This document shows, piece by piece, positions 1-64,000 of a stretch of 64,000 bases of DNA. A program made the position numbers and the translations under genes. This DNA is from Pontiella desulfatans. GTDB lineage: Bacteria; Verrucomicrobiota; Kiritimatiellia; Kiritimatiellales; Pontiellaceae. The stretch lies in contig NZ_CAAHFG010000003.1 in the NCBI RefSeq assembly GCF_900890425.1, positions 1,116,001-1,180,000 of the forward strand. The letters run 5' to 3'. The notes beneath the pieces are model-generated. The model did not search any database and was not told the origin of the DNA. It worked only from the letters and a program-made list of their open reading frames with translations. The stretch's first letter is position 1. Each line of letters begins with the position of its first letter.

Positions 1-217
1 CCTGCGGTTGGGTCAGCGTGAGCAGGTCGTTGTTGCCCTTGAGGTCGGATGGATGGTCGGCAAACCGGTCTCCGCGGAAGTCGGCTTCCTCCAGCTTGTG
101 CTTCTGGATCATGGTGCCCATGGCCCCATCCAGCATGAGCACCTGTGTTTGAAGCAGTTCCGCGAAAAGCTGCCCGTGTTCATGGGTGAAAGGGTTCAAA
201 TATTTTTTATGTGCCAT
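1..217 (-). CDS. metH: Methionine synthase MetH, cobalamin-dependent (5' end only)
   Basis: Only the first 72 codons lie in the window; the gene runs off the left edge. The translation begins [10 protein letters not shown] and contains [10 protein letters not shown] near residue 30 and [14 protein letters not shown] near residue 65, which are hallmarks of the N-terminal homocysteine-binding (betaine-homocysteine methyltransferase-like) barrel of MetH. The family transfers a methyl group from methyltetrahydrofolate via cobalamin to homocysteine in the cytoplasm. The ATG at 217 is preceded by GGAG about 8 bases upstream. The leader (218-476) is unusual, with a perfect 52-bp palindrome, a second strong hairpin and a small inverted repeat. 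No cobalamin or SAM riboswitch consensus was recognised there. Confidence 0.9.
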
Positions 218-249
218 GGCCTGCTCCGGTTTAAAGGGTTGAAGGGTAT

Positions 250-269
250 ATATCCGTTTATCCGGATAT
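250..269 (-). promoter_or_regulatory. Candidate operator, ATATCCG inverted repeat upstream of metH
   Basis: Two 7-base arms (atatccg at 250-256 and cggatat at 263-269) are separated by 6 bases and end 33 bases before the metH start codon. The size and spacing fit a dimeric repressor site. ArsR-family regulators of methionine-cycle genes (SahR) use inverted repeats of this scale, but this sequence is not one I can assign to a named regulator. Confidence 0.4.
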
Positions 270-292
270 TTCAATTTAATTGTGCGGGCAAA

Positions 293-344
293 TCTCTTCC
301 GGACGGAAAAACTGACGGCCGTCAGTTTTTCCGTCCGGAAGAGA
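293..344. repeat. 52-bp perfect palindrome in the metH leader
   Basis: Positions 293-344 read identically on both strands, with the centre between 318 and 319 and no mismatch or unpaired spacer. The half-site runs from TCTCTTCC at the edge to CTGACGG at the centre. In RNA it could form a hairpin with a 24-base or longer stem; in DNA it could extrude as a cruciform or bind a large symmetrical protein. There is no T-run on either side, so a simple intrinsic terminator is unlikely. Confidence 0.8.
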
Positions 345-355
345 GGTCAAAAAGG

Positions 356-395
356 AAGCGGCGCAAGGTAGAGGGGTATAAACCTTGCGCCGCTT
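356..395. repeat. 14-bp-stem hairpin next to the palindrome
   Basis: The arms aagcggcgcaaggt (356-369) and accttgcgccgctt (382-395) are perfectly complementary around a 12-base loop. It lies 11 bases from the 52-bp palindrome, between metH and dinB. It could be the dinB terminator or part of a structured metH leader. A short T-rich stretch (tttttgacc on the minus strand) follows it towards metH, which makes attenuation upstream of metH conceivable. Confidence 0.6.
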
Positions 396-476
396 AGGAA
401 GAAGAAACCAGTAAAGTCTCTTGCACAGGGAACGACTTATGGACTGAATAGTGGACAAGATATTAACTAAATTCTT

Positions 477-1670
477 TTAAGGCAGGTCGGAGGCCCGTTT
501 CAGGCTGTTTTTTCCATATTTTTCCCGGACGGAATCGGTGGTTTGGCTTAATCGGCTTCTCTTTTTTTGCAGGGCGGTGTCGGGGGTTTCGAAAAGGTTG
601 AGCTGCCGGGTTTGGGGTTCCTCGGTTTCCGTGAGGCCGCTGACGCCAAACCCGATCAACCGGACGGGCCGGTGGCGGAGATGTTCCTCCAGCAGCTGCA
701 TGCCGGCTTCACGCAGGCTGGTGTCGTCGGAGCAGGGGACGGGGAAGCGGGTTTGGCGGGTGATGGTGGAAAAATCGCTCCATCGGATCTTCAGGTGGAC
801 GGTGGTGGCAAAAAAGCCGGCCTTGCGCAAGCGGGTTCCAACCTTGTCCATGAGGCGTTTATAGGTGGCCTCGATGGTTGGACGGTCGGCAATATCCTCC
901 TTGAAGGTGATTTCGTTGGAAATGCTTTTTTCATCCACTTCGCCCACGATGCCGCGCTCATCGATGCCGTGCGCCAGGCGGATGAACCCATTGGCGGCTC
1001 GGGAGCCGATGGCGCTTTCGAGTTGTTTGGGGTCGCATTGCTGGAGTTTGCCGATGGTGTTGAGGCCGAGGGAGAGCAGTTTTTTCTGGGTAACCTTGCC
1101 CACTCCCCACATGCGGGCAATGGGCAGGGGGGCCAGGAACGCCTCGATGGCCTCCTGTTCGAACGGGACAACGGTCAGCCCGTCCGGCTTATCCATGTCG
1201 GACGCGATTTTTGCGAGGAACATGTTGGGGGCCACGCCGACGGAGGCGGTGAGCTGCGTCTGTTCGCGGATATCGCGCCGTATTTTTTCGGCGATGGTTG
1301 GCCCGTCACCGAAGAGGCGCCGGGCGCCGGTGACGTCGAGGAAGGCTTCGTCGATGGAGAGGGGCTGGACGATGGGGGTGTAGGATTCGAAGATCCGCAT
1401 GATCTGGCGGGAGGCTTCCTTATAGTTTCCCATGTTGTGGGAAACAAAGATGGCGTGCGGGCACTTTTGCTTGGCGGTGCGGGAGGGCATGGCCGAATGG
1501 ATGCCGTATTTGCGGGCCTCGTAGGAGGCGGCGGCCACCACGCCGCGCTGGTCGGGCGGTGCTCCGACCACCACCGGCTTGCCGCGCAGCTCCGGGTGGT
1601 CGCGTTGTTCGACGGATGCGAAGAAGGCATCCATGTCGACATGCAGAAAGGTTTTGCGTGGCTCGTTCAT
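477..1670 (-). CDS. dinB: DNA polymerase IV (Y-family, DinB)
   Basis: Translesion DNA polymerase. The start MNEPRKTFLHVDMDAFFASVEQ carries the first catalytic Asp motif (VDMDAFFA), followed by the nucleotide-gripping AASYEARKYGIHSAMP and the catalytic SIDEAFLDVTG near residue 100. These are followed by the helix-hairpin-helix thumb and little-finger region. The length of 397 residues is normal to slightly long for DinB. I chose the ATG at 1670 because an in-frame upstream candidate is only a TTG at 1688. It is divergent from the Arg-rich gene at 1770, and the short gap between them holds a 13-bp palindrome at 1716-1728. I did not recognise a LexA box. Confidence 0.95.
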   Translation of the reverse strand: MNEPRKTFLHVDMDAFFASVEQRDHPELRGKPVVVGAPPDQRGVVAAASYEARKYGIHSAMPSRTAKQKCPHAIFVSHNMGNYKEASRQIMRIFESYTPIVQPLSIDEAFLDVTGARRLFGDGPTIAEKIRRDIREQTQLTASVGVAPNMFLAKIASDMDKPDGLTVVPFEQEAIEAFLAPLPIARMWGVGKVTQKKLLSLGLNTIGKLQQCDPKQLESAIGSRAANGFIRLAHGIDERGIVGEVDEKSISNEITFKEDIADRPTIEATYKRLMDKVGTRLRKAGFFATTVHLKIRWSDFSTITRQTRFPVPCSDDTSLREAGMQLLEEHLRHRPVRLIGFGVSGLTETEEPQTRQLNLFETPDTALQKKRSRLSQTTDSVREKYGKNSLKRASDLP

Positions 1671-1715
1671 GTTTCGGCTGAAGGGCAAATCAGGCGGTCG
1701 TTATTGCTTTTCATT

Positions 1716-1728
1716 GGAAATGATTTCC
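1716..1728. promoter_or_regulatory. Palindrome GGAAATGATTTCC in the dinB divergent promoter region
   Basis: A 6-1-6 perfect palindrome lies 46 bases upstream of the dinB start and 42 bases upstream of the Arg-rich gene. Its position between divergent genes suits an operator. Palindromes of this size are expected fairly often by chance, so support is weak. Confidence 0.3.
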
Positions 1729-1769
1729 CTAAACTGTTTTTCAATAAACTAAACCGATGGTGCAGACCT

Positions 1770-3095
1770 ATGGAAGAGAAAACACACGCACAGGAAGAGC
1801 ATAAGGATCCGCGCGATGTGATCCTGGATCTCAACTTTGTGCCCCAGTGGGCACGCAAGCCCCCGGGCGAAAACCACTATAGCAAGAAGGAATATTCCGA
1901 CGAGCGTCCGCGCCGCGATGATCGCCGTCCGCCGCGCCGCGATGGCCGACGGGATGAGCGCCGCGATGATCGCCCGCGCCGGCCCCGCCCCGAGGGCGAG
2001 GGGCGCCGCGAACGCGAAGAGCGTCCCGAGCGTCGCCGCGAACCGCGTGAGCAGCTCAAGGAGCTACCCATCACGGTCTCGTTCCTTCCGGAGCAAAAGA
2101 GGCTCGCTTCGTTGGTGAGGCAAATCCACCACTCGCGCCGGGCCTATCCGCTGATGGATCTGGCCAGCCTGCTGATCCATGATTCGGAGGGGTATCTCGT
2201 CAAGATCGAGGGCAACAAGGCCACGCCGGATTTCGAGATGTTCCAGTGCAAGAAGTGCCGGGCGGTTGCAGAGCGCGAGGAGATGATGGTCCAGCATGTT
2301 AAATCGAAGCATATGGCCGACTACTACGAAAAGGAGGAGGTCGAAACCGAACCTCCCGCCGGCAGTTTTCCGGGAGTCGCCCGTTGCCGCAAGACCGGCA
2401 TCCTGCTGGGGCCGCCCAACCACCATAGCTATTCCGAGAAGGTCAGCGAGGTTCACGAGTCGCGCTTTGCCCATCTGTCGCTCGAAGAATACAAGCGGAA
2501 CATAGAAATCGTGAAGGACGAGGAGCTGGTCGAGCAATGGAAGGAGGAGAGCCGCAAGAAAACCATCTACAAGCTCAAGTCCGATCCCGAGGCGGAGCCG
2601 GTTGACCTGAAAAAGGCCGAGGTTGATTTTTCGAAGGAAATCCCCGGGCTATACGAGGCCACGCACCGCGCGGTGCTTCCGGCCAAGGTGGCGCAGGGGC
2701 TCGAAGACCGCAACATTGTGCACGCCATCCGCCGCGTGTGGGGCAAGGAGAGCCGGTTTGCGCTAACCATGTCGTTTTCGATGCGGGCCGCCTTCCGGCA
2801 TATGCATCTCTATCTGTTCAAGGCCGGCAAGATTAACTTCGTGACCCACATCAAGCCGAATCCGGTCAAGCCGGAGGACACCATTCCCTCGATTGCCGAA
2901 GTGCTGATGTTCCTGAAGGAGCATCCGGGGTCCACCCGCCAGCACTTGCTGGAAGTGCTGCATCCGTCGCTCGATCCCGCGTCGAAGGAGGCCAAGGATG
3001 CGCTTCAACCGCTGGGCTGGCTGATCGAGCGCGGGCACATCATCGAATTCTTCAACGGCACGCTTTCCGTCCCGCTGGGCAGGCGTCGGCGCTAG
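1770..3095 (+). CDS. Unknown protein with Arg/Asp-rich disordered N-terminus and Cys2-His2-like knuckle
   Basis: This 441-residue protein was not assigned to a family. Residues about 30-95 are almost only Arg, Asp, Glu and Pro (for example PRRDDRRPPRRDGRRDERR), typical of a disordered nucleic-acid-binding tail. A central segment contains CKKC, then EMMVQHVKSKH 13 residues later, a possible zinc-binding C-x2-C...H-x4-H knuckle. The C-terminal third looks helical and winged-helix-like (FLKEHPGSTRQHLLEVLHP ... GWLIERGHIIEFFNG). The ATG at 1770 is the only plausible start, since the open frame upstream of it is antisense to dinB. No signal peptide or membrane segment is seen. Its stop overlaps the convergent SDR gene by 4 bases. 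A role in RNA or ribosome biology is only a guess. Confidence 0.75.
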   Translation: MEEKTHAQEEHKDPRDVILDLNFVPQWARKPPGENHYSKKEYSDERPRRDDRRPPRRDGRRDERRDDRPRRPRPEGEGRREREERPERRREPREQLKELPITVSFLPEQKRLASLVRQIHHSRRAYPLMDLASLLIHDSEGYLVKIEGNKATPDFEMFQCKKCRAVAEREEMMVQHVKSKHMADYYEKEEVETEPPAGSFPGVARCRKTGILLGPPNHHSYSEKVSEVHESRFAHLSLEEYKRNIEIVKDEELVEQWKEESRKKTIYKLKSDPEAEPVDLKKAEVDFSKEIPGLYEATHRAVLPAKVAQGLEDRNIVHAIRRVWGKESRFALTMSFSMRAAFRHMHLYLFKAGKINFVTHIKPNPVKPEDTIPSIAEVLMFLKEHPGSTRQHLLEVLHPSLDPASKEAKDALQPLGWLIERGHIIEFFNGTLSVPLGRRRR

Positions 3096-3979
3096 CCGGT
3101 CTCCGGTTGCTCATAGGAGATGGACGGCCTGATGCCGAGTTGCTTGTAGGTGAGCTGCATGACCTGCTCGATGCAGAGCGGGTCTTTGGCGTAGACGGGG
3201 ATGCCGGTTTCCTTGAAGGGGTGGCCGATGTGTTGTCCGGTCTGGTTGCCCGCATCGCCGTTCAGGGCGGCTTGGGCATAGGTTTCGGCCATCTGTTCCG
3301 GGGTGATCGAAAAGCGCGCCTTGATGGCGTATAGGTTTTTCATCCATTGCGGCAGGTCGGGGAAACGGTCGAGGTCGAGCCGGACATTGCTGACGCGGAT
3401 GCAGTTGGCCGTGGCCATGGTTCCCGAAAGCTGCCGCGAGAGCCAAAGGGTGTACATGAGTTGTGCGAGCTTGGATTGGTAGTAGGCCTTGGCCACGGAG
3501 AACGTCCGTTGGTTGAACATGGGATCCTTCAAATCGACCGTCAGGAACGGATGAAAGAGCAATCCCATGGAGGAAACATTGATTATCCGGCCCTGCGGGC
3601 TGGCCACGAGCCTGTCCATCAGGCGGTCGGCCAGCAACACCGGGGCGAGATGGTTGGTGAACCAGATCCGTTCGAAGCCATCCGCCGTCATTTCCCGTTC
3701 CTTGTGCGCGAGATCGAAATCGGCGGCATTGTTGATGAGCACATCGATTTCCCCCAGTTCACGGTGCGCCCAGTCGGTGAAGGCATGGATGCTGGCCCGG
3801 CGGGAGAGGTCAACCAGTCCCACGATGGTGTCTTCGCCGATTTCCCGTTGCGCGGCTTCGGCCCGGTCGGGATTGCGGCAGGCCAGGACAATGCGGTGCC
3901 CTTCGGCGGCCATCCGTTGGGCGGCGGCCTTGCCGATGCCCGAATTGGCGCCGGTAATGATGACGGTTTTACGGTTCAT
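3092..3979 (-). CDS. SDR-family NAD(P)-dependent oxidoreductase
   Basis: A classical short-chain dehydrogenase of 295 residues, retinol-dehydrogenase-like in layout. Visible motifs are the cofactor loop TGANSGIG at residues 10-17, an Arg after the second strand that would suit NADP (LACRNPDR), the NNAA motif near residue 87, a Ser-containing strand (RIINVSSMG) and the catalytic Y-x3-K in YYQSKLAQL. The substrate cannot be predicted. The ATG at 3979 begins directly at the Rossmann strand MNRKTVIITG. It converges with the Arg-rich gene, and the two stop codons overlap. Confidence 0.9.
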   Translation of the reverse strand: MNRKTVIITGANSGIGKAAAQRMAAEGHRIVLACRNPDRAEAAQREIGEDTIVGLVDLSRRASIHAFTDWAHRELGEIDVLINNAADFDLAHKEREMTADGFERIWFTNHLAPVLLADRLMDRLVASPQGRIINVSSMGLLFHPFLTVDLKDPMFNQRTFSVAKAYYQSKLAQLMYTLWLSRQLSGTMATANCIRVSNVRLDLDRFPDLPQWMKNLYAIKARFSITPEQMAETYAQAALNGDAGNQTGQHIGHPFKETGIPVYAKDPLCIEQVMQLTYKQLGIRPSISYEQPETG

Positions 3980-4065
3980 CCGGCGATTGTAGGCTCAATT
4001 GGGGAGTGCGGGCAATATCCGAGGGGGCCGGAACGTTCTCTGATGGAATGGAACCCGCCTTGCGC

Positions 4066-4094
4066 TTGACGAACCGCAAGCGAGTGCCCATTGT
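4066..4094 (+). promoter_or_regulatory. Candidate sigma-70-type promoter for the secreted Ala/Pro-rich gene
   Basis: TTGACG (4066-4071) and CATTGT (4089-4094) are separated by exactly 17 bases and lie about 28 bases before the start codon at 4122. The -35 box is close to consensus and the -10 box is poor. Confidence 0.3.
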
Positions 4095-4121
4095 TTCAAG
4101 GATTTTAAAGGAAGCTTTCGA

Positions 4122-4811
4122 ATGGGTGGAAAACAGACCAGATGTATTTTGATTCTATTGGCCGTGGGGACACTTGCGGCCCGTGCCGCTGAATATAAGC
4201 GCGACCGCTACGACGTGATTGTGGATCGGTCGCCCTTTGGCGAAGACCCGACGATTGCCAACGAAGCCGCCAAATCAGTGCAGGATGCCGCGGCCGCGGC
4301 CGCCGAAGCCAAGAAGCTGGAAAAGGAAATCCGGTTGTGCTTCCTGATGGAAACCGAAAGCGGCGAAATCCGTGCCGGATTCCAGAACCTGAAGGCGCAG
4401 AAGGGGGAGGCAAGCAGCGTGATGCTGATGGTCGGTGAAAACTTCAAAGGCATGAAGCTTTCGAAAATCGACTTGCCGAACTCGAGCGCAACGTTGGAAA
4501 GCAATGGCAAGCCGATCACGTTCGAGCTGGCCAAGGCGCCGGCCGCCGCCGCTCCCGCGGCAAGCCCGGCCGCCACGCCCCGTCGTTTCGGTGGCGGGTT
4601 CCGCCGTCCGACCGAACCGGTTAAACCTGCGGAGCCCAGGATTCCCACTCCTGAAGAAGTCCAGAAAAACGAAGAGGTTAAGGAAAACCTGCGGCAGTAC
4701 CAGATGGAGGTTATCCGCGCCGGAATGCCGCCGCTTCCCATTCCGTTGACGAAGGATATGGACGACCAGCTCGTGGCCGAAGGCATTCTACCTCCACCGG
4801 GTGGGGAGTAG
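4122..4811 (+). CDS. Secreted Ala/Pro-rich protein of unknown function beside a type II secretion/pilus ATPase
   Basis: This 229-residue protein has an N-terminal signal sequence (ILILLAVGTLAARA, cleavage after about residue 22). The mature start YKRDRYDVIVDRSPFGEDP resembles the short R-x-PFG segment seen at the start of PilP/GspC-type periplasmic proteins. The middle part (residues 60-130) is a small beta-rich segment, followed by Ala/Pro-rich linker and PTPEEVQKNEEVKENLRQYQ. The ribosome site AAGGAAG lies 8 bases before the ATG. The convergent gene is a GspE/PilB ATPase, so a type II secretion or pilus accessory role is possible but unproven. Confidence 0.65.
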   Translation: MGGKQTRCILILLAVGTLAARAAEYKRDRYDVIVDRSPFGEDPTIANEAAKSVQDAAAAAAEAKKLEKEIRLCFLMETESGEIRAGFQNLKAQKGEASSVMLMVGENFKGMKLSKIDLPNSSATLESNGKPITFELAKAPAAAAPAASPAATPRRFGGGFRRPTEPVKPAEPRIPTPEEVQKNEEVKENLRQYQMEVIRAGMPPLPIPLTKDMDDQLVAEGILPPPGGE

Positions 4812-4814
4812 GCG

Positions 4815-4842
4815 CGTAACGAGTAACGCGTAATTCGTAATT
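4815..4842. repeat. Degenerate heptamer tandem repeat (cgtaacg type), 4 units
   Basis: Four consecutive 7-base units read cgtaacg, agtaacg, cgtaatt, cgtaatt. They begin 3 bases after the stop codon at 4811 and share the 7-base period of the exact repeat 30 bases further right. Confidence 0.6.
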
Positions 4843-4872
4843 GACTTTGCGACTGAGGGGTTTTCCTTTTTT

Positions 4873-4921
4873 CGCCTCACGCCTCACGCCTCACGCCTCA
4901 CGCCTCACGCCTCACGCCTCA
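4873..4921. repeat. Heptamer tandem repeat (cgcctca)x7 ending in the gspE stop codon
   Basis: Seven perfect copies of cgcctca cover 4873-4921. On the minus strand the unit is TGAGGCG, and the first copy supplies the TGA stop codon of the GspE/PilB gene. The array is therefore a tail of the gene's 3' end. Heptameric short tandem repeats are known from other bacteria, notably cyanobacteria, but this unit is not one I recognise. Confidence 0.85.
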
Positions 4922-6637
4922 CTCTTCGTCGTAATCGTCGTCTTCGGTGACGCGGAGGATTTCATCGATGGTCGTCGTGCCGGCCAGCACCTTGTCCCAG
5001 CCATCGTCGCGCAGGGTTTTCATGTTGCAGTGCTCCAGGGCCCGGTTCTTGATCTCGGCGGCGGATGCATGGGCAATCACCAAGGGACGGATTTCATCGG
5101 TTACGTGCAGGATTTCAAAGATTCCGGTTCGGCCTTTGTATCCGTTGCCGCGGCATTCGTCGCATCCGACGGCTTCGTAGATCGGTCCTTCGTTGGCCAG
5201 GCGCTCGATCGGGAAGTTGTGTTCCTTCAGGAATGCTTCGTCGAGTTCGACCGGTTGGCGGCAGGCCTTGCAAAGCCCGCGAACCAGGCGCTGGGCCACA
5301 ATGCCTTCGACCGAAGAGGCCACGAGGAAGGGTTCGATGCCCATGTCGAGCAAGCGGGTGATGGTACTGGCCGAGTCGTTCGTATGAATGGTGCTGAAGA
5401 CCAAGTGCCCGGTCAGGGCCGCGCGGATCGAGATTTCCGCCGTCTCCTTGTCGCGGATTTCCCCCACCATGATCACATCGGGATCCTGGCGAAGGAAGGT
5501 GCGAAGGGTGTTGGCAAACGTGAGCCCGATTTCCGGACGCATCTGCACCTGGTTGACGCCAGCCATTTCGTATTCAATCGGGTCTTCGGCGGACATGATG
5601 CGCTTATCCACCGAGTTGATGGTGTGGAGCCAGGCGTAGAGGGAGGTGGATTTTCCTGAACCGGTCGGCCCGGTTACGAGCAGGATGCCGTGCGGCCGGG
5701 TGATCATTTTCTTGAGGATGGCGCTGTCGTGGTCGTTCAGGCCGAGATCCGCCATGGTGACCAGCCCGCCGCCACGCATCAGCAGACGCAGGCTGACCGA
5801 CTCGCCGTAGACGGTGGGCATGGTGGATACGCGCACGTCGATTTCGGCACCGCGGATGCGGACGCTGATGCGGCCATCCTGCGGCAACCGTTTCTCGGCG
5901 ATATCCATGTTGGCCATCACCTTGATGCGGGAAATCACGGAAGACTGGAACCGCTTGAGCTGGGGCGGCATCGGGGTTTCGTGCAACACGCCGTCCACGC
6001 GGTAGCGGATGCGCAAGTCCATTTCCATGGGTTCGATGTGAATGTCGGTGGCGCGGTCGTTATAGGCTTCCCAGATAATCTGGTTGACGAATTTAACAAC
6101 GGACGCTTCCTGGTCGAGTTCGCTCAAGTCCTGCTTCAGCAGGTTGTCGTCGTCCTCCAGGTCGATGGCGCCGTCCTGCATCATGCGGTCGAGGGTTTCC
6201 GCGCCGACTCCGTAGAATTTCTTGGCGGCGGTCGAAATATCCTCCGACGGGCAGATCACCAGCCGTATGCGGCATTCGGCGGCGAGCCGGAGGGCATCCA
6301 CCAAACCGTGGATGAAGGGATCGCTCGTTGCGACCTTCAGGCACCCCTCCTCGTGGGCCAACGGAATAACGTTGTATTGGAAAATCGCCTTGGTCGGCAG
6401 CATTTCAAGCACCCCGTTCTCCACTTCGACCTCCTTGAGCCGCTGGAAGGGCAACGCCATGGTTTCGGCCAGCTTTTCAAGTAATTTTTCTTCCTTGAGC
6501 TCGCTGCCTTTCAAGATGGTTGCGCAAATGGCGGTTCCGTTTTCGCGGGCTTCGGCCAGCAGGTTTTTCAGCTGCCGCTCTTCAAGGAGGCCCGTGGCTT
6601 CGAGTAGGTCGTGGATTCTGGTATTGGTCGTCAACAT
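4919..6637 (-). CDS. GspE/PilB-family type II secretion or type IV pilus assembly ATPase
   Basis: Cytoplasmic hexameric ATPase of 572 residues. An N-terminal MshEN/GspE-N domain (residues 1-150) contains LPFQRLKEVEVE. The ATPase core has Walker A GPTGSGKST, Asp boxes, Walker B-type DVIMVGEIRDKETAE and the His box TGHLVFSTIHTND. A zinc-binding pair, C-x2-C (CKAC) and C-x2-C (CDEC), is typical of GspE/PilB rather than PilT. I chose the ATG at 6637 because the longer frame begins with TTG. The acidic C-terminus (EDDDYDEE) ends at a TGA supplied by a heptamer repeat. No other secretion genes are adjacent except possibly the small secreted protein at 4122. gspE versus pilB cannot be decided from this window. 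Confidence 0.92.
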   Translation of the reverse strand: MLTTNTRIHDLLEATGLLEERQLKNLLAEARENGTAICATILKGSELKEEKLLEKLAETMALPFQRLKEVEVENGVLEMLPTKAIFQYNVIPLAHEEGCLKVATSDPFIHGLVDALRLAAECRIRLVICPSEDISTAAKKFYGVGAETLDRMMQDGAIDLEDDDNLLKQDLSELDQEASVVKFVNQIIWEAYNDRATDIHIEPMEMDLRIRYRVDGVLHETPMPPQLKRFQSSVISRIKVMANMDIAEKRLPQDGRISVRIRGAEIDVRVSTMPTVYGESVSLRLLMRGGGLVTMADLGLNDHDSAILKKMITRPHGILLVTGPTGSGKSTSLYAWLHTINSVDKRIMSAEDPIEYEMAGVNQVQMRPEIGLTFANTLRTFLRQDPDVIMVGEIRDKETAEISIRAALTGHLVFSTIHTNDSASTITRLLDMGIEPFLVASSVEGIVAQRLVRGLCKACRQPVELDEAFLKEHNFPIERLANEGPIYEAVGCDECRGNGYKGRTGIFEILHVTDEIRPLVIAHASAAEIKNRALEHCNMKTLRDDGWDKVLAGTTTIDEILRVTEDDDYDEE

Positions 6638-6773
6638 GGGAAACGCATCCTGCCATTCCGGCTTTGGAAAAAGCAATAGATTATTGGTTGGAGTCGAGTC
6701 CTTCCAACGATCCGCTCGCCCGGTTTATTGTGCAGGAAATGCGGATTTACCCCATGTCCGGCCGATGTGCCTG

Positions 6774-6809
6774 CCACGCATCTCGCGACGGCCGTCGTCA
6801 GATGCGTGG
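6774..6809. terminator. Hairpin between the tail-specific protease and the GspE/PilB gene
   Basis: A 10-bp stem (ccacgcatct at 6774-6783 with agatgcgtgg at 6800-6809) encloses a second palindrome cgacggccgtcg. It sits 66 bases after the protease stop on the minus strand. There is no clear T-run, so a structural or processing element is as likely as an intrinsic terminator. Confidence 0.4.
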
Positions 6810-6875
6810 TGTTCCTTTGTCCCATTGGATTCTGGTGGGATGTCCGGTGGGGCTGCTGCGTTGTGGGCGTTGCCG

Positions 6876-9149
6876 CTAGTTCCCGCTGAGGTTGGGCGCG
6901 ATGAGTTCGGTGTTCTGGGCCATCGTATCCATGTCGACCAGGTCGGAAAGAATGTTGAGGGTTTCGTCGAGTATGATGTCGGACTTTTCATCCTCTTCCC
7001 CCTCATCGTCGAGGAAGGCGCCGCTTTGGATGTCGTCGAGTTCCTTTTCGGCCTCGGCTTCGGCGAGACGGTTTTCGAGGGAGAGGGAAACGATCTTGGT
7101 TTCGTAGCGCTCCTTGAGCCGCTCGCGCTTGGCGAGGAAGGCTTTGAATTCGTCGTCGTTGTCGATGCGCTCGCGCGATTGGTCGGCCAGGGCGGGCACC
7201 AGCTTGGAAAGCCCGTTGTGCGGGCGGTACATCGCCGGGCGGATGGTGTCCCACGGCAACGCATGCTCAAGCGAATCCTCGCCGACATCCATGACGTCGA
7301 GGTAGGAGGGGATGATGATGTCGGGCGTGACGCCCTTGAGCTGGGTGGAGCCGCCGTTGATGCGGTAGAAGCCGGCGGTGGTCAGCTTGAGCGAGCCCCT
7401 GCGGTCGCCGAGGGTCATCAGGGTCTGCACCGAGCCCTTGCCGTGGGTCTGCTTGTCGCCGACAATGATGGCGCGCTTGTAGTCCTGCAAGGCGGCCGCG
7501 AGAATTTCGGAGGCCGATGCGCTGAGGCGGTTGACGAGCACGATCATGGGGCCGTCGTAGTTGATGTCCGGGTCGGCGTCGGGCAGCACCTGGATGCCGT
7601 TGCGTTCCTTGACCTGGACGATGGGGCCGGAAGAGATGAAGAGGCCGGCGGTTTCGATGGCCTCGACCAGCGAGCCGCCGCCATTGTTGCGCAGGTCGAG
7701 CACCATGCCTTCGATGCCTTCGAGGGTGAGTTCGTTGATCAGCCTGCGGACGTCGGTGGAGGCGCGGCGCGCATCCTTCTGGTTTTTGCTGGTGGCCTGG
7801 AAGTCGGCATAGAAGTCGGGGAGGGTGATGACGCCGAACTTGCGCTCCTGGCCATCGTCGGTCTTCAGGGTTTTGACTTCGCCCTTGGCGGCCTGTTCCT
7901 CAAGCTTCACTTCGTCGCGCACGAGGTCGATTTTCTTGGTGCGGGTTCCGGAGCGGTCGGATGCCGGGATGACGGTCAGCACGACGGTGGTGTCTTTTTC
8001 GCCGCGGATGAGGCGGACGGCTTTATAGAGCGGCCAATGCAGGATGCTCACCGGTTCCTCCTTGCCCTGGGCCACGGCCACGATCTTGTCGCCGGCCTTG
8101 AGGCGTCCGTCGCGCTCGGCGGGGCCGCCGGGGATCAGGCGGATAATCTTGGCGGAGCCGTCGTCCGGCCGCAGCATGGCGCCGATGCCCACCAGCGAGA
8201 GCTTCATGTTGATGTCGAAATCCTCGACGCTGCTGGGCGACATGTAGTCGGAGTGCGGGTCGTAGACGAGCGAGAAGGAGGAGAGGTAGCGCTGGAGCAG
8301 CATCTCCTCGTCGAACGATTCCATGGTCAGTTGGAATTGTTTGTAGCGCTCCAGGATGAATTCCTCGGGCGAAAGCTTATCGTCCTCTTCCGCCTCAACG
8401 TATCCCGCTACTACTGTCGCGTTGGTGCTGGGTTCCGTTACGGCGGTTAGGTTGGTGGCGACCTCGCACATGGCATTGGGATCGATAGGGGTGGCCGGGG
8501 TGGCGGGAGTGGCCAAGAGAGGGTCAGCAGTGGCCGGGACGGAGCGATTGGCCAAAGTAATGGTGGACGCAGTGAATTGGGGAGAGGGACTCTGGCCGTC
8601 AATGTATGCAACGGTATTGGTGTTGCTGGGATAAATCTGCTTGGAGACGAGCCGGGCCACATATTCGTTTTTCAGGCGTTTGCGCCAGAGGTTGTCCCAT
8701 TCGGCCTCGTTCTTGGGCCAAGGGGCATCCTTGCGATCCCACAGGAAGGTTTCGTCGGTTTCGACATCGAATCCCTTCTCCAGTTGGGTCTCGGTGAAGG
8801 CCATGCGGTTTTCCAGCCGGTCCATCAGGGTGTTGAAGACCTCGTGGGCGAACTCGATGTCCCCTTTGCGCAGGAGCTTGTGGAGGTTTTTCGAGTCTTT
8901 CTCGAATTTCTTGATGTCGGATTGCAGGAAATAGCTGTGCGCGGGATCGAGCGAGTTGATGAACAGGTTGAACGCGTTGGTGGAGATGTGCGTATCCATC
9001 GGCAACTGGTTCAGATGGAAAACCGGGAGCGAATAGGCCACGGAACGGCTGATTTTCTTCGTATCCAGTTCGCTTTTTGCGAGATCGCAACTTCCCAGCA
9101 TCGGGAGTGTCGCGAGTGAAATAACCAATAAATGGGTTCTGGCTCTCAT
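6876..9149 (-). CDS. prc: Tail-specific (carboxy-terminal) protease, S41 family, predicted lipoprotein
   Basis: Periplasmic serine protease of 757 residues with the Prc/Tsp layout. The N-terminus has a signal with lipobox LGSC (Cys near residue 21). A helical tail-specific-protease domain follows, then a PDZ domain (about residues 320-410, IRLIPGGPAERDGRLKAGDKI) and the S41 core. The core has LDLRNNGGG, the catalytic Ser in RLSASASEI (about residue 544) and the catalytic Lys in THGKGSVQT (about 570). A low-complexity Thr/Pro/Ala insert (around residues 190-240) is unusual. The ATG at 9149 has AAGGA 8 bases upstream. The 94 extra in-frame codons upstream lack features and overlap the divergent pgi leader. 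It probably degrades misfolded or tagged envelope proteins. Confidence 0.93.
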   Translation of the reverse strand: MRARTHLLVISLATLPMLGSCDLAKSELDTKKISRSVAYSLPVFHLNQLPMDTHISTNAFNLFINSLDPAHSYFLQSDIKKFEKDSKNLHKLLRKGDIEFAHEVFNTLMDRLENRMAFTETQLEKGFDVETDETFLWDRKDAPWPKNEAEWDNLWRKRLKNEYVARLVSKQIYPSNTNTVAYIDGQSPSPQFTASTITLANRSVPATADPLLATPATPATPIDPNAMCEVATNLTAVTEPSTNATVVAGYVEAEEDDKLSPEEFILERYKQFQLTMESFDEEMLLQRYLSSFSLVYDPHSDYMSPSSVEDFDINMKLSLVGIGAMLRPDDGSAKIIRLIPGGPAERDGRLKAGDKIVAVAQGKEEPVSILHWPLYKAVRLIRGEKDTTVVLTVIPASDRSGTRTKKIDLVRDEVKLEEQAAKGEVKTLKTDDGQERKFGVITLPDFYADFQATSKNQKDARRASTDVRRLINELTLEGIEGMVLDLRNNGGGSLVEAIETAGLFISSGPIVQVKERNGIQVLPDADPDINYDGPMIVLVNRLSASASEILAAALQDYKRAIIVGDKQTHGKGSVQTLMTLGDRRGSLKLTTAGFYRINGGSTQLKGVTPDIIIPSYLDVMDVGEDSLEHALPWDTIRPAMYRPHNGLSKLVPALADQSRERIDNDDEFKAFLAKRERLKERYETKIVSLSLENRLAEAEAEKELDDIQSGAFLDDEGEEDEKSDIILDETLNILSDLVDMDTMAQNTELIAPNLSGN

Positions 9150-9228
9150 GTAAATCCTTCGGTCGCAATTTAGGGAATACCACCATATCGGCTGTTCCGT
9201 CTCAAAACAAGCCTGGTTTGGGGCGTAG

Positions 9229-10926
<1,698 letters not shown>

Positions 10927-10940
10927 GATTCCCGGTCGCA

Positions 10941-10973
10941 AAAAAAGCGGAGCCACGGCTCCGCTTTTTTTTT
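10941..10973 (+). terminator. Intrinsic terminator of pgi
   Basis: GC-rich arms gcggagc (10947-10953) and gctccgc (10958-10964) form a hairpin flanked by an A-run upstream and an unbroken run of nine T downstream. The inverted repeat begins 14 bases after the pgi stop, and the A/T flanks make it potentially bidirectional. Confidence 0.9.
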
Positions 10974-11046
10974 GCGCATATAGGCGCCTATTATGGAATT
11001 GATCTGAATAGAATTGATTGTTCCGCCCTTGCAGGAAAATGGATTG

Positions 11047-11120
11047 CCACAAAAAGGCATAGGAAACACAAAGACAATTCCGTTCAGCAGGTTTTCGTGC
11101 TTCTTGTGCCTCTTTGTGGC
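11047..11120. repeat. Dispersed inverted repeat, 'CCACAAAnnGGCnnnnnAACACAAAG' type
   Basis: The left arm (11047-11073, ccacaaaaaggcatagg...) is mirrored by the right arm (11092-11120, ...tgcctctttgtggc) around about 18 bases. Each arm contains two copies of a cacaaa-like core. The layout matches the CACAGAG-type repeats at 14048 and 63547, suggesting one class of element with different core words. Confidence 0.6.
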
Positions 11121-11199
11121 CAACAAATACAAGTTGAACGAAGCCGCTACGCGTCAGGCTCTCGCATTTAATTCGTTTTGGGGTAACGCTTCGTTTCGC

Positions 11200-11224
11200 C
11201 CCGGTGTTCATGGGGAACACCGGG
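11200..11224. repeat. Hairpin upstream of the recombinase remnant
   Basis: Perfect 10-base arms cccggtgttc (11200-11209) and gaacaccggg (11215-11224) with a 5-base loop lie 18 bases before the ATG of the tyrosine-recombinase remnant. It may be a recombinase-related site or a regulatory hairpin that came with it. Confidence 0.5.
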
Positions 11225-11242
11225 ATGAACCGGAGATAAACC

Positions 11243-11430
11243 ATGACGGCGTTGCGCGAACGCACGATCCAAACGCTGAGGCTCGGGCACTATTCCGAGC
11301 GTGCCATCAAGACCTACATCAACGGGCTGGCCCGGCTGGCGAACACTACCGCCACCATCGCCCGGAACCTTCCGCCGTCCGCATCCGCGGCCGCTCCGCC
11401 GGAACCGACGGGCCCCGCCCCTTGGAAAGA
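11243..11430 (+). pseudogene. Remnant of a tyrosine recombinase/integrase (N-terminal core-binding domain, frameshifted)
   Basis: The frame starting MTALRERTIQTLRLGHYSERAIKTYINGLARLA matches the N-terminal SAM-like DNA-binding domain of phage/integron-type tyrosine recombinases. After LARLA the expected HYRHHPE continuation is found in another frame (EHYRHHRPEPSAVRIRG). The gene has thus suffered a frameshift and then loses similarity. No catalytic domain (Arg...His-x2-Arg...Tyr) follows. CGGAG lies upstream of the ATG. It indicates past mobile-element activity between pgi and the esterase gene. Confidence 0.6.
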
Positions 11431-11525
11431 AATGTTAATAATATCATGGCGACGGGGACTCGCGCTCCATACAATCCCCATAGATAGGCCGGACGTGCCG
11501 GGGTGGCTCAGTCCAACATCAAGAT

Positions 11526-11606
11526 GGCACCTTTTGGGTGCCCTCATATCCTCCTGCTCTTTAACCTGCTTCAGCAGAGAGGACGTTTGGGGAAGCAGGA
11601 GGGATA
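11526..11606. other. Structured non-coding stretch with nested hairpins
   Basis: A small hairpin (ggcacc...gggtgcc, 11526-11542) is followed by a 9-bp stem (cctcctgct 11550-11558 with agcaggagg 11594-11602) that encloses a ctgc/gcag hairpin. No open frame is convincing here. It may be an RNA element, the end of a mobile element, or chance. Confidence 0.3.
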
Positions 11607-11639
11607 AAATCCTAATCGTTGGAATCGCATAAAAACATG

Positions 11640-12075
11640 AACTACATAAAACCAATATTGTTCAGTGTTCTCATCTTGTTGGTAGCTTGGCGAAGGGTCG
11701 GTCCTTTGATCTTTGTGTTTGAAGAACTAAGGGTCATCCAAGAGGTTCCGAATGGCGTTGGAAAAGGCTGAGAATACAAGGGTTTGATGCAGAAGATAAC
11801 GAGCGGTTTTGGGGGCGCGCGGTGGTTGCCCGTTCGGCGGGGCAGGCGGGCCGCCTGCGGTACGACCAGCGGCGCGTCGGCGGGGAATGGTTGGTGCGGG
11901 AGCGGGGACATTCCTGTCCCCGACGGGGGCAGGAAAGCCCCCGCTCCGTTTGAGCCGCCCGCCGATCCCGTACATCTGGTTATCCTGTCAAAAAACCGTC
12001 TATCCCGGCCCCCGGCGGCCTGACCTCCTCCATGGGCGATGGAGCCGACGCGCTCCTCGTCGACCTTGGACTCCG
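11640..12075. other. Gene-free decayed stretch
   Basis: No reading frame on either strand shows recognisable protein similarity. The stretch is a patchwork: plain sequence to about 11800, a GC-rich part, the 49-bp hairpin at 11899-11947, and one arm of the 'aggataacaggat' repeat at 11974-11998. It looks like accumulated repeat and mobile-element debris. Confidence 0.5.
11899..11947. repeat. 49-bp GC-rich hairpin repeat
   Basis: The outer arms ggagcgggg (11899-11907) and ccccgctcc (11939-11947) enclose a second stem (ttcctgtcccc / gggggcaggaa), giving a nearly continuous long hairpin. The sequence has the look of a dispersed intergenic repeat; a partial relative (gaaagcccgctcc) occurs at 30972-30984. 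Confidence 0.55.
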
Positions 12076-12160
12076 TTACAGCTGGTAAACCAGTTTGAAA
12101 CCCATGCGTTGTGCCGTGCCGCACCTATTTGATCGGAACCAAGGGGCGGTTGAACCCCGG
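12076..12160 (-). pseudogene. Possible C-terminal scrap of a protein ending GFKLVYQL
   Basis: Immediately downstream of the esterase gene on the same strand, a stop-terminated frame reads APWFRSNRCGTAQRMGFKLVYQL. Formylglycine-generating-enzyme (FGE-sulfatase) domains often end in a GFRLV-type motif, so this could be a remnant of such a gene. The match is very short and may be accidental. Confidence 0.2.
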
Positions 12161-12163
12161 GCA

Positions 12164-13564
12164 TCAACGGGTGCCGAGCGCAAAGTCGACGATGGGGGAA
12201 GGGTTCGGCAACGCGTGCGGATGGTGGTCCATGCCGGGCTTTTCAATGATCCGGAGTCCGGGATAACCCTTGAGCGCCTTCGCCGCTTTCAGGCTGTTTT
12301 CTTCGGGCGGAACCACGCGGTCGTCCAGACCGACCAGGTAGAGCAGGGGGATGCCTGCCTCCGCCAGTTGGTTGACCGTGTGCACCGGTTGGCGGTCGTA
12401 GGCTTTGGCGGCCGCGTCGTCGGCCAATCCATAGGCCGCGAGGCATTTCTTCCAATTGCCCGCGCTTCCCTCGCCCGCGCCCAGGCCGCCGGGCCAGCTG
12501 GTAAAATCCAGTACGGCGTTGTCGGCAATGATTCCGGCCACCTTGTCGGGGTTGGCGACCGCCCAGTTGTGGATAATCAATCCGCCGCGGCTCATGCCTT
12601 CCAGGACGGGTTTGGGATTCAAGCCGATCTGTTGGGTTTTCCGGTAGCAGGTGTTCCAGCGTTCGACGGCTTCCGGTGAGCCGAACAGATCGGCGACGTT
12701 GCAGTAGATGATGTGCCAACCGAGCTCGAGCATGGCGACATCGAACTGCGGTTCATGTCCCCAAAAGCGGGCGCGCCAGATCCACGGCGATCCTGTGGCC
12801 GGAACCCGTGGTTTGGCGATCTTGCAGTCGATGCCTTCGAAATGGCTGTTGTCGACTTCGTAGCCATGAAAGTATTCTGTTGATTGCGGCTTCGGATAGT
12901 CCATGGAAACGTTTTTGACGCGGGGCGTGGTCAGATGGCGGTGGAGATATTCGGCCAGGACTTTGGCTCCCTGGGCATTGGGGTGGATCCCATCGGGCAA
13001 CCATTCGGGACGGTCGCGCAGGAGCGGGTGGAGATCGACCAGTTCGACGCCGAGTTGAATGGCGGCTTTTTCAATCTGTGGCGACACCTCTTGGCGGACG
13101 ACCTTCTCGGTGATCGGTTTGTCTTTGACGGTGACCATCACGGGTTTGCAGAGGATGACGCGCGGACTGGATGGCAGGGCTTGGTAGGATTTGACCAGTG
13201 CAACGGCATCGGGGACAAATTCGTCCTGGTGGGCGTCGAAGTTGCCGGGTTTGCTATCGTTGGAGCCGAGTTTGATGATGACGATGTCGGGATTGAAGGC
13301 CAGCGAGTCGCGGTATTGCTTTTGTTGAACGTAGGGGCGGTTGCCCTTTTTAAGCAGGGTGGATCCGCTGACCCCGAAATTTTGCACCACATAGCCTTCG
13401 CCCAGCAGGTTGCCGAGTTGTTTCGGGTAGGAGTTTTCCTCCCGGTTTTCGATTCGGGCGCCATACGTGATGGAGTCGCCGACGCAGGCGACTTTAATGG
13501 GCATTGCGTGGGCCCCGGTGAGGACCGACAGGGAAGCGAGGGCTAGGAGGGTTGTTTTTTTCAT
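12164..13564 (-). CDS. Secreted two-domain esterase: SGNH/GDSL hydrolase fused to an alpha/beta-hydrolase
   Basis: This 466-residue protein has a signal peptide (MKKTTLLALASLSVLTGAHA). Residues 22-215 form an SGNH hydrolase with GDSITYG (block I Ser near residue 30), Gly block VSGS, GSND (block III) and DGIHPN carrying the catalytic Asp and His (block V). Residues 225-466 form an alpha/beta-hydrolase with nucleophile elbow GMSRGG, an acid in VGLDDRVVP and a His in GMDHHPH. Both active sites look intact, so it may remove two kinds of acyl groups or work on one highly acylated glycan. Start ATG at 13564 with GGAG 7 bases upstream. It stands in front of the repeat-rich region and may belong with the glycan-degradation genes. 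Confidence 0.88.
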   Translation of the reverse strand: MKKTTLLALASLSVLTGAHAMPIKVACVGDSITYGARIENREENSYPKQLGNLLGEGYVVQNFGVSGSTLLKKGNRPYVQQKQYRDSLAFNPDIVIIKLGSNDSKPGNFDAHQDEFVPDAVALVKSYQALPSSPRVILCKPVMVTVKDKPITEKVVRQEVSPQIEKAAIQLGVELVDLHPLLRDRPEWLPDGIHPNAQGAKVLAEYLHRHLTTPRVKNVSMDYPKPQSTEYFHGYEVDNSHFEGIDCKIAKPRVPATGSPWIWRARFWGHEPQFDVAMLELGWHIIYCNVADLFGSPEAVERWNTCYRKTQQIGLNPKPVLEGMSRGGLIIHNWAVANPDKVAGIIADNAVLDFTSWPGGLGAGEGSAGNWKKCLAAYGLADDAAAKAYDRQPVHTVNQLAEAGIPLLYLVGLDDRVVPPEENSLKAAKALKGYPGLRIIEKPGMDHHPHALPNPSPIVDFALGTR

Positions 13565-13591
13565 GCGGCTCCGGATGGGTTGAGGTTCGAG

Positions 13592-14038
13592 CTAGATATA
13601 TTTGTTGTAGCCTTTGAGGACGAGGAAACTTTCCGTCGAAGAGACGCCCGCCACTTGGGAGAGCTGTTCGGTGAGAAACCTCACCAGGCCCTTGTTGGAA
13701 TCAACCAGGATCTCGACCATCAGGTCGTAGCGCCCGGTGGTAAGGTTCACCGATTGGACGTTTTCAAGTTCGGCAATCTCGGCCGCCTTGCTTTCCAGCA
13801 GCGCCGACTCGGCCACGGTCACCGCGATCAGTGCGATTTGCTGGCCTTCGAGGATGTCGGGGTTGATCAGTCCGCGAACCACCATGACGCCGGAGTCCTT
13901 GAGCTTTTTCAGCCGTTGCCGTATGGCGCCTTCCGACAGGTTCAGCGCTTTGGCAATGGCGTTGTTGGGGACATGGGCCTCCCGTAGAATGTTGATGATT
14001 TTCCAGTCCGTTCCATCCAGTTGCATTTGCCGCTCCAT
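13592..14038 (-). CDS. Lrp/AsnC-family transcriptional regulator
   Basis: A 148-residue regulator. The N-terminal winged helix (residues 5-55) has LDGTDWKIINILREAHVPNNAIAKALNLSEGAIRQRLKKLKDSGV, and the C-terminal RAM ligand-binding domain (residues 65-142) has TTGRYDLMVEILVDS and ends LVLKGYNKYI. It is the gene next downstream of alanine dehydrogenase on the same strand. In other bacteria Lrp-family AldR/AlaR-type proteins sense alanine and activate the ald gene, so alanine-responsive control of its neighbour is the likely role. The 90-base gap between the two genes is mostly a dispersed inverted repeat. Confidence 0.92.
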   Translation of the reverse strand: MERQMQLDGTDWKIINILREAHVPNNAIAKALNLSEGAIRQRLKKLKDSGVMVVRGLINPDILEGQQIALIAVTVAESALLESKAAEIAELENVQSVNLTTGRYDLMVEILVDSNKGLVRFLTEQLSQVAGVSSTESFLVLKGYNKYI

Positions 14039-14047
14039 TTATGTTTC

Positions 14048-14123
14048 CACCACAGAGGACACTGAGCCACTGAGCATGGCTTACGGTGAGGTTGCTCTGT
14101 GCCTCTGTGCACTCTGTGGTGAG
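14048..14123. repeat. Dispersed inverted repeat, CACAGAG type, between ald and lrp-like gene
   Basis: The left arm (14048-14075, ccaccacagaggacactgag...) carries repeated CACAGAG/CACTGAG words. The right arm (14094-14123, ...tgtgcactctgtggtgag) is its inverse. Relatives occur at 63462-63719. The element separates alanine dehydrogenase from its presumed regulator. Confidence 0.75.
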
Positions 14124-14128
14124 ATTAT

Positions 14129-15244
14129 TTAGTGTATCAGCTCATCCACCGACGTGTAGTCGATGCCGAGGGCCTTGGCCACCGGGGCGTAGGTGCAGGC
14201 GCCCTTGTAAATATTCAGGCCCTTGCTGATTGCGGCGGACGATTTAACGGCTTCTTCCGCGCCCTGGTTGGCGAGGGCCAAGCCGTAGGGGAGCGTTGCG
14301 CTGGTCAGCGCGAGGGTCGAGGTTAGTGCAACCGCCCCGGGCATGTTCGCCACGCAGTAGTGGACGATTCCCTCCACTTCGAAGATGGGGTCGTCGTGGG
14401 TGGTGGGGTGGGTGGTTTCAACGCAACCGCCCTGGTCCACGGCGACATCGACGATGACCGCTCCGGGTTTCATCAGTTTCAGATGTTCCTTGCGGACGAG
14501 GTGCGGCGCCTTCGCCCCCGGGATCAACACACCGCCGATTACCAGATCGCTTTCCTTCAGCACCAGCTCGATGTTTTCCTCGTTGCTGTAGAGCGTGGTG
14601 ATACGGGTTTCGAAGATGTCGTCGAGATAGGCCAGCCGTTTGGCGCTGATGTCGAGGACGGTCACGTCGGCCCCGAGTCCGATCGCCATTTTGGCCGCGT
14701 TGCTTCCCACGATTCCGCCACCGAGGATCGCCACCTTGCCGCGGGGAACGCCCGGCACGCCGCCAAGCAGCACGCCGCGTCCGCCATAGGGCTTTTCGAG
14801 ATATTTCGCGCCCTCCTGCACGGAGAGGCGTCCGGCGATTTCGCTCATGGGGGTGAGGCAGGGGAGGTGGCGGTCGGCTTCCTCGATGGTTTCGTAGGCC
14901 ACGGCAATAATCTTCCGTTCCATGAGCGCCCGGGTTTGGGCCTCGTCGGCGGCGAGGTGGAGATAGGTGTAGAGGATTTGATCTTCATGGAAGAGGTCAT
15001 ACTCGCAGGCCTGCGGCTCTTTCACCTTAATGATCATGTCGCTGTTGTTGAACAGCGCCTGGGTGTCGGACTCAATGGCGGCGCCGCAGTCCAGATAGGC
15101 CTGGTCGGGAAAGCCCGCGTTGGCGCCCGCGCCAGCCTCGATCGATACTTCATGGCCCGCCCTGATATACGACTTCGCGTTCGCCGGTGTGAGGCCAACG
15201 CGATACTCGTGTTTCTTGATCTCCTTCGCCACTCCGATTCTCAT
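14129..15244 (-). CDS. ald: Alanine dehydrogenase
   Basis: A 371-residue cytoplasmic enzyme that oxidatively deaminates L-alanine to pyruvate with NAD+ (reversible). The start [20 protein letters not shown] is diagnostic. Further motifs are the substrate-binding Lys/Arg region IIKVKEPQ, the catalytic-His region [12 protein letters not shown], the Rossmann loop [17 protein letters not shown] and ADVTVLD for NAD binding, and [17 protein letters not shown]. The ATG at 15244 was chosen over a 29-codon upstream extension because it matches the universal family start and has GGAG upstream. It is followed by an Lrp-type regulator on the same strand. Together with the serine dehydratase at 29022 it suggests amino acids are used as pyruvate sources. 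Confidence 0.96.
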
Positions 15245-15369
15245 GACACACTCCGTTGTTGATTGGTGTTGGTCGCTTTTAGAACGAATATGGTTTTTAG
15301 GCAAATGTTTAATACGAAAAACGTAAAACATATAGATATGGATGCGGATAGCGTAGCGCGGGCTTGGGG

Positions 15370-15442
15370 CAGGATGATGGAATGAGAGGATTATTTTTAT
15401 GCAGGTAGGGAGAAATGATCCTGTCCTTCCATCATTCTGTCC
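15370..15442. repeat. Dispersed inverted repeat, CAGGATnATGGAATGAnAGGAT type
   Basis: Left arm 15370-15392 (caggatgatggaatgagagg...) and right arm 15414-15442 (...ccttccatcattctgtcc) are inverse copies around about 22 bases. A second copy of the family is at 30790-30888. Confidence 0.7.
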
Positions 15443-15598
15443 CTTGATGCCCAGAGTAAATGATGCGTCCTGGATCTCGTTCGAATGGTTCTTTCAGTAA
15501 TCTACACAGACCTGCCAGAATCCTACAAGACGGAGGTTCCTCCGCTTGGGTAGCCTTTCAGCATGGTGTTAAATGGGATTTGAAACAAAACGATAACC

Positions 15599-15619
15599 GG
15601 AATCCGCGAACCGGATTCC
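15599..15619 (+). promoter_or_regulatory. Hairpin directly upstream of the esterase start codon
   Basis: The arms ggaatccg (15599-15606) and cggattcc (15612-15619) end 15 bases before the ATG at 15635, just upstream of the likely ribosome-binding stretch. It could act in translation control, or simply be another short repeat. Confidence 0.35.
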
Positions 15620-15634
15620 TCCAGTGGGGTTGGA

Positions 15635-17098
15635 ATGCATAAAATACATGCGGTTGTGCTTTTGGTTGCTTCGTTGTTCGCTTCGGCGGCGATGGGCCAA
15701 TCCTTGAAGCTGGGGAGCCCGTTCGGAAGCAATATGGTGCTGCAACGGGAGACCGATGCCGCGATCTGGGGCAAGGCCAAGCCCGGCGAAAAGGTGACAA
15801 TCTCCGTCTCCTGGAGCAAAAAGGGTTATGAGACGAAGGCGGATGCCGATGGCGCTTGGAAGACGAAAGTAAAAACGCCCAAGGCCGGCGGCCCGCTCAG
15901 CCTCTCGATACAAAGCGGCGACGAAACGATTGAGCTGAGCAACGTCCTTGCGGGCGAGGTGTGGCTCTGCACCGGGCAGTCGAACATGCAGTGGAAGATG
16001 CGGGGGTTCGGGGTCGACCATTGGAAGGAGGATGCCGAAACGGCCAACTATCCCAACATCCGGTTTTGCCAGGTGGCGCAGGTGATCGCGCTGGAACCGC
16101 AGGATTCGGTGAAGGCGAGCTGGTCGGTCTGCAACCCCGCCAGTGTCTACGGTTTTAGCGCGGTGGGTTTTTTCTTCGGGCGCGAACTTTTCGAAGCACT
16201 CAACGTGCCGATCGGTTTAATATCCGTCAACTGGGGCGGTTCCTCCGCCGAGGCGTGGACGAGCCGGGAGGTGCTGGGCAAGGCGTTCCCCGAATTCAAC
16301 GAACGCATGGCCGAATATCCGGAGATGATCGATCAGACGGGGCTTCTTTATCCACCCGCGCAGAAACCGAAAGGCATGAACCAACGCAACCCGGCGGTGC
16401 TTTTTAACGGCATGATCGAGCCGCTGGTGTCGTTCGCGATACGCGGCGCGATCTGGTACCAGGGCGAATCGAACGTGAAGGAACCCGTGCAGTACCGCAC
16501 GCTTTTCCCCGCCATGATCAAGGATTGGCGCAACCGCTGGGGCATCGGCGATTTCCCGTTCTACTATGTGCAGATCGCGCCATGGGCCTATAAGAACGAG
16601 CCGATCGGGGTCGCCTTCCTGCGCGAGGCGCAGACCCTGGCGCTGGCGGTGCCCAACACCGGCATGGCCGTAACGATGGATGTCGGGGATGCGGGCAACA
16701 TTCATCCGAAGAAGAAAAAACCCGTGGCGCATCGCTTGGCCCTGCTGGCCTTGGCGAAGGATTACGGCCAATCCAACCTTGTTTGTTCGGGCCCGCTGTT
16801 TAAAGGGTGCCGGATCGAAGGCGGCCAGGTTCGGCTCGCGTTCGATCACGTCGGCGGCGGGCTCGTCAGCCGCGATGGCGAGGCGCTGACCCATTTCACC
16901 ATTGCCGGAAAAGATAAACGGTTTGTCGATGCCGAAGCAGTGATCGATGGCGACACGGTTGTTGTCCGCGCCGAAGGGGTTTCGAAGCCGGTTGCGGTGC
17001 GCTATGGCTGGGGCAATGCCGATATGCCCAACCTTTCCAACCAGGAAGGCTTGCCGGCGCCTTCGTTCCGCACCGACGACTGGCCCATCGAAAACTAA
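15635..17098 (+). CDS. Secreted sialate O-acetylesterase-like SGNH esterase
   Basis: A 487-residue protein with a signal peptide (cleavage near SAAMGQ, residue 21). It follows the plan of SIAE-family (CE20-like) deacetylases: an N-terminal beta domain (LGSPFGSNMVLQRE), the Ser motif TGQSNMQ near residue 117, the block WYQGESNV, the QIAPW strand and a C-terminal Asp/His region (MDVGDAGNIHPKKKKPVAHRLA). The family removes acetyl groups from sialic acids or acetylated plant and algal glycans. It is followed after 52 bases by the GH95 gene, fitting a debranching role ahead of fucosidase and sulfatases. Confidence 0.9.
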   Translation: MHKIHAVVLLVASLFASAAMGQSLKLGSPFGSNMVLQRETDAAIWGKAKPGEKVTISVSWSKKGYETKADADGAWKTKVKTPKAGGPLSLSIQSGDETIELSNVLAGEVWLCTGQSNMQWKMRGFGVDHWKEDAETANYPNIRFCQVAQVIALEPQDSVKASWSVCNPASVYGFSAVGFFFGRELFEALNVPIGLISVNWGGSSAEAWTSREVLGKAFPEFNERMAEYPEMIDQTGLLYPPAQKPKGMNQRNPAVLFNGMIEPLVSFAIRGAIWYQGESNVKEPVQYRTLFPAMIKDWRNRWGIGDFPFYYVQIAPWAYKNEPIGVAFLREAQTLALAVPNTGMAVTMDVGDAGNIHPKKKKPVAHRLALLALAKDYGQSNLVCSGPLFKGCRIEGGQVRLAFDHVGGGLVSRDGEALTHFTIAGKDKRFVDAEAVIDGDTVVVRAEGVSKPVAVRYGWGNADMPNLSNQEGLPAPSFRTDDWPIEN

Positions 17099-17110
17099 CG
17101 CGGGGGAATG

Positions 17111-17192
17111 AAGCAAAATGATTGAATGCAAAAGATTGAACGCTCTGCCGATGGGGTCGAAGCCAACCTTTCGTATCAAATTTTTTTGCGCT
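17111..17192. repeat. Dispersed inverted repeat, GCAAAATGATT type, overlapping the GH95 5' end
   Basis: The left arm aagcaaaatgattgaatgcaaa (from 17111) closely matches 19648-19672, and the core gtcgaagcca matches too. The right arm (17164-17192) is degenerate (caacctttcgtatcaaatttttttgcgc). The GH95 reading frame enters this repeat. Confidence 0.65.
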
Positions 17193-19616
17193 ATTTTCGT
17201 GCTGATGGGGGTTGCGGTGAATATGCAGGCGATGGAGAAGGATATGTTTGAGAAGATCGATACACAGCAATTCGATCCTGCAACCGTGATGTGGTACGCC
17301 GCGCCCGCCGCGGATTGGCAGGCCGCGCTGCCCGTGGGGAACGGCCGGCTGGGGGCCATGGTTTTCGGGAGCCACGGCGTGGAGCGGATCCAGTTGAACG
17401 AAGAAACCTGCTGGTCGGGCGGCCCCTATTCCACGGTGGTGAAAGGCGTTGCCGAAGCGTTGCCGACCATCCAGCAACACATCTTCGAAGGCCAGCCGAT
17501 CCGGGCCCACAAGCTGTTTGGCCGAAAGCTCATGGGCTATCCCGTCGAGCAGCAGAAATACCAATCGCTCGCCAACCTCATGCTGTTCTTCGACGGGCAG
17601 GAGAAGGTGAAGGACTATCGGCGATGGCTGGATCTGGAAACCGGCATCGCCGGTGTGGAATACACCGTTGACGATGTGACGTTCCGCCGCGAGGTGTTCG
17701 CGTCCGCGCCCGATCAGGTGATCGCCGTCCGCCTGACGGCGAGCCAGCCCGGCGCGCTCTCCTTCAAGGCGCAGCTGCGCGGATGCCGCAACAGTGCGCA
17801 TTCGAACTATGCCACCGACTATTTCCGTATGGATGGCGTCGGCCGGAGCGGCCTGATGCTCAACGGCAAGTCGGCCGACTATCTGGGCATCGAAGGCCGG
17901 CTGCGCTACAAGGCCGAGCTGCAGGCGGTTCCAGAGGGTGGAACCATGAAAGTGGAAGACGATTTCCTGATCATCGAAAACGCGGACGCGGTGACGCTGC
18001 TCATTGCGGCGGCCTCCAATTTCAAGAACTATAAGGATGTCGGCGCCGATCAGGAAAAGCGCGTGGCGGACTGCTTGAAAAAGGTGGAAGGGAAGCCGTT
18101 CAATGCAATTGCCGAAGCCGCCGTTTCCAACCATTGGAACTTTTTCAAGCGGGTCGCGCTGGAGCTGCCGAAGAACAAACGCTCCTTCCTCCCGACCGAT
18201 GAGCGCAAGAAAGATCCGGATCCCAACCTCGCGGCGCTTTGCTACCACTTTGCGCGATACGTGCTGATTGCCTCATCGCGTCCCGGAACCCAGCCCGCCA
18301 ACCTGCAGGGCATCTGGAACGAGGATATGAATCCGTCGTGGGATTCGAAATACACCACCAACATCAATGCCGAGATGAACTATTGGAACGCCCAGTCCGG
18401 CAACCTCGCCGAATGCTTCGAGCCCTTCAGGAAGATGGCGCAGGAGCTGACCGACCAAGGCGCGCAGGTGGCGAAGGAGCACTACGGCGCGCGCGGTTGG
18501 GTGTTCCACCAGAACACCGACCTGTGGCGCGTGGCGGCGCCGATGGACGGCCCCTGCTGGGGCACCTTCACCGTCGGCGGTGCCTGGATCTGCAACCAGC
18601 TGTTCGACCACTACCTCTACACGCGGGACGAAGCATACCTGAAGGAAATCCTGCCGCTGCTGGAAGGTTCCGTTCAGTTTTTCCTCGATTTCCTCGTGGA
18701 GGATCCCTCGGGCCAATTCCTCGTGACCAATCCTTCGACCTCTCCGGAAAACCCGCCGAAGGGCCCCGGCTATGAATATTTCTACGACGAAGTGACGGGC
18801 ATGTATTATTTCACGACCATCTGCTACGGCTCGTCGATGGACATCCAGATCCTGACCGACCTGTTCGGCAACTATCTCGAAGCCGAAAAGCTGCTGGGCA
18901 AGGAGTCGGACTTCGGCCGGCAGGCGCTCGCCGCCCGGAAAAGGCTGGCTCCTCCAACCATTGGAAAAGACGGCACCCTGCAGGAATGGACGGAAGACCT
19001 GGGGCAGATGGAAGACCGGCACCGCCATTTCTCCCACCTCTACGGCCTCTATCCGGGCAACGTCATTTCCGCCAGGCGCACCCCGCAATACATCGATGGC
19101 GTCAAGGCGGTGCTCGAACAGCGCGGCGATGGAGGCAAAGGTTTTTCCATGGGTTGGAAGATGGCGCTTTGGGCGCGGCTCTTCGATGGCGATCGCGCCA
19201 ACAAGGTCTTCAAGGTATATTTGCAGGAGCAGTGCTGTCCGCAGCTGTTCGCCAAGTGCGGAACCGCGTTGCAGATCGACGGCACCATGGGCGTGGCCGC
19301 AGGCATTACCGAAATGCTGGTGCAGTCGCACGAGGGTGCGATCGATCTGCTGCCCGCCTTGCCGCAGGAATGGGCGAACGGCGCGTTCGACGGCGTATGC
19401 GTCCGCGGTGGATTTGAGTTGAACATGAAGTGGGACGACCAGCGCATTTCCCGGGTCGAAATCCTGTCGAAGGCAGGAACCGTTTGCCGCATCGGCGACG
19501 GTGCCGCGTTCAAGGTTTTGCAGGATGGAAAAGAGATCGAGACAACGCTGAACACAGACGGATCGCTTGAGTTCCGCACCGTCAAAGACGGTTCGTACAA
19601 ACTGGTTAGTCAGTAG
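17151..19616 (+). CDS. Glycoside hydrolase family 95 (alpha-L-fucosidase-type) protein
   Basis: 821 residues from the chosen start. After a hydrophobic leader (FFCAIFVLMGVAVNMQA) comes the GH95 N-terminal beta-sandwich (WQAALPVGNGRLGAMVFG, then IQLNEETCWSGGPY). The (alpha/alpha)6 barrel follows, with PANLQGIWNEDMNPSWDSKYTTNINAEMNYW holding the conserved Asn/Asp cluster, and HQNTDLWR. A C-terminal beta domain carries the usual DGVCVRGGFEL. The family uses an inverting mechanism on terminal alpha-L-fucose (some members act on L-galactose). The frame stays open to 17118, but those 11 codons are dispersed-repeat sequence, so I start at the ATG at 17151. Even so, the signal peptide is partly encoded by the repeat's right arm. 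Confidence 0.92.
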   Translation: MGSKPTFRIKFFCAIFVLMGVAVNMQAMEKDMFEKIDTQQFDPATVMWYAAPAADWQAALPVGNGRLGAMVFGSHGVERIQLNEETCWSGGPYSTVVKGVAEALPTIQQHIFEGQPIRAHKLFGRKLMGYPVEQQKYQSLANLMLFFDGQEKVKDYRRWLDLETGIAGVEYTVDDVTFRREVFASAPDQVIAVRLTASQPGALSFKAQLRGCRNSAHSNYATDYFRMDGVGRSGLMLNGKSADYLGIEGRLRYKAELQAVPEGGTMKVEDDFLIIENADAVTLLIAAASNFKNYKDVGADQEKRVADCLKKVEGKPFNAIAEAAVSNHWNFFKRVALELPKNKRSFLPTDERKKDPDPNLAALCYHFARYVLIASSRPGTQPANLQGIWNEDMNPSWDSKYTTNINAEMNYWNAQSGNLAECFEPFRKMAQELTDQGAQVAKEHYGARGWVFHQNTDLWRVAAPMDGPCWGTFTVGGAWICNQLFDHYLYTRDEAYLKEILPLLEGSVQFFLDFLVEDPSGQFLVTNPSTSPENPPKGPGYEYFYDEVTGMYYFTTICYGSSMDIQILTDLFGNYLEAEKLLGKESDFGRQALAARKRLAPPTIGKDGTLQEWTEDLGQMEDRHRHFSHLYGLYPGNVISARRTPQYIDGVKAVLEQRGDGGKGFSMGWKMALWARLFDGDRANKVFKVYLQEQCCPQLFAKCGTALQIDGTMGVAAGITEMLVQSHEGAIDLLPALPQEWANGAFDGVCVRGGFELNMKWDDQRISRVEILSKAGTVCRIGDGAAFKVLQDGKEIETTLNTDGSLEFRTVKDGSYKLVSQ

Positions 19617-19647
19617 AAAACGACCGCGACGCTACTGTAGATGAATT

Positions 19648-19727
19648 AAGCAAAATGATTTTATGCAAAATGTTGAACTTTCTCTCGTGCGAGTCGAAGC
19701 CATCATTTTGCATTAAATGATTTTGCC
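19648..19727. repeat. Dispersed inverted repeat, GCAAAATGATT type (intact copy)
   Basis: Left arm 19648-19672 (aagcaaaatgattttatgcaaaatg) and right arm 19701-19727 (catcattttgcattaaatgattttgcc) are inverted copies, each holding the core gcaaaatgatt twice. The central part gtcgaagcc is shared with the copy at 17111. It lies between the GH95 and sulfatase genes. Confidence 0.8.
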
Positions 19728-19789
19728 AATTATTTCTGCGGAGCGGTTGGAGCAATAGTTGGAGAAGCAGGAAGGTAAGGAACGATAAG

Positions 19790-21286
19790 ATGGAAAAAAT
19801 GCTAATGCTGTTGCTGCTCGCGGGGGTGGCCGGTTCCGGCTTCGCCGGGAAGAAAGCGCCGCCCAACGTCATTGTCTTTCTGGCCGATGATTTGGGGTAT
19901 GGCGATCTGGGTTGCTATGGCAACAGGATTATCCAAACGCCCCATCTCGACCAATTCGCCCGGGAGGGCGTGCGGTTGACGGATTGCCATTCCGGCGGCA
20001 CCGTGTGTTCCCCTTCGCGCGCCGCGCTGCTGACCGGCCGCAATCCCTACCGCTCCGGCTTCTTCTATATCCACAACCGAACCACCTTCCTGAAGGATGA
20101 GGAAGTCACCCTCGCCGAAGTGCTCAAGGGCAAGGGCTACGAAACCGCGTTCTGGGGCAAGTGGCATCTTTCCACGCTGGAGCATACCCATTATGTCCAT
20201 CCCGGCCCGGGCGAGCAGGGCTTCGACTATTGGATGGGCACGACGCTGAACGCCTTCGATAAACTGGGCGGGCCGCAGCGCCCCAAGGCGTTCATCAAGA
20301 ACGGCGAGCCGGTGGGCGAGGTCGATGGATGGTATTGCGATGTGATCGTTGATGACGCGCGCGAATGGCTGAAGTCGAAGCGCAACAAAGAAAAGCCGTT
20401 CTTCATGTATGTCTGCTCGCACGAGCCGCACACGCCGATCCATCCGCCGGAGGCCTACAGCTCCAAGTATGACAACCCGTGGGTGGAGCAGCTGGAAAAG
20501 CAGACCCGATACGGAACGATCAACCGCCCGGAAAAGGATATCTCCGCCTATAAAAAAGAGTATTACGGAACCGTGAACCAGCTCGACGACGCCTTTGGCC
20601 GTTTGATGAATACGCTCGACGAACAGGGGCTCCGGGAAAACACCCTGGTGCTGTTCACCAGCGACAACGGCCCCGAAACGCCGGTCACCTTCGAGGAGTG
20701 CCAGGGCCAGTGGGAAGATCCCATCCGCGACAAGTGTTTCGGCACCCCCGGCGAATTGCGCGGCATGAAACGCTATCCGTTCGAAGGCGGCCACCGCGTG
20801 CCCGGCATCGCCCGCCTCCCCGGCGCCATTCCGGCCGGAAGCGAAAGCGGGGTGCTCTTCAGCGGAACCGATATACTGCCGACGGTCTGCAAGCTGGTCG
20901 GCGCCGCGGTTCCGGCCAACCGCAACGTGGACGGGGTCGATGCCTTCAACGCCTTCCTGGGTCAAACGGTTGAGCGCAAGGATTCCGCCATCTGGTTTTT
21001 CCCGCACCATGGCGACACCTGGTTCCGCATGCCGCAGGTCTCGATGCGTTCGGGCAGTTATTCGTTGATCGGCCGCCTGCCAAAGCGCGCCGAAGGCGAG
21101 GAACTCAATGATTGGTTTGTCCACAACGATCCGGTGCTGTTCGAACTCTACGATCTTTCGGTGGATCCCGCGCAGAGCAACGATATTGCCGAGCAGCATC
21201 CCGAAGTGGTTGCCACGATGGCAAAGGAGATGACCGCCCTCTGGCGCGGGATGCGCGATGAAGGCCTGGCCGCAAAAAAGAACTAG
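19790..21286 (+). CDS. Secreted sulfatase, formylglycine-dependent (family S1)
   Basis: A 498-residue arylsulfatase-type enzyme with a short signal peptide (MLMLLLLAGVAGSGFAG). Metal-binding Asp pair in FLADDLGYGDLGCYG; sulfatase signature CSPSRAALLTGR with Cys73 as the residue to be oxidised to formylglycine; WGKWHL carrying the conserved Lys-x-His; and FTSDNGPET with a metal-binding Asp-Asn. The C-terminal subdomain ends at NDIAEQHPEV. It removes sulfate esters from glycans in the periplasm or outside. AAGGAA lies 9 bases before the ATG. No formylglycine-generating enzyme gene is present in the window, so maturation must be supplied elsewhere. Confidence 0.95.
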   Translation: MEKMLMLLLLAGVAGSGFAGKKAPPNVIVFLADDLGYGDLGCYGNRIIQTPHLDQFAREGVRLTDCHSGGTVCSPSRAALLTGRNPYRSGFFYIHNRTTFLKDEEVTLAEVLKGKGYETAFWGKWHLSTLEHTHYVHPGPGEQGFDYWMGTTLNAFDKLGGPQRPKAFIKNGEPVGEVDGWYCDVIVDDAREWLKSKRNKEKPFFMYVCSHEPHTPIHPPEAYSSKYDNPWVEQLEKQTRYGTINRPEKDISAYKKEYYGTVNQLDDAFGRLMNTLDEQGLRENTLVLFTSDNGPETPVTFEECQGQWEDPIRDKCFGTPGELRGMKRYPFEGGHRVPGIARLPGAIPAGSESGVLFSGTDILPTVCKLVGAAVPANRNVDGVDAFNAFLGQTVERKDSAIWFFPHHGDTWFRMPQVSMRSGSYSLIGRLPKRAEGEELNDWFVHNDPVLFELYDLSVDPAQSNDIAEQHPEVVATMAKEMTALWRGMRDEGLAAKKN

Positions 21287-21391
21287 AGATGACGTCACTC
21301 TTCGGGTTCGGCAAACGTTAGAAAGCTAGGGGGGTAGGGCCGCACGGCATGATGCCGGCCTGTTTTGTCGCACCAGATCGGAAAAAGCTAT

Positions 21392-24300
21392 ATGGATATT
21401 TTTGCAAATGGAATGGGTCGCGGAATCGGGCTGAAGGCTCGGTTCCTGGTGTTGTTGGCGATTTGGGTCGTGGCAAGCAATCAGGCTCCGGCAGCGCTGA
21501 CCTGGACGGGGGCGGGCGATGCGGTCTCGCTGTACAAGGAGGCCAACTGGCTCGACGATTCCGGCGCGGTGCCGCCCAATAATTCGGTCAATGCCAATAC
21601 CGAACTGACCGCCAATACGGGCGGGTTGATCGAAATCAATTCGGGTTCGGGGAAGCCCAATAACTTCAACGGCGATTTCATGCTGGCATCCGGCGACGAC
21701 CTGCTGGTGGCGAACGGAAAGGTGCTTGGCGGCAACGATAGCGTGGTTGGGGGCGGCGCGGGGTCGGCCATGACCATTACCGGTTCGGGATCGCAGCTGA
21801 AGGTCGGCGCCGTATCGGCATTCGATTCCATCCTGGTCGACGATGGCGGGCTCATCGAGTTGAAGGACGCTGCGGGGATCACGCTGCATGATGCCGGTTC
21901 GACGTTGCGGATCGAGGGCGGCAGCTCCGCCGATTTCCAGTTTATCCTGAAAGCGGTCGTCTCGGTGGACGGCACCAGTTCGCTGACGCTCAACGGAACC
22001 GGCATCCCGATCAATTCCGCCGAGGTGCATCTGGATATCGGCGCGCAACTGACGCTCCACAGCCTTGCCGAATTCTCTGAGCAGGGCGCGAAAATCTTTG
22101 TGGAAGGCGTGTCGTTCAACGACGATTCCACCCAGCTTTCCTTTTCCGGCTCGGGCCCCGTCACGGCCACGGCGACCACCAACGGCGTGCCCTACATCGC
22201 CGCGTTCCAGGCCGCTCCGGAAAGCTTCAGCTTGCCCGGCGATATTGAGCTGAGCTGGCAAACGGCGGGCGCGGGTTATCTTGAAATCAGCGACGGAAAC
22301 GGGACGGTCACCGCTTTGGTTGCATCGGTCGATGGGCAGGCGGCCCTCGATTCCGGCGGCATGGGGATCGGCCAGGTCAGCAACTCCACCACCTACACGC
22401 TTTCGGTCACCGTTGCGGAGGACGGTTCCGGCGCCGCCAACACGATGGACGCCGCCGTGACCGTTATTGTTCCCGGCCCCGGCACCGATACCGACCGGGA
22501 CGGCCTGCCGGATCTCGACGAGGCCGACCTCTATTCCACCAACCCGAACCAGCGCGACAGCGATGGCGACGGTACGCCCGACGGCATGGAGGTGGAACGC
22601 GGGTTGGATCCCAACGATCCATCGGAATATCTGGAGCGCCCGAACGTCCTCTTTTTCTTTGTCGACGACCTCGGCTACGGCGACCTCGGCTGCTTCTGGC
22701 AGGATCAACGCACGGGCTCCCAGAAATTCGACACGCCCAACATCGACGCGCTCGCGGCGGGCGGCGCCAAGCTGACCCACCACTATGTGGCCGCCTCGGT
22801 TTGCGCGCCCACCCGTGCGTCGTTGCTGCAGGGGGTGCACCAGGGCCATGCCTCCGTGCGCGACAACCAGTTCGACAAGGCGATCGCCGATAACCACACC
22901 GTGGCCGACACCTTGCGGCGCGCCGGCTACCGCACCATCCACGTCGGCAAGAACGGCGTGGCCGGCGGCGAGAACAGCGTCGACCTTTCCGGCGACGGCT
23001 CGCGCAACCTGGAGGGCCATCCGCTCGACCGCGGGTTCGACGAGTTTTTCGGCTACCTGTTCCATGCCGACGGCCATGAGCACTTTCCCCGGAACGGGGG
23101 CACCAGCAAGGGGGCGCACATCTACGACGGCTACCGCCAGGTCAAGGATGCCTCGCTCGATCTCTACACCACCGACGCCTGGACGGCCTACGCCAAGAAG
23201 GCGATCCTGGAGGAGGTGCAGGACGGCGACCACCAGCCCTTCTTCCTGTATCTCGCCTACGACACGCCGCACTTCAAGATGCAGCGCCCGGCGGTGGCCT
23301 ATCCCGCCGGCGGCGGCCTGGCCGGCGGCATCCAGTGGACTGCCGCAACCGATGGCTCCGGCAGGGTGCGCTATGCCTCGACCGCCGACGGCACCGGGGT
23401 GGAGGATGCCTACAACCATCCCGAAAATGATACCGCCTGGCCGGAGTCGAACCAGCAGCATGTCGGCATGATCCGCCGCATTGACAACTCCATGGCCGAC
23501 GTCGTTCAGCTGCTCGAAGACCTGGGCATCCGGGATAACACGCTGATTATTTTTTCCTCCGACAACGGCCCGCATAACGAAGGCAACGATCCGCGCTACT
23601 TCGGATCGTTCGCCCATTTCGAAGGAATCAAGCGCGACCTGTTCGAAGGCGGCATCCGCGTGCCGACCGTGGTCAACTGGCCCGGCCGGATTGCCGGGGC
23701 GACGGGCGACGAAAACAACATTCTGGAAATCGACTATCCCAGCGCCATCTGGGACTGGATGCCAACCTTTGCCGAAATGGCGGGCGTTCCGGCCCCGGCC
23801 TGGTGCGACGGTGTTTCGTTGCTGCCGACGCTCACGGGCGAAGCGGTGCAGCGCGACAAAGGCTATCTCTATTTCGAGTATTACCACAACGGCTCGACGC
23901 CCAACTGGAACTCCTATTTCCCCAGCCATTACAGCGAGCGGCACGACCAGATGCAGTGCGTGCGCATCGGCAACCACATGGGCATCCGCAACGATATCGA
24001 GGATAACGGCTACGACTTCCGCATCTACAACGTCGTCAACGATCCGGGGCAGGGCACCAATCTCGCATCCGCCCTGCCGGAGCTGCACCAGGCGATGAAG
24101 GATGTCGCGCTGCAGGCGCGCCGTTCCGATTCCAGCGCCAGCCGCCCCTATGATTCGGAGCAAGTCCCGCACGCCTCCCGCAGCGTGCAGCCCGGCCTCG
24201 ACTATTCCTGCCATGAAGGCATCTGGTCGTTCGTTCCCGAATTCCGCGACCTCCCCGCCGTGGCCTTCGGCAGCGTGGAGAACCTCGATCTTTCGGTGCG

Positions 24301-24835
24301 CACGCGCGACGACCATGTTGGCATCCTATACCGCGGCTACATCGAAATTCCCACCACCGGAACCTATGCCTTCCATCTCCTTTCCGACAGCGGGGCGAAC
24401 CTGTTCATCCACGATGCGCATGTGATCGACGACGATTTCAACCACGATGGAACCGGGCGCTCCGGCGCGGTCAACCTGGTTGCGGGGCTGCATCCCATTC
24501 GCCTCTATTACCGCCATGGGCGCGCCTCGGCGCACACGCTGCAGCTCGAGTGGGAAGGGCCGGGCATTGCGCGGCAGGCCGTGCCGGAAACCCGCTTCTT
24601 CCGGTTGCCGGAAATCCATGTGGCCATGGCGTATTCCAGCGCCGGGGGGCTGGCCTTTTCCTGGAACAGCACCACCGGGCAGACCTACCGCCTGCTCGGA
24701 ACCGATTCGCTGCATAGCCCGCGTTCTTCGTGGTCGAACATCCTGAACTCGATTTCCAGCACGGCGCCAACGAACACGGTCAGCATCGGCCCGCCGGTCG
24801 ATCAACTGAAGTTCTATATCGTGGAGGAAGAATAG
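21392..24835 (+). CDS. Giant secreted multidomain sulfatase (beta-rich region, TSP3, S1 sulfatase, PA14, C-terminal module)
   Basis: 1147 residues from ATG 21392; a longer frame starts only with TTG at 21365. Order of parts: signal peptide (residues 15-36); Gly/Ser-rich beta-helix-like region to about 360 (TLRIEGGSS, SLTLNGTG); calcium-binding thrombospondin type 3 repeats at about 362-415 (DTDRDGLPDLDEADLYS, DSDGDGTPDGMEVERG); sulfatase domain from LFFFVDDLGYGDLG with active-site CAPTR (Cys about 471) and IFSSDNGPHN; PA14-like domain at about 965-1070 (YRGYIEIPTTGTYAFHLLSD, LHPIRLYYRHG); and a final W-x-S...FY module (1085-1147). The PA14 and beta-rich regions probably bind glycan or hold the enzyme at the surface. 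Such an architecture is much larger than the usual 450-600-residue sulfatase. Confidence 0.88.
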   Translation: MDIFANGMGRGIGLKARFLVLLAIWVVASNQAPAALTWTGAGDAVSLYKEANWLDDSGAVPPNNSVNANTELTANTGGLIEINSGSGKPNNFNGDFMLASGDDLLVANGKVLGGNDSVVGGGAGSAMTITGSGSQLKVGAVSAFDSILVDDGGLIELKDAAGITLHDAGSTLRIEGGSSADFQFILKAVVSVDGTSSLTLNGTGIPINSAEVHLDIGAQLTLHSLAEFSEQGAKIFVEGVSFNDDSTQLSFSGSGPVTATATTNGVPYIAAFQAAPESFSLPGDIELSWQTAGAGYLEISDGNGTVTALVASVDGQAALDSGGMGIGQVSNSTTYTLSVTVAEDGSGAANTMDAAVTVIVPGPGTDTDRDGLPDLDEADLYSTNPNQRDSDGDGTPDGMEVERGLDPNDPSEYLERPNVLFFFVDDLGYGDLGCFWQDQRTGSQKFDTPNIDALAAGGAKLTHHYVAASVCAPTRASLLQGVHQGHASVRDNQFDKAIADNHTVADTLRRAGYRTIHVGKNGVAGGENSVDLSGDGSRNLEGHPLDRGFDEFFGYLFHADGHEHFPRNGGTSKGAHIYDGYRQVKDASLDLYTTDAWTAYAKKAILEEVQDGDHQPFFLYLAYDTPHFKMQRPAVAYPAGGGLAGGIQWTAATDGSGRVRYASTADGTGVEDAYNHPENDTAWPESNQQHVGMIRRIDNSMADVVQLLEDLGIRDNTLIIFSSDNGPHNEGNDPRYFGSFAHFEGIKRDLFEGGIRVPTVVNWPGRIAGATGDENNILEIDYPSAIWDWMPTFAEMAGVPAPAWCDGVSLLPTLTGEAVQRDKGYLYFEYYHNGSTPNWNSYFPSHYSERHDQMQCVRIGNHMGIRNDIEDNGYDFRIYNVVNDPGQGTNLASALPELHQAMKDVALQARRSDSSASRPYDSEQVPHASRSVQPGLDYSCHEGIWSFVPEFRDLPAVAFGSVENLDLSVRTRDDHVGILYRGYIEIPTTGTYAFHLLSDSGANLFIHDAHVIDDDFNHDGTGRSGAVNLVAGLHPIRLYYRHGRASAHTLQLEWEGPGIARQAVPETRFFRLPEIHVAMAYSSAGGLAFSWNSTTGQTYRLLGTDSLHSPRSSWSNILNSISSTAPTNTVSIGPPVDQLKFYIVEEE

Positions 24836-24857
24836 GCTTTCATACGGATACGGTCGC

Positions 24858-25643
24858 ATGGGCCCGATCGATTTTACAGGCCTGATGGTTTCGATGGGAC
24901 CTCCGCACAATCCGTACGCGGCACCCGCGGAATATTTGGCGATGTATGACGATGTAGCCATCACGCCCCGCCCGAATGTCCCCGCTTCCCGTTTTAGTTA
25001 TTCGGACTATCTGAACTACTATGCGATGATCACCAGCATCGACGAAAACATGGGGCGGTTGGACGCGGCGATCGAAGCCGCCGGGTTGTCGGACGATACC
25101 ATCTTTGTCTTCACCTCGGACCATGGCGATATGCTCGGTTCGCTGGGGCAGAGTTTGAAGCAGCGCCCGTGGGAGGAATCGATCAATATTCCGTTCCTCA
25201 TTCGCTATCCGCGCGGCATCGCGGCCGGGCAGCAGCCCGATTGGCTCTTCTCGTCGATCGACGTTATGCCGACCCTGCTGGGCTTATGTAAAATTGATGT
25301 GCCCGGCAACCTGCAGGGCGTGGACTATTCGTCCACCTTCACCGGAACCTCCAACGCGGAACGCGACGCGGTTTATCTCTTTAACGTGCAGGCCGGTTCC
25401 GGGCCGGGTGTCGATTGGCGCGGCATCCGAACGGAAAACTGGACCTATGCCTATCATGAAGGCGGCGATTGGGTTTTGTATAATTTGGAAAACGATCCGT
25501 ACCAGCTCAACAACCTGGTGGATAACGCCGAGTATGAGCAGGTGAAAGCGGCGCTCGCTGCACAACTGGAAACCATGCGGATCGAACTGGGCGATACCAC
25601 GGAGCTGGTGGGGGATAGCCCCTCCGCAATAGTCCTGCCTTAG
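24858..25643 (+). pseudogene. Sulfatase relic lacking the catalytic N-terminal half
   Basis: The 261-residue frame matches only the C-terminal part of an S1 sulfatase. From residue 11 (VSMGPPHNPYAAPAE) it aligns without gaps to the full-length sulfatase at 27638 from about its residue 206 (VSFGPPHNPYKAPEK). It shares VFTSDHGDMLGS, LKQRPWEESI, DVMPTLLGLC and GTDWRGIRT-type sequence. It lacks about 205 residues including the C-x-P-x-R formylglycine site, the first metal ligands and any signal peptide. It starts 22 bases after the giant sulfatase's stop, so a deletion probably joined the two. The remaining frame is uninterrupted over 250 codons, so the loss may be recent or the fragment may be expressed. 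Confidence 0.85.
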
Positions 25644-25699
25644 TCCCTTCCCCGGAGGGCCAGAACAACATGTTGTTCCTTAGCGAACATGTTGTCCGG

Positions 25700-25766
25700 C
25701 GTAGCGCGGATATCCGATCCGCGTTTCCTGGGCAGCGGGAACTCGCATCGGATATGCGAGCTACGG
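25700..25766. repeat. Inverted repeat with ATATCCGAT cores
   Basis: The arm cgtagcgcggatatccgatc (25700-25719) and the inverse of ctcgcatcggatatgcgagc (25742-25761, plus tacgg) share the pattern cgtagcNcgNatatccgatNcg. A small palindrome aacaacatgttgtt is at 25665-25678. The whole gap 25644-25873 lies between convergent genes and holds no gene; it may serve as a bidirectional transcription end. Confidence 0.5.
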
Positions 25767-25873
25767 CTTTGCATCGGCTGCCGGGGCCTTTTGTTCCGGG
25801 CGCAGCCCTGGAAAAAACCTAGTCCCTTACATTCCCACTTCTTACCATCTTGCGATCGAAAGCAGTTGCTTCC

Positions 25874-27580
25874 TTATCGCCGCACCCTTTTGAATTCAGG
25901 AAGCCGTTCGCCTGCTGTTTGTTGATGCACACAGATCGGCACATAGCCGACTTCCAGCCCTTTCGGGGGCGTGACAACCAATCCTTCGTCCAGCGAGGCT
26001 AGCTCCTGCGCGGGATCCGGAACGTATTGATCATCCTTCGACCAATGCCGATGGATCAGCTCCACACGCTTTTGAATCAACTCGCGCTCCGCATCATCCA
26101 TGTATGAATTCAGAATGGCGGGTTGCTCGTTGAATTTATACCAATAGTAAACCGCCTGGCTTCCATCACTTAACCGTGTCGCGAAGGGCCCTGCAACCGG
26201 TCCGGGGTTTTTCCAGGCATCAACGATGGGGTCGCTGTAGTCATATTCCGGGTTGAGGGGTGTTGTGATGGGGTCATTCGCGAACCCGTCGAACTTAAAG
26301 TCCGCCATCGCATCCTCCGGAAATTTCACGTGCGTCAGTTTGCTTTCACGGGGAACCTCGTTTTCCGGAATGGCCTCAATGAGTTTGGAACCCTGTTTCA
26401 GGCAATAGTATTCCGGGAGTTTAACGAGATTCGAACGATATGCTTTCTCCGCAAGCCTGCCCTTCCACTGGTAAGCCGAGGCCGAGGGATCCTGGTCTTC
26501 GATTCGTGCAATGAAGTTTTTGGTTTCCACCCTGATGGTCTTGTTCATCCTGAAGTTGAAGCCCGCCGGTTTGCTTCGGCGGAGATGGATTTCTTTTCCA
26601 ATGTCGCCAAAGCTTGCGGGGGCGGGCTGGCCACCGGCAAACCAGGCCTCGAGCTGGTTCCACTTCGTTGAGTCGAACGTCATGGGCATGGAGCCAAGCC
26701 GGGTGATGCCGTCTGTATCCACGGGCAGTGTATAGGGTGAAATCCGGTAGTAGACATCGCCGTTCGGGGCCGCCCATTGTTTCGCCGGGATCACGTTGGT
26801 TTCCCGTTGATAGACCGAGTTCACTTTCAGCAGGCTGCTATCCATGCATTGCCCATGCAGATGAGGATGCTCTATGGAATATTTTGCCCAGTGATACGGC
26901 GTGAAAAAACACACCGGGCCGCTGAAGTTGCTGGTGTTGAAGAAGAGCGTCCAGCAATAGTTGCCCGAAGGGGCATCCGTGCCCGCGGTGGATTGCTTCG
27001 GCTCGGTCAGAGGCAGGGCAAAGTATCCATAGCCCAGCATTTGATTGTTGGTTCCTTCTTTGAATCCAACCCCGTCGAGAGGATAGAGCAGCCGATTGCT
27101 CAGCTGGGCGGCACCGTAGCGGCCCAGGTTTTTCTCCCACCCGAGTGTGGGCGAATTCCGGGACCGATTAAAGGCCGGGACGCCTTGCCCCGGTCCGTTC
27201 GAGAACGAGCCGAACCCGCCGGCGACTGCTCCGGTGGTGAATTTCTGCGGGGTCTGTTTCGAGCGGAAATGCAGATAGGGTTTATAGCCCGCGCCTCCTT
27301 CCATACAGTGGTAGCCATGGCTGTCGCGGCTATAGTCTGCCTTGCCGTAGATCTCGACCGGCCTGTACCAGGTGTGGAAGAGTCCGCTTTGATAAAAACT
27401 ACCCACCGAGTCGGGGTACAGCGTGTTGTGCACATTGACGTAATGGAACGCGCCATAGTTGTGGTTTTCGGGAGAGTCCGTTTCATAGCCAAAGTGCATA
27501 TAGGGTTTAAAGGTGGCCTTCTCCAATTGGCCGCTCGCGCTGCATGCGAGAATTGAAAATAAAAAACAACGTAGCTTCAT
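25874..27580 (-). CDS. Secreted protein of unknown function
   Basis: 568 residues with an N-terminal signal (MKLRCFLFSILACSASG). No catalytic motif or family was recognised. It is rich in aromatic residues (for example KPYMHFGYETDSPENHNYGAFHYVNVHN) and has few Cys. A His-rich piece (IEHPHLHGQCMDSS) lies in the middle. The C-terminus reads PPKGLEVGYVPICVHQQTAG. The gene lies downstream of the sulfatase at 27638-29005 on the same strand with a 57-base gap, so it may be co-transcribed and act on the same sulfated glycan. A beta-sandwich lyase or binding protein is possible but unsupported. Confidence 0.75.
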   Translation of the reverse strand: MKLRCFLFSILACSASGQLEKATFKPYMHFGYETDSPENHNYGAFHYVNVHNTLYPDSVGSFYQSGLFHTWYRPVEIYGKADYSRDSHGYHCMEGGAGYKPYLHFRSKQTPQKFTTGAVAGGFGSFSNGPGQGVPAFNRSRNSPTLGWEKNLGRYGAAQLSNRLLYPLDGVGFKEGTNNQMLGYGYFALPLTEPKQSTAGTDAPSGNYCWTLFFNTSNFSGPVCFFTPYHWAKYSIEHPHLHGQCMDSSLLKVNSVYQRETNVIPAKQWAAPNGDVYYRISPYTLPVDTDGITRLGSMPMTFDSTKWNQLEAWFAGGQPAPASFGDIGKEIHLRRSKPAGFNFRMNKTIRVETKNFIARIEDQDPSASAYQWKGRLAEKAYRSNLVKLPEYYCLKQGSKLIEAIPENEVPRESKLTHVKFPEDAMADFKFDGFANDPITTPLNPEYDYSDPIVDAWKNPGPVAGPFATRLSDGSQAVYYWYKFNEQPAILNSYMDDAERELIQKRVELIHRHWSKDDQYVPDPAQELASLDEGLVVTPPKGLEVGYVPICVHQQTAGERLPEFKRVRR

Positions 27581-27637
27581 ATCGATTGATCCCCGTTAAA
27601 ATCCATTCACGTCTGTTTGCTTGATACCCCTATGAAA

Positions 27638-29005
27638 TCAACCCAGCTGGATGGCGGCGGGCATCTTGCCCTTGAGCGGGCGGGACTCGCCGAGCGTTGC
27701 GCGCAGGGCTTCGAGTTGTTGATGCAGCTCCTTTTTTCGGGCCGCATGTTTTGGATCGTCGATCAGGTTGTTAAGCTGGTGGGGATCCTGTTTCAGGTCA
27801 TACAGCACCCAGTCGCCCGCGAAGTGGTAGGCATAGGACCATTGCTTGGTGCGGATGCCGCGCCAATCGGTTCCCGGTCCGCCGCCTTGATGGACGTTGA
27901 AGAGGAAGGCGGCCTCCCGCTCCACATCGGACTCCCCCGTGAACGTGGCCGAATAATCGAGCCCCTGCACCTGCGGCGGAACCGGCAGCCCGCATAGGCC
28001 GAGCAGGGTCGGCATCACGTCCACCGACGAGACAATCCAGTCGCGCCGCTGTCCGGCCCGCACCTTGCGCGGATAGCGCAGGATGAACGGAATATGGATC
28101 GACTCTTCCCACGGCCGCTGTTTCAGCCGATGGCCCTGGGAGCCCAGCATGTCCCCGTGGTCGGAGGTGAAGACCAGGATCGTGTCTTCGGCAATGCCCG
28201 CTTCGTCCAGGGCATCGCGGATGCGGCCCACGCATTCGTCGAGGCTGGTGACCATGGCATAGTATGGAAGCAGGTTGGTGGTCTTGCCGCTGGGCACGTT
28301 CGGCCGGGCTGTCAGTGTTTTCCCCTGGTACATCGCGGTATGTTTTTCCGGCGCCTTGTACGGATTGTGCGGCGGCCCGAATGAAACGAACAGGCAGAAG
28401 GGCTCCCGCTTTTTCCGCTGGATGAATTCGAGGGCCAGGTCGGTCTGCACCTCCGGTTCCCAGCCGGGGACCACCACCGGTTCCGTGGCGTCGTTCAGCC
28501 AATATTGCGGCGCGGAATGCTGGTGCGAGCAATTGCGGACCGCCCAGAAATCCCAACCGCGCCGGTTGGTTGCATCCACGGGGTTGTTGCGGTTTCCGGC
28601 CAGGTGCCATTTGCCGATATAGCCCGTGGCATAGCCCCCTTGCCTCATCCGTTCGGCGATCACCGTTTCGTCGTCCGGCAGCCGGATATCGTTATGGATC
28701 ACGCCGGTCGTGTGGCCGTAGCGGCCGGTCATGAGGTGGGCGCGATAGGGCGTGCAGACGGGTTGGGCCGAAACCGCGTTCGTCACCAGCAGGCCCTCGC
28801 CGGCCAGGCGGTCCAGGTTCGGGGTAATCACCTGTGGGTTGCCCATGCAGCCCAGGGCGGATGCGCGCATCTGGTCCGCAAAGACAAACACGAGGTTGGG
28901 GCGCCGGCCCGGCGCCGGAGCCGGGAAGGCCTGGTTGGTTGCGAGGGCCGCGGGCATCGCCGCCGCCGCAACCTTTATGAATTGTTGCCGGGTGAGTGTT
29001 TTCAT
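27638..29005 (-). CDS. Secreted sulfatase, formylglycine-dependent (family S1)
   Basis: A 455-residue sulfatase. The N-terminus MKTLTRQQFIKVAAAAMPAALA resembles the substrate signals of this group (Tat-like TRQQFIK, though only one Arg). Metal ligand region LVFVFADQMRASALG; active site CTPYRAHLMTGR with Cys84; GKWHLAG; FTSDHGDMLGS with second-site Asp-His; and LKQRPWEESIHIP with a conserved Lys. Such FADQxR-type sulfatases often act on carbohydrates. The ATG at 29005 is preferred; the frame extends 23 codons further into the serine dehydratase gene. It starts 16 bases after the serine dehydratase stop, so the two are probably co-transcribed. It is the full-length relative of the relic at 24858. 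Confidence 0.94.
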   Translation of the reverse strand: MKTLTRQQFIKVAAAAMPAALATNQAFPAPAPGRRPNLVFVFADQMRASALGCMGNPQVITPNLDRLAGEGLLVTNAVSAQPVCTPYRAHLMTGRYGHTTGVIHNDIRLPDDETVIAERMRQGGYATGYIGKWHLAGNRNNPVDATNRRGWDFWAVRNCSHQHSAPQYWLNDATEPVVVPGWEPEVQTDLALEFIQRKKREPFCLFVSFGPPHNPYKAPEKHTAMYQGKTLTARPNVPSGKTTNLLPYYAMVTSLDECVGRIRDALDEAGIAEDTILVFTSDHGDMLGSQGHRLKQRPWEESIHIPFILRYPRKVRAGQRRDWIVSSVDVMPTLLGLCGLPVPPQVQGLDYSATFTGESDVEREAAFLFNVHQGGGPGTDWRGIRTKQWSYAYHFAGDWVLYDLKQDPHQLNNLIDDPKHAARKKELHQQLEALRATLGESRPLKGKMPAAIQLG

Positions 29006-29021
29006 ATTGGTTCCGTCCTGT

Positions 29022-30593
29022 TTACTGCCCGCAGCCTCCGCATCCGGAGCGGCGCGCCGATAGTTTTTCTTCAAGCACCTTGGCGGTCGGGGTGGTGGAG
29101 AGGCCGCCGAGGTTGGTGCAGCGCAGCTCGCGCGGCATCTGGTTTCCGACCCGCCGGGCGGTATCGATCACTTCGTCGAGCGGAATCACCGGATCGAACC
29201 CCGCCAAGGCCATGTTGGCGCAGGAGAGAGCGTTGCTTGCCGCAACCACGTTTTTGCCGAGGCACGGAACCTCCACCCGGTTGGCCACCGGATCGCAGAC
29301 CAGTCCGATCAGGTTCTGGAGCGCCATCGATGCCGCCGCCACGGCCTGTTGCAACGATCCGCCGGCCAGGGTAACCAATGCGGCGGCCGCCATGCTCGAC
29401 GCCGATCCGCCTTCCGCCTGGCAGCCGCCGACCTCCGCGGCGAACGTCCACCGGGTCGTGATGAAAACGCCAATCAAGCCGGCGGCCAGCAGCGCCTTCG
29501 CCATCGCCTCTTCGTCGAGCCCCATCGCTTCCGCCATCGCAACCACCGCACCCGGCAGTGCCGCGCAGGCGCCCGCCGTCGGCGCGGCGACAATGACGCC
29601 CATCGAACTCTTCACCTCCATCAACGCCGTCACATAGAGCACGATACGGTTCAATGCGCCGCCGTCGAGCAACGCGCCGCTGTGCATCATTTCATCGAAG
29701 CGACCACTCTGGTGGCCGAGGATGCGGTCGTTGTATTCCGTCCCGGCAATGCCTTCGGCAATCGAACGCCGAACGATCCGGACAATCCCGGCCATCTGGG
29801 CAATCACCTCGTCCTCCGTCAGGCCGCCGCGCGCCATTTCATAGTCCACGGCCAGCCGCCACAACGGGGTGCCGCGTCCGGCGTCATGTTCCAGCATTTC
29901 GGCGCAGGAGCCGAAGGGAACTGCGATGGCCTTGCGCGACATCACCGGCAGCACGGGGCTCAGCCGTTTAATGCAAAGCTCCTCCGGTAGTTCATCGCCA
30001 ATGAAAGTTGCCGCCTTGATTTCAACCAATCTCCGGTCGCCGGATTCATGGACGAGAATCTCGTCGGCCTCGAAATCCTTTAGCCGGGCGAGGATGCCTT
30101 CAACCGGCCCGTCGGCCCAGACCAGGGTTTCGCAGCAATCGCCCGTCATCGAAATGGCGAATCCGTCGAGATCGATCACCTCGATGCTGCCGCCGCCGGT
30201 TGAGATGGCGCGTAGGGAGCGGGTTTCCTTATCGCTCTTCAGGGTGAGCCGATAGGTGTTCGGGTGGGGGTCGCCCGCATCGACGGTTTCAATGCAAACG
30301 CCTACGCCGGCCTCGCGCAGCGCCTGCGCCGAAGTAGGCAGCCGTTCGTCGGCCGCATCCCATCCCAGCAGGCCGCCGAAGAGCCCCATGTCGGAGCCCT
30401 GCGTATCGTGCGTGGTCGGCAGCGAGCCGGCGCGGTCGAACTCCACCAGCACGTCGTTGAAGTCCCCGTCCATCAGCTCGCGCGCGAGGCGGCCGATGCG
30501 CAGGGCGGCGGCGCAGTGGGAACTCGAAGGGCCGCGCATCACCGGGCCGATCACATCATTGAATATGCTAACGATCATTCGGTGAGTATGCAT
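29022..30593 (-). CDS. sdaA: L-serine ammonia-lyase (serine dehydratase), iron-sulfur type, single chain
   Basis: 523 residues from the ATG at 30593 (an alternative ATG is at 30578). The N-terminal beta domain begins MIVSIFNDVIGPVMRGPSSSHCAAALRIG, matching the IGPSSSHT-type start of bacterial SdaA. The C-terminal alpha domain has APTAGACAALPGA, GGCQAEGGSASSMAAAALV and NLIGLVCDPVANRVEVPCLGKN with Cys residues suited to a [4Fe-4S] cluster. The enzyme converts L-serine to pyruvate and ammonia in the cytoplasm. An unusual C-terminal tail RRSGCGGCGQ adds two Cys. The open frame upstream of 30593 is intergenic repeat sequence. Confidence 0.93.
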   Translation of the reverse strand: MHTHRMIVSIFNDVIGPVMRGPSSSHCAAALRIGRLARELMDGDFNDVLVEFDRAGSLPTTHDTQGSDMGLFGGLLGWDAADERLPTSAQALREAGVGVCIETVDAGDPHPNTYRLTLKSDKETRSLRAISTGGGSIEVIDLDGFAISMTGDCCETLVWADGPVEGILARLKDFEADEILVHESGDRRLVEIKAATFIGDELPEELCIKRLSPVLPVMSRKAIAVPFGSCAEMLEHDAGRGTPLWRLAVDYEMARGGLTEDEVIAQMAGIVRIVRRSIAEGIAGTEYNDRILGHQSGRFDEMMHSGALLDGGALNRIVLYVTALMEVKSSMGVIVAAPTAGACAALPGAVVAMAEAMGLDEEAMAKALLAAGLIGVFITTRWTFAAEVGGCQAEGGSASSMAAAALVTLAGGSLQQAVAAASMALQNLIGLVCDPVANRVEVPCLGKNVVAASNALSCANMALAGFDPVIPLDEVIDTARRVGNQMPRELRCTNLGGLSTTPTAKVLEEKLSARRSGCGGCGQ

Positions 30594-30660
30594 GGCAACC
30601 CATCGCTCCCCAAGCTTTGGCATCAGGTTTTCCATGGGGTCCGCCCACCGCCCCGAAGCT

Positions 30661-30683
30661 GGAGGGCGAGGTTGCATCCGAGC
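30661..30683. repeat. Direct repeat unit GGAGGGCGAGGTTnCATCCGAGC, copy 1
   Basis: The 23-base unit ggagggcgaggttgcatccg(agc) recurs at 30991-31013 in the same orientation with one or no mismatch at the variable position. Confidence 0.7.
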
Positions 30684-30690
30684 CGGGCGT

Positions 30691-30736
30691 GGAGGGGCGG
30701 ACGCCGTCCGCCCGGGCGCACGGCGTGCGCCCCTCC
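30691..30736. repeat. GC-rich double palindrome (46 bp)
   Basis: Outer arms ggaggggc and gcccctcc enclose two back-to-back palindromes (ggcggacgccgtccgcc and gcgcacggcgtgcgc). A partial match (gtgcgcccctccag) follows the second GGAGGGCGAGG unit at 31015. Confidence 0.65.
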
Positions 30737-30789
30737 AGCAAGGCAGCGCAGGCGTTGGGATGGCCACGAGGAGGCGTAAAATTCACAAG

Positions 30790-30888
30790 ACAGGATAATG
30801 GAATGACAGGATCATTTGCTTAACCGCGAATGAACACTAATTTCCCCTGCGCCCGCACCGGAAATAGTCCTGTCATTAATCGTCCTGT
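30790..30888. repeat. Dispersed inverted repeat, CAGGATnATGGAATGACAGGAT type, second copy
   Basis: Left arm 30790-30815 (acaggataatggaatgacag...) and right arm 30867-30888 (gtcctgtcattaatcgtcct...) resemble the element at 15370-15442, but with a longer centre. Confidence 0.65.
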
Positions 30889-30910
30889 AAAATCTCTCCG
30901 TCCGCACCGA

Positions 30911-30938
30911 GAATCATTTTGCTCTAAATCATTTTGCC
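30911..30938. repeat. Single arm of a GCAAAATGATT-type repeat
   Basis: gaatcattttgctctaaatc... at 30911-30938 is an arm of the family at 17111 and 19648, with the core occurring twice. No matching opposite arm was found nearby. Confidence 0.6.
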
Positions 30939-30990
30939 AAAGTCCTGCCCAGCCCGGCCATGAGCAGGCAAGAAAGCCCGCTCCACATTG

Positions 30991-31013
30991 GGAGGGCGAG
31001 GTTCCATCCGAGC
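30991..31013. repeat. Direct repeat unit GGAGGGCGAGGTTnCATCCGAGC, copy 2
   Basis: Second copy of the 23-base unit at 30661, 330 bases away and in the same orientation. Confidence 0.7.
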
Positions 31014-31039
31014 TGTGCGCCCCTCCAGTTGTGGGGCGG

Positions 31040-31635
31040 TTAGGGTTGTCCAAAGCGGTCGCAGTAGGCGTCCCAGATTCGTTCGCAGGTTTGGTCGGCA
31101 TATTGATCGGCAAACTCCTCGCCCCTCACCGGTTCCTTGCGGGCCTTGGTGTTCATCCGATCCAAATGGTGCCCGAGCTCGTGCAGGAATACATGCAGCA
31201 GCATGAAGGCCTTGGCCTTTTTAGTCGTGAAGCGGCAGTGGTAGTCGTCCCCATTCCTATCGTAACTTAGCCGTAGCTTTTCGAAGATGTAGCGGTTTTT
31301 CTCGAAATACCACGCGTTGATGTCGAACCAAAACTCCTTGTGCCACGCCGGCAGGATGATGATCCCCGTCCGCGTATCGTAGAAATATTTGTATGATCCC
31401 CACACCTCCTTGCTGCCCCCGGAGAGATGGATGCACTCGACCCCATGGTGGCCGTGCTCCCAGTCGGGGACGATTTCGAGGAAGTCGTGCACGTCGCGTT
31501 TCGTAACGACGTGCCGGTAGCCGCGCCAGGCCGTATTGCGGCTGATCACGAACTTGTCGGCGTAGGTATACGTGTGGTTGTTCTTTTTCTGAACCGTACC
31601 ATTCCGTACCCCGGGCGCTGACTTGCGGACATACA

Positions 31636-31636
<1 letters not shown>
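31040..31636 (-). CDS. Small HEXXH protein, putative zinc metallopeptidase, overlapping ligA
   Basis: 198 residues without signal peptide. Residues about 149-154 read HELGHH, a canonical HEXXH zinc motif in a helix (LLHVFLHELGHHLDRM). The downstream Glu-rich stretch (RGEEFADQYADQTCERIWDAY) offers a third ligand, as in gluzincins and many toxin-like or phage-associated peptidases. The rest has no recognised family. Its ATG overlaps the ligA stop codon (TGATG, one shared base), so translation is probably coupled to ligA. A substrate cannot be predicted. Confidence 0.75.
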
Positions 31637-33717
<2,081 letters not shown>

Positions 33718-33767
33718 TCATGCCGGTGAACTTACCGAATCAGGCAAATCGGGTCAATCGCGGTCGG

Positions 33768-33773
33768 TATAAT
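33768..33773 (+). promoter_or_regulatory. Candidate -10 box (TATAAT) for the HPt/polysaccharide operon
   Basis: A perfect TATAAT lies in the ligA-HPt divergent gap, facing the HPt gene. No good -35 box is seen at 16-18 bases upstream, so an activator may be needed. A transcript starting about 33780 would begin just before the palindrome at 33798. Confidence 0.4.
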
Positions 33774-33797
33774 GTGCCTGGGGCAACAGGTGGTCTG

Positions 33798-33819
33798 ATC
33801 ATACTTGCATAAGTATGAT
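33798..33819. promoter_or_regulatory. Palindrome ATCATACTT-n4-AAGTATGAT, candidate operator
   Basis: Perfect 9-base arms around gcat lie about 118 bases before the HPt start codon and about 25 bases after a TATAAT box. The length and symmetry fit a dimeric repressor, and it may control the five-gene operon. No matching copy was noticed elsewhere in the window. Confidence 0.5.
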
Positions 33820-33936
33820 GTTCGGTGGGGGCGGCAAAACGGGGGCGGGAAATTGATCGACTGCGGATTTGCCTCCATTCTGAATGCTGATATGATCTTA
33901 AGGTTCTTGAACAACATTTTTATGCTGGAGGAAAAT

Positions 33937-34287
33937 ATGGCGAATATTCCTGGAAACGTCGAGTGGGTGGCGGAGTTGATCCCCAATCTGGATTCCCGCA
34001 TCGATCAGTTTGTGGTCGATACGGATGAAGTGGACGATGAGTTGGTCGAGGTCTTCATTGAGGAGATCCGCCGCCTGACGGGCGAGCTGCAGGACGGCAT
34101 CGCCCAAGCCGATCTGGAAATGGTGCGCATGGCGGCCCATTCCATCAAGGGCATGGGCGGAACCATGGGGCTGCCGGAAATCTCGGTGCTGGGGCTGGAG
34201 GTGGAAAACCTGGCCAAGGATGAACGCCTTGCCGATGCGAAGCCCATGGTCGATGCCATGGCCCGTTGGATGGCGACACTGGACTAG
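33937..34287 (+). CDS. HPt (histidine phosphotransfer) domain protein
   Basis: 116 residues. A four-helix HPt domain with the phospho-accepting His68 in MAAHSIKGMGGTMGLPEIS. There is no kinase or receiver domain attached, so it must relay phosphate between a hybrid sensor encoded elsewhere and a receiver. GGAGG lies 8 bases before the ATG. It is the first gene of an operon; the next gene, with a receiver domain, starts 2 bases after its stop and is the evident partner. In Pseudomonas aeruginosa the stand-alone HptB plays the same part in front of hsbR. Confidence 0.9.
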   Translation: MANIPGNVEWVAELIPNLDSRIDQFVVDTDEVDDELVEVFIEEIRRLTGELQDGIAQADLEMVRMAAHSIKGMGGTMGLPEISVLGLEVENLAKDERLADAKPMVDAMARWMATLD

Positions 34288-34289
34288 GC

Positions 34290-35930
34290 ATGATTTCGAC
34301 CGACCAAACCAGTCTTTCTGGAAAAACAACATCACGCCTCTTGCAAAACCTGTCCGGCCGGGTGCTGGTGGTGGACGACGAGTTGCCGAACCGCCTCTAT
34401 CTGCGCAAGCTGCTCGAGGCGCGCGGGTGCGAAGTGTTCGATGCCGATGACGGCCCGTCGGGGTTGTCGGTTGCTTTCCAGAAGACGCCGGATTTGATTC
34501 TGGTGGATGTCATGATGCCGCAGATGGATGGTTTCGAGCTGTGCGGCTTGTTGCGCGACGAACCGCGAACGGCGGATATCCCGGTCATCATGGTGACGGC
34601 GAAATCGAAAATCGAGGATATCGAGACCGGTTTCGAGCTTGGGGCGATGGACTATATCCGCAAGCCTTTCAACCCGCGCGAACTGGTGCTGCGCGTGGGC
34701 AATGCCCTGGCGCTGAAGAAGAGCAACGACGAACTCACCAAGTGGAACAACCGCGTTTCGCGGGATCTCGAACTGGCCGGCACCATCCAGCGTTCGCTCT
34801 TTTCCGACATCCCCCATTTCTCGCACCGCTTCGAGGTGCGCATAGCCTACCGTCCTTGCATGGATGTGGGCGGTGATGCGTTCGACATCATCCCGTTGCC
34901 GGACGGCAAGCATTGCGTCTATGTGGCCGACGTTTCGGGCCATGGGGTGGCGCCGGCGATGATTGCCTCGCTGCTGAAGGCGACCGCCAGCGAGATGATC
35001 CACCGCTATGCCGACCAGGGGCCCGCCGCCGTTTGCAACGCGTTGAACATGGTGATCCGCCGGCGCATCGACAACCCCTCCTATTTCGCCACCATGTTCA
35101 TGGCCATCCACGATCCGGAAACCCTCAAGTGGCGCTGCATGAACTGCGGGCACCCGAACCCGGTATTCATCCGCAACGGTGTTCCGGTTGATACGGCGGT
35201 TTTCAAGGTGCGCGGCGGAGCGCCGATCGGCTTTCCATTTGGGTCGGAACGGCCCTATGGCGAGAAGGACGAAATCGTGATCCGGGACGAGGGCAACTCC
35301 TATCTGCTGCTCTTCACCGACGGCTTGCTCGAGGCACGCCACCGGGCCACCGGCGAGGAGTGCGGGGAGTGCATGGCGAAGATCTATTCCGAGGTGGTGG
35401 CCCGGCCGGAGTTGTCGGACAAGGCGGCCGAACTGCTCGACCAGGTCGAGGCGCACCACTACGACATTGCGGGCGACGACTGCACCGCGATTTCCATCCA
35501 CATGCTCGATCCGCTCAAGATCGTGGTTGAGCAGACGGTGCCGCGGAATATTTATCTCGTGTCGGATACGGCAAAGCAGGCGGAATCGGCGGCGGTGTCG
35601 CAGGGCATCTCGCCGGAGACCGCCGCAATGCTGCGCCTGCTGGTGATGGAGCTGGGGGCGAACCTGGTGGACCATGGCGGCTTGGACGAGGACGATTCGT
35701 TCTGGCTCCAGCTGCGCATCGATGGGCGCGTGTGCCAGCTGGTGCTGCGTGACGAGGGGACCGAATGGGATTTGGAGGAGGCGTTGAACCGCGAGCTGGA
35801 CGAAGCCTACATGGGAGAGCGCGGTCGGGGCCTGGCCATCACCAACGCCATCACCGACCGCATCGAACGCTACCGGGTGCAGATGCAGAACCTGACCTAT
35901 TGCACCATCATCGACGGGGAGGAGGAATAG
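34290..35930 (+). CDS. Response regulator with PP2C (SpoIIE-type) phosphatase and anti-sigma-type HATPase kinase domains (HsbR-like)
   Basis: 546 residues in three parts. The receiver domain (about 22-140) has the acidic pair VVDDE, phospho-acceptor Asp73 in LILVDVMMP and Lys in YIRKPF. The PP2C/SpoIIE phosphatase (about 155-400) has metal-binding motifs VGGDAFD, YVADVSGHG, LLFTDGLLEAR and GDDCTAI. The HATPase_c domain (about 415-540) has the N box VMELGANLVDHG, RDEGTEWDL and GERGRGLAI. A protein with both phosphatase and kinase can switch a STAS partner between phospho states under receiver control. The order REC-PP2C-HATPase matches HsbR. Neighbours are HPt upstream and, two genes on, a STAS protein. 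It ends directly at the ATG of the sugar transferase. Confidence 0.92.
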   Translation: MISTDQTSLSGKTTSRLLQNLSGRVLVVDDELPNRLYLRKLLEARGCEVFDADDGPSGLSVAFQKTPDLILVDVMMPQMDGFELCGLLRDEPRTADIPVIMVTAKSKIEDIETGFELGAMDYIRKPFNPRELVLRVGNALALKKSNDELTKWNNRVSRDLELAGTIQRSLFSDIPHFSHRFEVRIAYRPCMDVGGDAFDIIPLPDGKHCVYVADVSGHGVAPAMIASLLKATASEMIHRYADQGPAAVCNALNMVIRRRIDNPSYFATMFMAIHDPETLKWRCMNCGHPNPVFIRNGVPVDTAVFKVRGGAPIGFPFGSERPYGEKDEIVIRDEGNSYLLLFTDGLLEARHRATGEECGECMAKIYSEVVARPELSDKAAELLDQVEAHHYDIAGDDCTAISIHMLDPLKIVVEQTVPRNIYLVSDTAKQAESAAVSQGISPETAAMLRLLVMELGANLVDHGGLDEDDSFWLQLRIDGRVCQLVLRDEGTEWDLEEALNRELDEAYMGERGRGLAITNAITDRIERYRVQMQNLTYCTIIDGEEE

Positions 35931-36665
35931 ATGGAACGACCGGTTTATAAGGCCAGGCGAGAAATGTTTGCCCGGATGGATATACCCGTCACCAAGGCGG
36001 ATGTTCAGATCCTGAAACTGAAGCAGCGCTTCCGTTTGGTTTTTTGGGAAGGCATGCTGCGCAGTCTGCTCGTGTTCAAGCGCATGATCGACATCGTAGC
36101 CAGCTTGGTCGCGCTGGTGGTGCTTTTCCCGTTGTTCCTGATGGCGGCGCTTTGCATCCTGGTCGAGGATGGCTTCCCGGTCATCTACACGCAGAAGCGC
36201 GTGGGTCTCAACGGTAAGGAGTTCCGGTTCCACAAGTTCCGCTCGATGGTCAATGGGGCGGAGGAGTTGAAATCGGAGCTGCGCAAGCAAAACGATCTAC
36301 AGGACGAAATCAATTTCAAGCTCAAGGACGATCCGCGCGTACTGCGTTGCGGCCGGTTCATGCGGCGATCCAGCATCGACGAGATCCCGCAGTTCTTCAA
36401 CGTGCTCGTGGGCGATCTCTCGCTGGTCGGGCCGCGCCCGCCCTTGCCGGAGGAGGTCAAGGCCTATTCGCTGGCCGACCGCAAGCGCCTGCACGTCAAG
36501 CCGGGCCTCACCTGCCTATGGCAGATCGGCGGCCGCTCCGACCTGCCGTTCGACCAGCAGGTCGGCCTGGATATGCAGTACATACAGAGCCAGAGCATCT
36601 TCAAGGATATTGTAATCATGCTGAAAACCATCCCCGCCGTGTTGTTCGGCCGCGGGGCTTATTAG
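35931..36665 (+). CDS. Polyprenyl-phosphate sugar-1-phosphate transferase (polysaccharide-priming)
   Basis: A 244-residue membrane enzyme of the bacterial sugar transferase (WcaJ/PglC-type) family. One hydrophobic helix at about residues 55-77 (IDIVASLVALVVLFPLFLMA) with the preceding KRMID, followed by catalytic motifs: GKEFRFHKFRSM, DPRVLRCGRFMRRSSIDEIPQFFNVL and LVGPRPPLP, then KPGLTCLWQIGGRS. It starts exopolysaccharide or glycan synthesis by moving a sugar phosphate onto undecaprenyl phosphate. Lacking the long N-terminal membrane region of WbaP, it is of the short form. The ATG follows the previous stop with no gap (TAGATG), showing tight coupling to the signalling proteins. Confidence 0.93.
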   Translation: MERPVYKARREMFARMDIPVTKADVQILKLKQRFRLVFWEGMLRSLLVFKRMIDIVASLVALVVLFPLFLMAALCILVEDGFPVIYTQKRVGLNGKEFRFHKFRSMVNGAEELKSELRKQNDLQDEINFKLKDDPRVLRCGRFMRRSSIDEIPQFFNVLVGDLSLVGPRPPLPEEVKAYSLADRKRLHVKPGLTCLWQIGGRSDLPFDQQVGLDMQYIQSQSIFKDIVIMLKTIPAVLFGRGAY

Positions 36666-36676
36666 GGAGAATTGAT

Positions 36677-37018
36677 ATGGTGGTAACTTGTACCAAACAA
36701 AACGGGATTGGCGTCGTGCAGGTCGACCAGGCGCTCACGGCCGCCACGGTGGATGCATTCCGCGACCAACTTGCCGGCTGGCAGGAAGCGGAAGGCGATG
36801 TGAAGGACTTCGTGCTCGACCTCGGGAAGGTCGATTTCATGGACTCGGCGGGATTGGGAACCCTGATCGCCGTGCTGAAGCGCGTGAGTGAAAAGGGGGG
36901 CGACATGAAGATTGCGGAACTCCAGAAAAAACCGCGCATGGTCTTCGAAATCACCCGGGCCTACAAGGTCTTCGAAATCTACGATACGGTGGATGACGCC
37001 CTGAAGGCGTTTGAATAG
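36677..37018 (+). CDS. STAS-domain anti-sigma factor antagonist (HsbA/SpoIIAA-like)
   Basis: 113 residues, a single STAS domain. The regulated Ser57 sits in the classical position DFMDSAGLGTLIAVLKR. The start MVVTCTKQNGIGVVQVDQALTAAT and end VFEIYDTVDDALKAF match anti-anti-sigma factors. GGGAGA precedes the ATG at 36677. The REC-PP2C-HATPase protein two genes upstream provides both a phosphatase and a kinase for this serine. What the unphosphorylated or phosphorylated form binds is unknown; an anti-sigma factor is not in the window, so the target could also be the glycan machinery encoded on either side. Confidence 0.92.
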   Translation: MVVTCTKQNGIGVVQVDQALTAATVDAFRDQLAGWQEAEGDVKDFVLDLGKVDFMDSAGLGTLIAVLKRVSEKGGDMKIAELQKKPRMVFEITRAYKVFEIYDTVDDALKAFE

Positions 37019-37036
37019 TTTCCGTCTCCCGCTCCG

Positions 37037-38440
37037 ATGATTGCCGTGCTCAATACCTCAACTGCATGTGCCTGGGCAGAACCCTTCGGGGATGTGCCCT
37101 GGCCCATGCTGCCGGTTGCCAACCGTCCCCTGCTGGACTATTGGCTGGAGGCGTGCACCGACCAGGGCATCAAGTCCGTCCAGTTGATCCTGGGGGGCGA
37201 CGAGGCCAAGGCGATCGAGGATTTCGTGCGGAACGGCGACCGGTGGAATGTGGACGTGCAGTATATCTTTGCGCGCCCCAGCGAATCGCCGGCCGGATAC
37301 CTGCGTTCCATTTCCGCGCTCTGCCGCGATGGCCTGTTCTACCTCGGCCATCCGTTTTTCATGCGGCGCAGGCAGGCGTTTAGTCCATCCGGATTCAAAG
37401 CGCTCGATGCTTGCCGACATGACTTCCACGGCGAAATCCATTTCCTGTTTTCTTCAACCGGTAACGGTGTGGAGGCCCTGCTGGAGGGGCAACCCGGTTC
37501 CGGCCATGGGCTCGAGCAGATCCATCTCCACCCCTTTGCCATCGATTCCGCGGCCGCCTATTTCGACCTGAACATGAAAATGATCGCCGGCGAATTCTCC
37601 CGCTATGTCACGGCGGGCTTTTCCGCAAACGATGGCAGTTCGATCGGCTACAACGTCCGGACGCCGCCTTCGAGCCATCTCGTGGCCCCCATCATGGTGG
37701 GCGACGACTGCCGCTTCGGCGCAATGACCACCGTGGGGGCCAATGCCGTGGTGGGCAACCATGTGATTGTCGATGCCCACAGCGAGCTGGCCGACTGCCT
37801 TGTCCTCGACGACACCTACATTGGCCGCAACCTGGAAATCCGCAACAAGATCGTGGCCGGCAACCGGGTGATCGACCCCAGCGACGGCACCATGGTGCAA
37901 ATCGACGACTCCTGGCTGATTGCGCGAAACCGGACCGAGACGCGGACGGAAGACCTCCTCCGCTACGTCATCCTCTGGTTCGTGGCCCTTGGTTTGGCTC
38001 TGGTGCAGGTTGTTCCGTTCTGCATCCTGTATCCCATCGTGAAGCTCATCCGTGTCGGGCGGTTCAGCCTGGAATCGTTCCACGATCCCCGCACCGGCTA
38101 CATCAAGCTTCCGGTTTTCCGCAAGGTCCTAAACAAGAAATCGGTGGCCTATCGCCTGTTCCGCAGCTTTTCGCTCGATCGCTTCCCCTGGATCCTGCTG
38201 GTGTTGCGTGGGCGGCTCTTTCTCTGCGGCCAGCCCCCCATGCGCCATCCGGAAGACGGCGAGATCGTCAAGCAGCTGCGCCAATATTATCCCGGCGTAT
38301 TCTGCTACCAGGACTATAACAAGGAATCCGATCGCCTGATCGATTCACTCTGGTACGCCCATATCCGGTCGCTCTATGAAGACCTCAAGATCCTGATCAA
38401 AGCCCTCTTAACCCGTTTCCTCTCGGCCGGTCGGCAATAA
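37037..38440 (+). CDS. Degenerate nucleotidyltransferase with left-handed beta-helix and membrane/glycosyltransferase-like tail
   Basis: 467 residues. Residues 1-215 follow the sugar-nucleotidyltransferase fold (VPWPMLPVANRPLLDYWLEAC, GIKSVQLILGG), but the nucleotide-binding G-x-G-T-R signature is replaced by LNTSTACAWAEPFG, so pyrophosphorylase activity is doubtful. Residues 215-300 have hexapeptide-type repeats (VGANAVVGNHVIVDAHSELAD, IGRNLEIRNKIVAGNRV). A hydrophobic helix at about 312-335 (LRYVILWFVALGLALVQVVPF) is followed by a tail resembling the end of sugar transferases (LVLRGRLFLCGQPPMRHPEDGEIVKQLRQ). It closes the operon 18 bases after the STAS gene. It may be a regulatory partner or scaffold for the priming transferase. 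Confidence 0.75.
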   Translation: MIAVLNTSTACAWAEPFGDVPWPMLPVANRPLLDYWLEACTDQGIKSVQLILGGDEAKAIEDFVRNGDRWNVDVQYIFARPSESPAGYLRSISALCRDGLFYLGHPFFMRRRQAFSPSGFKALDACRHDFHGEIHFLFSSTGNGVEALLEGQPGSGHGLEQIHLHPFAIDSAAAYFDLNMKMIAGEFSRYVTAGFSANDGSSIGYNVRTPPSSHLVAPIMVGDDCRFGAMTTVGANAVVGNHVIVDAHSELADCLVLDDTYIGRNLEIRNKIVAGNRVIDPSDGTMVQIDDSWLIARNRTETRTEDLLRYVILWFVALGLALVQVVPFCILYPIVKLIRVGRFSLESFHDPRTGYIKLPVFRKVLNKKSVAYRLFRSFSLDRFPWILLVLRGRLFLCGQPPMRHPEDGEIVKQLRQYYPGVFCYQDYNKESDRLIDSLWYAHIRSLYEDLKILIKALLTRFLSAGRQ

Positions 38441-38468
38441 TCCTATTTCCCGATTGGAAGATCGAACC

Positions 38469-40178
38469 ATGCCCAAACAGTGGAACATCCATCCAACCGA
38501 CCTGCCGCTCGCCGAGTCCATCGCCGCCCAGGCCCGGCTCCCGCTTCCGATTGCGCGTGTGCTGGTGCAACGCGGGTTCCACGATGCGGACGGGGTTGGC
38601 GCGTTCATGAATCCCCGCCTGTCCGGGCTGTCCGATCCCTTCCTGCTGCCCGACATGGAAAAGGCGGCCGTCCGGCTGTGGGCGGCGATCGACGGGCAGG
38701 AATCCATTACCGTATTCGGCGACTACGATGTGGACGGCGTCACCTCCTCGGCGCTGCTCACCCGTATTCTCACCGCCCTTGGGGGGCGGGTGCGGGCGTT
38801 CATTCCCGACCGGCTCGATGAAGGCTACGGCCTTTCGCAGGATGCCCTCGAACGCTGCCTCGCCGAACATGGTTCAACGGTCGTGGTTTCCGTCGATTGC
38901 GGCGTGAATTCGGTCGGGAGCGTGGCCTACGCCCAGCAACTCGGCATCGATGTCATCGTTACCGACCACCACGAGCCGGAGGAAACAACGGCCCCGGCCT
39001 ATGCCTTGATCAACCCCAAGCTGGGCGATCAACCCGATCTCGAAAACCTGTCGGGGGTCGGGGTGGCCTTCAAGTTGGCCCATGCGCTCGTCAAGCTTGG
39101 GCGGGGGCAGGGGAAGCCTGCGGCCATCCAGCTCGAACTGCGAAACTATCTTGATATTGTCGCGCTCGGCACCGTGGCCGACATTGTTCCGCTGGTGGGC
39201 GAAAACCGCATCCTCGTGCGCCACGGCCTGGCCCAGCTCGGGTGGACCCGATGGGTCGGGCTCCAGGCCCTCAAAGACGTCGCCGGCGTGAAGGGGGAGG
39301 CCGATACCTTCCAACTCGGCTTCCAGCTCGCGCCGCGCATCAATGCCGCCGGCCGGATTGGCCAGCCGATGCAGGCCCTGCAACTGCTGGTGACCAACGA
39401 TGCCGGCGAAGCGCAGCGCATCGCCAAGCTGCTCGACGACACCAACGCCGAGCGGCGGCGCATCGAGCGCGAAATGGCCGACGAGGCCTTTGCGGAGATC
39501 GATGAATATTTTTCCGCCGGGAAAAACTTTGGACTCGTCGTTGCCAGGGAGGGGTGGCATCCGGGGGTGGTCGGCATTGTTGCCTCGCGCGTGGCCCGCC
39601 ACTACAACCGCCCCGCCATCATCATGGGAATCGAGGAGGATGGCTCCGCGCGCGGCTCGTGCCGCAGCATCGACGAATACAACCTGCTCGAAGGCTTGCT
39701 GGCCTGCGAGGTATGCCTGTCCAAATTCGGCGGCCACAAAATGGCGGCCGGGCTCGAAGTGAAACCCGGTGAACTGGAGGCCTTCAAGGCCGCCTTCAAT
39801 GCCGCCGTGGCCGCAACCCTCGGCGAAACCGACCTTTCGCCCGTGCTGCACATCGATGCGGAGGTGGCGCCCGAAGAGGTGGATTGGGATTTCCTGGAAC
39901 AGCTGAAGCGGCTCTATCCCTTCGGGCAGGAAAACCCCGAACCGGTCTGGGCCGTGCGGCGGCTGCGGGTGTCGGGCAGCCCCCGCGTGGTGGGGCAAAA
40001 CCACCTGAAACTCTCGCTGGTGGCCGCCGGGGAAACCTTCGATGCCATCGCCTTCAACTATCCGCTGGAAAACCTGCCCGCCGGCGAGGTCGATGTGGCC
40101 TTCACGCTCAAGGAAAACCAGTGGATGGGCAACTCCAGCCTGCAGTTGCAGGTTCAGGACATCCGGGCGTCCGGATAG
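38469..40178 (+). CDS. recJ: Single-stranded-DNA-specific exonuclease RecJ
   Basis: 569 residues, usual RecJ length. DHH-family motifs: FGDYDVDGVTSSALL (motif I), VSVDCG, VTDHHEP (DHH motif III), ALGTVADIVPL, and the DHHA1 domain with SRVARHYNRPAIIM, GSARGSCRSI and KFGGHKMAAG. The C-terminal OB fold (RLRVSGSPRVVGQNHLKLSL) is present. It digests 5' single-stranded DNA in recombination and mismatch repair. I start at the ATG at 38469; the open frame extends only to a TTG at 38454. It is downstream of the polysaccharide operon by 28 bases but functionally unrelated. Confidence 0.95.
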   Translation: MPKQWNIHPTDLPLAESIAAQARLPLPIARVLVQRGFHDADGVGAFMNPRLSGLSDPFLLPDMEKAAVRLWAAIDGQESITVFGDYDVDGVTSSALLTRILTALGGRVRAFIPDRLDEGYGLSQDALERCLAEHGSTVVVSVDCGVNSVGSVAYAQQLGIDVIVTDHHEPEETTAPAYALINPKLGDQPDLENLSGVGVAFKLAHALVKLGRGQGKPAAIQLELRNYLDIVALGTVADIVPLVGENRILVRHGLAQLGWTRWVGLQALKDVAGVKGEADTFQLGFQLAPRINAAGRIGQPMQALQLLVTNDAGEAQRIAKLLDDTNAERRRIEREMADEAFAEIDEYFSAGKNFGLVVAREGWHPGVVGIVASRVARHYNRPAIIMGIEEDGSARGSCRSIDEYNLLEGLLACEVCLSKFGGHKMAAGLEVKPGELEAFKAAFNAAVAATLGETDLSPVLHIDAEVAPEEVDWDFLEQLKRLYPFGQENPEPVWAVRRLRVSGSPRVVGQNHLKLSLVAAGETFDAIAFNYPLENLPAGEVDVAFTLKENQWMGNSSLQLQVQDIRASG

Positions 40179-40214
40179 GCCGGGGTTAACAGGGAAACCA
40201 GATGGCCGGTGGCC

Positions 40215-40242
40215 TTGCCAGGGTTAAGCGACTATATATAGA
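40215..40242 (+). promoter_or_regulatory. Candidate promoter of the catabolic cluster
   Basis: TTGCCA (40215-40220) and TATAGA (40237-40242) are 16 bases apart within a tatatata tract, 67 bases before the dehydrogenase ATG at 40309. The gap after recJ makes this the natural start of the long plus-strand cluster. Confidence 0.35.
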
Positions 40243-40308
40243 TACTTCATGAATGGCGCAAAGGAACAGGCGCTTGGCAACGTTAACCCGATGGCAGAGG
40301 TAGAAATA

Positions 40309-41292
40309 ATGAAGACGGCATTTTTTAACAGGGTGGATCCGGTGGGCAACACCGACATGGTGGATCAGGTCTATGCGGACCGCCAGCAATTGGTCGCTGA
40401 AATATCCGATTTGTATCCCGTCCTGGTTACGCCAGACAATTTTGAGGACGAGGTGGGGAATCTCCAGGATCTGGAGGTGGTCTTCTGCACCTGGCGCATG
40501 CTGGATCTGACGGAGGAGCAAATCGACCGGTTGCCCAATCTCAAGGCGATCCTTTATGCCGCCGGTTCCGTGAAAAACTTTGCCGTTCCCTACCTCGAGC
40601 GCGGGATCAAGGTGTGCAGCGCCATCGAAGCCAACGGGGTTCCGGTGGCCGAACTGGCGTTGGCGCAGGTGCTGCTCGCCGGTGCCGGGTTCTGGCGCAA
40701 CAGCCGCGAGTGCGTCGACCACGACTCCACCTTCATGGGCAACAACCACCGTGGGCACGGCAACTACGACAACCGCGTTTCCATCCTCGGCAACGGCACC
40801 ATCTCGAACCATCTCCAGGCACTGCTCGCGCACCACAAGCTCGAGGTCGTCGTGGTGCCCTCGCGCGAGTCCAACCGGACGGTTTCGCTTGAAGAGGCGT
40901 TCTCCACCTCGGTGGCCGTGGTCAACCTGTTCCCCGACCGCGACGACAACGTCGGCGTCTTCGACGGCAAGCTGTTCGGCAGCATGCTCGACAGCGCCAC
41001 CTTCATCAACGTCGGCCGCGGCCGCCAGGTCAACGAACCCGAGCTGATCCAGGTGATGAAGGAGCGCCCGGACCTGACCGCGTTGCTCGACGTCCAGCAC
41101 CCGGAGCCCCCGGTCGATGGGTCGGAACTCTATACCGTGCCGAATATTCTGTTGAGCGGGCACATTGCAGGTTCCAAGGGAACCGAGCTGCGGCGCATGG
41201 CCGACTATATGGTTGACGAATACAAGCGCTTGGCCGCCGGCGAAGCGTTGAAACATGAAGTGGATCTGGAAACCGTAAGGTCGATGGCCTAG
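40309..41292 (+). CDS. D-2-hydroxyacid dehydrogenase-family protein
   Basis: 327 residues from the ATG at 40309 (GAGG upstream); a longer frame to 40249 adds an unlikely leader. It follows the plan of D-isomer-specific 2-hydroxyacid dehydrogenases: split catalytic domain, Rossmann fold at VSILGNGTISNHLQALLAHH, NVGRGRQVNEPEL (Arg/Glu region) and LSGHIAGSKG with the catalytic-type His. The dinucleotide loop reads G-N-G-T-I-S instead of G-x-G-x-x-G, a mild departure. It starts the catabolic cluster and may reduce or oxidise a sugar-acid intermediate. The TIM-barrel gene begins 1 base after its stop. Confidence 0.85.
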   Translation: MKTAFFNRVDPVGNTDMVDQVYADRQQLVAEISDLYPVLVTPDNFEDEVGNLQDLEVVFCTWRMLDLTEEQIDRLPNLKAILYAAGSVKNFAVPYLERGIKVCSAIEANGVPVAELALAQVLLAGAGFWRNSRECVDHDSTFMGNNHRGHGNYDNRVSILGNGTISNHLQALLAHHKLEVVVVPSRESNRTVSLEEAFSTSVAVVNLFPDRDDNVGVFDGKLFGSMLDSATFINVGRGRQVNEPELIQVMKERPDLTALLDVQHPEPPVDGSELYTVPNILLSGHIAGSKGTELRRMADYMVDEYKRLAAGEALKHEVDLETVRSMA

Positions 41293-41293
41293 T

Positions 41294-42124
41294 ATGGAAG
41301 GCATGCAAACGATGAAAACAGGACTCTGTTCAATAACGCTGCGCCAGTTGGATCCCGCGAAACTGGTCTCTTTGGTTAGGCAATCCGGGCTCGACGCGAT
41401 CGAGTGGGGGGGCGATGTCCATGTGCCGCCCGGCGCCCTCGAGGTGGCTTCCGATGTCCGCAAGATGACGCTCGATGCCGGGTTGGAGGTTTCCTCCTAC
41501 GGTTCGTATTGGAAGGTGGTCGATGCCGCGGGCAAGCCCGATCCCTTCGAGCCGGTGCTCGAAAGCGCCATGGCGCTCGGGACCGACACGATCCGCATTT
41601 GGGCCGGCCACAAGCCTTCGGATGCCGTAAGCGCCAGCGAGCGCGAGGCGGTCGTTGACGGCATGCGCCATGCGCTCGATGCCGCCAAGGCGCAGGGGAT
41701 CAAGCTCGCGCTCGAATTCCACGCCAATACGCTTTCCGATAGCAATGCCGCCACGCTGGACGTCTTGAACGAACTCAACCATTCCCACCTTTTCACCTAT
41801 TGGCAGCCGATCTATTGGCTGACGGATCCCGCGTACCGGCTGGCGGGGTTGCAGGAGTTGTCGGACCGGGTGCTGAACCTGCACGTGTTCCACTGGTTGT
41901 TCAGCCCGGGCGCCGGCTCGTGGGGCGACTCCACCAACCGCCGGCCGCTGGAAGAGGGGGCGGCGGATTGGGAAACCTATTTCCAGGTGCCGCTCGATCC
42001 TTCCTGCGAGCACTACGCCTTGATTGAGTTTGTTCGCGGCGACGACCCCGAACAATTCCTTCGGGATGCCGCGGCCCTCAAGGCCTGGTTGCCGAAGGAA
42101 AAGCTCGAGACGGTAGTCGTTTGA
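41294..42124 (+). CDS. Sugar phosphate isomerase/epimerase-type TIM-barrel protein
   Basis: 276 residues (alternative start at ATG 41312, MKTGLCSITL). It has the AP-endonuclease-2-like xylose-isomerase TIM-barrel features: DAIEWGGDVHVPPG, IRIWAGHK, LALEFHANTLSD with a metal-binding Glu/His, and LNLHVFHW. Such proteins isomerise or epimerise sugars and sugar acids, or act as dehydratases; the exact substrate is not readable. Start is 1 base after the dehydrogenase stop, so the two enzymes surely act together in the cytoplasm. Confidence 0.85.
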   Translation: MEGMQTMKTGLCSITLRQLDPAKLVSLVRQSGLDAIEWGGDVHVPPGALEVASDVRKMTLDAGLEVSSYGSYWKVVDAAGKPDPFEPVLESAMALGTDTIRIWAGHKPSDAVSASEREAVVDGMRHALDAAKAQGIKLALEFHANTLSDSNAATLDVLNELNHSHLFTYWQPIYWLTDPAYRLAGLQELSDRVLNLHVFHWLFSPGAGSWGDSTNRRPLEEGAADWETYFQVPLDPSCEHYALIEFVRGDDPEQFLRDAAALKAWLPKEKLETVVV

Positions 42125-42163
42125 TTCCGCCAAGACCTTCGACGGAAGGTCGAACATTCCGCC

Positions 42164-44020
42164 ATGAAAAACAGTAGAAAAATAAACAAGGGGGCTCCGA
42201 GCGGGTTTGTGGTGAGTTTGCTGGTGCATGCGGCGGCGTTCCTGCTGGCCGGCATGCTGGTGGTGTTCACGGTGCACCAGAAGGAGGAGACGAAGTTTGT
42301 TCCGCCGAAGCCGGTCGACCGCCCGAAGATGAAGCTCAAGAAGCCGAAGGTGAAGGTGAAGAAGACGGCCAAGCCGAAACCCACCACCCGCATCGTGACG
42401 AAGGTCAAGCGCGCCAGCATGCCGGACATCCAGCTGCCGGAAATGAGCGGGATGGCGGATGGCCTGGTCGGGGACATCGGCGGGTTCGAGCTGCTGCCGG
42501 ATTTGCAGCAGATGACGGTCTTCGGCGGCGGGCAGACCATCGGCAACGACTTTGTCGGCACCTTCTACGATTTCAAGCGCGACCGCGCCGGCCGCCCGAT
42601 CCCGATGTCGGATGTCCAGTTCGTGGACGCGATGATCAAGTTTAATTCCAGCGGCTGGAAGCCCTCGTCGATCAGCCGCTACTACCGCTCGCCGAACAAG
42701 CGGTATGCGACGAGTTTCATGATGCCGCCGATCCGCTCGTCGGTTGCGCCGACCGCGTTCAACGAAGCCGACACCATCGGCTATGCGTGGATGGTCCACT
42801 ACAAGGGGAAGCTGGTTTATCCGGAGGATATCAAGTTCCGTTTCTGGGGGATGGGCGACGATATCCTGGCGGTGCGGGTGAACGGGGAGATCGTGCTCAA
42901 CGCCTGCTGGGAGGATAACAACCGGGGCACCTACCTGATCGGCGGGAAGTGGGTGAGCAACGCCACCAAGAACCGCCAGTTCTACATGGGCAACAACCTG
43001 GCCTGGGGCGGCGACTGGATCGAGCTCAAGGCCGGCGAGCCGGTGGACATGGAGGTGATCGTCGGCGAGGTGCCGGGCGGCACCTTCTGCTCGATGCTGA
43101 CGGTGGAGGTCGAAGACGCGGAATACGAAAACAACCGCCAGAGCCGCGGCATCTTCCCGATGTTCAAGACGGCGGAAACCACGCACGACCTGGCCGATGC
43201 CATCCTCGAGCATCTCGTTCCGGGCGAGGCCGACGTTTTCAAAGGCCCCATCTTCCGGGACTACCTGGTGCCCGAAAACACCAACACCGCGGTGGTGGCC
43301 GAGCAGGAGGCCGAAGCCCCGGAGCCCGGGGCGGAGGAGGAGCCTTCCAAGATGCGGTTGTGGACGCTTAACAACGGCAAGACCGTCGAAGCCGAATACA
43401 TCACCAAGATCGGCAACGATGTCGTGCTGCGTTCGGCCAAGGGCAAGCAGGTCAAGGTGCCCGTGGCGGAGGTTTCGGCCGAAGACATCGACTATATCCA
43501 GATCTCGAATCCGCCGAAGTTCTCGGTCGATTTCCTTCGCTCGAGCAAGCAGGTGTTCATCGAAACCACGCCCTACCTCAACGAAACCCCGCCGCGCGTC
43601 CTCGAATGGACCTTCGGGGCCAAGCTGAAGCAGGAAAACTCCATGGCCTACGACCACGAGCTGAAGGTGGAATACTATGCGTTCGGCCAGCAGTATCTCG
43701 ACGCCGACAAATACAAGCTGCTCGACCACCAGGTTGCGCACTTCACCCCGACGGCCGAGAACAAGCGCGCCTTCCGGATGGAAGGGAAGCGGGCCGTCCA
43801 GCTGATGGACTACGACCTGATGGACCACCGCCGCGGCATGCGCGTGGCCGAAAGCCTGGTGCTGGTCACCGACGTCCGCGGCGAAATCGTCGCCTACAAT
43901 TCGACGGCGAACTGGCTGTACGACAACCTCGAAACCCTGCAGGAGCGACAAGTAGGCCAGTTCCTCGACAAGAGCTGCGAGCGGGTCTACCCCACCGGTC
44001 CCAAACCCACGAGATATTAA
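42164..44020 (+). CDS. TonB-like membrane-anchored protein with PA14-like and SHD1-like domains
   Basis: 618 residues. The N-terminus looks like TonB: a single signal-anchor helix (FVVSLLVHAAAFLLAGMLVVF, residues 15-35) and a Lys/Pro-rich periplasmic stretch (PKPVDRPKMKLKKPKVKVKK). The centre (about 200-330) resembles a PA14-type beta-barrel (YPEDIKFRFWGMGDDILAVRVNGEIV). Residues about 400-445 resemble the SLA1 homology 1 (SHD1) domain (LWTLNNGKTVEAEYITKIGNDVVLRSAKGK) that is common in PVC bacteria. A C-terminal part (480-618) was not recognised. It lies between the isomerase and GH3 genes. It may be a surface or periplasmic glycan sensor or scaffold, but this is inference. Confidence 0.75.
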   Translation: MKNSRKINKGAPSGFVVSLLVHAAAFLLAGMLVVFTVHQKEETKFVPPKPVDRPKMKLKKPKVKVKKTAKPKPTTRIVTKVKRASMPDIQLPEMSGMADGLVGDIGGFELLPDLQQMTVFGGGQTIGNDFVGTFYDFKRDRAGRPIPMSDVQFVDAMIKFNSSGWKPSSISRYYRSPNKRYATSFMMPPIRSSVAPTAFNEADTIGYAWMVHYKGKLVYPEDIKFRFWGMGDDILAVRVNGEIVLNACWEDNNRGTYLIGGKWVSNATKNRQFYMGNNLAWGGDWIELKAGEPVDMEVIVGEVPGGTFCSMLTVEVEDAEYENNRQSRGIFPMFKTAETTHDLADAILEHLVPGEADVFKGPIFRDYLVPENTNTAVVAEQEAEAPEPGAEEEPSKMRLWTLNNGKTVEAEYITKIGNDVVLRSAKGKQVKVPVAEVSAEDIDYIQISNPPKFSVDFLRSSKQVFIETTPYLNETPPRVLEWTFGAKLKQENSMAYDHELKVEYYAFGQQYLDADKYKLLDHQVAHFTPTAENKRAFRMEGKRAVQLMDYDLMDHRRGMRVAESLVLVTDVRGEIVAYNSTANWLYDNLETLQERQVGQFLDKSCERVYPTGPKPTRY

Positions 44021-44029
44021 GGAAACATC

Positions 44030-46633
44030 GTGATCAAAGCTCAATTTTCGCTTAGTGGCGACATTAGGCATTCCAAGACCCTCGGCGCCTTCGATGCCAG
44101 AAAGCCCGAGGTTTATGTGGAGGAAATCTCGGGCACCTCGTTCATTGCATCGGCTCCGGGATTGGAGCCGGGGGCCTATTTGGTGGAGATCGATCTCGTC
44201 GAGGCGGTGCTCGACGGGGTGGGGCAGCGCGTGATGGACATCCAGTGCGGCAACGCCGTCTTGGCCCAGGATCTGGATTTGGTGGTGGCGGCCGGCGGTT
44301 TCAAGCAGCCCTACCGCGTTTCCGGAACCGTGGAGCACCTCGGCGATGCCCAGCGCGGGCCGCTCGCCGTCCAGTTCGAAGGCCGGGTGCAGGAGGCCAA
44401 GTTCAATGCCATCACGGTGAAGGATGAGGCCGGCGACGTGGTGGCGCATGTGCTCGCCAGGGATCTTGCCGATGCGGTCGATCCGGATGCGCGCATCGTC
44501 CCGCACGTGGATGAACCGCCGGTTTACAACGATCCCTCCCACCCCTTGGAAAAACGGGTGGACGACCTGATCCGCCGCATGTCGCCCAAGGAAAAGATCG
44601 ACCAGCTGGTCAATGCCGCCGGCCAGATCGAGCGGCTGGACGTGCCGGGCTACGACTATTGGAACGAATGCCTCCATGGCGTGGCCCGCAACGGCTATGC
44701 GACCGTCTTCCCGCAGGCCACCGGCATGGCCGCCATCTGGGATGCGCCGATGATGCGCCGCATTGCCGATGCCATCTCCACCGAGGCGCGCGCCAAGTTC
44801 AACGCGCTCGGAAAGGTGCCGGTCTACCACCGCAACCAGGGGCTGACCATGTGGTCGCCCACCCTCAATCTCTTTCGCGACCCGCGCTGGGGGCGCGGCC
44901 AGGAAAGCTATGGCGAAGACCCGTTCCTGACCGCCCGCCTCGGCGTGGAATTCATCCGGGGCCTGCAGGGCGACGACGGAACCTATCTGAAAGTGGCCGC
45001 GTGCGCGAAGCACTATGCCGCCCACAGCGGCCCCGAACCGGGACGGCGCTCCTTCGATGTTTCGCCAACCGCGCGCGACCTCTACGAAACCTATCTGCCC
45101 CAGTTCGAGGCGGCCGTGCGCGAGGGCGGTGTGGAAGCCGTGATGGGCGCCTACAACAGCCTCTACGACGAACCCTGCAACACCAGCCATTTCCTGCTGA
45201 CCGAGCTGCTGCGCGGGCAGTGGGGGTTCGACGGGCATGTCGTGGCCGACTGCGGCGCGATCCGCAGCGTCTATGCCCACCATCGCCATGTGGGAACGGC
45301 GGAGGAGGCCGTTGCCCTCGCCGTCAAGGCCGGGTGCGATCTCGATTGCGGCGTCACCTTCGGCAGCCTACTCACCGCCCGCAAGGAAGGGCTCGTTTCG
45401 GACGAAGAGATCGACCGCGCACTGCACCGCCTGCTGCGTACCCGCTTCCGTTTGGGCATGTTCGATCCACCGGCGATGAACCCCTGGTCGAAGATTACGC
45501 TGGAACAAAACGACTCGCCGGAGCACCAGGCGCTTGCGCTTGAGGCAACGCGGAAATCGCTGGTGCTGCTGAAAAACGACGGCATCCTGCCGCTCGGAAA
45601 ATCCGCGCTGAAAAAGGTGGCGGTCATCGGAGCGAACGCCGATTCGGTTCCGGCGCTGCTGGGCAACTACCACGGCGATCCCTCCGCCCCCGTCACCTTT
45701 TTGGATGGGGTTCGCGCCGCCCTCGGAGACGCGGTCGAAATCATCTACGACGTGGGCTGTCCGCTGGCTTTGCCGAAGGATGATCCCGAAATCGATCCCT
45801 CCTGGTTCGCGGACGCGCTCCGGCTGGCCGCCGCATCCGATGTGGTGCTCTATTTCGGCGGCATCAGCGGCGAGCTCGAAGGCGAGGAGATGCCGGTTAA
45901 CATGGAGGGCTTCAACGGCGGCGACCGCACCTTCATCGAATTGCCGCCGGTGCAGACCGCGTTGCTCAAGAAGCTCCACGCCACCGGAACGCCGGTGGTT
46001 TTCATCAACAGCAGCGGCGGGGCCGTGGCCTTTCCGTGGGAGGCCGAAAACCTGCCGGCGATCCTGCAGGCGTGGTATCCCGGCCAGGCGGGCGGCACCG
46101 CGGTGGCCGATGTGCTGTTCGGCGCCTGCAACCCTTCCGGCAAGCTTCCGCTCACCTTCTACCGCTCGACCAAAGACCTACCGCACTACTACGACTACGG
46201 CATGGCCAACCGCACCTACCGGTTCTTTGAAGGGGAGCCGCTCTATGCATTTGGCCACGGCCTGGGCTACACCCGATTTGAATATGGAGCATTAACCGCG
46301 TCCGAAGACGCGGGCATCTTCCGCGTCTCCTTCGAGCTAGCCAATGCCGGGGCGGTCGATGGGGAAGAGGTTGTGCAGCTCTATGTCCGGCATCTCGCCT
46401 CTTCCGTCTCGCAGCCGATCCACAGCCTCGCGGCGTTCCAGCGGTTGGCCGTTGGCGGCGGGGAGCGCGCGATGGTGGAGTTGGAGTTTCCGGTCGATGC
46501 ATTGCGCCATTGGGATGGCGAGGGTGGGGGATATGTGGTTGAACCGGGCGGGTTCGAAGTCCGGGTTGGCGCCTCTTCCGCAGATATCCGGCAGACGCTC
46601 GAACTCCAGGTTCAAGGGCGCGGCGAATTTTAA
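44030..46633 (+). CDS. Glycoside hydrolase family 3 enzyme with N-terminal malectin-like domain
   Basis: 867 residues from a GTG at 44030 preceded by AAGGAAA. Residues 1-145 form a malectin-like carbohydrate-binding domain (EPGAYLVEIDLVEAVLDGVGQRVMDI). GH3 N-terminal barrel from about 165 with TMWSPTLNLFRDPRWGRGQESYGEDP, KHYAAHSGPEPGRRSFD and the nucleophile Asp407 in HVVADCGAIRSVY. The C-terminal alpha/beta sandwich (KSLVLLKNDGILPLGK) and fibronectin-III-like end follow. The closest layout is that of beta-xylosidase/beta-glucosidase GH3 enzymes. No signal peptide is visible, suggesting it works on imported oligosaccharides in the cytoplasm. The symporter gene follows after 64 bases. Confidence 0.92.
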   Translation: MIKAQFSLSGDIRHSKTLGAFDARKPEVYVEEISGTSFIASAPGLEPGAYLVEIDLVEAVLDGVGQRVMDIQCGNAVLAQDLDLVVAAGGFKQPYRVSGTVEHLGDAQRGPLAVQFEGRVQEAKFNAITVKDEAGDVVAHVLARDLADAVDPDARIVPHVDEPPVYNDPSHPLEKRVDDLIRRMSPKEKIDQLVNAAGQIERLDVPGYDYWNECLHGVARNGYATVFPQATGMAAIWDAPMMRRIADAISTEARAKFNALGKVPVYHRNQGLTMWSPTLNLFRDPRWGRGQESYGEDPFLTARLGVEFIRGLQGDDGTYLKVAACAKHYAAHSGPEPGRRSFDVSPTARDLYETYLPQFEAAVREGGVEAVMGAYNSLYDEPCNTSHFLLTELLRGQWGFDGHVVADCGAIRSVYAHHRHVGTAEEAVALAVKAGCDLDCGVTFGSLLTARKEGLVSDEEIDRALHRLLRTRFRLGMFDPPAMNPWSKITLEQNDSPEHQALALEATRKSLVLLKNDGILPLGKSALKKVAVIGANADSVPALLGNYHGDPSAPVTFLDGVRAALGDAVEIIYDVGCPLALPKDDPEIDPSWFADALRLAAASDVVLYFGGISGELEGEEMPVNMEGFNGGDRTFIELPPVQTALLKKLHATGTPVVFINSSGGAVAFPWEAENLPAILQAWYPGQAGGTAVADVLFGACNPSGKLPLTFYRSTKDLPHYYDYGMANRTYRFFEGEPLYAFGHGLGYTRFEYGALTASEDAGIFRVSFELANAGAVDGEEVVQLYVRHLASSVSQPIHSLAAFQRLAVGGGERAMVELEFPVDALRHWDGEGGGYVVEPGGFEVRVGASSADIRQTLELQVQGRGEF

Positions 46634-46697
46634 AAACAAGAAGACACGCAGGCCTCCGTTCCCGGTGGCTGGGTGTTGAAGAGAGGATAGGAACGAT

Positions 46698-48476
46698 ATG
46701 AGTAATTTCGACTACATTGTAATTGGCGTTTATCTGGTGTTCATGCTTTCGCTGGGGCCGATCTATAAGAGCTTCAGCAAAACGGCATCGGACTTCTTTC
46801 GCGGCGGCGGCGGCATGCTCTGGTGGGTGGTCGGCAGCTCTGCCTTCATGAACTCGTTCTCCGCGTGGTCGTTCACCGGCGGTGCGGCGAAAGCCTATGA
46901 AACCGGCACCTTCCTGCTGATCCTGTTTAGTTGCAACACGGTGGCCACGCTGGTCTGCCTGGCGTTCACGGCGCACCGTTTCCGCCAGTTGCGCGTCATC
47001 ACGGCGGTGGAGGCCATCCGCGACCGGTTCGGCAATTCCAGCGAGCAAATCTTCAACTGGCTGCCGCTCATTTTCAACATCCTGTTTGGCGGCATCATGC
47101 TCTATACGATCTCCGTCTTCATGTCGGGCGTGTTCGGGGCGAAGATGTATCAGATCATTCTGATCCTTGGCGCGGTGATGATCGCCATGACGCTGCTCGG
47201 CGGTTCCTGGGCGGCGACCGCGGGCGACTTCGTCCAAATGCTGGTGGTACTGACGATCACGGTCATCATGGCGGTGCTGGCGCTGAACCACGAAGCCATC
47301 GGCGGCATTGGCGGCTTGATCGCCAACGTGCCGAAGGGCCATTTTGAATGGACGGAGTTCGAGCGGCCCAGCATTACGTGGATCTACGCCATCACGCTGG
47401 TGGTGAACCAGATCGTTTTCGCCAACAGCATGCAAAGCGGCGGCGCACGCTATCTGTTCGTGAAAGACGGCGGCGAAGCGCGCAAGTCCGCCTGGGTTTC
47501 CGTGGTTGGATTTATCCTCCTGCCCATCATCTGGCTTATTCCCGCCTTCGCCTCCTCGGTGATCTTCCCGGATCTGGCCTCCATGTTCCCCAATCTCAAC
47601 AATCCAAACGAGGCCGCCTACGTGGCGATCGCGAAGGAGTTGCTGCCTACGGGATTGCTGGGGCTCTTGGTCTGCGGCATCTTCGCCGCCAGCCTCACGT
47701 CGATGAACAGTCTGCTGAACGTCTTTTCAGCTGGTTTCGTGCGGAATTTCTGGATCCGCGTGGTCGATAAAAACGCGAGCGAGGGACGCCAGATCCTGGT
47801 GGGCCGGATCTTTATTTTTATTTACGGTTTGATTTGGATGGGCATCGCGATGGTGCTTTCCCAGAATGACAAGATCAAACTGTTCGAGCTGATTCTCATC
47901 GCCTCGGCATCCATCGGCCTGCCGGCGGCGCTGCCCATGCTCTACGGCATGTTCGTGAAAAAGGTGCCCGCGTGGGCCGGTTGGAGCACGATGGTGTTCG
48001 GTTTCATTGTTTCACTCGCCATCTACCTTGGGTTCAAGTACTGGGGCTGGTCGGACGCGTTGCGCTATGGTTGGGATGCGTCCGCTCCGCTCAGCGATAT
48101 TGAGTTCGGCGACCTCAAGCTAGGACTGACCACCGGCACGATCTTCCTGGCTTGCACGATCTGGTTTTTCTTTACGGGTATCTTCCATAAATATTCCAGC
48201 CCGGAATACCGCGAGCAGGTGGATAAGTTCTTTGAGGTGATGAACACACCCATCGACCGCTCCACCGAACACGAGCCGGACTATGAAAGCGACAGCCGCC
48301 AGTACGCCGTTCTTGCCAACCTATGTCTGGCCTACGGCGGCATGGTGCTGCTGTTGCTGCTGGTGCCGAACGACCTGAAGGCGCGCATGCTGATCTTGAT
48401 CTGTGGCGGCGCGGTGGTGGTAGTCGGCGTCGTCCTCCGTCTAATCGGTATAAAGCGCGCCCGCAACAAAGCCTAA
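46698..48476 (+). CDS. Sodium:solute symporter (SSS family)
   Basis: 592 residues with about 14 hydrophobic helices. The start has the SSS pattern (FDYIVIGVYLVFMLSLGPIYK, then SKTASDFFRGGGGMLWWVVGSSAFMNSFSAWSFTGGAAKAYETG), and SMNSLLNVFSAGFVRNFW carries the conserved Ser/Asn sodium-site region. It imports sugars or sugar acids with Na+. A long hydrophilic stretch near residues 495-535 (PEYREQVDKFFEVMNTPIDRSTEHEP) precedes the last two helices, as in sodium/glucose and uronate-type members. With no SusC/SusD pair in the window, this is the only transporter of the cluster. Confidence 0.93.
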   Translation: MSNFDYIVIGVYLVFMLSLGPIYKSFSKTASDFFRGGGGMLWWVVGSSAFMNSFSAWSFTGGAAKAYETGTFLLILFSCNTVATLVCLAFTAHRFRQLRVITAVEAIRDRFGNSSEQIFNWLPLIFNILFGGIMLYTISVFMSGVFGAKMYQIILILGAVMIAMTLLGGSWAATAGDFVQMLVVLTITVIMAVLALNHEAIGGIGGLIANVPKGHFEWTEFERPSITWIYAITLVVNQIVFANSMQSGGARYLFVKDGGEARKSAWVSVVGFILLPIIWLIPAFASSVIFPDLASMFPNLNNPNEAAYVAIAKELLPTGLLGLLVCGIFAASLTSMNSLLNVFSAGFVRNFWIRVVDKNASEGRQILVGRIFIFIYGLIWMGIAMVLSQNDKIKLFELILIASASIGLPAALPMLYGMFVKKVPAWAGWSTMVFGFIVSLAIYLGFKYWGWSDALRYGWDASAPLSDIEFGDLKLGLTTGTIFLACTIWFFFTGIFHKYSSPEYREQVDKFFEVMNTPIDRSTEHEPDYESDSRQYAVLANLCLAYGGMVLLLLLVPNDLKARMLILICGGAVVVVGVVLRLIGIKRARNKA

Positions 48477-48491
48477 CCAAGGAGGCCCTTC

Positions 48492-51400
48492 ATGAAACCA
48501 ATCTTCATTGCCGCCGGCCTCTTGGCGGGAGCGTTGTGCTGTTGCGCACACGATGCAAAAGACCTGTTTGCCAACCAGCTCGGCTGGGAAAAGGACGCGG
48601 CGGAACAACTGTCGAACCTGCGAGCCTGGGACGGTCTTTCGAAAGGGGGAAAGCTGGAGTTGCCGGGCGAGGCTTCCTTCACCTATCCCGATGGGGAAAA
48701 GGGCTGGTTCCGGGTGGGCCTCGCACTTCGGCACGACGGATCCGGCTACTGGAAAAACTTTTACGGCGTCCGCTTCGAGGTCTATCTGCCGGGCGATGCC
48801 CCGCTGAAGGGCGAGGCCATGGTCCACACCGCCGCGCGCAAGGTTTATGGCGGAAGCGAGGACGTGGTGGATACCTATTCCGCCGCCTTCGGCCTGGTGG
48901 GCAAGGGCTGGCACACGGTGACCGTTCCGCTCAAATCGTTCAATCTGGAACAGTCGATGCCCGTCATGCTCGAAACCATCAAAACCTTCGCGGTCAAGGC
49001 CGAGTTTTCCGATGGATCAAAGGGGACGATCAAGCTGCGCCATCCGCGGCTGATCAAGGGCGACCTCCTGGCGTTGGAAAGCGAAGTCCGTTCCGCATCG
49101 GCCCAGGGCGGGAAGGATGCGGTTTATGCGCTGAAGGTTTCCAACTGCACCGATAAACCGCAGGTCGTCAATCTGGCCCGCCGCGTTCAGGGCCGGGAAG
49201 TGATGGATACCCGAATCACGCCGACCGAGCTCACGCTGGAACCCGGCGAAAGCAGGAGCGTCGAAGTCCGTGTGACGGTCTCCGAGCGCGTCGCCCCGGG
49301 CGGGCGCGAAGTGCAGACCATCCAGGCCATGGCCAATGGCCGGGATGCCGGAACGATCGAATACATCACGTTGGCCTACCTCGAACATCCCTACCTGCTG
49401 CACACCAAAGAGCGATGGGACGACATCCGTAAAAAAGCGGAAACCGTCGAGTGGGCCAAAAAAGCCGCCGCGAAATATGTATCGGATGCCGACCAGTGGA
49501 ATGTACCGGAAGTCAACTTCGGGAAACTTTCACGGCATACCAACTGTGAATATGTCTACGAGCTCAAGGAGCATGAAAAGATGTTCGGTTGCGCGGTGGC
49601 GTATCAGCTGACCGGCGAGATGAAGTATGCCGAGAAGGCCGCGCTCTATCTCCGCCAGTTGAGCGACCCGGTCGACGGCTATGCGCGCACCCAGGCGGGC
49701 GCGGCCGGCAACCTGGTCAAGGAAGGCGGCTTCATGCAGCATGTCGCCTGGGGCTATGACCTGATTCATGATTCGGGCGCGCTGTCGGATGAGGATCATA
49801 AGAACATGGCGGCCATGATCCGCCTCTATTCGAAGATTATCGACCAGCACATCAGCCAGGCCGTTTCCGGCAACTGGCAGGTGGCCGAGGCCTTCGGCGC
49901 AATCTACGGGGCGTTGGCCATTCAGGATATGGCATTGGCCAACCGCTTCATCGAAGGGCCGGGCGGATTCCACGAGCAGGCCACCCATGGCGTGATGGCC
50001 GATGGTTGGTGGTACGAGTGCTCGATCGGCTACAATGCGTGGGTCTCGAGCGAGTTCACGCAGCTGGCCCTCGCACTGCAACCGTGGGGTATCGACTATG
50101 TCGATGCCGCGATCCCCGCTTCCTATTCCGTGGAATACAATATTTTTTCCCAGGATGTGGAAGAGCGCAAAAAGAAGATCTACGGCAAACCCTTCCAGAA
50201 GTGGGGGCCGGTCTATAAACCCTACATCAAAATCAAGGACATGTGGGATGCCCTGCCGAAATTCATCGACTACCAGGGCATGATGTTTGCGAACAACGAT
50301 TCGACCGAGAACAAGTTCACGAGCGATGCCTACGAGATTGCCTACTTCGTTTACCGCGATCCGATCTATGCCTCGATCATCAAGCACATCGGCAAGCGCG
50401 ATCTGCTCTACGGGGTGGCCGAGCTGCCGGACGATACGCCCGAGCTGGGCGAGGGATCAGCCTATGCCGATAACGCCGGGCAGGTGATGCTGCGCTCGAA
50501 GCAGGAAGAACCGCGCGAACGGATCCAGGGCGTTCTGAAATATGGAACGCACGGCGGCTACCACGGCCACTTCGACCGCGCCGGCCTGAACTCGCTGATG
50601 CGCTACGGCCGCAGCTTCTACAATCCGGAGCACATCTGGTACAGCTATCCGAATTTCATGTATGCCTTCTTCGTGCAGACCTCGCTGCCGCACAACATGG
50701 TGGTGGTCGACATGAAACAGCAGGAAGCGGTCGAAAGCCGCCGGCTGCTCTTCAGCGAAGGCGAGCTGCTGCAGGCCACGGCCGTTGAAACCAAGGCCCG
50801 CTGGTCGAATCCCCCGTATGGCGGGCTTAAATATCCGGCGCTGGCGCCTACACTGCAGGAAAAGTGCTGGGATGAAGGGCGCTACCTGCCGCAACCGGAA
50901 AACGAGCCGGTCTACGGTTCCATCGGCGAGTGGTCGGATCGCGTCACGCAGCGACGCCTGCTGGCGGTTGCGGACGACTACATTGTGCTGGCCGACTATC
51001 TCGATGCACCGGAGGAGCACACCTTCGACTGCCTGTTCAACATCAAGGGCCTGCTCGGGATCGATGCCGACCAGGTTTCCGAACCGCGCCACACGGAAAG
51101 CATGAACCCAGACCCGATTCTGGCCGCGCAGTTGATCACCGATTGCAATTGGTACGACACCGAAGGCACCACCAAGGTCAGCTTCGAAACCAAGTTCGGC
51201 CCGGACGCCGACAACGCCGGAACCCGCATTACCGGGCTTGACGGCGTGCTGAAAATGGATGTCTACAATACGTGGCCGAAACAGCGCGAGGTGATGCTGG
51301 GCACACTGCCCGAGGCCCATGGCGTGAACCGCAAATTCTGGTACACCGTCCAGGGCGATGGCCAGGTGCTCGCCGAAGGAAAATTCGGGGCATGGATTCT

Positions 51401-52022
51401 CGGGCGCGATGCGATCGACGTTTCGCTTGAAGGGTTGAAGACGCTGAAGCTGGTCACCAAAACGGATGCGTCTGCGAAAAAGAAAACCCTCTTCTGGGGC
51501 AATCCGGTGATCGTGACGCAGGACGGAAAAGAAATACCTCTCAGTGGAGTTGAGTTGGTGACGGATCAGATCGCCGCAGTTCCAGAGGTTGGAAAAGATT
51601 ATTATGGCGGTCCGGTGAAACTGTCCGGACTTCCAATGGTTGGAACGGTTCCGGCCAACCCAGTGAAGGAAAATGTCGACGGCACCATCACGGTTGATCT
51701 GACGAATCTCAACGCCGCGCGTTTCAAGGCCTATGTCGGCGGGGACTATCCGCTGGGCAACGAAGCCGAGCGCCGCAAATCGCTCAGCTTCCGCACCACC
51801 GGAAAAAAGGCGCGCTTCCTGACGGTTGTCGAACCGTTCGAAGCCGCCAGCAAAATCAAAAGCGTGATCGCCGCTTCGGCGAACGAGGTGACCATTGAAC
51901 TCAAGGATGGCCGCACGCATGTTGTGCGCGTTCAGGGGATGGAGCAAGGCGAAGACCTCAACGTGTCCATCCAGGAATTCAACAATGGAAAATGGGTTCG
52001 CGAGGAGCAGCACAATAATTAA
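48492..52022 (+). CDS. Giant secreted heparinase II/III-type polysaccharide lyase, paralogue A
   Basis: 1176 residues with a signal peptide (MKPIFIAAGLLAGALCCCA). Order: jelly-roll carbohydrate-binding-like domain (about 30-190); FN3-like linker (200-295); (alpha/alpha) toroid from about 300 with VSGNWQVAEAFGAIYGALA and GWWYECSIGYNAWVSSEF holding candidate catalytic Asn and Tyr; beta-sandwich with THGGYHGHFDRAGLNSLMRYG (candidate His) and SLPHNMVVVDMKQQE, the counterpart of the HNTVVVDG motif. The C-terminal part (ITVDLTNLNAARFKAYVGGD) resembles an NPCBM-type domain. Such lyases break uronic-acid links by beta-elimination. AAGGAGG precedes the ATG. The protein at 57542 is a full-length paralogue. 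The substrate may be alginate-like or a sulfated uronan; it cannot be fixed here. Confidence 0.87.
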   Translation: MKPIFIAAGLLAGALCCCAHDAKDLFANQLGWEKDAAEQLSNLRAWDGLSKGGKLELPGEASFTYPDGEKGWFRVGLALRHDGSGYWKNFYGVRFEVYLPGDAPLKGEAMVHTAARKVYGGSEDVVDTYSAAFGLVGKGWHTVTVPLKSFNLEQSMPVMLETIKTFAVKAEFSDGSKGTIKLRHPRLIKGDLLALESEVRSASAQGGKDAVYALKVSNCTDKPQVVNLARRVQGREVMDTRITPTELTLEPGESRSVEVRVTVSERVAPGGREVQTIQAMANGRDAGTIEYITLAYLEHPYLLHTKERWDDIRKKAETVEWAKKAAAKYVSDADQWNVPEVNFGKLSRHTNCEYVYELKEHEKMFGCAVAYQLTGEMKYAEKAALYLRQLSDPVDGYARTQAGAAGNLVKEGGFMQHVAWGYDLIHDSGALSDEDHKNMAAMIRLYSKIIDQHISQAVSGNWQVAEAFGAIYGALAIQDMALANRFIEGPGGFHEQATHGVMADGWWYECSIGYNAWVSSEFTQLALALQPWGIDYVDAAIPASYSVEYNIFSQDVEERKKKIYGKPFQKWGPVYKPYIKIKDMWDALPKFIDYQGMMFANNDSTENKFTSDAYEIAYFVYRDPIYASIIKHIGKRDLLYGVAELPDDTPELGEGSAYADNAGQVMLRSKQEEPRERIQGVLKYGTHGGYHGHFDRAGLNSLMRYGRSFYNPEHIWYSYPNFMYAFFVQTSLPHNMVVVDMKQQEAVESRRLLFSEGELLQATAVETKARWSNPPYGGLKYPALAPTLQEKCWDEGRYLPQPENEPVYGSIGEWSDRVTQRRLLAVADDYIVLADYLDAPEEHTFDCLFNIKGLLGIDADQVSEPRHTESMNPDPILAAQLITDCNWYDTEGTTKVSFETKFGPDADNAGTRITGLDGVLKMDVYNTWPKQREVMLGTLPEAHGVNRKFWYTVQGDGQVLAEGKFGAWILGRDAIDVSLEGLKTLKLVTKTDASAKKKTLFWGNPVIVTQDGKEIPLSGVELVTDQIAAVPEVGKDYYGGPVKLSGLPMVGTVPANPVKENVDGTITVDLTNLNAARFKAYVGGDYPLGNEAERRKSLSFRTTGKKARFLTVVEPFEAASKIKSVIAASANEVTIELKDGRTHVVRVQGMEQGEDLNVSIQEFNNGKWVREEQHNN

Positions 52023-52032
52023 GGGCATCGTT

Positions 52033-54435
52033 ATGAATCGTAGTGTAATCGCATCGGGAATTTTGATGTTGGCCTTGGCGGCGGGCGCTGGGCATCCACA
52101 ACTGTTGACCACGGCGGAGCAGCACGAGGCCATCCGCCGGAAAGTGGCGACGGTTGATTGGGCGAAGTCGGCGTTTGCCAAGTTGCAGGAGCGCATTGAC
52201 GGCTATGTGGCCCAAACGGCCGCCGATCCGCAGTGGGCGGTTTCGCGTTTGGCGATGAACTGGGATACGCACTATGTTACGCCGATTACGGAAGGTTCGC
52301 GCACCATCAAAGGCGAAGGCCGTGCCGAAGTGCCGACGCCACGCTTTGCCGGCGCGCGCGATTGGAAGACCGACTATGTCCGCCAGACGCCGATTGAAAA
52401 CCTCAAGCCGTTCAACGACAAGGATGGCAAGATTTGCCTGGTCAACGAAACGACCGGCCAGGAGGAGTGGGTAGACCCCTCCATCACCGGCCACGCCATT
52501 GAGCGGATCAACAACGAGATCATGGCGCTGGCCGCCGACGCCGCGTTCCTCTATTGGGTGACGGGCAACAAGGCGTATGCCGACTTTGCCGCGCCGATTC
52601 TATGGACCTACATGAACGGTTTGGCGCACACGAAGAAGCCGGTCATCCTGGATGAAAATGGCGGGCCCCACAGGATCATAGGAACCGCTTCCTATGAGGT
52701 GATCCACGACGGGATCCTGCACAGCATCGCCGTGGCCTACGATTATCTGTACGACTACATCCGGTCTGATGATTCCATGGATGGAACCGTGGTCGAGATG
52801 GGCATCAAGCGTTTTGTGGATCGCATCATCGAGGGGGGCGGGCGCACGGGCAACTGGAACCTGCACCAGGCCAAGAAGATTGCCTACGGCGGAATGGTGC
52901 TGGGCTCGAATGAAGCCTATGCCGATCTGAAAGGGCGGCAATACTACATCGATATTGCACTGAACGCCGACCTGCCGAACCAATGGGGCGTTACCCATGT
53001 GATTCGCGAGGGCTACGACCAGGAAACGGCTATTTGGCCGGAGGCCCCGGGCTATGCGTTCGACACCACCGCCAACATCATCGAGATTGTTTCGTTGCTG
53101 TCGACCGATCCCGACGGGCGCAAGGCGCTCGAAAATCCGTTGCTCAAGAAGGCGGTGCTCGATCAGCGCAAGCAGACCTATCCGCCGGGCTATTCCCATG
53201 CGATGGGCGACACCAGCTATGCGCGCGTCGATGCCCGTGCCGGCGAGCTGATGCTGAGCTGGGCGTTGAGCCAGGGAGACCAGGAAGCGATCGAGGCGTT
53301 TTCCGCCTTGCTGCAGGGCGAGGTGGCGTCCGGGAAGTATGATCGCAATTCCCAGGAGAGCCTGCTGGCCTTGACCCGTTATGCGGCCGAGCTGCCGAAG
53401 GCCCATCCCGAGGTGCTGAAAAAGACGCCGACCTATTTTGCCGAGCCGGTCAACCTGGTGATGCTGGAAAACCGTTCAGGAAACGGCGATGCCCGCTATG
53501 CGCTGGGGGCCGCCATGTTTGGCACCAAGGGCGGCCACATGCACGCCAACGGGCTTGCGGTCGAGCTTTATGGCGCGGGCTATGTGCTGGGCTTCGACTC
53601 CGGGCGCGGTAGCAGCTATTGGCAACCCGACCATGGCGACTATTATTCAAAGGCGCCGGCGCATAACACGGTGATCGTTAACGGGACGTCGAGTTACGCG
53701 CGCCATGGAAGGGATACGATCGCGATGCAGGTCGAGGCGGTCGAACCGGCCTTTGACCAGCCCGCGGAAAACGAGCACCTGACCTATCTCACCGCGAGTT
53801 TCAGGCACACGAAGCCCGCTGCCAGCCAGCAGCGCACACTGGCTCTCGTTCGGATCGACGACACCACCGCATTCTATTTTGATGTCTTCCGTTCAAAAAC
53901 GGATAAAGCGGATCCCGACCAGTACCACGACTGGTTCTACCACGGCATGGCCGACGCGATGGACGTGAAGGCGTTGTCGCTGAAGCCGAGCAAGCAGCTC
54001 ACTTCCAAGCGCGGGAATATGAAGGGCTACGATTATTTCACGGAAGAGAAATCGACCGAAACCGATTCACCGGTCAAGGCGACGTTCCCGCTGCATATCG
54101 AGGGGAACGAGGTTGCGATGGATGTCTGGATGCTCGCGGAGGAGGGCCGCCGTGTTTATTCGGTGATGGCTCCGGCCAACCGCGGCGCCCGCCACTACGT
54201 TGACGAACAATATTGGGATCGACTTCAGCCGACCCTGGTGGTGCGCCAGATGGGCGAAGCGTGGGAGCGTCCGTTCGTCGCGGTTTATGAACCCTCATTG
54301 CAGGCGGATGGCACGAAGATCCGTTCGGTGAAGCAGGTCGGTGCGGACCGCTGGCGGGTGGGCGGCGAGGGGTGGTCGGCCGTGCTGTCGCTCGATGGAG
54401 CCAAGCTGGGGCTGGAGGTTGAACATGGGAAATAG
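52033..54435 (+). CDS. Secreted heparinase II/III-family polysaccharide lyase
   Basis: 800 residues from the ATG at 52033, which lies 10 bases after the previous stop. Signal peptide MNRSVIASGILMLALAAGAG. The alpha-helical toroid has ILHSIAVAYDYLYDYI and GNWNLHQAKKIAYGG (candidate Asn). YSHAMGDTSYARVDARAGELML leads to the beta-sandwich with the classic heparinase II/III motif KGGHMHANGLAVELYGAGYVLGFDSG, then HGDYYSKAPAHNTVIVNGTSSYARHG. It lacks the extra N- and C-terminal domains of the giant neighbours. It probably degrades oligomers of the same uronate polymer (exo-type activity would fit, but is inference). Confidence 0.9.
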   Translation: MNRSVIASGILMLALAAGAGHPQLLTTAEQHEAIRRKVATVDWAKSAFAKLQERIDGYVAQTAADPQWAVSRLAMNWDTHYVTPITEGSRTIKGEGRAEVPTPRFAGARDWKTDYVRQTPIENLKPFNDKDGKICLVNETTGQEEWVDPSITGHAIERINNEIMALAADAAFLYWVTGNKAYADFAAPILWTYMNGLAHTKKPVILDENGGPHRIIGTASYEVIHDGILHSIAVAYDYLYDYIRSDDSMDGTVVEMGIKRFVDRIIEGGGRTGNWNLHQAKKIAYGGMVLGSNEAYADLKGRQYYIDIALNADLPNQWGVTHVIREGYDQETAIWPEAPGYAFDTTANIIEIVSLLSTDPDGRKALENPLLKKAVLDQRKQTYPPGYSHAMGDTSYARVDARAGELMLSWALSQGDQEAIEAFSALLQGEVASGKYDRNSQESLLALTRYAAELPKAHPEVLKKTPTYFAEPVNLVMLENRSGNGDARYALGAAMFGTKGGHMHANGLAVELYGAGYVLGFDSGRGSSYWQPDHGDYYSKAPAHNTVIVNGTSSYARHGRDTIAMQVEAVEPAFDQPAENEHLTYLTASFRHTKPAASQQRTLALVRIDDTTAFYFDVFRSKTDKADPDQYHDWFYHGMADAMDVKALSLKPSKQLTSKRGNMKGYDYFTEEKSTETDSPVKATFPLHIEGNEVAMDVWMLAEEGRRVYSVMAPANRGARHYVDEQYWDRLQPTLVVRQMGEAWERPFVAVYEPSLQADGTKIRSVKQVGADRWRVGGEGWSAVLSLDGAKLGLEVEHGK

Positions 54436-55336
54436 GAAACCGGTTCGGAGCGGCGGGGTCACTGGCTTTAGCATGTTTTGCATTGCGTGGAGCAGGCGTT
54501 TCGCCTGCCTCGCCGGGGGGCTCGTCGCCATGGGTGTTTGCGAAGCATCGGAACCCTTGGTGCTGGGCTATGGTAAAGAGGCGTTCACGGTCGGGAATGA
54601 ATTGTATGCGACGGAGTTTGCCGACCCGGAAAACTGGGTGGTCCAGGTTGCGGACGTGGATTCCCCGACGAAGGAGCGCGTAACGTTCGAAGCAGGCATG
54701 TTGGATTTGTACATGCCGGACCGGGGTTGCACGGCGTGGTTGAACAAACCGTTCAAGGGGCCGATCACGATCGTCTACAACGTGCGCTGTCCTCTGGAGA
54801 CGGAGAAGGATGACGGAATCCTTGCAACGGACATCAATAATTTCTGGCACTGCTCCGATCCCCGGAACTTCGATGCCGTTCTCACTACCACCCAAACGCA
54901 CTACCACGGTGGTTTCCTGGGCTATCACGAGATGCGCGGCTACTATGCCTGCACCGGCGGTGGCCGCAACCGGACCACGCGCTTCCGGCGCTATCCGCGC
55001 TGGAAGGACGGCAAGGACATCCCGCACATCGCGGTGAACGCGAACGACGGAAAGAAGGAGTTCCTGATCGAACCCGGCACGTGGCACACGATCCAGTTGG
55101 TCTATTGCGATGGGTTGCTTCAGTACATCAAGGATGGTCTTGTGGTGTATGAATTCAAGGAAGGCGATGCCATTACCGTTGAAACGCGCGACAAGGATAA
55201 CCGGCGGCAGAAGCACGAGGAAACCTACACGCTGGATAAATTTCCGGCCTACGACGAGGGTTATTTCGGCTTCCGGATGGTGGGTTCGCACCATCAATAT
55301 AAGAATTTGAAGATTTACGAGCTGGTACCTGAATAA
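54425..55336 (+). CDS. Secreted DUF6250-like protein, paralogue 1
   Basis: 303 residues. The chosen ATG at 54425 overlaps the upstream lyase gene and has GGAGG 8 bases upstream; ATG 54473 is an alternative that gives a more usual signal peptide (FACLAGGLVAMGVCEA). The mature part is a beta-sandwich-type domain with YATEFADPENWVVQV, DRGCTAWLNKPFKGPITIVYNV, DINNFWHCSDPR, YYACTGGGRNRTTRFRRYPRW and YFGFRMVGSHHQYKNLKIYEL. I connect it from memory with DUF6250 (concanavalin-like secreted proteins in PVC and Bacteroidetes polysaccharide loci). The NFWHCSDP and GYYACTGGG motifs are shared with the next gene. It may bind or cut glycan. Confidence 0.7.
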   Translation: MGNRKPVRSGGVTGFSMFCIAWSRRFACLAGGLVAMGVCEASEPLVLGYGKEAFTVGNELYATEFADPENWVVQVADVDSPTKERVTFEAGMLDLYMPDRGCTAWLNKPFKGPITIVYNVRCPLETEKDDGILATDINNFWHCSDPRNFDAVLTTTQTHYHGGFLGYHEMRGYYACTGGGRNRTTRFRRYPRWKDGKDIPHIAVNANDGKKEFLIEPGTWHTIQLVYCDGLLQYIKDGLVVYEFKEGDAITVETRDKDNRRQKHEETYTLDKFPAYDEGYFGFRMVGSHHQYKNLKIYELVPE

Positions 55337-55359
55337 GAAATCTGGGCAGGCGAGTTTTT

Positions 55360-55428
55360 GACGGGATAACAGGATGAACAGGATTCTATTTAAACAGATC
55401 CTGAAAATCCTGTTATCCTGTCTGAATT
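55360..55428. repeat. Dispersed inverted repeat, GGATAACAGGATGAACAGGAT type
   Basis: Left arm 55360-55385 (gacgggataacaggatgaac...) and right arm 55397-55428 (gatcctgaaaatcctgttat...) are inverse, each with three AGGAT/ATCCT words at 8-11-base spacing. One isolated arm is at 11974-11998. It separates the two paralogous secreted genes. Confidence 0.75.
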
Positions 55429-55450
55429 ACATCGGAGAAGGGAGTACGGG

Positions 55451-56311
55451 ATGAAGTTGGTTAAGTTCATGTTGCTGGGGATTCTGGCGGGGGCGTTGGC
55501 CGGGTGCCGAAGCACGAAGGTGGAGGAGGCTCCCGCAGTGGTTGTGGCGGGCCATGGCAAGGCGGCCTTCACGGTTGGGGAAAAGCTCTACGAGACGGAT
55601 TTCAGTTCTTCGGAAGGCTGGGTGGTGCAGGTTGAGCAGAAGGGCGAGCCTGGCAAGGAGTGGATCCGGTTCGGCGACCATATGCTGGACCTGTGCATGC
55701 CGGCGCGCGGTTGCACCGCGTGGCTGACGAAAAAGTTCCAAGGGCCGATTGCGATCGTGTACCAGGTGAAGTGTCCGTTGGAGTGGATCGATGGCGACGC
55801 CATCCAGGCGCGCGATATCAACAATTTCTGGCACTGCTCGCACCCCGGCGACGCCGAAAAAATCTTCGATGCCGAGCTCTACCACGGCGGGTTCGGCAGC
55901 TATTCCAAGATGCAGGGCTACTATGCCAGCACCGGGGGCGGGGCACACGAGGGGAATCATACCACGCGCTTCCGCCGCTATCCGCGCGAAGTGGACGGCA
56001 AGCCCTATCCGCACATTGCGCTCAATGATCGCGACGATCAGGAAGGCTATCTGATTACGCCCGGCGCATGGCACACCGTTCAGCTGGTTGCCTGCAACGG
56101 GCTGGTGCAGTACATCGTGGACGGCAAGGTGGTTTACGAGATCAAGGAGGGCGACTCCATCGATATTGAAACCCCCGACAAGGGCAAGGTGACCAAGCCG
56201 TATTCGCTGAAGGAATTCCCGGCCTATGTGGAAGGCTATTTCGGCTTCCGCCTGGTGCGGACGCATCACCAGTACAGGAACCTGAAAATCTACCGGTTGG
56301 ATCCGAAATAA
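55451..56311 (+). CDS. DUF6250-like lipoprotein, paralogue 2
   Basis: 286 residues with a lipoprotein signal (lipobox LAGC, Cys18). It is clearly homologous to the previous gene across its whole mature part: ETDFSSSEGWVVQV, ARGCTAWLTKKFQGPIAIVYQV, DINNFWHCSHP, GYYASTGGG, TTRFRRYPREVDGK and YFGFRLVRTHHQYRNLKIYRL. The two arose by tandem duplication, with this copy membrane-anchored and the other likely soluble. The dispersed repeat in the gap suggests insertion after duplication. The conserved His/Cys/Arg-containing motifs could form an active site, but no activity is established by the sequence. Confidence 0.75.
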   Translation: MKLVKFMLLGILAGALAGCRSTKVEEAPAVVVAGHGKAAFTVGEKLYETDFSSSEGWVVQVEQKGEPGKEWIRFGDHMLDLCMPARGCTAWLTKKFQGPIAIVYQVKCPLEWIDGDAIQARDINNFWHCSHPGDAEKIFDAELYHGGFGSYSKMQGYYASTGGGAHEGNHTTRFRRYPREVDGKPYPHIALNDRDDQEGYLITPGAWHTVQLVACNGLVQYIVDGKVVYEIKEGDSIDIETPDKGKVTKPYSLKEFPAYVEGYFGFRLVRTHHQYRNLKIYRLDPK

Positions 56312-56345
56312 TGTTTGGAAATGGCGCATGAACAAAGGAAGCACG

Positions 56346-57458
56346 ATGAACGTATTAAAAGTCATGTTGATGGGTGTCGCGATTACTGCTTGCTCCGTAT
56401 CTGCGGGTGCCAGCGATTGGAACATGGACCTGAGCGACCGCCTGGGTGTGGTGCCGGTGGACGGCGGATTTAAGCAGGAGGGCTACTGGGTCTGGGGCAG
56501 CTCCATCGTTAAGGGCGATGACGGGAAATACCACATGTATGTTTCGCGCTGGCCGAAGTCGCTCAAGTTTCATCCGGGTTGGATGGTGGCCTCGGAGATT
56601 GTCCATGCGGTCTCGGACACCGCGGTCGGGCCGTATGCGTTCAGCGACGTTGCCCTGGGCAAGCGGCATCCGCAGTATTGGGACGGATGCACACAGCACA
56701 ACCCGAAGGTGTTCCGTCATGGGGATACCTATATCCTGTTTTACACGGGTTCAACCCATCCGTTCGATGATGCCGTGAACCATCCGGATGAAGTTGTTTT
56801 GAATTCAAAATATTCCATTGTCGGCCGCTCCAATAAACGCATCGGCGTTGCAACGGCAAAAAGCCCGTACGGCCCGTGGACGCGGATGGATGCGCCGGTG
56901 CTGGATACGAAGCCGGGCACCTTTTACAGCTTCCTGACCTCCAACCCAACCCCCATCATTAACAACGACGGCAGCGTGCTGCTGATCTTCAAGTCGCGAA
57001 AGCACAACGACCAGTTTCCGTATCACAGCGACATGATGCTGGGCGTGGCCAAGGCACCGCATTTCACCGGCCCCTATACCGTCGCGATGGATGAGCCGAT
57101 CTTCAGCGAAACGCGGTTTGGCGTGGTGGAAGATCCCTACCTCTGGAAAGACGAAAGCGGCTATCACATGCTGGCCAAGGATATGAAGGGGAAGATTGCC
57201 GGAAAACATCATGCCGGTATCGTGGCCCACTCCAAGGATGGATTGAACTGGGAGATCGGCGAACATCCGCTGGCCTACACGAAACACATCAAATGGGATG
57301 ACGGCACCGAAGGCGAAATGGGGCAACTCGAACGCGTGCAGGGCTTGATTGAAGACGGTGTGCTGACCCACCTGAGTTTTGCCGTGATGGACGGCCCGGG
57401 CGGTTTCGGGAATGGTAAAAACACCTGGAACATTGTGGTGCCGATCAAGCCGGAATAA
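56346..57458 (+). CDS. Secreted five-bladed beta-propeller glycoside hydrolase (GH43/GH117-like)
   Basis: 370 residues from ATG 56346 (AAGGA 9 bases upstream; a further ATG lies at 56328). Signal peptide ends near SAGASDW. Propeller motifs: GYWVWGSSIVKGDDGKYHMYVSRW, HNPKVFRHGDTYILFYTGS, VATAKSPYGPWTRMDAPVL, NPTPIINNDGSVLLIFKSR and GVVEDPYLWKDESGYHMLAKDM with an acidic residue where GH43 has a catalytic Asp/Glu. Such enzymes remove arabinose, xylose or anhydro-sugar units. It lies between the DUF6250-like pair and the second giant lyase, 34 bases after the lipoprotein stop. Confidence 0.82.
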   Translation: MNVLKVMLMGVAITACSVSAGASDWNMDLSDRLGVVPVDGGFKQEGYWVWGSSIVKGDDGKYHMYVSRWPKSLKFHPGWMVASEIVHAVSDTAVGPYAFSDVALGKRHPQYWDGCTQHNPKVFRHGDTYILFYTGSTHPFDDAVNHPDEVVLNSKYSIVGRSNKRIGVATAKSPYGPWTRMDAPVLDTKPGTFYSFLTSNPTPIINNDGSVLLIFKSRKHNDQFPYHSDMMLGVAKAPHFTGPYTVAMDEPIFSETRFGVVEDPYLWKDESGYHMLAKDMKGKIAGKHHAGIVAHSKDGLNWEIGEHPLAYTKHIKWDDGTEGEMGQLERVQGLIEDGVLTHLSFAVMDGPGGFGNGKNTWNIVVPIKPE

Positions 57459-57541
57459 TTGAAATACAACGCTTGGAGTTTTTGGTGCCTTAAGCGAAGC
57501 GGGGGTTAAAACCTGCTTTAAAAAAAATAGGAGTTGTTCTC

Positions 57542-60500
57542 ATGAAATTTTTATCTGTTTTTCTAGCGATGGTTTTCCCATTGATGACGATGGCGGATTT
57601 GCGAATGGATGTTGGGCGTTCCGATTTGTCGGATTGGACGGGTGTTTCCACTGTCGGAAAAAATGAAGCGGGAGTGGAGAGCGGTAAGCCGGTTTCCTAT
57701 ACCTACCAAAACCAGAACCGGGTCTATCCGGGACTGATGCGCGATTTCTACGGCGATGCCGCGGACTGGTACGGCTATGCCGGACTCTCCTTCGAGCTAT
57801 TTCTCGATAAGCCTTCCACCGCCGAGGTGACCGCAACGTTCAAGGCCGATCCGGTGGATCACATGGAGCTGAACCCGGCCTCGACCGCCACGGTGTTGGT
57901 TACGGGGCAGGGGTGGAAAACCGTTTATCTTCCGTGGGATTTGTTCGACGTCAACGCGGCCCAGCTCGGCAACGCGCTACAGGCCGTGAAGGAGCTGGAG
58001 CTCACCGCAACGTCGGCGGAAAACAGCGAGCTGAAAATCCGCAATGTGCGGGTGGTCAAAGGCGAGCTGGTTTCCGTTCAATCCCCGGTTCAGGGACGCG
58101 CAACGGAGGCGGGCGGTTCGGTGCACTATGAACTGCGCGTCGGGAACACTTCGGACAGCAAGCTGGGTGTCCGGCTGCATGTTGAAAAAACAGGCTGGGA
58201 GTCGATGGTCGTTTCGCTCGAAACCTCCACGCTGGAGTTGGAGCCGGGCGAAGAGAAAACGGTTGCGGTCGAGGTGGCCATTCCCGCATCGCTTCCGGCT
58301 GGGGCCCGCGAGAAACAGATCATCAAGGCCATCCCGAATGGCCTGGGCGCCGCGTCGGGAACCATCGCGTTTTTCACTGCGGTTCGCGTTCCAACCCCCA
58401 ACATCGTCTTCACCGCCGACCAATGGCAGGCAGTGAAGGACAAGGTGGCCAACCATGACTGGGCCAAGAAGGAATTGACGGAATGCGAGAAGGCGGCTTC
58501 CGGATGGAAGGTTCCGGAGGCTAAGTTTGATCCGGCCGATCCGCAGCAGCCGCTGTTCCATAAAACCCACGCTGATCCGCTCAAGACGTGCGGCATCGCC
58601 TATCAATTGACCGGCAAGCAGGAGTATGCGGAAAAGGTGGCCAACCTGCTGCGTCGCCTCGTCCGTGAGGAAGACGGCTATCCGGTAACGCTCCGTGGCG
58701 GCAATATGTCGTTTGTGGGCGAGGGGGTCTTTTTCCAGGGCGTGGCGCGCGCCTACGACATGGTGCGCGATTCCGGCCTGTTGACGGATGAAGACCACCG
58801 GCTGGTCGAGCAAACCTTTCGGCTTTTTATCCACCGCACCATCAAGGGCAACACGCGCGGCGCCATCAGCAATTGGAACGTGGCCGAGTTGACGGCGGCA
58901 TGCTACTGCGCCCTGGCGTTGCAGGACTGGCACTTGGTCGAGCAGCTGCTGGAATCCCCGTCGGGGATCTATGCGCAGATCTATCACGGCATCATGGGCG
59001 ATGGCTGGTGGTATGAGTGCGCGGTGGGCTACAACACCTGGGTGGCCAGCGAATTTTCCGAAATCGCGATTGCGCTGGAGCCGTGGGGCATCAACCTGAA
59101 GGATCGCAAGTTCCCGATCGGCACAACGCCGTATTTCTCGCTGCAGGCGAGCCGCCGCGTGGCCGGGCTGCACGGCATGGCGTTCGAGAAGTGGGGCTCG
59201 ATCAATCAAAACCATATCGGCATCAAGGATATGTGGGATGCCGTAATTCCTTTCCTCGATTACCGCGGGGTGATCTTTGCCGTGAACGATGCCAAGGAAG
59301 ACAAAGTGACCGGAAAACCGTATGAGCTGGCCTACTACCTCTATGGCGACCCGGAATATGCGGCGGTGATCAAGCGCGGTGACTCGCGCGACCTGCTCTA
59401 CGGGGTGCCCGAGCTGCCGGATGTGACGTCGGAAAAAATGACGCAGTCGGCCTATGCCGACAACATTGGCGCCGTGATGCTGCGTTCGCAGACCCCGGGC
59501 CGCGAACAGCGCGAGCAGATCCAGGCCGTGCTGCACTATGGCTCGCATGGCGGGCACCATGGCCACTTCGACCGGCTCAACCTCATCAGCATGATGCGCT
59601 ACGGCCGCAGCTTCTATAACCCCGAAATGTTTTGGTACGGGTATCAATCCTACCTCTACAAATTCCTCGTCCAGACCTCCATGACCAAAAACATGGTGGT
59701 GGTCGACCAGAAGCAGCAGGAGCCGAAGGAGAGTTTCCGCACGTTCTATTACGAAGGCGACATGATGCAGGCCTCCGCCGTCGAAAGCATCTCGCGCTGG
59801 AGCCATCCGCCCTACGGGGGCATGACCTACTCCGGCAAGGAAGGCATGACCTTCAAGGAAAAGTCGGAGGAGGAAAACCGCTCCCTGTTCGTGCCGGCGG
59901 ACGCGCCGGAATACGGCCGTTGCACCGGCTTCACCGAAGACATCACCCAGCGCCGCCTGATGGTCATGATGGACGACTATGTGGTGCTGGCCGACTATCT
60001 GAAAGGCGACGAAGAACACACCTTCGACTGGCTGATGCAGATCAAGGGGTTCCAAGGTTTGAAGGGCGACACGGTTGAAAAGGTGCGCCACACCGGCCAG
60101 ATGAACAAGGACCCGCTGGGGGCGGCGCAATTCATTACCGATTGCGACTGGTACAAGACCGAGGGCACTTCGCGCGCAACCTTCAAGACGCTGTGGGGCG
60201 AAGGGGCCGACAACGAAGGCGCCCGCATGCCGAACAGCGAGGACGGCGTACTCATGATCGACGTGTTCAATGCCTGGCCGCAGAGCAACGAAATCATGGT
60301 TGCGACGGCCTCCGAAAGCTTCGGCGTGAATAAGCGCGTTTGGTATAAGGTGAAGGCCGATGGCGAAACGTTGGATGACGGGAGTACGGGAGCCTGGGTG
60401 CTGGGGGCCAAACCCATTGAGGTCAACATTTCCGGCAAGAACGAGCTGGTGCTGACCACCCGGACCGAAAAGCCGCGCAACAACACCATCTTCTGGGGCG

Positions 60501-61021
60501 ATGCCAAGCTGATCCTGAACGATGGTTCCGAAGTGTTGCTCGCCTCCCTGCCGGTGAAGTACGACAACATCCTGATGCCGCCGGCCAAGGGGCGGGACTA
60601 CTACAACGGGCCGATCAAGATCGAGGGCGTGCCGATGCAGGATTCCATTCCGGGCATGCCGGAAAACAGCAAGGAGTCCGGCAGCATCACCCTCGACCTT
60701 TCCGGCATGGGAGCGGTCGCCTTCAAGGCGACGCTGGGCGGCGATTTCCCGCTGGGCGGCGAAACCCAGCGCCGCAAAACCATGGCGGTTCGAAGCAAAG
60801 GAAAAGACGCCCACTTCCTCTCCGTCCTCGAACCCTATGAATCCGAATCGATGATCAAGTCGGTGTCGGCGAAAAGTGCCCATGAGCTGGTCGTTGAACT
60901 CACGGACGGCCGTACGCAGGAAATCACGATTTCCGGATTCGATGCGCACCCCCAGGCCGTAAAGGTTTCCGTGCGTGAAAGCTGCAACGGCCAATCCGTC
61001 CGAGAAGAGCACACGCATTAG
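57542..61021 (+). CDS. Giant secreted heparinase II/III-type polysaccharide lyase, paralogue A'
   Basis: 1159 residues with signal peptide MKFLSVFLAMVFPLMTMA. It has the same layout as the lyase at 48492: N-terminal jelly-roll (about 25-180), FN3-like segment, (alpha/alpha) toroid with ISNWNVAELTAACYCALA and GWWYECAVGYNTWVASEF, beta-sandwich with SHGGHHGHFDRLNLISMMRYG and SMTKNMVVVDQKQQEPKE, then the NPCBM-like end (ITLDLSGMGAVAFKATLGGD). Asn here is NWN versus NWQ in the other copy. The paralogues have clearly diverged, which suggests different substrate blocks rather than simple dosage. AGGAG lies 9 bases before the ATG. Confidence 0.87.
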   Translation: MKFLSVFLAMVFPLMTMADLRMDVGRSDLSDWTGVSTVGKNEAGVESGKPVSYTYQNQNRVYPGLMRDFYGDAADWYGYAGLSFELFLDKPSTAEVTATFKADPVDHMELNPASTATVLVTGQGWKTVYLPWDLFDVNAAQLGNALQAVKELELTATSAENSELKIRNVRVVKGELVSVQSPVQGRATEAGGSVHYELRVGNTSDSKLGVRLHVEKTGWESMVVSLETSTLELEPGEEKTVAVEVAIPASLPAGAREKQIIKAIPNGLGAASGTIAFFTAVRVPTPNIVFTADQWQAVKDKVANHDWAKKELTECEKAASGWKVPEAKFDPADPQQPLFHKTHADPLKTCGIAYQLTGKQEYAEKVANLLRRLVREEDGYPVTLRGGNMSFVGEGVFFQGVARAYDMVRDSGLLTDEDHRLVEQTFRLFIHRTIKGNTRGAISNWNVAELTAACYCALALQDWHLVEQLLESPSGIYAQIYHGIMGDGWWYECAVGYNTWVASEFSEIAIALEPWGINLKDRKFPIGTTPYFSLQASRRVAGLHGMAFEKWGSINQNHIGIKDMWDAVIPFLDYRGVIFAVNDAKEDKVTGKPYELAYYLYGDPEYAAVIKRGDSRDLLYGVPELPDVTSEKMTQSAYADNIGAVMLRSQTPGREQREQIQAVLHYGSHGGHHGHFDRLNLISMMRYGRSFYNPEMFWYGYQSYLYKFLVQTSMTKNMVVVDQKQQEPKESFRTFYYEGDMMQASAVESISRWSHPPYGGMTYSGKEGMTFKEKSEEENRSLFVPADAPEYGRCTGFTEDITQRRLMVMMDDYVVLADYLKGDEEHTFDWLMQIKGFQGLKGDTVEKVRHTGQMNKDPLGAAQFITDCDWYKTEGTSRATFKTLWGEGADNEGARMPNSEDGVLMIDVFNAWPQSNEIMVATASESFGVNKRVWYKVKADGETLDDGSTGAWVLGAKPIEVNISGKNELVLTTRTEKPRNNTIFWGDAKLILNDGSEVLLASLPVKYDNILMPPAKGRDYYNGPIKIEGVPMQDSIPGMPENSKESGSITLDLSGMGAVAFKATLGGDFPLGGETQRRKTMAVRSKGKDAHFLSVLEPYESESMIKSVSAKSAHELVVELTDGRTQEITISGFDAHPQAVKVSVRESCNGQSVREEHTH

Positions 61022-61119
61022 CGCCTTTTGAATTGCTGGGGGGTGTGATTCGGTCAGATTCAAACTGACGTTGGTCAAACAACGGAAAGGAACCACCGAT
61101 CTCGCGGGCTAACAGGGTA

Positions 61120-61141
61120 GCCTTTAAAGGCATGGTATACT
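61120..61141 (+). promoter_or_regulatory. Candidate extended -10 promoter with abutting palindrome
   Basis: The palindrome GCCTTTAAAGGC (61120-61131) is followed by TGG-TATACT (61133-61141), an extended -10 motif. No -35 box is seen, and the palindrome occupies the region where an activator or repressor would act. It is about 120 bases before the start at 61260, so the last gene may have its own promoter. Confidence 0.4.
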
Positions 61142-61259
61142 TGCATCCCTCTGGTAGAACTATTCCTAGGTCGGAAGAGGTTTTCGACCAAGTGAGCGCC
61201 CTGCCGAGGGTTAGGCAGGGGAGTCTGAGCGAGAGATGAGAAATAAAAAGGTGGTATCC

Positions 61260-63089
61260 ATGAAAAAGAGACATCTAGTAGTAGTTGGCGCGGTGGCAAT
61301 GGCATGCGCAACCCAGACGGCAAAGGCGCAGTTTTTCACGAACGACCTGACGGACGCGGCCAGCGTGGCGTTGGACTTCAATGAATATATTTCGTCCTAC
61401 AGCAATGCGGTTTGGTCCTACACGAACGGCTATATGGTGACGGACAGCGGGACAACCAATACCGTCCTGGAAGGCGGCGCGATCATTGATTGGGTAACCG
61501 AGGATACGGATACCGCCCGCAGTTACCTGGGAACGATCCATTCCAACTGGCTGGGGAAATCCTGGACGGCCCATATCGGCATGGAAGCGCCGAATGCCGA
61601 AAAGCCCTACTATTTCTTTGGCCTGGGCAACCCGCAGCCTAACGAGGCGGGGAACAGATACCATGAACCGAGGAATGCCGACACGGTATACCTCAAGTTC
61701 CAGACCGGCAATAGAAACTCGAAGGTGGGCGTCTTTAATGATAATGGAACCACATTATATGACACGGGGGCCTGGCGCGGCGATCCGGGTTATGACCTCT
61801 GGATGACCTACAACCATATCAACAAAACCATCCAGTTCGATCTCGATGACTGGAACGGCGGCCGCTACAGCGATATCGATCTCTCCACGCCGGAGATTTC
61901 CATTGATGGCCAGTTTTCGGATACCAACGTGGTGCATATTTTCTTCGGCTCCAACGCCAAGGTGTGCTTCCGCGATTTCGATGTGGTCGAAATCGATGCC
62001 GAAACACCTCCGGCGATTCCCCAGAACGTCTATACCGTCATCAGTAATATGGCGGTGGAGGTGAAATGGGAAGCAGCCGGCGGTGCTGATTCATATGACG
62101 TGAAGCGCACGACGGACAGTGGATCCAACTATGTGACGCTCGCCACGGGCGTGACCGACCTAAGCTATGTGGATGCGACGGTGGAAACCAACGAACTCTA
62201 CCACTATGTGGTTTCTGCAACCAACCAGTTCGGGGCCAGCGATCTTTCCGCAGAAGCGACAGGTAAAGGGCTCCCTTATGACATTATCGGCCCACCTTCT
62301 TCGTATGGTGAAGGCAGTGCATTGGATATGGATAACCTGTTCGACGGCGACCCCGCTGTCTTTGCAGACACCACGGTGGCCGGCAGCTGGGCCGGCCTGG
62401 ATCTCGGCTCTGCCCAGCAGGTGGTTCAGATCGACTATGTGTTGAGGAACTGGAACCCCCATGCGGTCAACAACGGTACCAATGGCACGTTCGAGGGATC
62501 CAATGATCCGGACTTCCTCACCGGAGTCGAAATCCTGCACACGATACCGACGAACGTTGCAACCTACCCGACGGTCAACTCGATCACCATTACCAACGCG
62601 TCGTCCTTCCGGTATGTCCGCGCTAAGGGCCGTACCGCCAATCCCGATGCCAAACCGCTGTATTTCCTGGCTGAAATAGACTTCATTACTTCCGAAAACA
62701 TCCAGTCCACCACGAACGGCACGCTGTACAGCTGGTTGGATTCGTTCTATGATGTCGACACCCTGTTTGGCGGCGACTACGAGGCCGCCGACCTTTCGGA
62801 TACGGACCTGGACGGTCACCTGGCCTGGGAGGAACACATTGCCGGAACCATCCCGACCGATTCCAGCTCGGTGCTCAAAGTCACGTCGGTCACTTCCGAT
62901 GGTGGCGACTATGTCATTACCTGGCAGTCGGTTGCCGGCAAGAGCTACAGCATCAGAACCAACCTCAACCTGGTGGTCGGAACGCCGGGGATTGCGGCCG
63001 ACGGAATTCTCGGGGCAGCGGGAGAAACCTCGGTGACTTCAAGCATTCCGTCAGCGAGCTCGGTCTTCTACGAAATCATCGTTGAATAG
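61260..63089 (+). CDS. Secreted multidomain protein (LamG-like, FN3, discoidin-like, C-terminal sorting-type module)
   Basis: 609 residues from ATG 61260 (AAGGTGG upstream). Signal peptide MKKRHLVVVGAVAMACATQTAKA. Parts: concanavalin/LamG-like region to about 245 (YDLWMTYNHINKTIQFDLDDW); FN3 domain about 250-335 (VEVKWEAAGGADSYDVKRT, YHYVVSATNQFG); discoidin/F5-8-like region about 345-485 (WAGLDLGSAQQVVQIDYVL, FRYVRAKG); a calcium-loop-like segment DLSDTDLDGHLAWEEHIAGT; and a C-terminal module (YVITWQSVAGKSYSIRTN ... FYEIIVE). No catalytic site is seen. It is probably a surface glycan-binding or adhesion protein serving the lyase cluster. Confidence 0.8.
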   Translation: MKKRHLVVVGAVAMACATQTAKAQFFTNDLTDAASVALDFNEYISSYSNAVWSYTNGYMVTDSGTTNTVLEGGAIIDWVTEDTDTARSYLGTIHSNWLGKSWTAHIGMEAPNAEKPYYFFGLGNPQPNEAGNRYHEPRNADTVYLKFQTGNRNSKVGVFNDNGTTLYDTGAWRGDPGYDLWMTYNHINKTIQFDLDDWNGGRYSDIDLSTPEISIDGQFSDTNVVHIFFGSNAKVCFRDFDVVEIDAETPPAIPQNVYTVISNMAVEVKWEAAGGADSYDVKRTTDSGSNYVTLATGVTDLSYVDATVETNELYHYVVSATNQFGASDLSAEATGKGLPYDIIGPPSSYGEGSALDMDNLFDGDPAVFADTTVAGSWAGLDLGSAQQVVQIDYVLRNWNPHAVNNGTNGTFEGSNDPDFLTGVEILHTIPTNVATYPTVNSITITNASSFRYVRAKGRTANPDAKPLYFLAEIDFITSENIQSTTNGTLYSWLDSFYDVDTLFGGDYEAADLSDTDLDGHLAWEEHIAGTIPTDSSSVLKVTSVTSDGGDYVITWQSVAGKSYSIRTNLNLVVGTPGIAADGILGAAGETSVTSSIPSASSVFYEIIVE

Positions 63090-63189
63090 CGCGATAGGGT
63101 TCCTATGACCGGAACGGCGGTGGTCTTCGGATTGCCGCCGTTTTTGTTGCGGCGATGGGCGACCCTGTTGTTTTAGCCTTAACTCGGGA

Positions 63190-63330
63190 ATGAACCACGA
63201 AATATACGAATCGCAACCTGCGTATTCCAGGAAGCTTGCAACCCGATGAATTCAAAACAACGCAAGTGAATGTTCAGATAGCGAGCTGAGCCCATGTTTT
63301 CGTGTGGTTCGCGTATTTCGTGGTGATTCC
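63190..63330. repeat. Dispersed inverted repeat, ACCACGAAATAnACGAA type
   Basis: Left arm 63190-63211 (atgaaccacgaaatatacga...) and right arm 63297-63330 (ttttcgtgtggttcgcgtat...ggtgattcc) are inverse around about 85 bases. Each holds repeated CACGAA words. Confidence 0.65.
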
Positions 63331-63461
63331 ATTCCCGCATCTATTGCTCCAACGATTAAATATTGTGAATTCTCAGCAGGGAAGGTTTGGCCACGCAATT
63401 GAGAAGCAATTGCGCGCATAGAACGGAGAATACCTTGTTATAGGAACTTAGCTTGAATGGT

Positions 63462-63719
63462 CTCACCACAGAGGACCTAGCGCGGCATAGCCGCAACCAA
63501 ATTGTTTAGAACCACTGATGAACACCGAAGACACAGATTTTTTTTTACCACAGAGAACTCAGAGACACAGAGCACCCTAATCCTCTGAGCCTCAGTGTCC
63601 TCTAGCGCAGCGGGTGGTGAAAACTTGTCAGGAAAACAAGAAATTGACGGATAGTAGTACGGAGGCACAGAGAAATATAGCAATCCCGCTCCTCTGTGCC
63701 TCAGTGCCCTCTGTGGTAA
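63462..63719. repeat. Cluster of CACAGAG-type inverted repeats
   Basis: A partial left arm is at 63462-63476 (tctcaccacagaggac). A fuller element is at 63547-63622 (accacagagaactcagagac... with ...ctgagcctcagtgtcctcta...gtggtga). A third is at 63659-63719 (cggaggcacagag... with ...gtgcctcagtgccctctgtg). Two of them are interrupted by a ctagcgc-g-c motif (63477 and 63602), as if a smaller element had inserted at the same site. Confidence 0.7.
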
Positions 63720-63952
63720 AAAAACGAATCAGTTTAATTTGGTATTATCTTTGCGCTCTCTTGTGGCAAATAAATCCCGAAATTTAGCCGCCGCATCTAT
63801 AGCCCGTCTTTCGCTATTCGACCCTGAAAACGACTAATTTCGGGGGTGCGACCTCCGTTTTGCCCTTTATTTACCGGGGTGCGTGTTCCAAAACGGGCTG
63901 TAGTGCAGACCTTGCCCGTTGACGACTTTGTTTTCTATGGAAAAATAAGGGC

Positions 63953-64000
63953 ATGTACTTGAGATGCCACAAGCGGTTGAAGGACGGTAAGGAACATCGC
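63953..64000 (+). CDS. Transposase, IS1634/IS4-like, 5' end only
   Basis: Sixteen codons are visible, reading MYLRCHKRLKDGKEHR, the characteristic start of a large group of IS1634-type (IS4 superfamily) transposases. The rest lies beyond the right edge. Upstream, cccgaaatttag (63767-63778) and ctaatttcgggg (63834-63845) are near-inverse and could mark or resemble an element end, but the exact left terminus cannot be placed. Confidence 0.7.
   Translation, partial: MYLRCHKRLKDGKEHR

Follow-up and report, generated by a model that had tools for sequence, protein, structure and literature searches.

The window, the whole 64,000-nucleotide stretch of Pontiella desulfatans DNA analyzed here, corresponds to bases 1116001-1180000 of contig C3 in a genome of 8.66 Mb. 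Five genes lie in tandem on its plus strand, followed by a recJ-like gene:

33937..34287, plus strand: HPt phosphotransfer protein of 116 aa (Pfam Hpt, 1.2e-13; motif AAHSIKGMGG)
34290..35930, plus strand: REC-SpoIIE/PP2C-HATPase switch protein of 546 aa, with an HsbR-like domain order (Pfam)
35931..36665, plus strand: small monotopic phosphoglycosyl transferase, PGT (Bac_transf, 4.7e-64, residues 50-238)
36677..37018, plus strand: stand-alone STAS protein with Ser57 (Pfam STAS, 2.2e-22)
37037..38440, plus strand: predicted double pseudoenzyme, called NTL (Pfam, structure models, and motif loss)
38469..40178, plus strand: recJ-like gene directly 3′ of the NTL gene, which it adjoins in 9/9 same-genus loci and in 0/31 others

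In the ORF calls, the intergenic gaps among the five genes are 2, 0, 11, and 18 bases, as a sequence-only reading of this DNA had stated, and the Pfam matches bear out the domain composition given there. The switch protein matched Response_reg (1.3e-29), SpoIIE (4.6e-27), and HATPase_c_2 (2.6e-12). The PGT carries an N-terminal extension of about 45 aa ahead of the Bac_transf domain, and the D-x12-P helix motif of monotopic PGTs (PF02397) is also present in this third gene. The fifth gene matched NTP_transferase (3.6e-5) and Hexapep (1.9e-7), and a partial Bac_transf match (1.1e-5) narrowly missed the cut-off. The recJ-like gene is probably co-transcribed with the module, in the genus only. 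Promoter and terminator scans gave a result no better than shuffled sequence. Upstream of the module, on the minus strand, a sulfatase-like ORF with a CTPYR motif (read by eye) lies at positions 27638-29074 of the window.

To follow the module in relatives, the phylum was searched with the fifth protein as the query. Of 388 genomes, 151 gave a match, and in 26 of these it was strong (E < 1e-70) and covered nearly the full length. Forty neighborhoods were extracted, mostly with 7 to 10 kb per side, and the window proteins were used as queries against them. Since these loci were picked by NTL, the NTL counts are not independent, whereas those of the other genes are. The order HPt, REC-PP2C-HATPase, PGT, STAS, NTL is kept across the class Kiritimatiellia. 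All five genes were present in the same genus without exception (9/9 loci) and in nearly every locus at the order and class levels; PGT, STAS, and NTL were present in each of the 24 loci that make up the genus, order, and class levels. Within the extracted stretches, which are all that the tally of flanking genes sees, 10 of the 11 flanking genes of the window occurred in 0/40 loci; recJ was the sole exception, in the same genus only. A contig profile scan with a closer ten-row NTL set gave Pontiella and other Kiritimatiellales as the nearest named relatives. The named loci of this second collection, the genomes of which partly overlap the first, showed the same gene order. Thus, the five genes are a conserved island amid flank turnover. 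Chance grouping was ruled out, because the five genes recur in 9/9 same-genus loci, while 10 of the 11 flanking genes recur nowhere. Loss of the gene order in relatives, which the sequence-only reading had named as evidence against itself, was looked for, and the order was found to be conserved instead.

The HPt, the REC-PP2C-HATPase protein, and the stand-alone STAS protein are encoded together. Among 20 homologues of the switch protein, residues D29, K125, D196, D214, G217-G219, D344-G345, D396-D397, E454, N458, D488, and R513-G514 are invariant, and D73 is nearly invariant; the REC Asp is missing from a few distant homologues. D56-S57 of the STAS protein are invariant in the PVC homologues and in the Methylococcaceae homologues. 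The REC Asp, the PP2C and HATPase motifs, and the STAS Ser are therefore intact, their columns being invariant or nearly so (20 and 26 homologues). This conservation of catalytic residues supports the proposed phosphorelay coupled to a partner switch. No kinase gene adjoins the HPt gene in Pontiella. In several relatives of the class, a large REC-containing (hybrid-kinase-like) ORF lies immediately 5′ of it. An HPt-like gene was also seen between the switch protein and the PGT at L064:8289-8636, as well as in L062 and L070, with the motif HAMKGASANIG or HALKGASANIG as read by eye from the translation.

In the window PGT family, the D-E dyad, the K of KFRSM, and the R of GPRP were found in 51/51 homologues. 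The fifth protein differs on each of these points, and its architecture was divided as follows:

Residues 1-189: pseudo-nucleotidyltransferase
Residues about 200-298: left-handed beta-helix
Residues 305-338: hydrophobic helix
Residues 339-467: pseudo-PGT

The AlphaFold2 model of the full NTL had a pLDDT of 85. Residues 1-294 matched tlr0611 best (Z 25.4), followed by eIF2B, GMPPA/GMPPB, and others. The C-terminal 169 residues modeled alone (pLDDT 92) matched WbaP (Z 15.0) and PglC (Z 12.3), with all other structures scoring far lower. The fold of the first 294 residues is common to GMPPA/GMPPB and eIF2B gamma/epsilon, nucleotidyltransferase folds that serve as regulatory subunits; none of these is known to have a PGT domain. 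The C-terminal domain shares the fold of the monotopic PGTs WbaP and PglC, but it has lost the catalytic Glu, the KFRSM Lys, and most of the GPRP Arg. In the joint alignment, the dyad Glu was found in 51/51 PGTs and in 0/63 NTLs, the KFRSM Lys was rare or absent in the NTLs, and the GPRP Arg was retained in 3/63. The C-terminal domain of gene 5 thus lacks the Asp-Glu dyad and the substrate-binding Lys/Arg of an active PGT. Likewise, a GxGxR-type nucleotide-binding loop was found in the first 25 residues of 0/63 NTLs. An active nucleotidyltransferase or an active PGT was set aside for the fifth gene, because the dyad Glu and the nucleotide-binding loop are absent in 63/63. Judged by its sequence, the fifth protein is a double pseudoenzyme. 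The earlier description of it as a degenerate nucleotidyltransferase was incomplete, as the beta-helix and the pseudo-PGT had not been mentioned. In a tree of PGT-like domains, all NTL C-termini, from PVC and Methylococcaceae alike, formed one clade with a support of 0.85. That NTL is a double pseudoenzyme in every case fits a function in regulation or as a scaffold.

The same parts were found in other lineages. In Methylococcaceae (L102-L105 and L108, of which L103 and L104 end at contig ends), the order is PGT, NTL, stand-alone HATPase, STAS, REC-PP2C. L104 and L108 have an additional REC-containing ORF between STAS and REC-PP2C, and the L105 module is preceded by GT2, GT2, beta-helix, and WecG-type genes. 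A run of GT2, three GT4, WecG-type, PGT, and NTL genes in one PVC family is headed by STAS and the switch protein; another family has STAS-PGT-NTL, next a gene for a 695 aa protein, and then a Wza-type exporter. In Pontiella, the remaining glycan genes are unlinked to the module, and the window links PGT and NTL only.

Contact between the switch and the glycan proteins cannot be proven from linkage alone, and recJ is also retained beside the module within the genus, although nothing evident ties it to the module in function. Loose co-regulation or shared inheritance of neighboring genes, in which the switch and the glycan proteins never touch, would account for the linkage. However, the order of the module persists where every other flank vanishes, and the same partners stand in a different order in another phylum. 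We consider this explanation very improbable.

Only 7/369 sampled gammaproteobacteria gave a long NTL match. In the gammaproteobacterial loci L133, L134, and L136, NTL occurs with or without a linked PGT and with no recognized partner-switch gene nearby, so NTL has a role independent of the switch, which weighs against the reading favored below. Across the loci surveyed, NTL usually adjoins PGT, and the switch appears as an added layer in most loci, not in all. A tblastn search of plasmids with NTL returned mostly ordinary nucleotidyltransferases. On plasmid p1 of Azospirillum argentinense (L115:10720-12882), a PGT adjoins an NTL-like protein truncated after the beta-helix, and no STAS gene was found near this pair.

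STAS domains were also found fused to a glycosyltransferase: WecG, the transferase of the following step, bears them in Kiritimatiellia, whereas elsewhere it has a degenerate PGT domain. At C3:336148-337608 of the same genome (L158:14149-15612), about 0.8 Mb from the module, a 487 aa protein carries one WecG and two STAS domains. Its gene sits between a SecA-like ORF and a hemL-like ORF, both recognized by eye from their first residues. We surveyed 53 WecG-bearing ORFs from the extracted loci, some being one gene fetched twice. They carry a C-terminal STAS, or an N-terminal degenerate PGT-like segment, or neither, but never both. One Methylococcaceae ORF (L103:7923-9926) consists of a degenerate PGT, WecG, and a complete PGT. 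At L105:7998-9203 and L065:7460-8791, WecG-type proteins carry a degenerate PGT-like domain on the N-terminal side. In the tree of PGT-like domains, two kinds of WecG pseudo-PGT stand on long branches. By a manual count among the matches listed, uncorrected for kinship, WecG-STAS occurs in about 24/26 strong-NTL genomes (some by weak or partial STAS matches) and in 13 of the other 362. No literature on WecG with a STAS domain was found in a search that covered few subscription journals. The WecG-STAS fusions provide a separate line of evidence for STAS domains working with glycan enzymes in these lineages. Together with the gene order kept in relatives, they support glycan production as the likely output of the switch, as had been proposed from the window.

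A protein on/off switch of this kind usually frees gene-control factors. The sequence-only reading had argued for direct control partly because no anti-sigma factor was present, and this point needs to be qualified: HATPase_c_2 of the switch protein is itself of the anti-sigma/kinase type, and HsbR, which shares its domain order, sequesters RpoS (PMC6482189). An unlinked sigma factor therefore has to be considered. As with HsbR and CrsR, which act on RpoS, the HATPase would sequester this factor and the STAS protein would free it, the glycan genes being merely co-transcribed with the switch or being its targets. The stand-alone RsbW-like HATPase of the Methylococcaceae relatives also fits such a transcriptional switch. 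However, a phmmer scan of the window and related loci, about 1.5 Mb in all, with RpoS and FliA of E. coli as queries detected no RpoS/FliA-like sigma gene, although ECF or other divergent sigma factors could escape these two queries. Moreover, transcriptional control leaves unexplained why PGT and NTL are interleaved with the switch genes in a conserved way and why WecG bears fused STAS domains. We regard it as rather unlikely.

In HptB-HsbR-HsbA of Pseudomonas aeruginosa, as in the module, an HPt leads to a REC-PP2C-HATPase protein and then to a STAS protein encoded on its own, the serine of which is conserved. The likeness is architectural. The known outputs of that system are sigma factors and a diguanylate cyclase, whereas the neighbors in the module are a PGT and a pseudo-PGT. 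HsbA binds the enzyme HsbD depending on Ser56 phosphorylation (PMC5085249), and it binds FlgM as well (PMC6482189, PMC5085249). Following the HsbA-HsbD precedent, the target of the STAS protein might be an enzyme encoded elsewhere, for example a diguanylate cyclase, with an effect on polysaccharide via c-di-GMP. Nevertheless, no cyclase gene was identified among the annotated neighbors in the relatives' loci, where PGT and NTL are the constant neighbors, and we give this idea very little weight.

The domain order of SypE is kinase-REC-PP2C, and this order was not found in the switch protein, which is REC-PP2C-HATPase. As in the relatives' loci, SypE-SypA of the Vibrio fischeri syp cluster combine a STAS protein and a kinase/phosphatase in a polysaccharide locus (PMC8256260, PMC12369376, PMC4517449). 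The module differs from them in having an HPt and in being interleaved with a PGT and the double pseudoenzyme. SypE-SypA act below transcription (PMC12369376), and the direct targets of SypA and HmpV, STAS proteins of polysaccharide loci, are recorded as unknown (PMC8256260). In Myxococcus xanthus, EpsW~P directly activates the PGT EpsZ; this control is post-translational and apparently by direct contact (PMC12802240). In the module, a signaling protein would likewise control an initiating PGT, but the components differ: M. xanthus uses a response regulator of one domain (EpsW) and a large monoPGT (EpsZ), whereas the module has a small PGT with a pseudo-PGT partner and a STAS protein.

In these marine bacteria, the conserved operon of a switch, a PGT, and an apparently dead copy of the PGT points to direct gating of sugar-coat production by the switch. 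Based on the conserved linkage, the WecG-STAS fusions, the HptB-HsbR-HsbA-like architecture, the HsbA-HsbD and EpsW-EpsZ precedents, and the SypA and HmpV targets recorded as unknown, we favor direct control of glycan initiation, and it seems reasonably likely that the target of the partner switch is the glycan-initiation complex, acted on after translation. Unlinked hybrid kinases would load the HPt, which would then phosphorylate the receiver of the REC-PP2C-HATPase protein. This protein would set the phosphorylation of Ser57 in STAS, the HATPase adding the phosphate and the PP2C removing it. In one of its two forms, most likely the one without phosphate (as with SypA), STAS would dock on the membrane pair of active PGT and NTL, and thereby permit or stimulate the first sugar-phosphate transfer onto the lipid carrier. 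Since WecG in this lineage bears its own STAS domains, the switch may also couple step 2 (WecG) to step 1.

More tentatively, the STAS proteins could be phospho-controlled docking modules for lipid-linked glycan initiation, through which the switch recruits or releases PGT, NTL, and WecG and thereby gates steps 1 and 2 jointly. It is conceivable, with the same reserve, that WecG is reached via its fused STAS domains or, in other lineages, via a fused pseudo-PGT domain. If so, SypA and HmpV could act on targets of this kind, and partner switching would govern glycan-assembly enzymes, beyond transcription. The operon and the natural STAS-glycosyltransferase fusions provide a short list of candidate partners for STAS proteins.

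Searches of the same genome gave 18 HATPase_c_2 matches and 8 STAS matches. Most of the HATPase matches sit in frames of histidine-kinase length, as judged by length only. Four full PGTs are encoded in the genome, and that of the window alone has a STAS gene nearby. A second SpoIIE-phosphatase and STAS pair, with weak STAS similarity, was found at G000:C4:764555-766710 (L148). Two short ORFs of the genome (L152:7192-7482 and 14480-14770), the first 25 residues of which are identical (VRDFAEEITWATFKMVATTQNIVRI), lie close to a pair of its large PGT genes.
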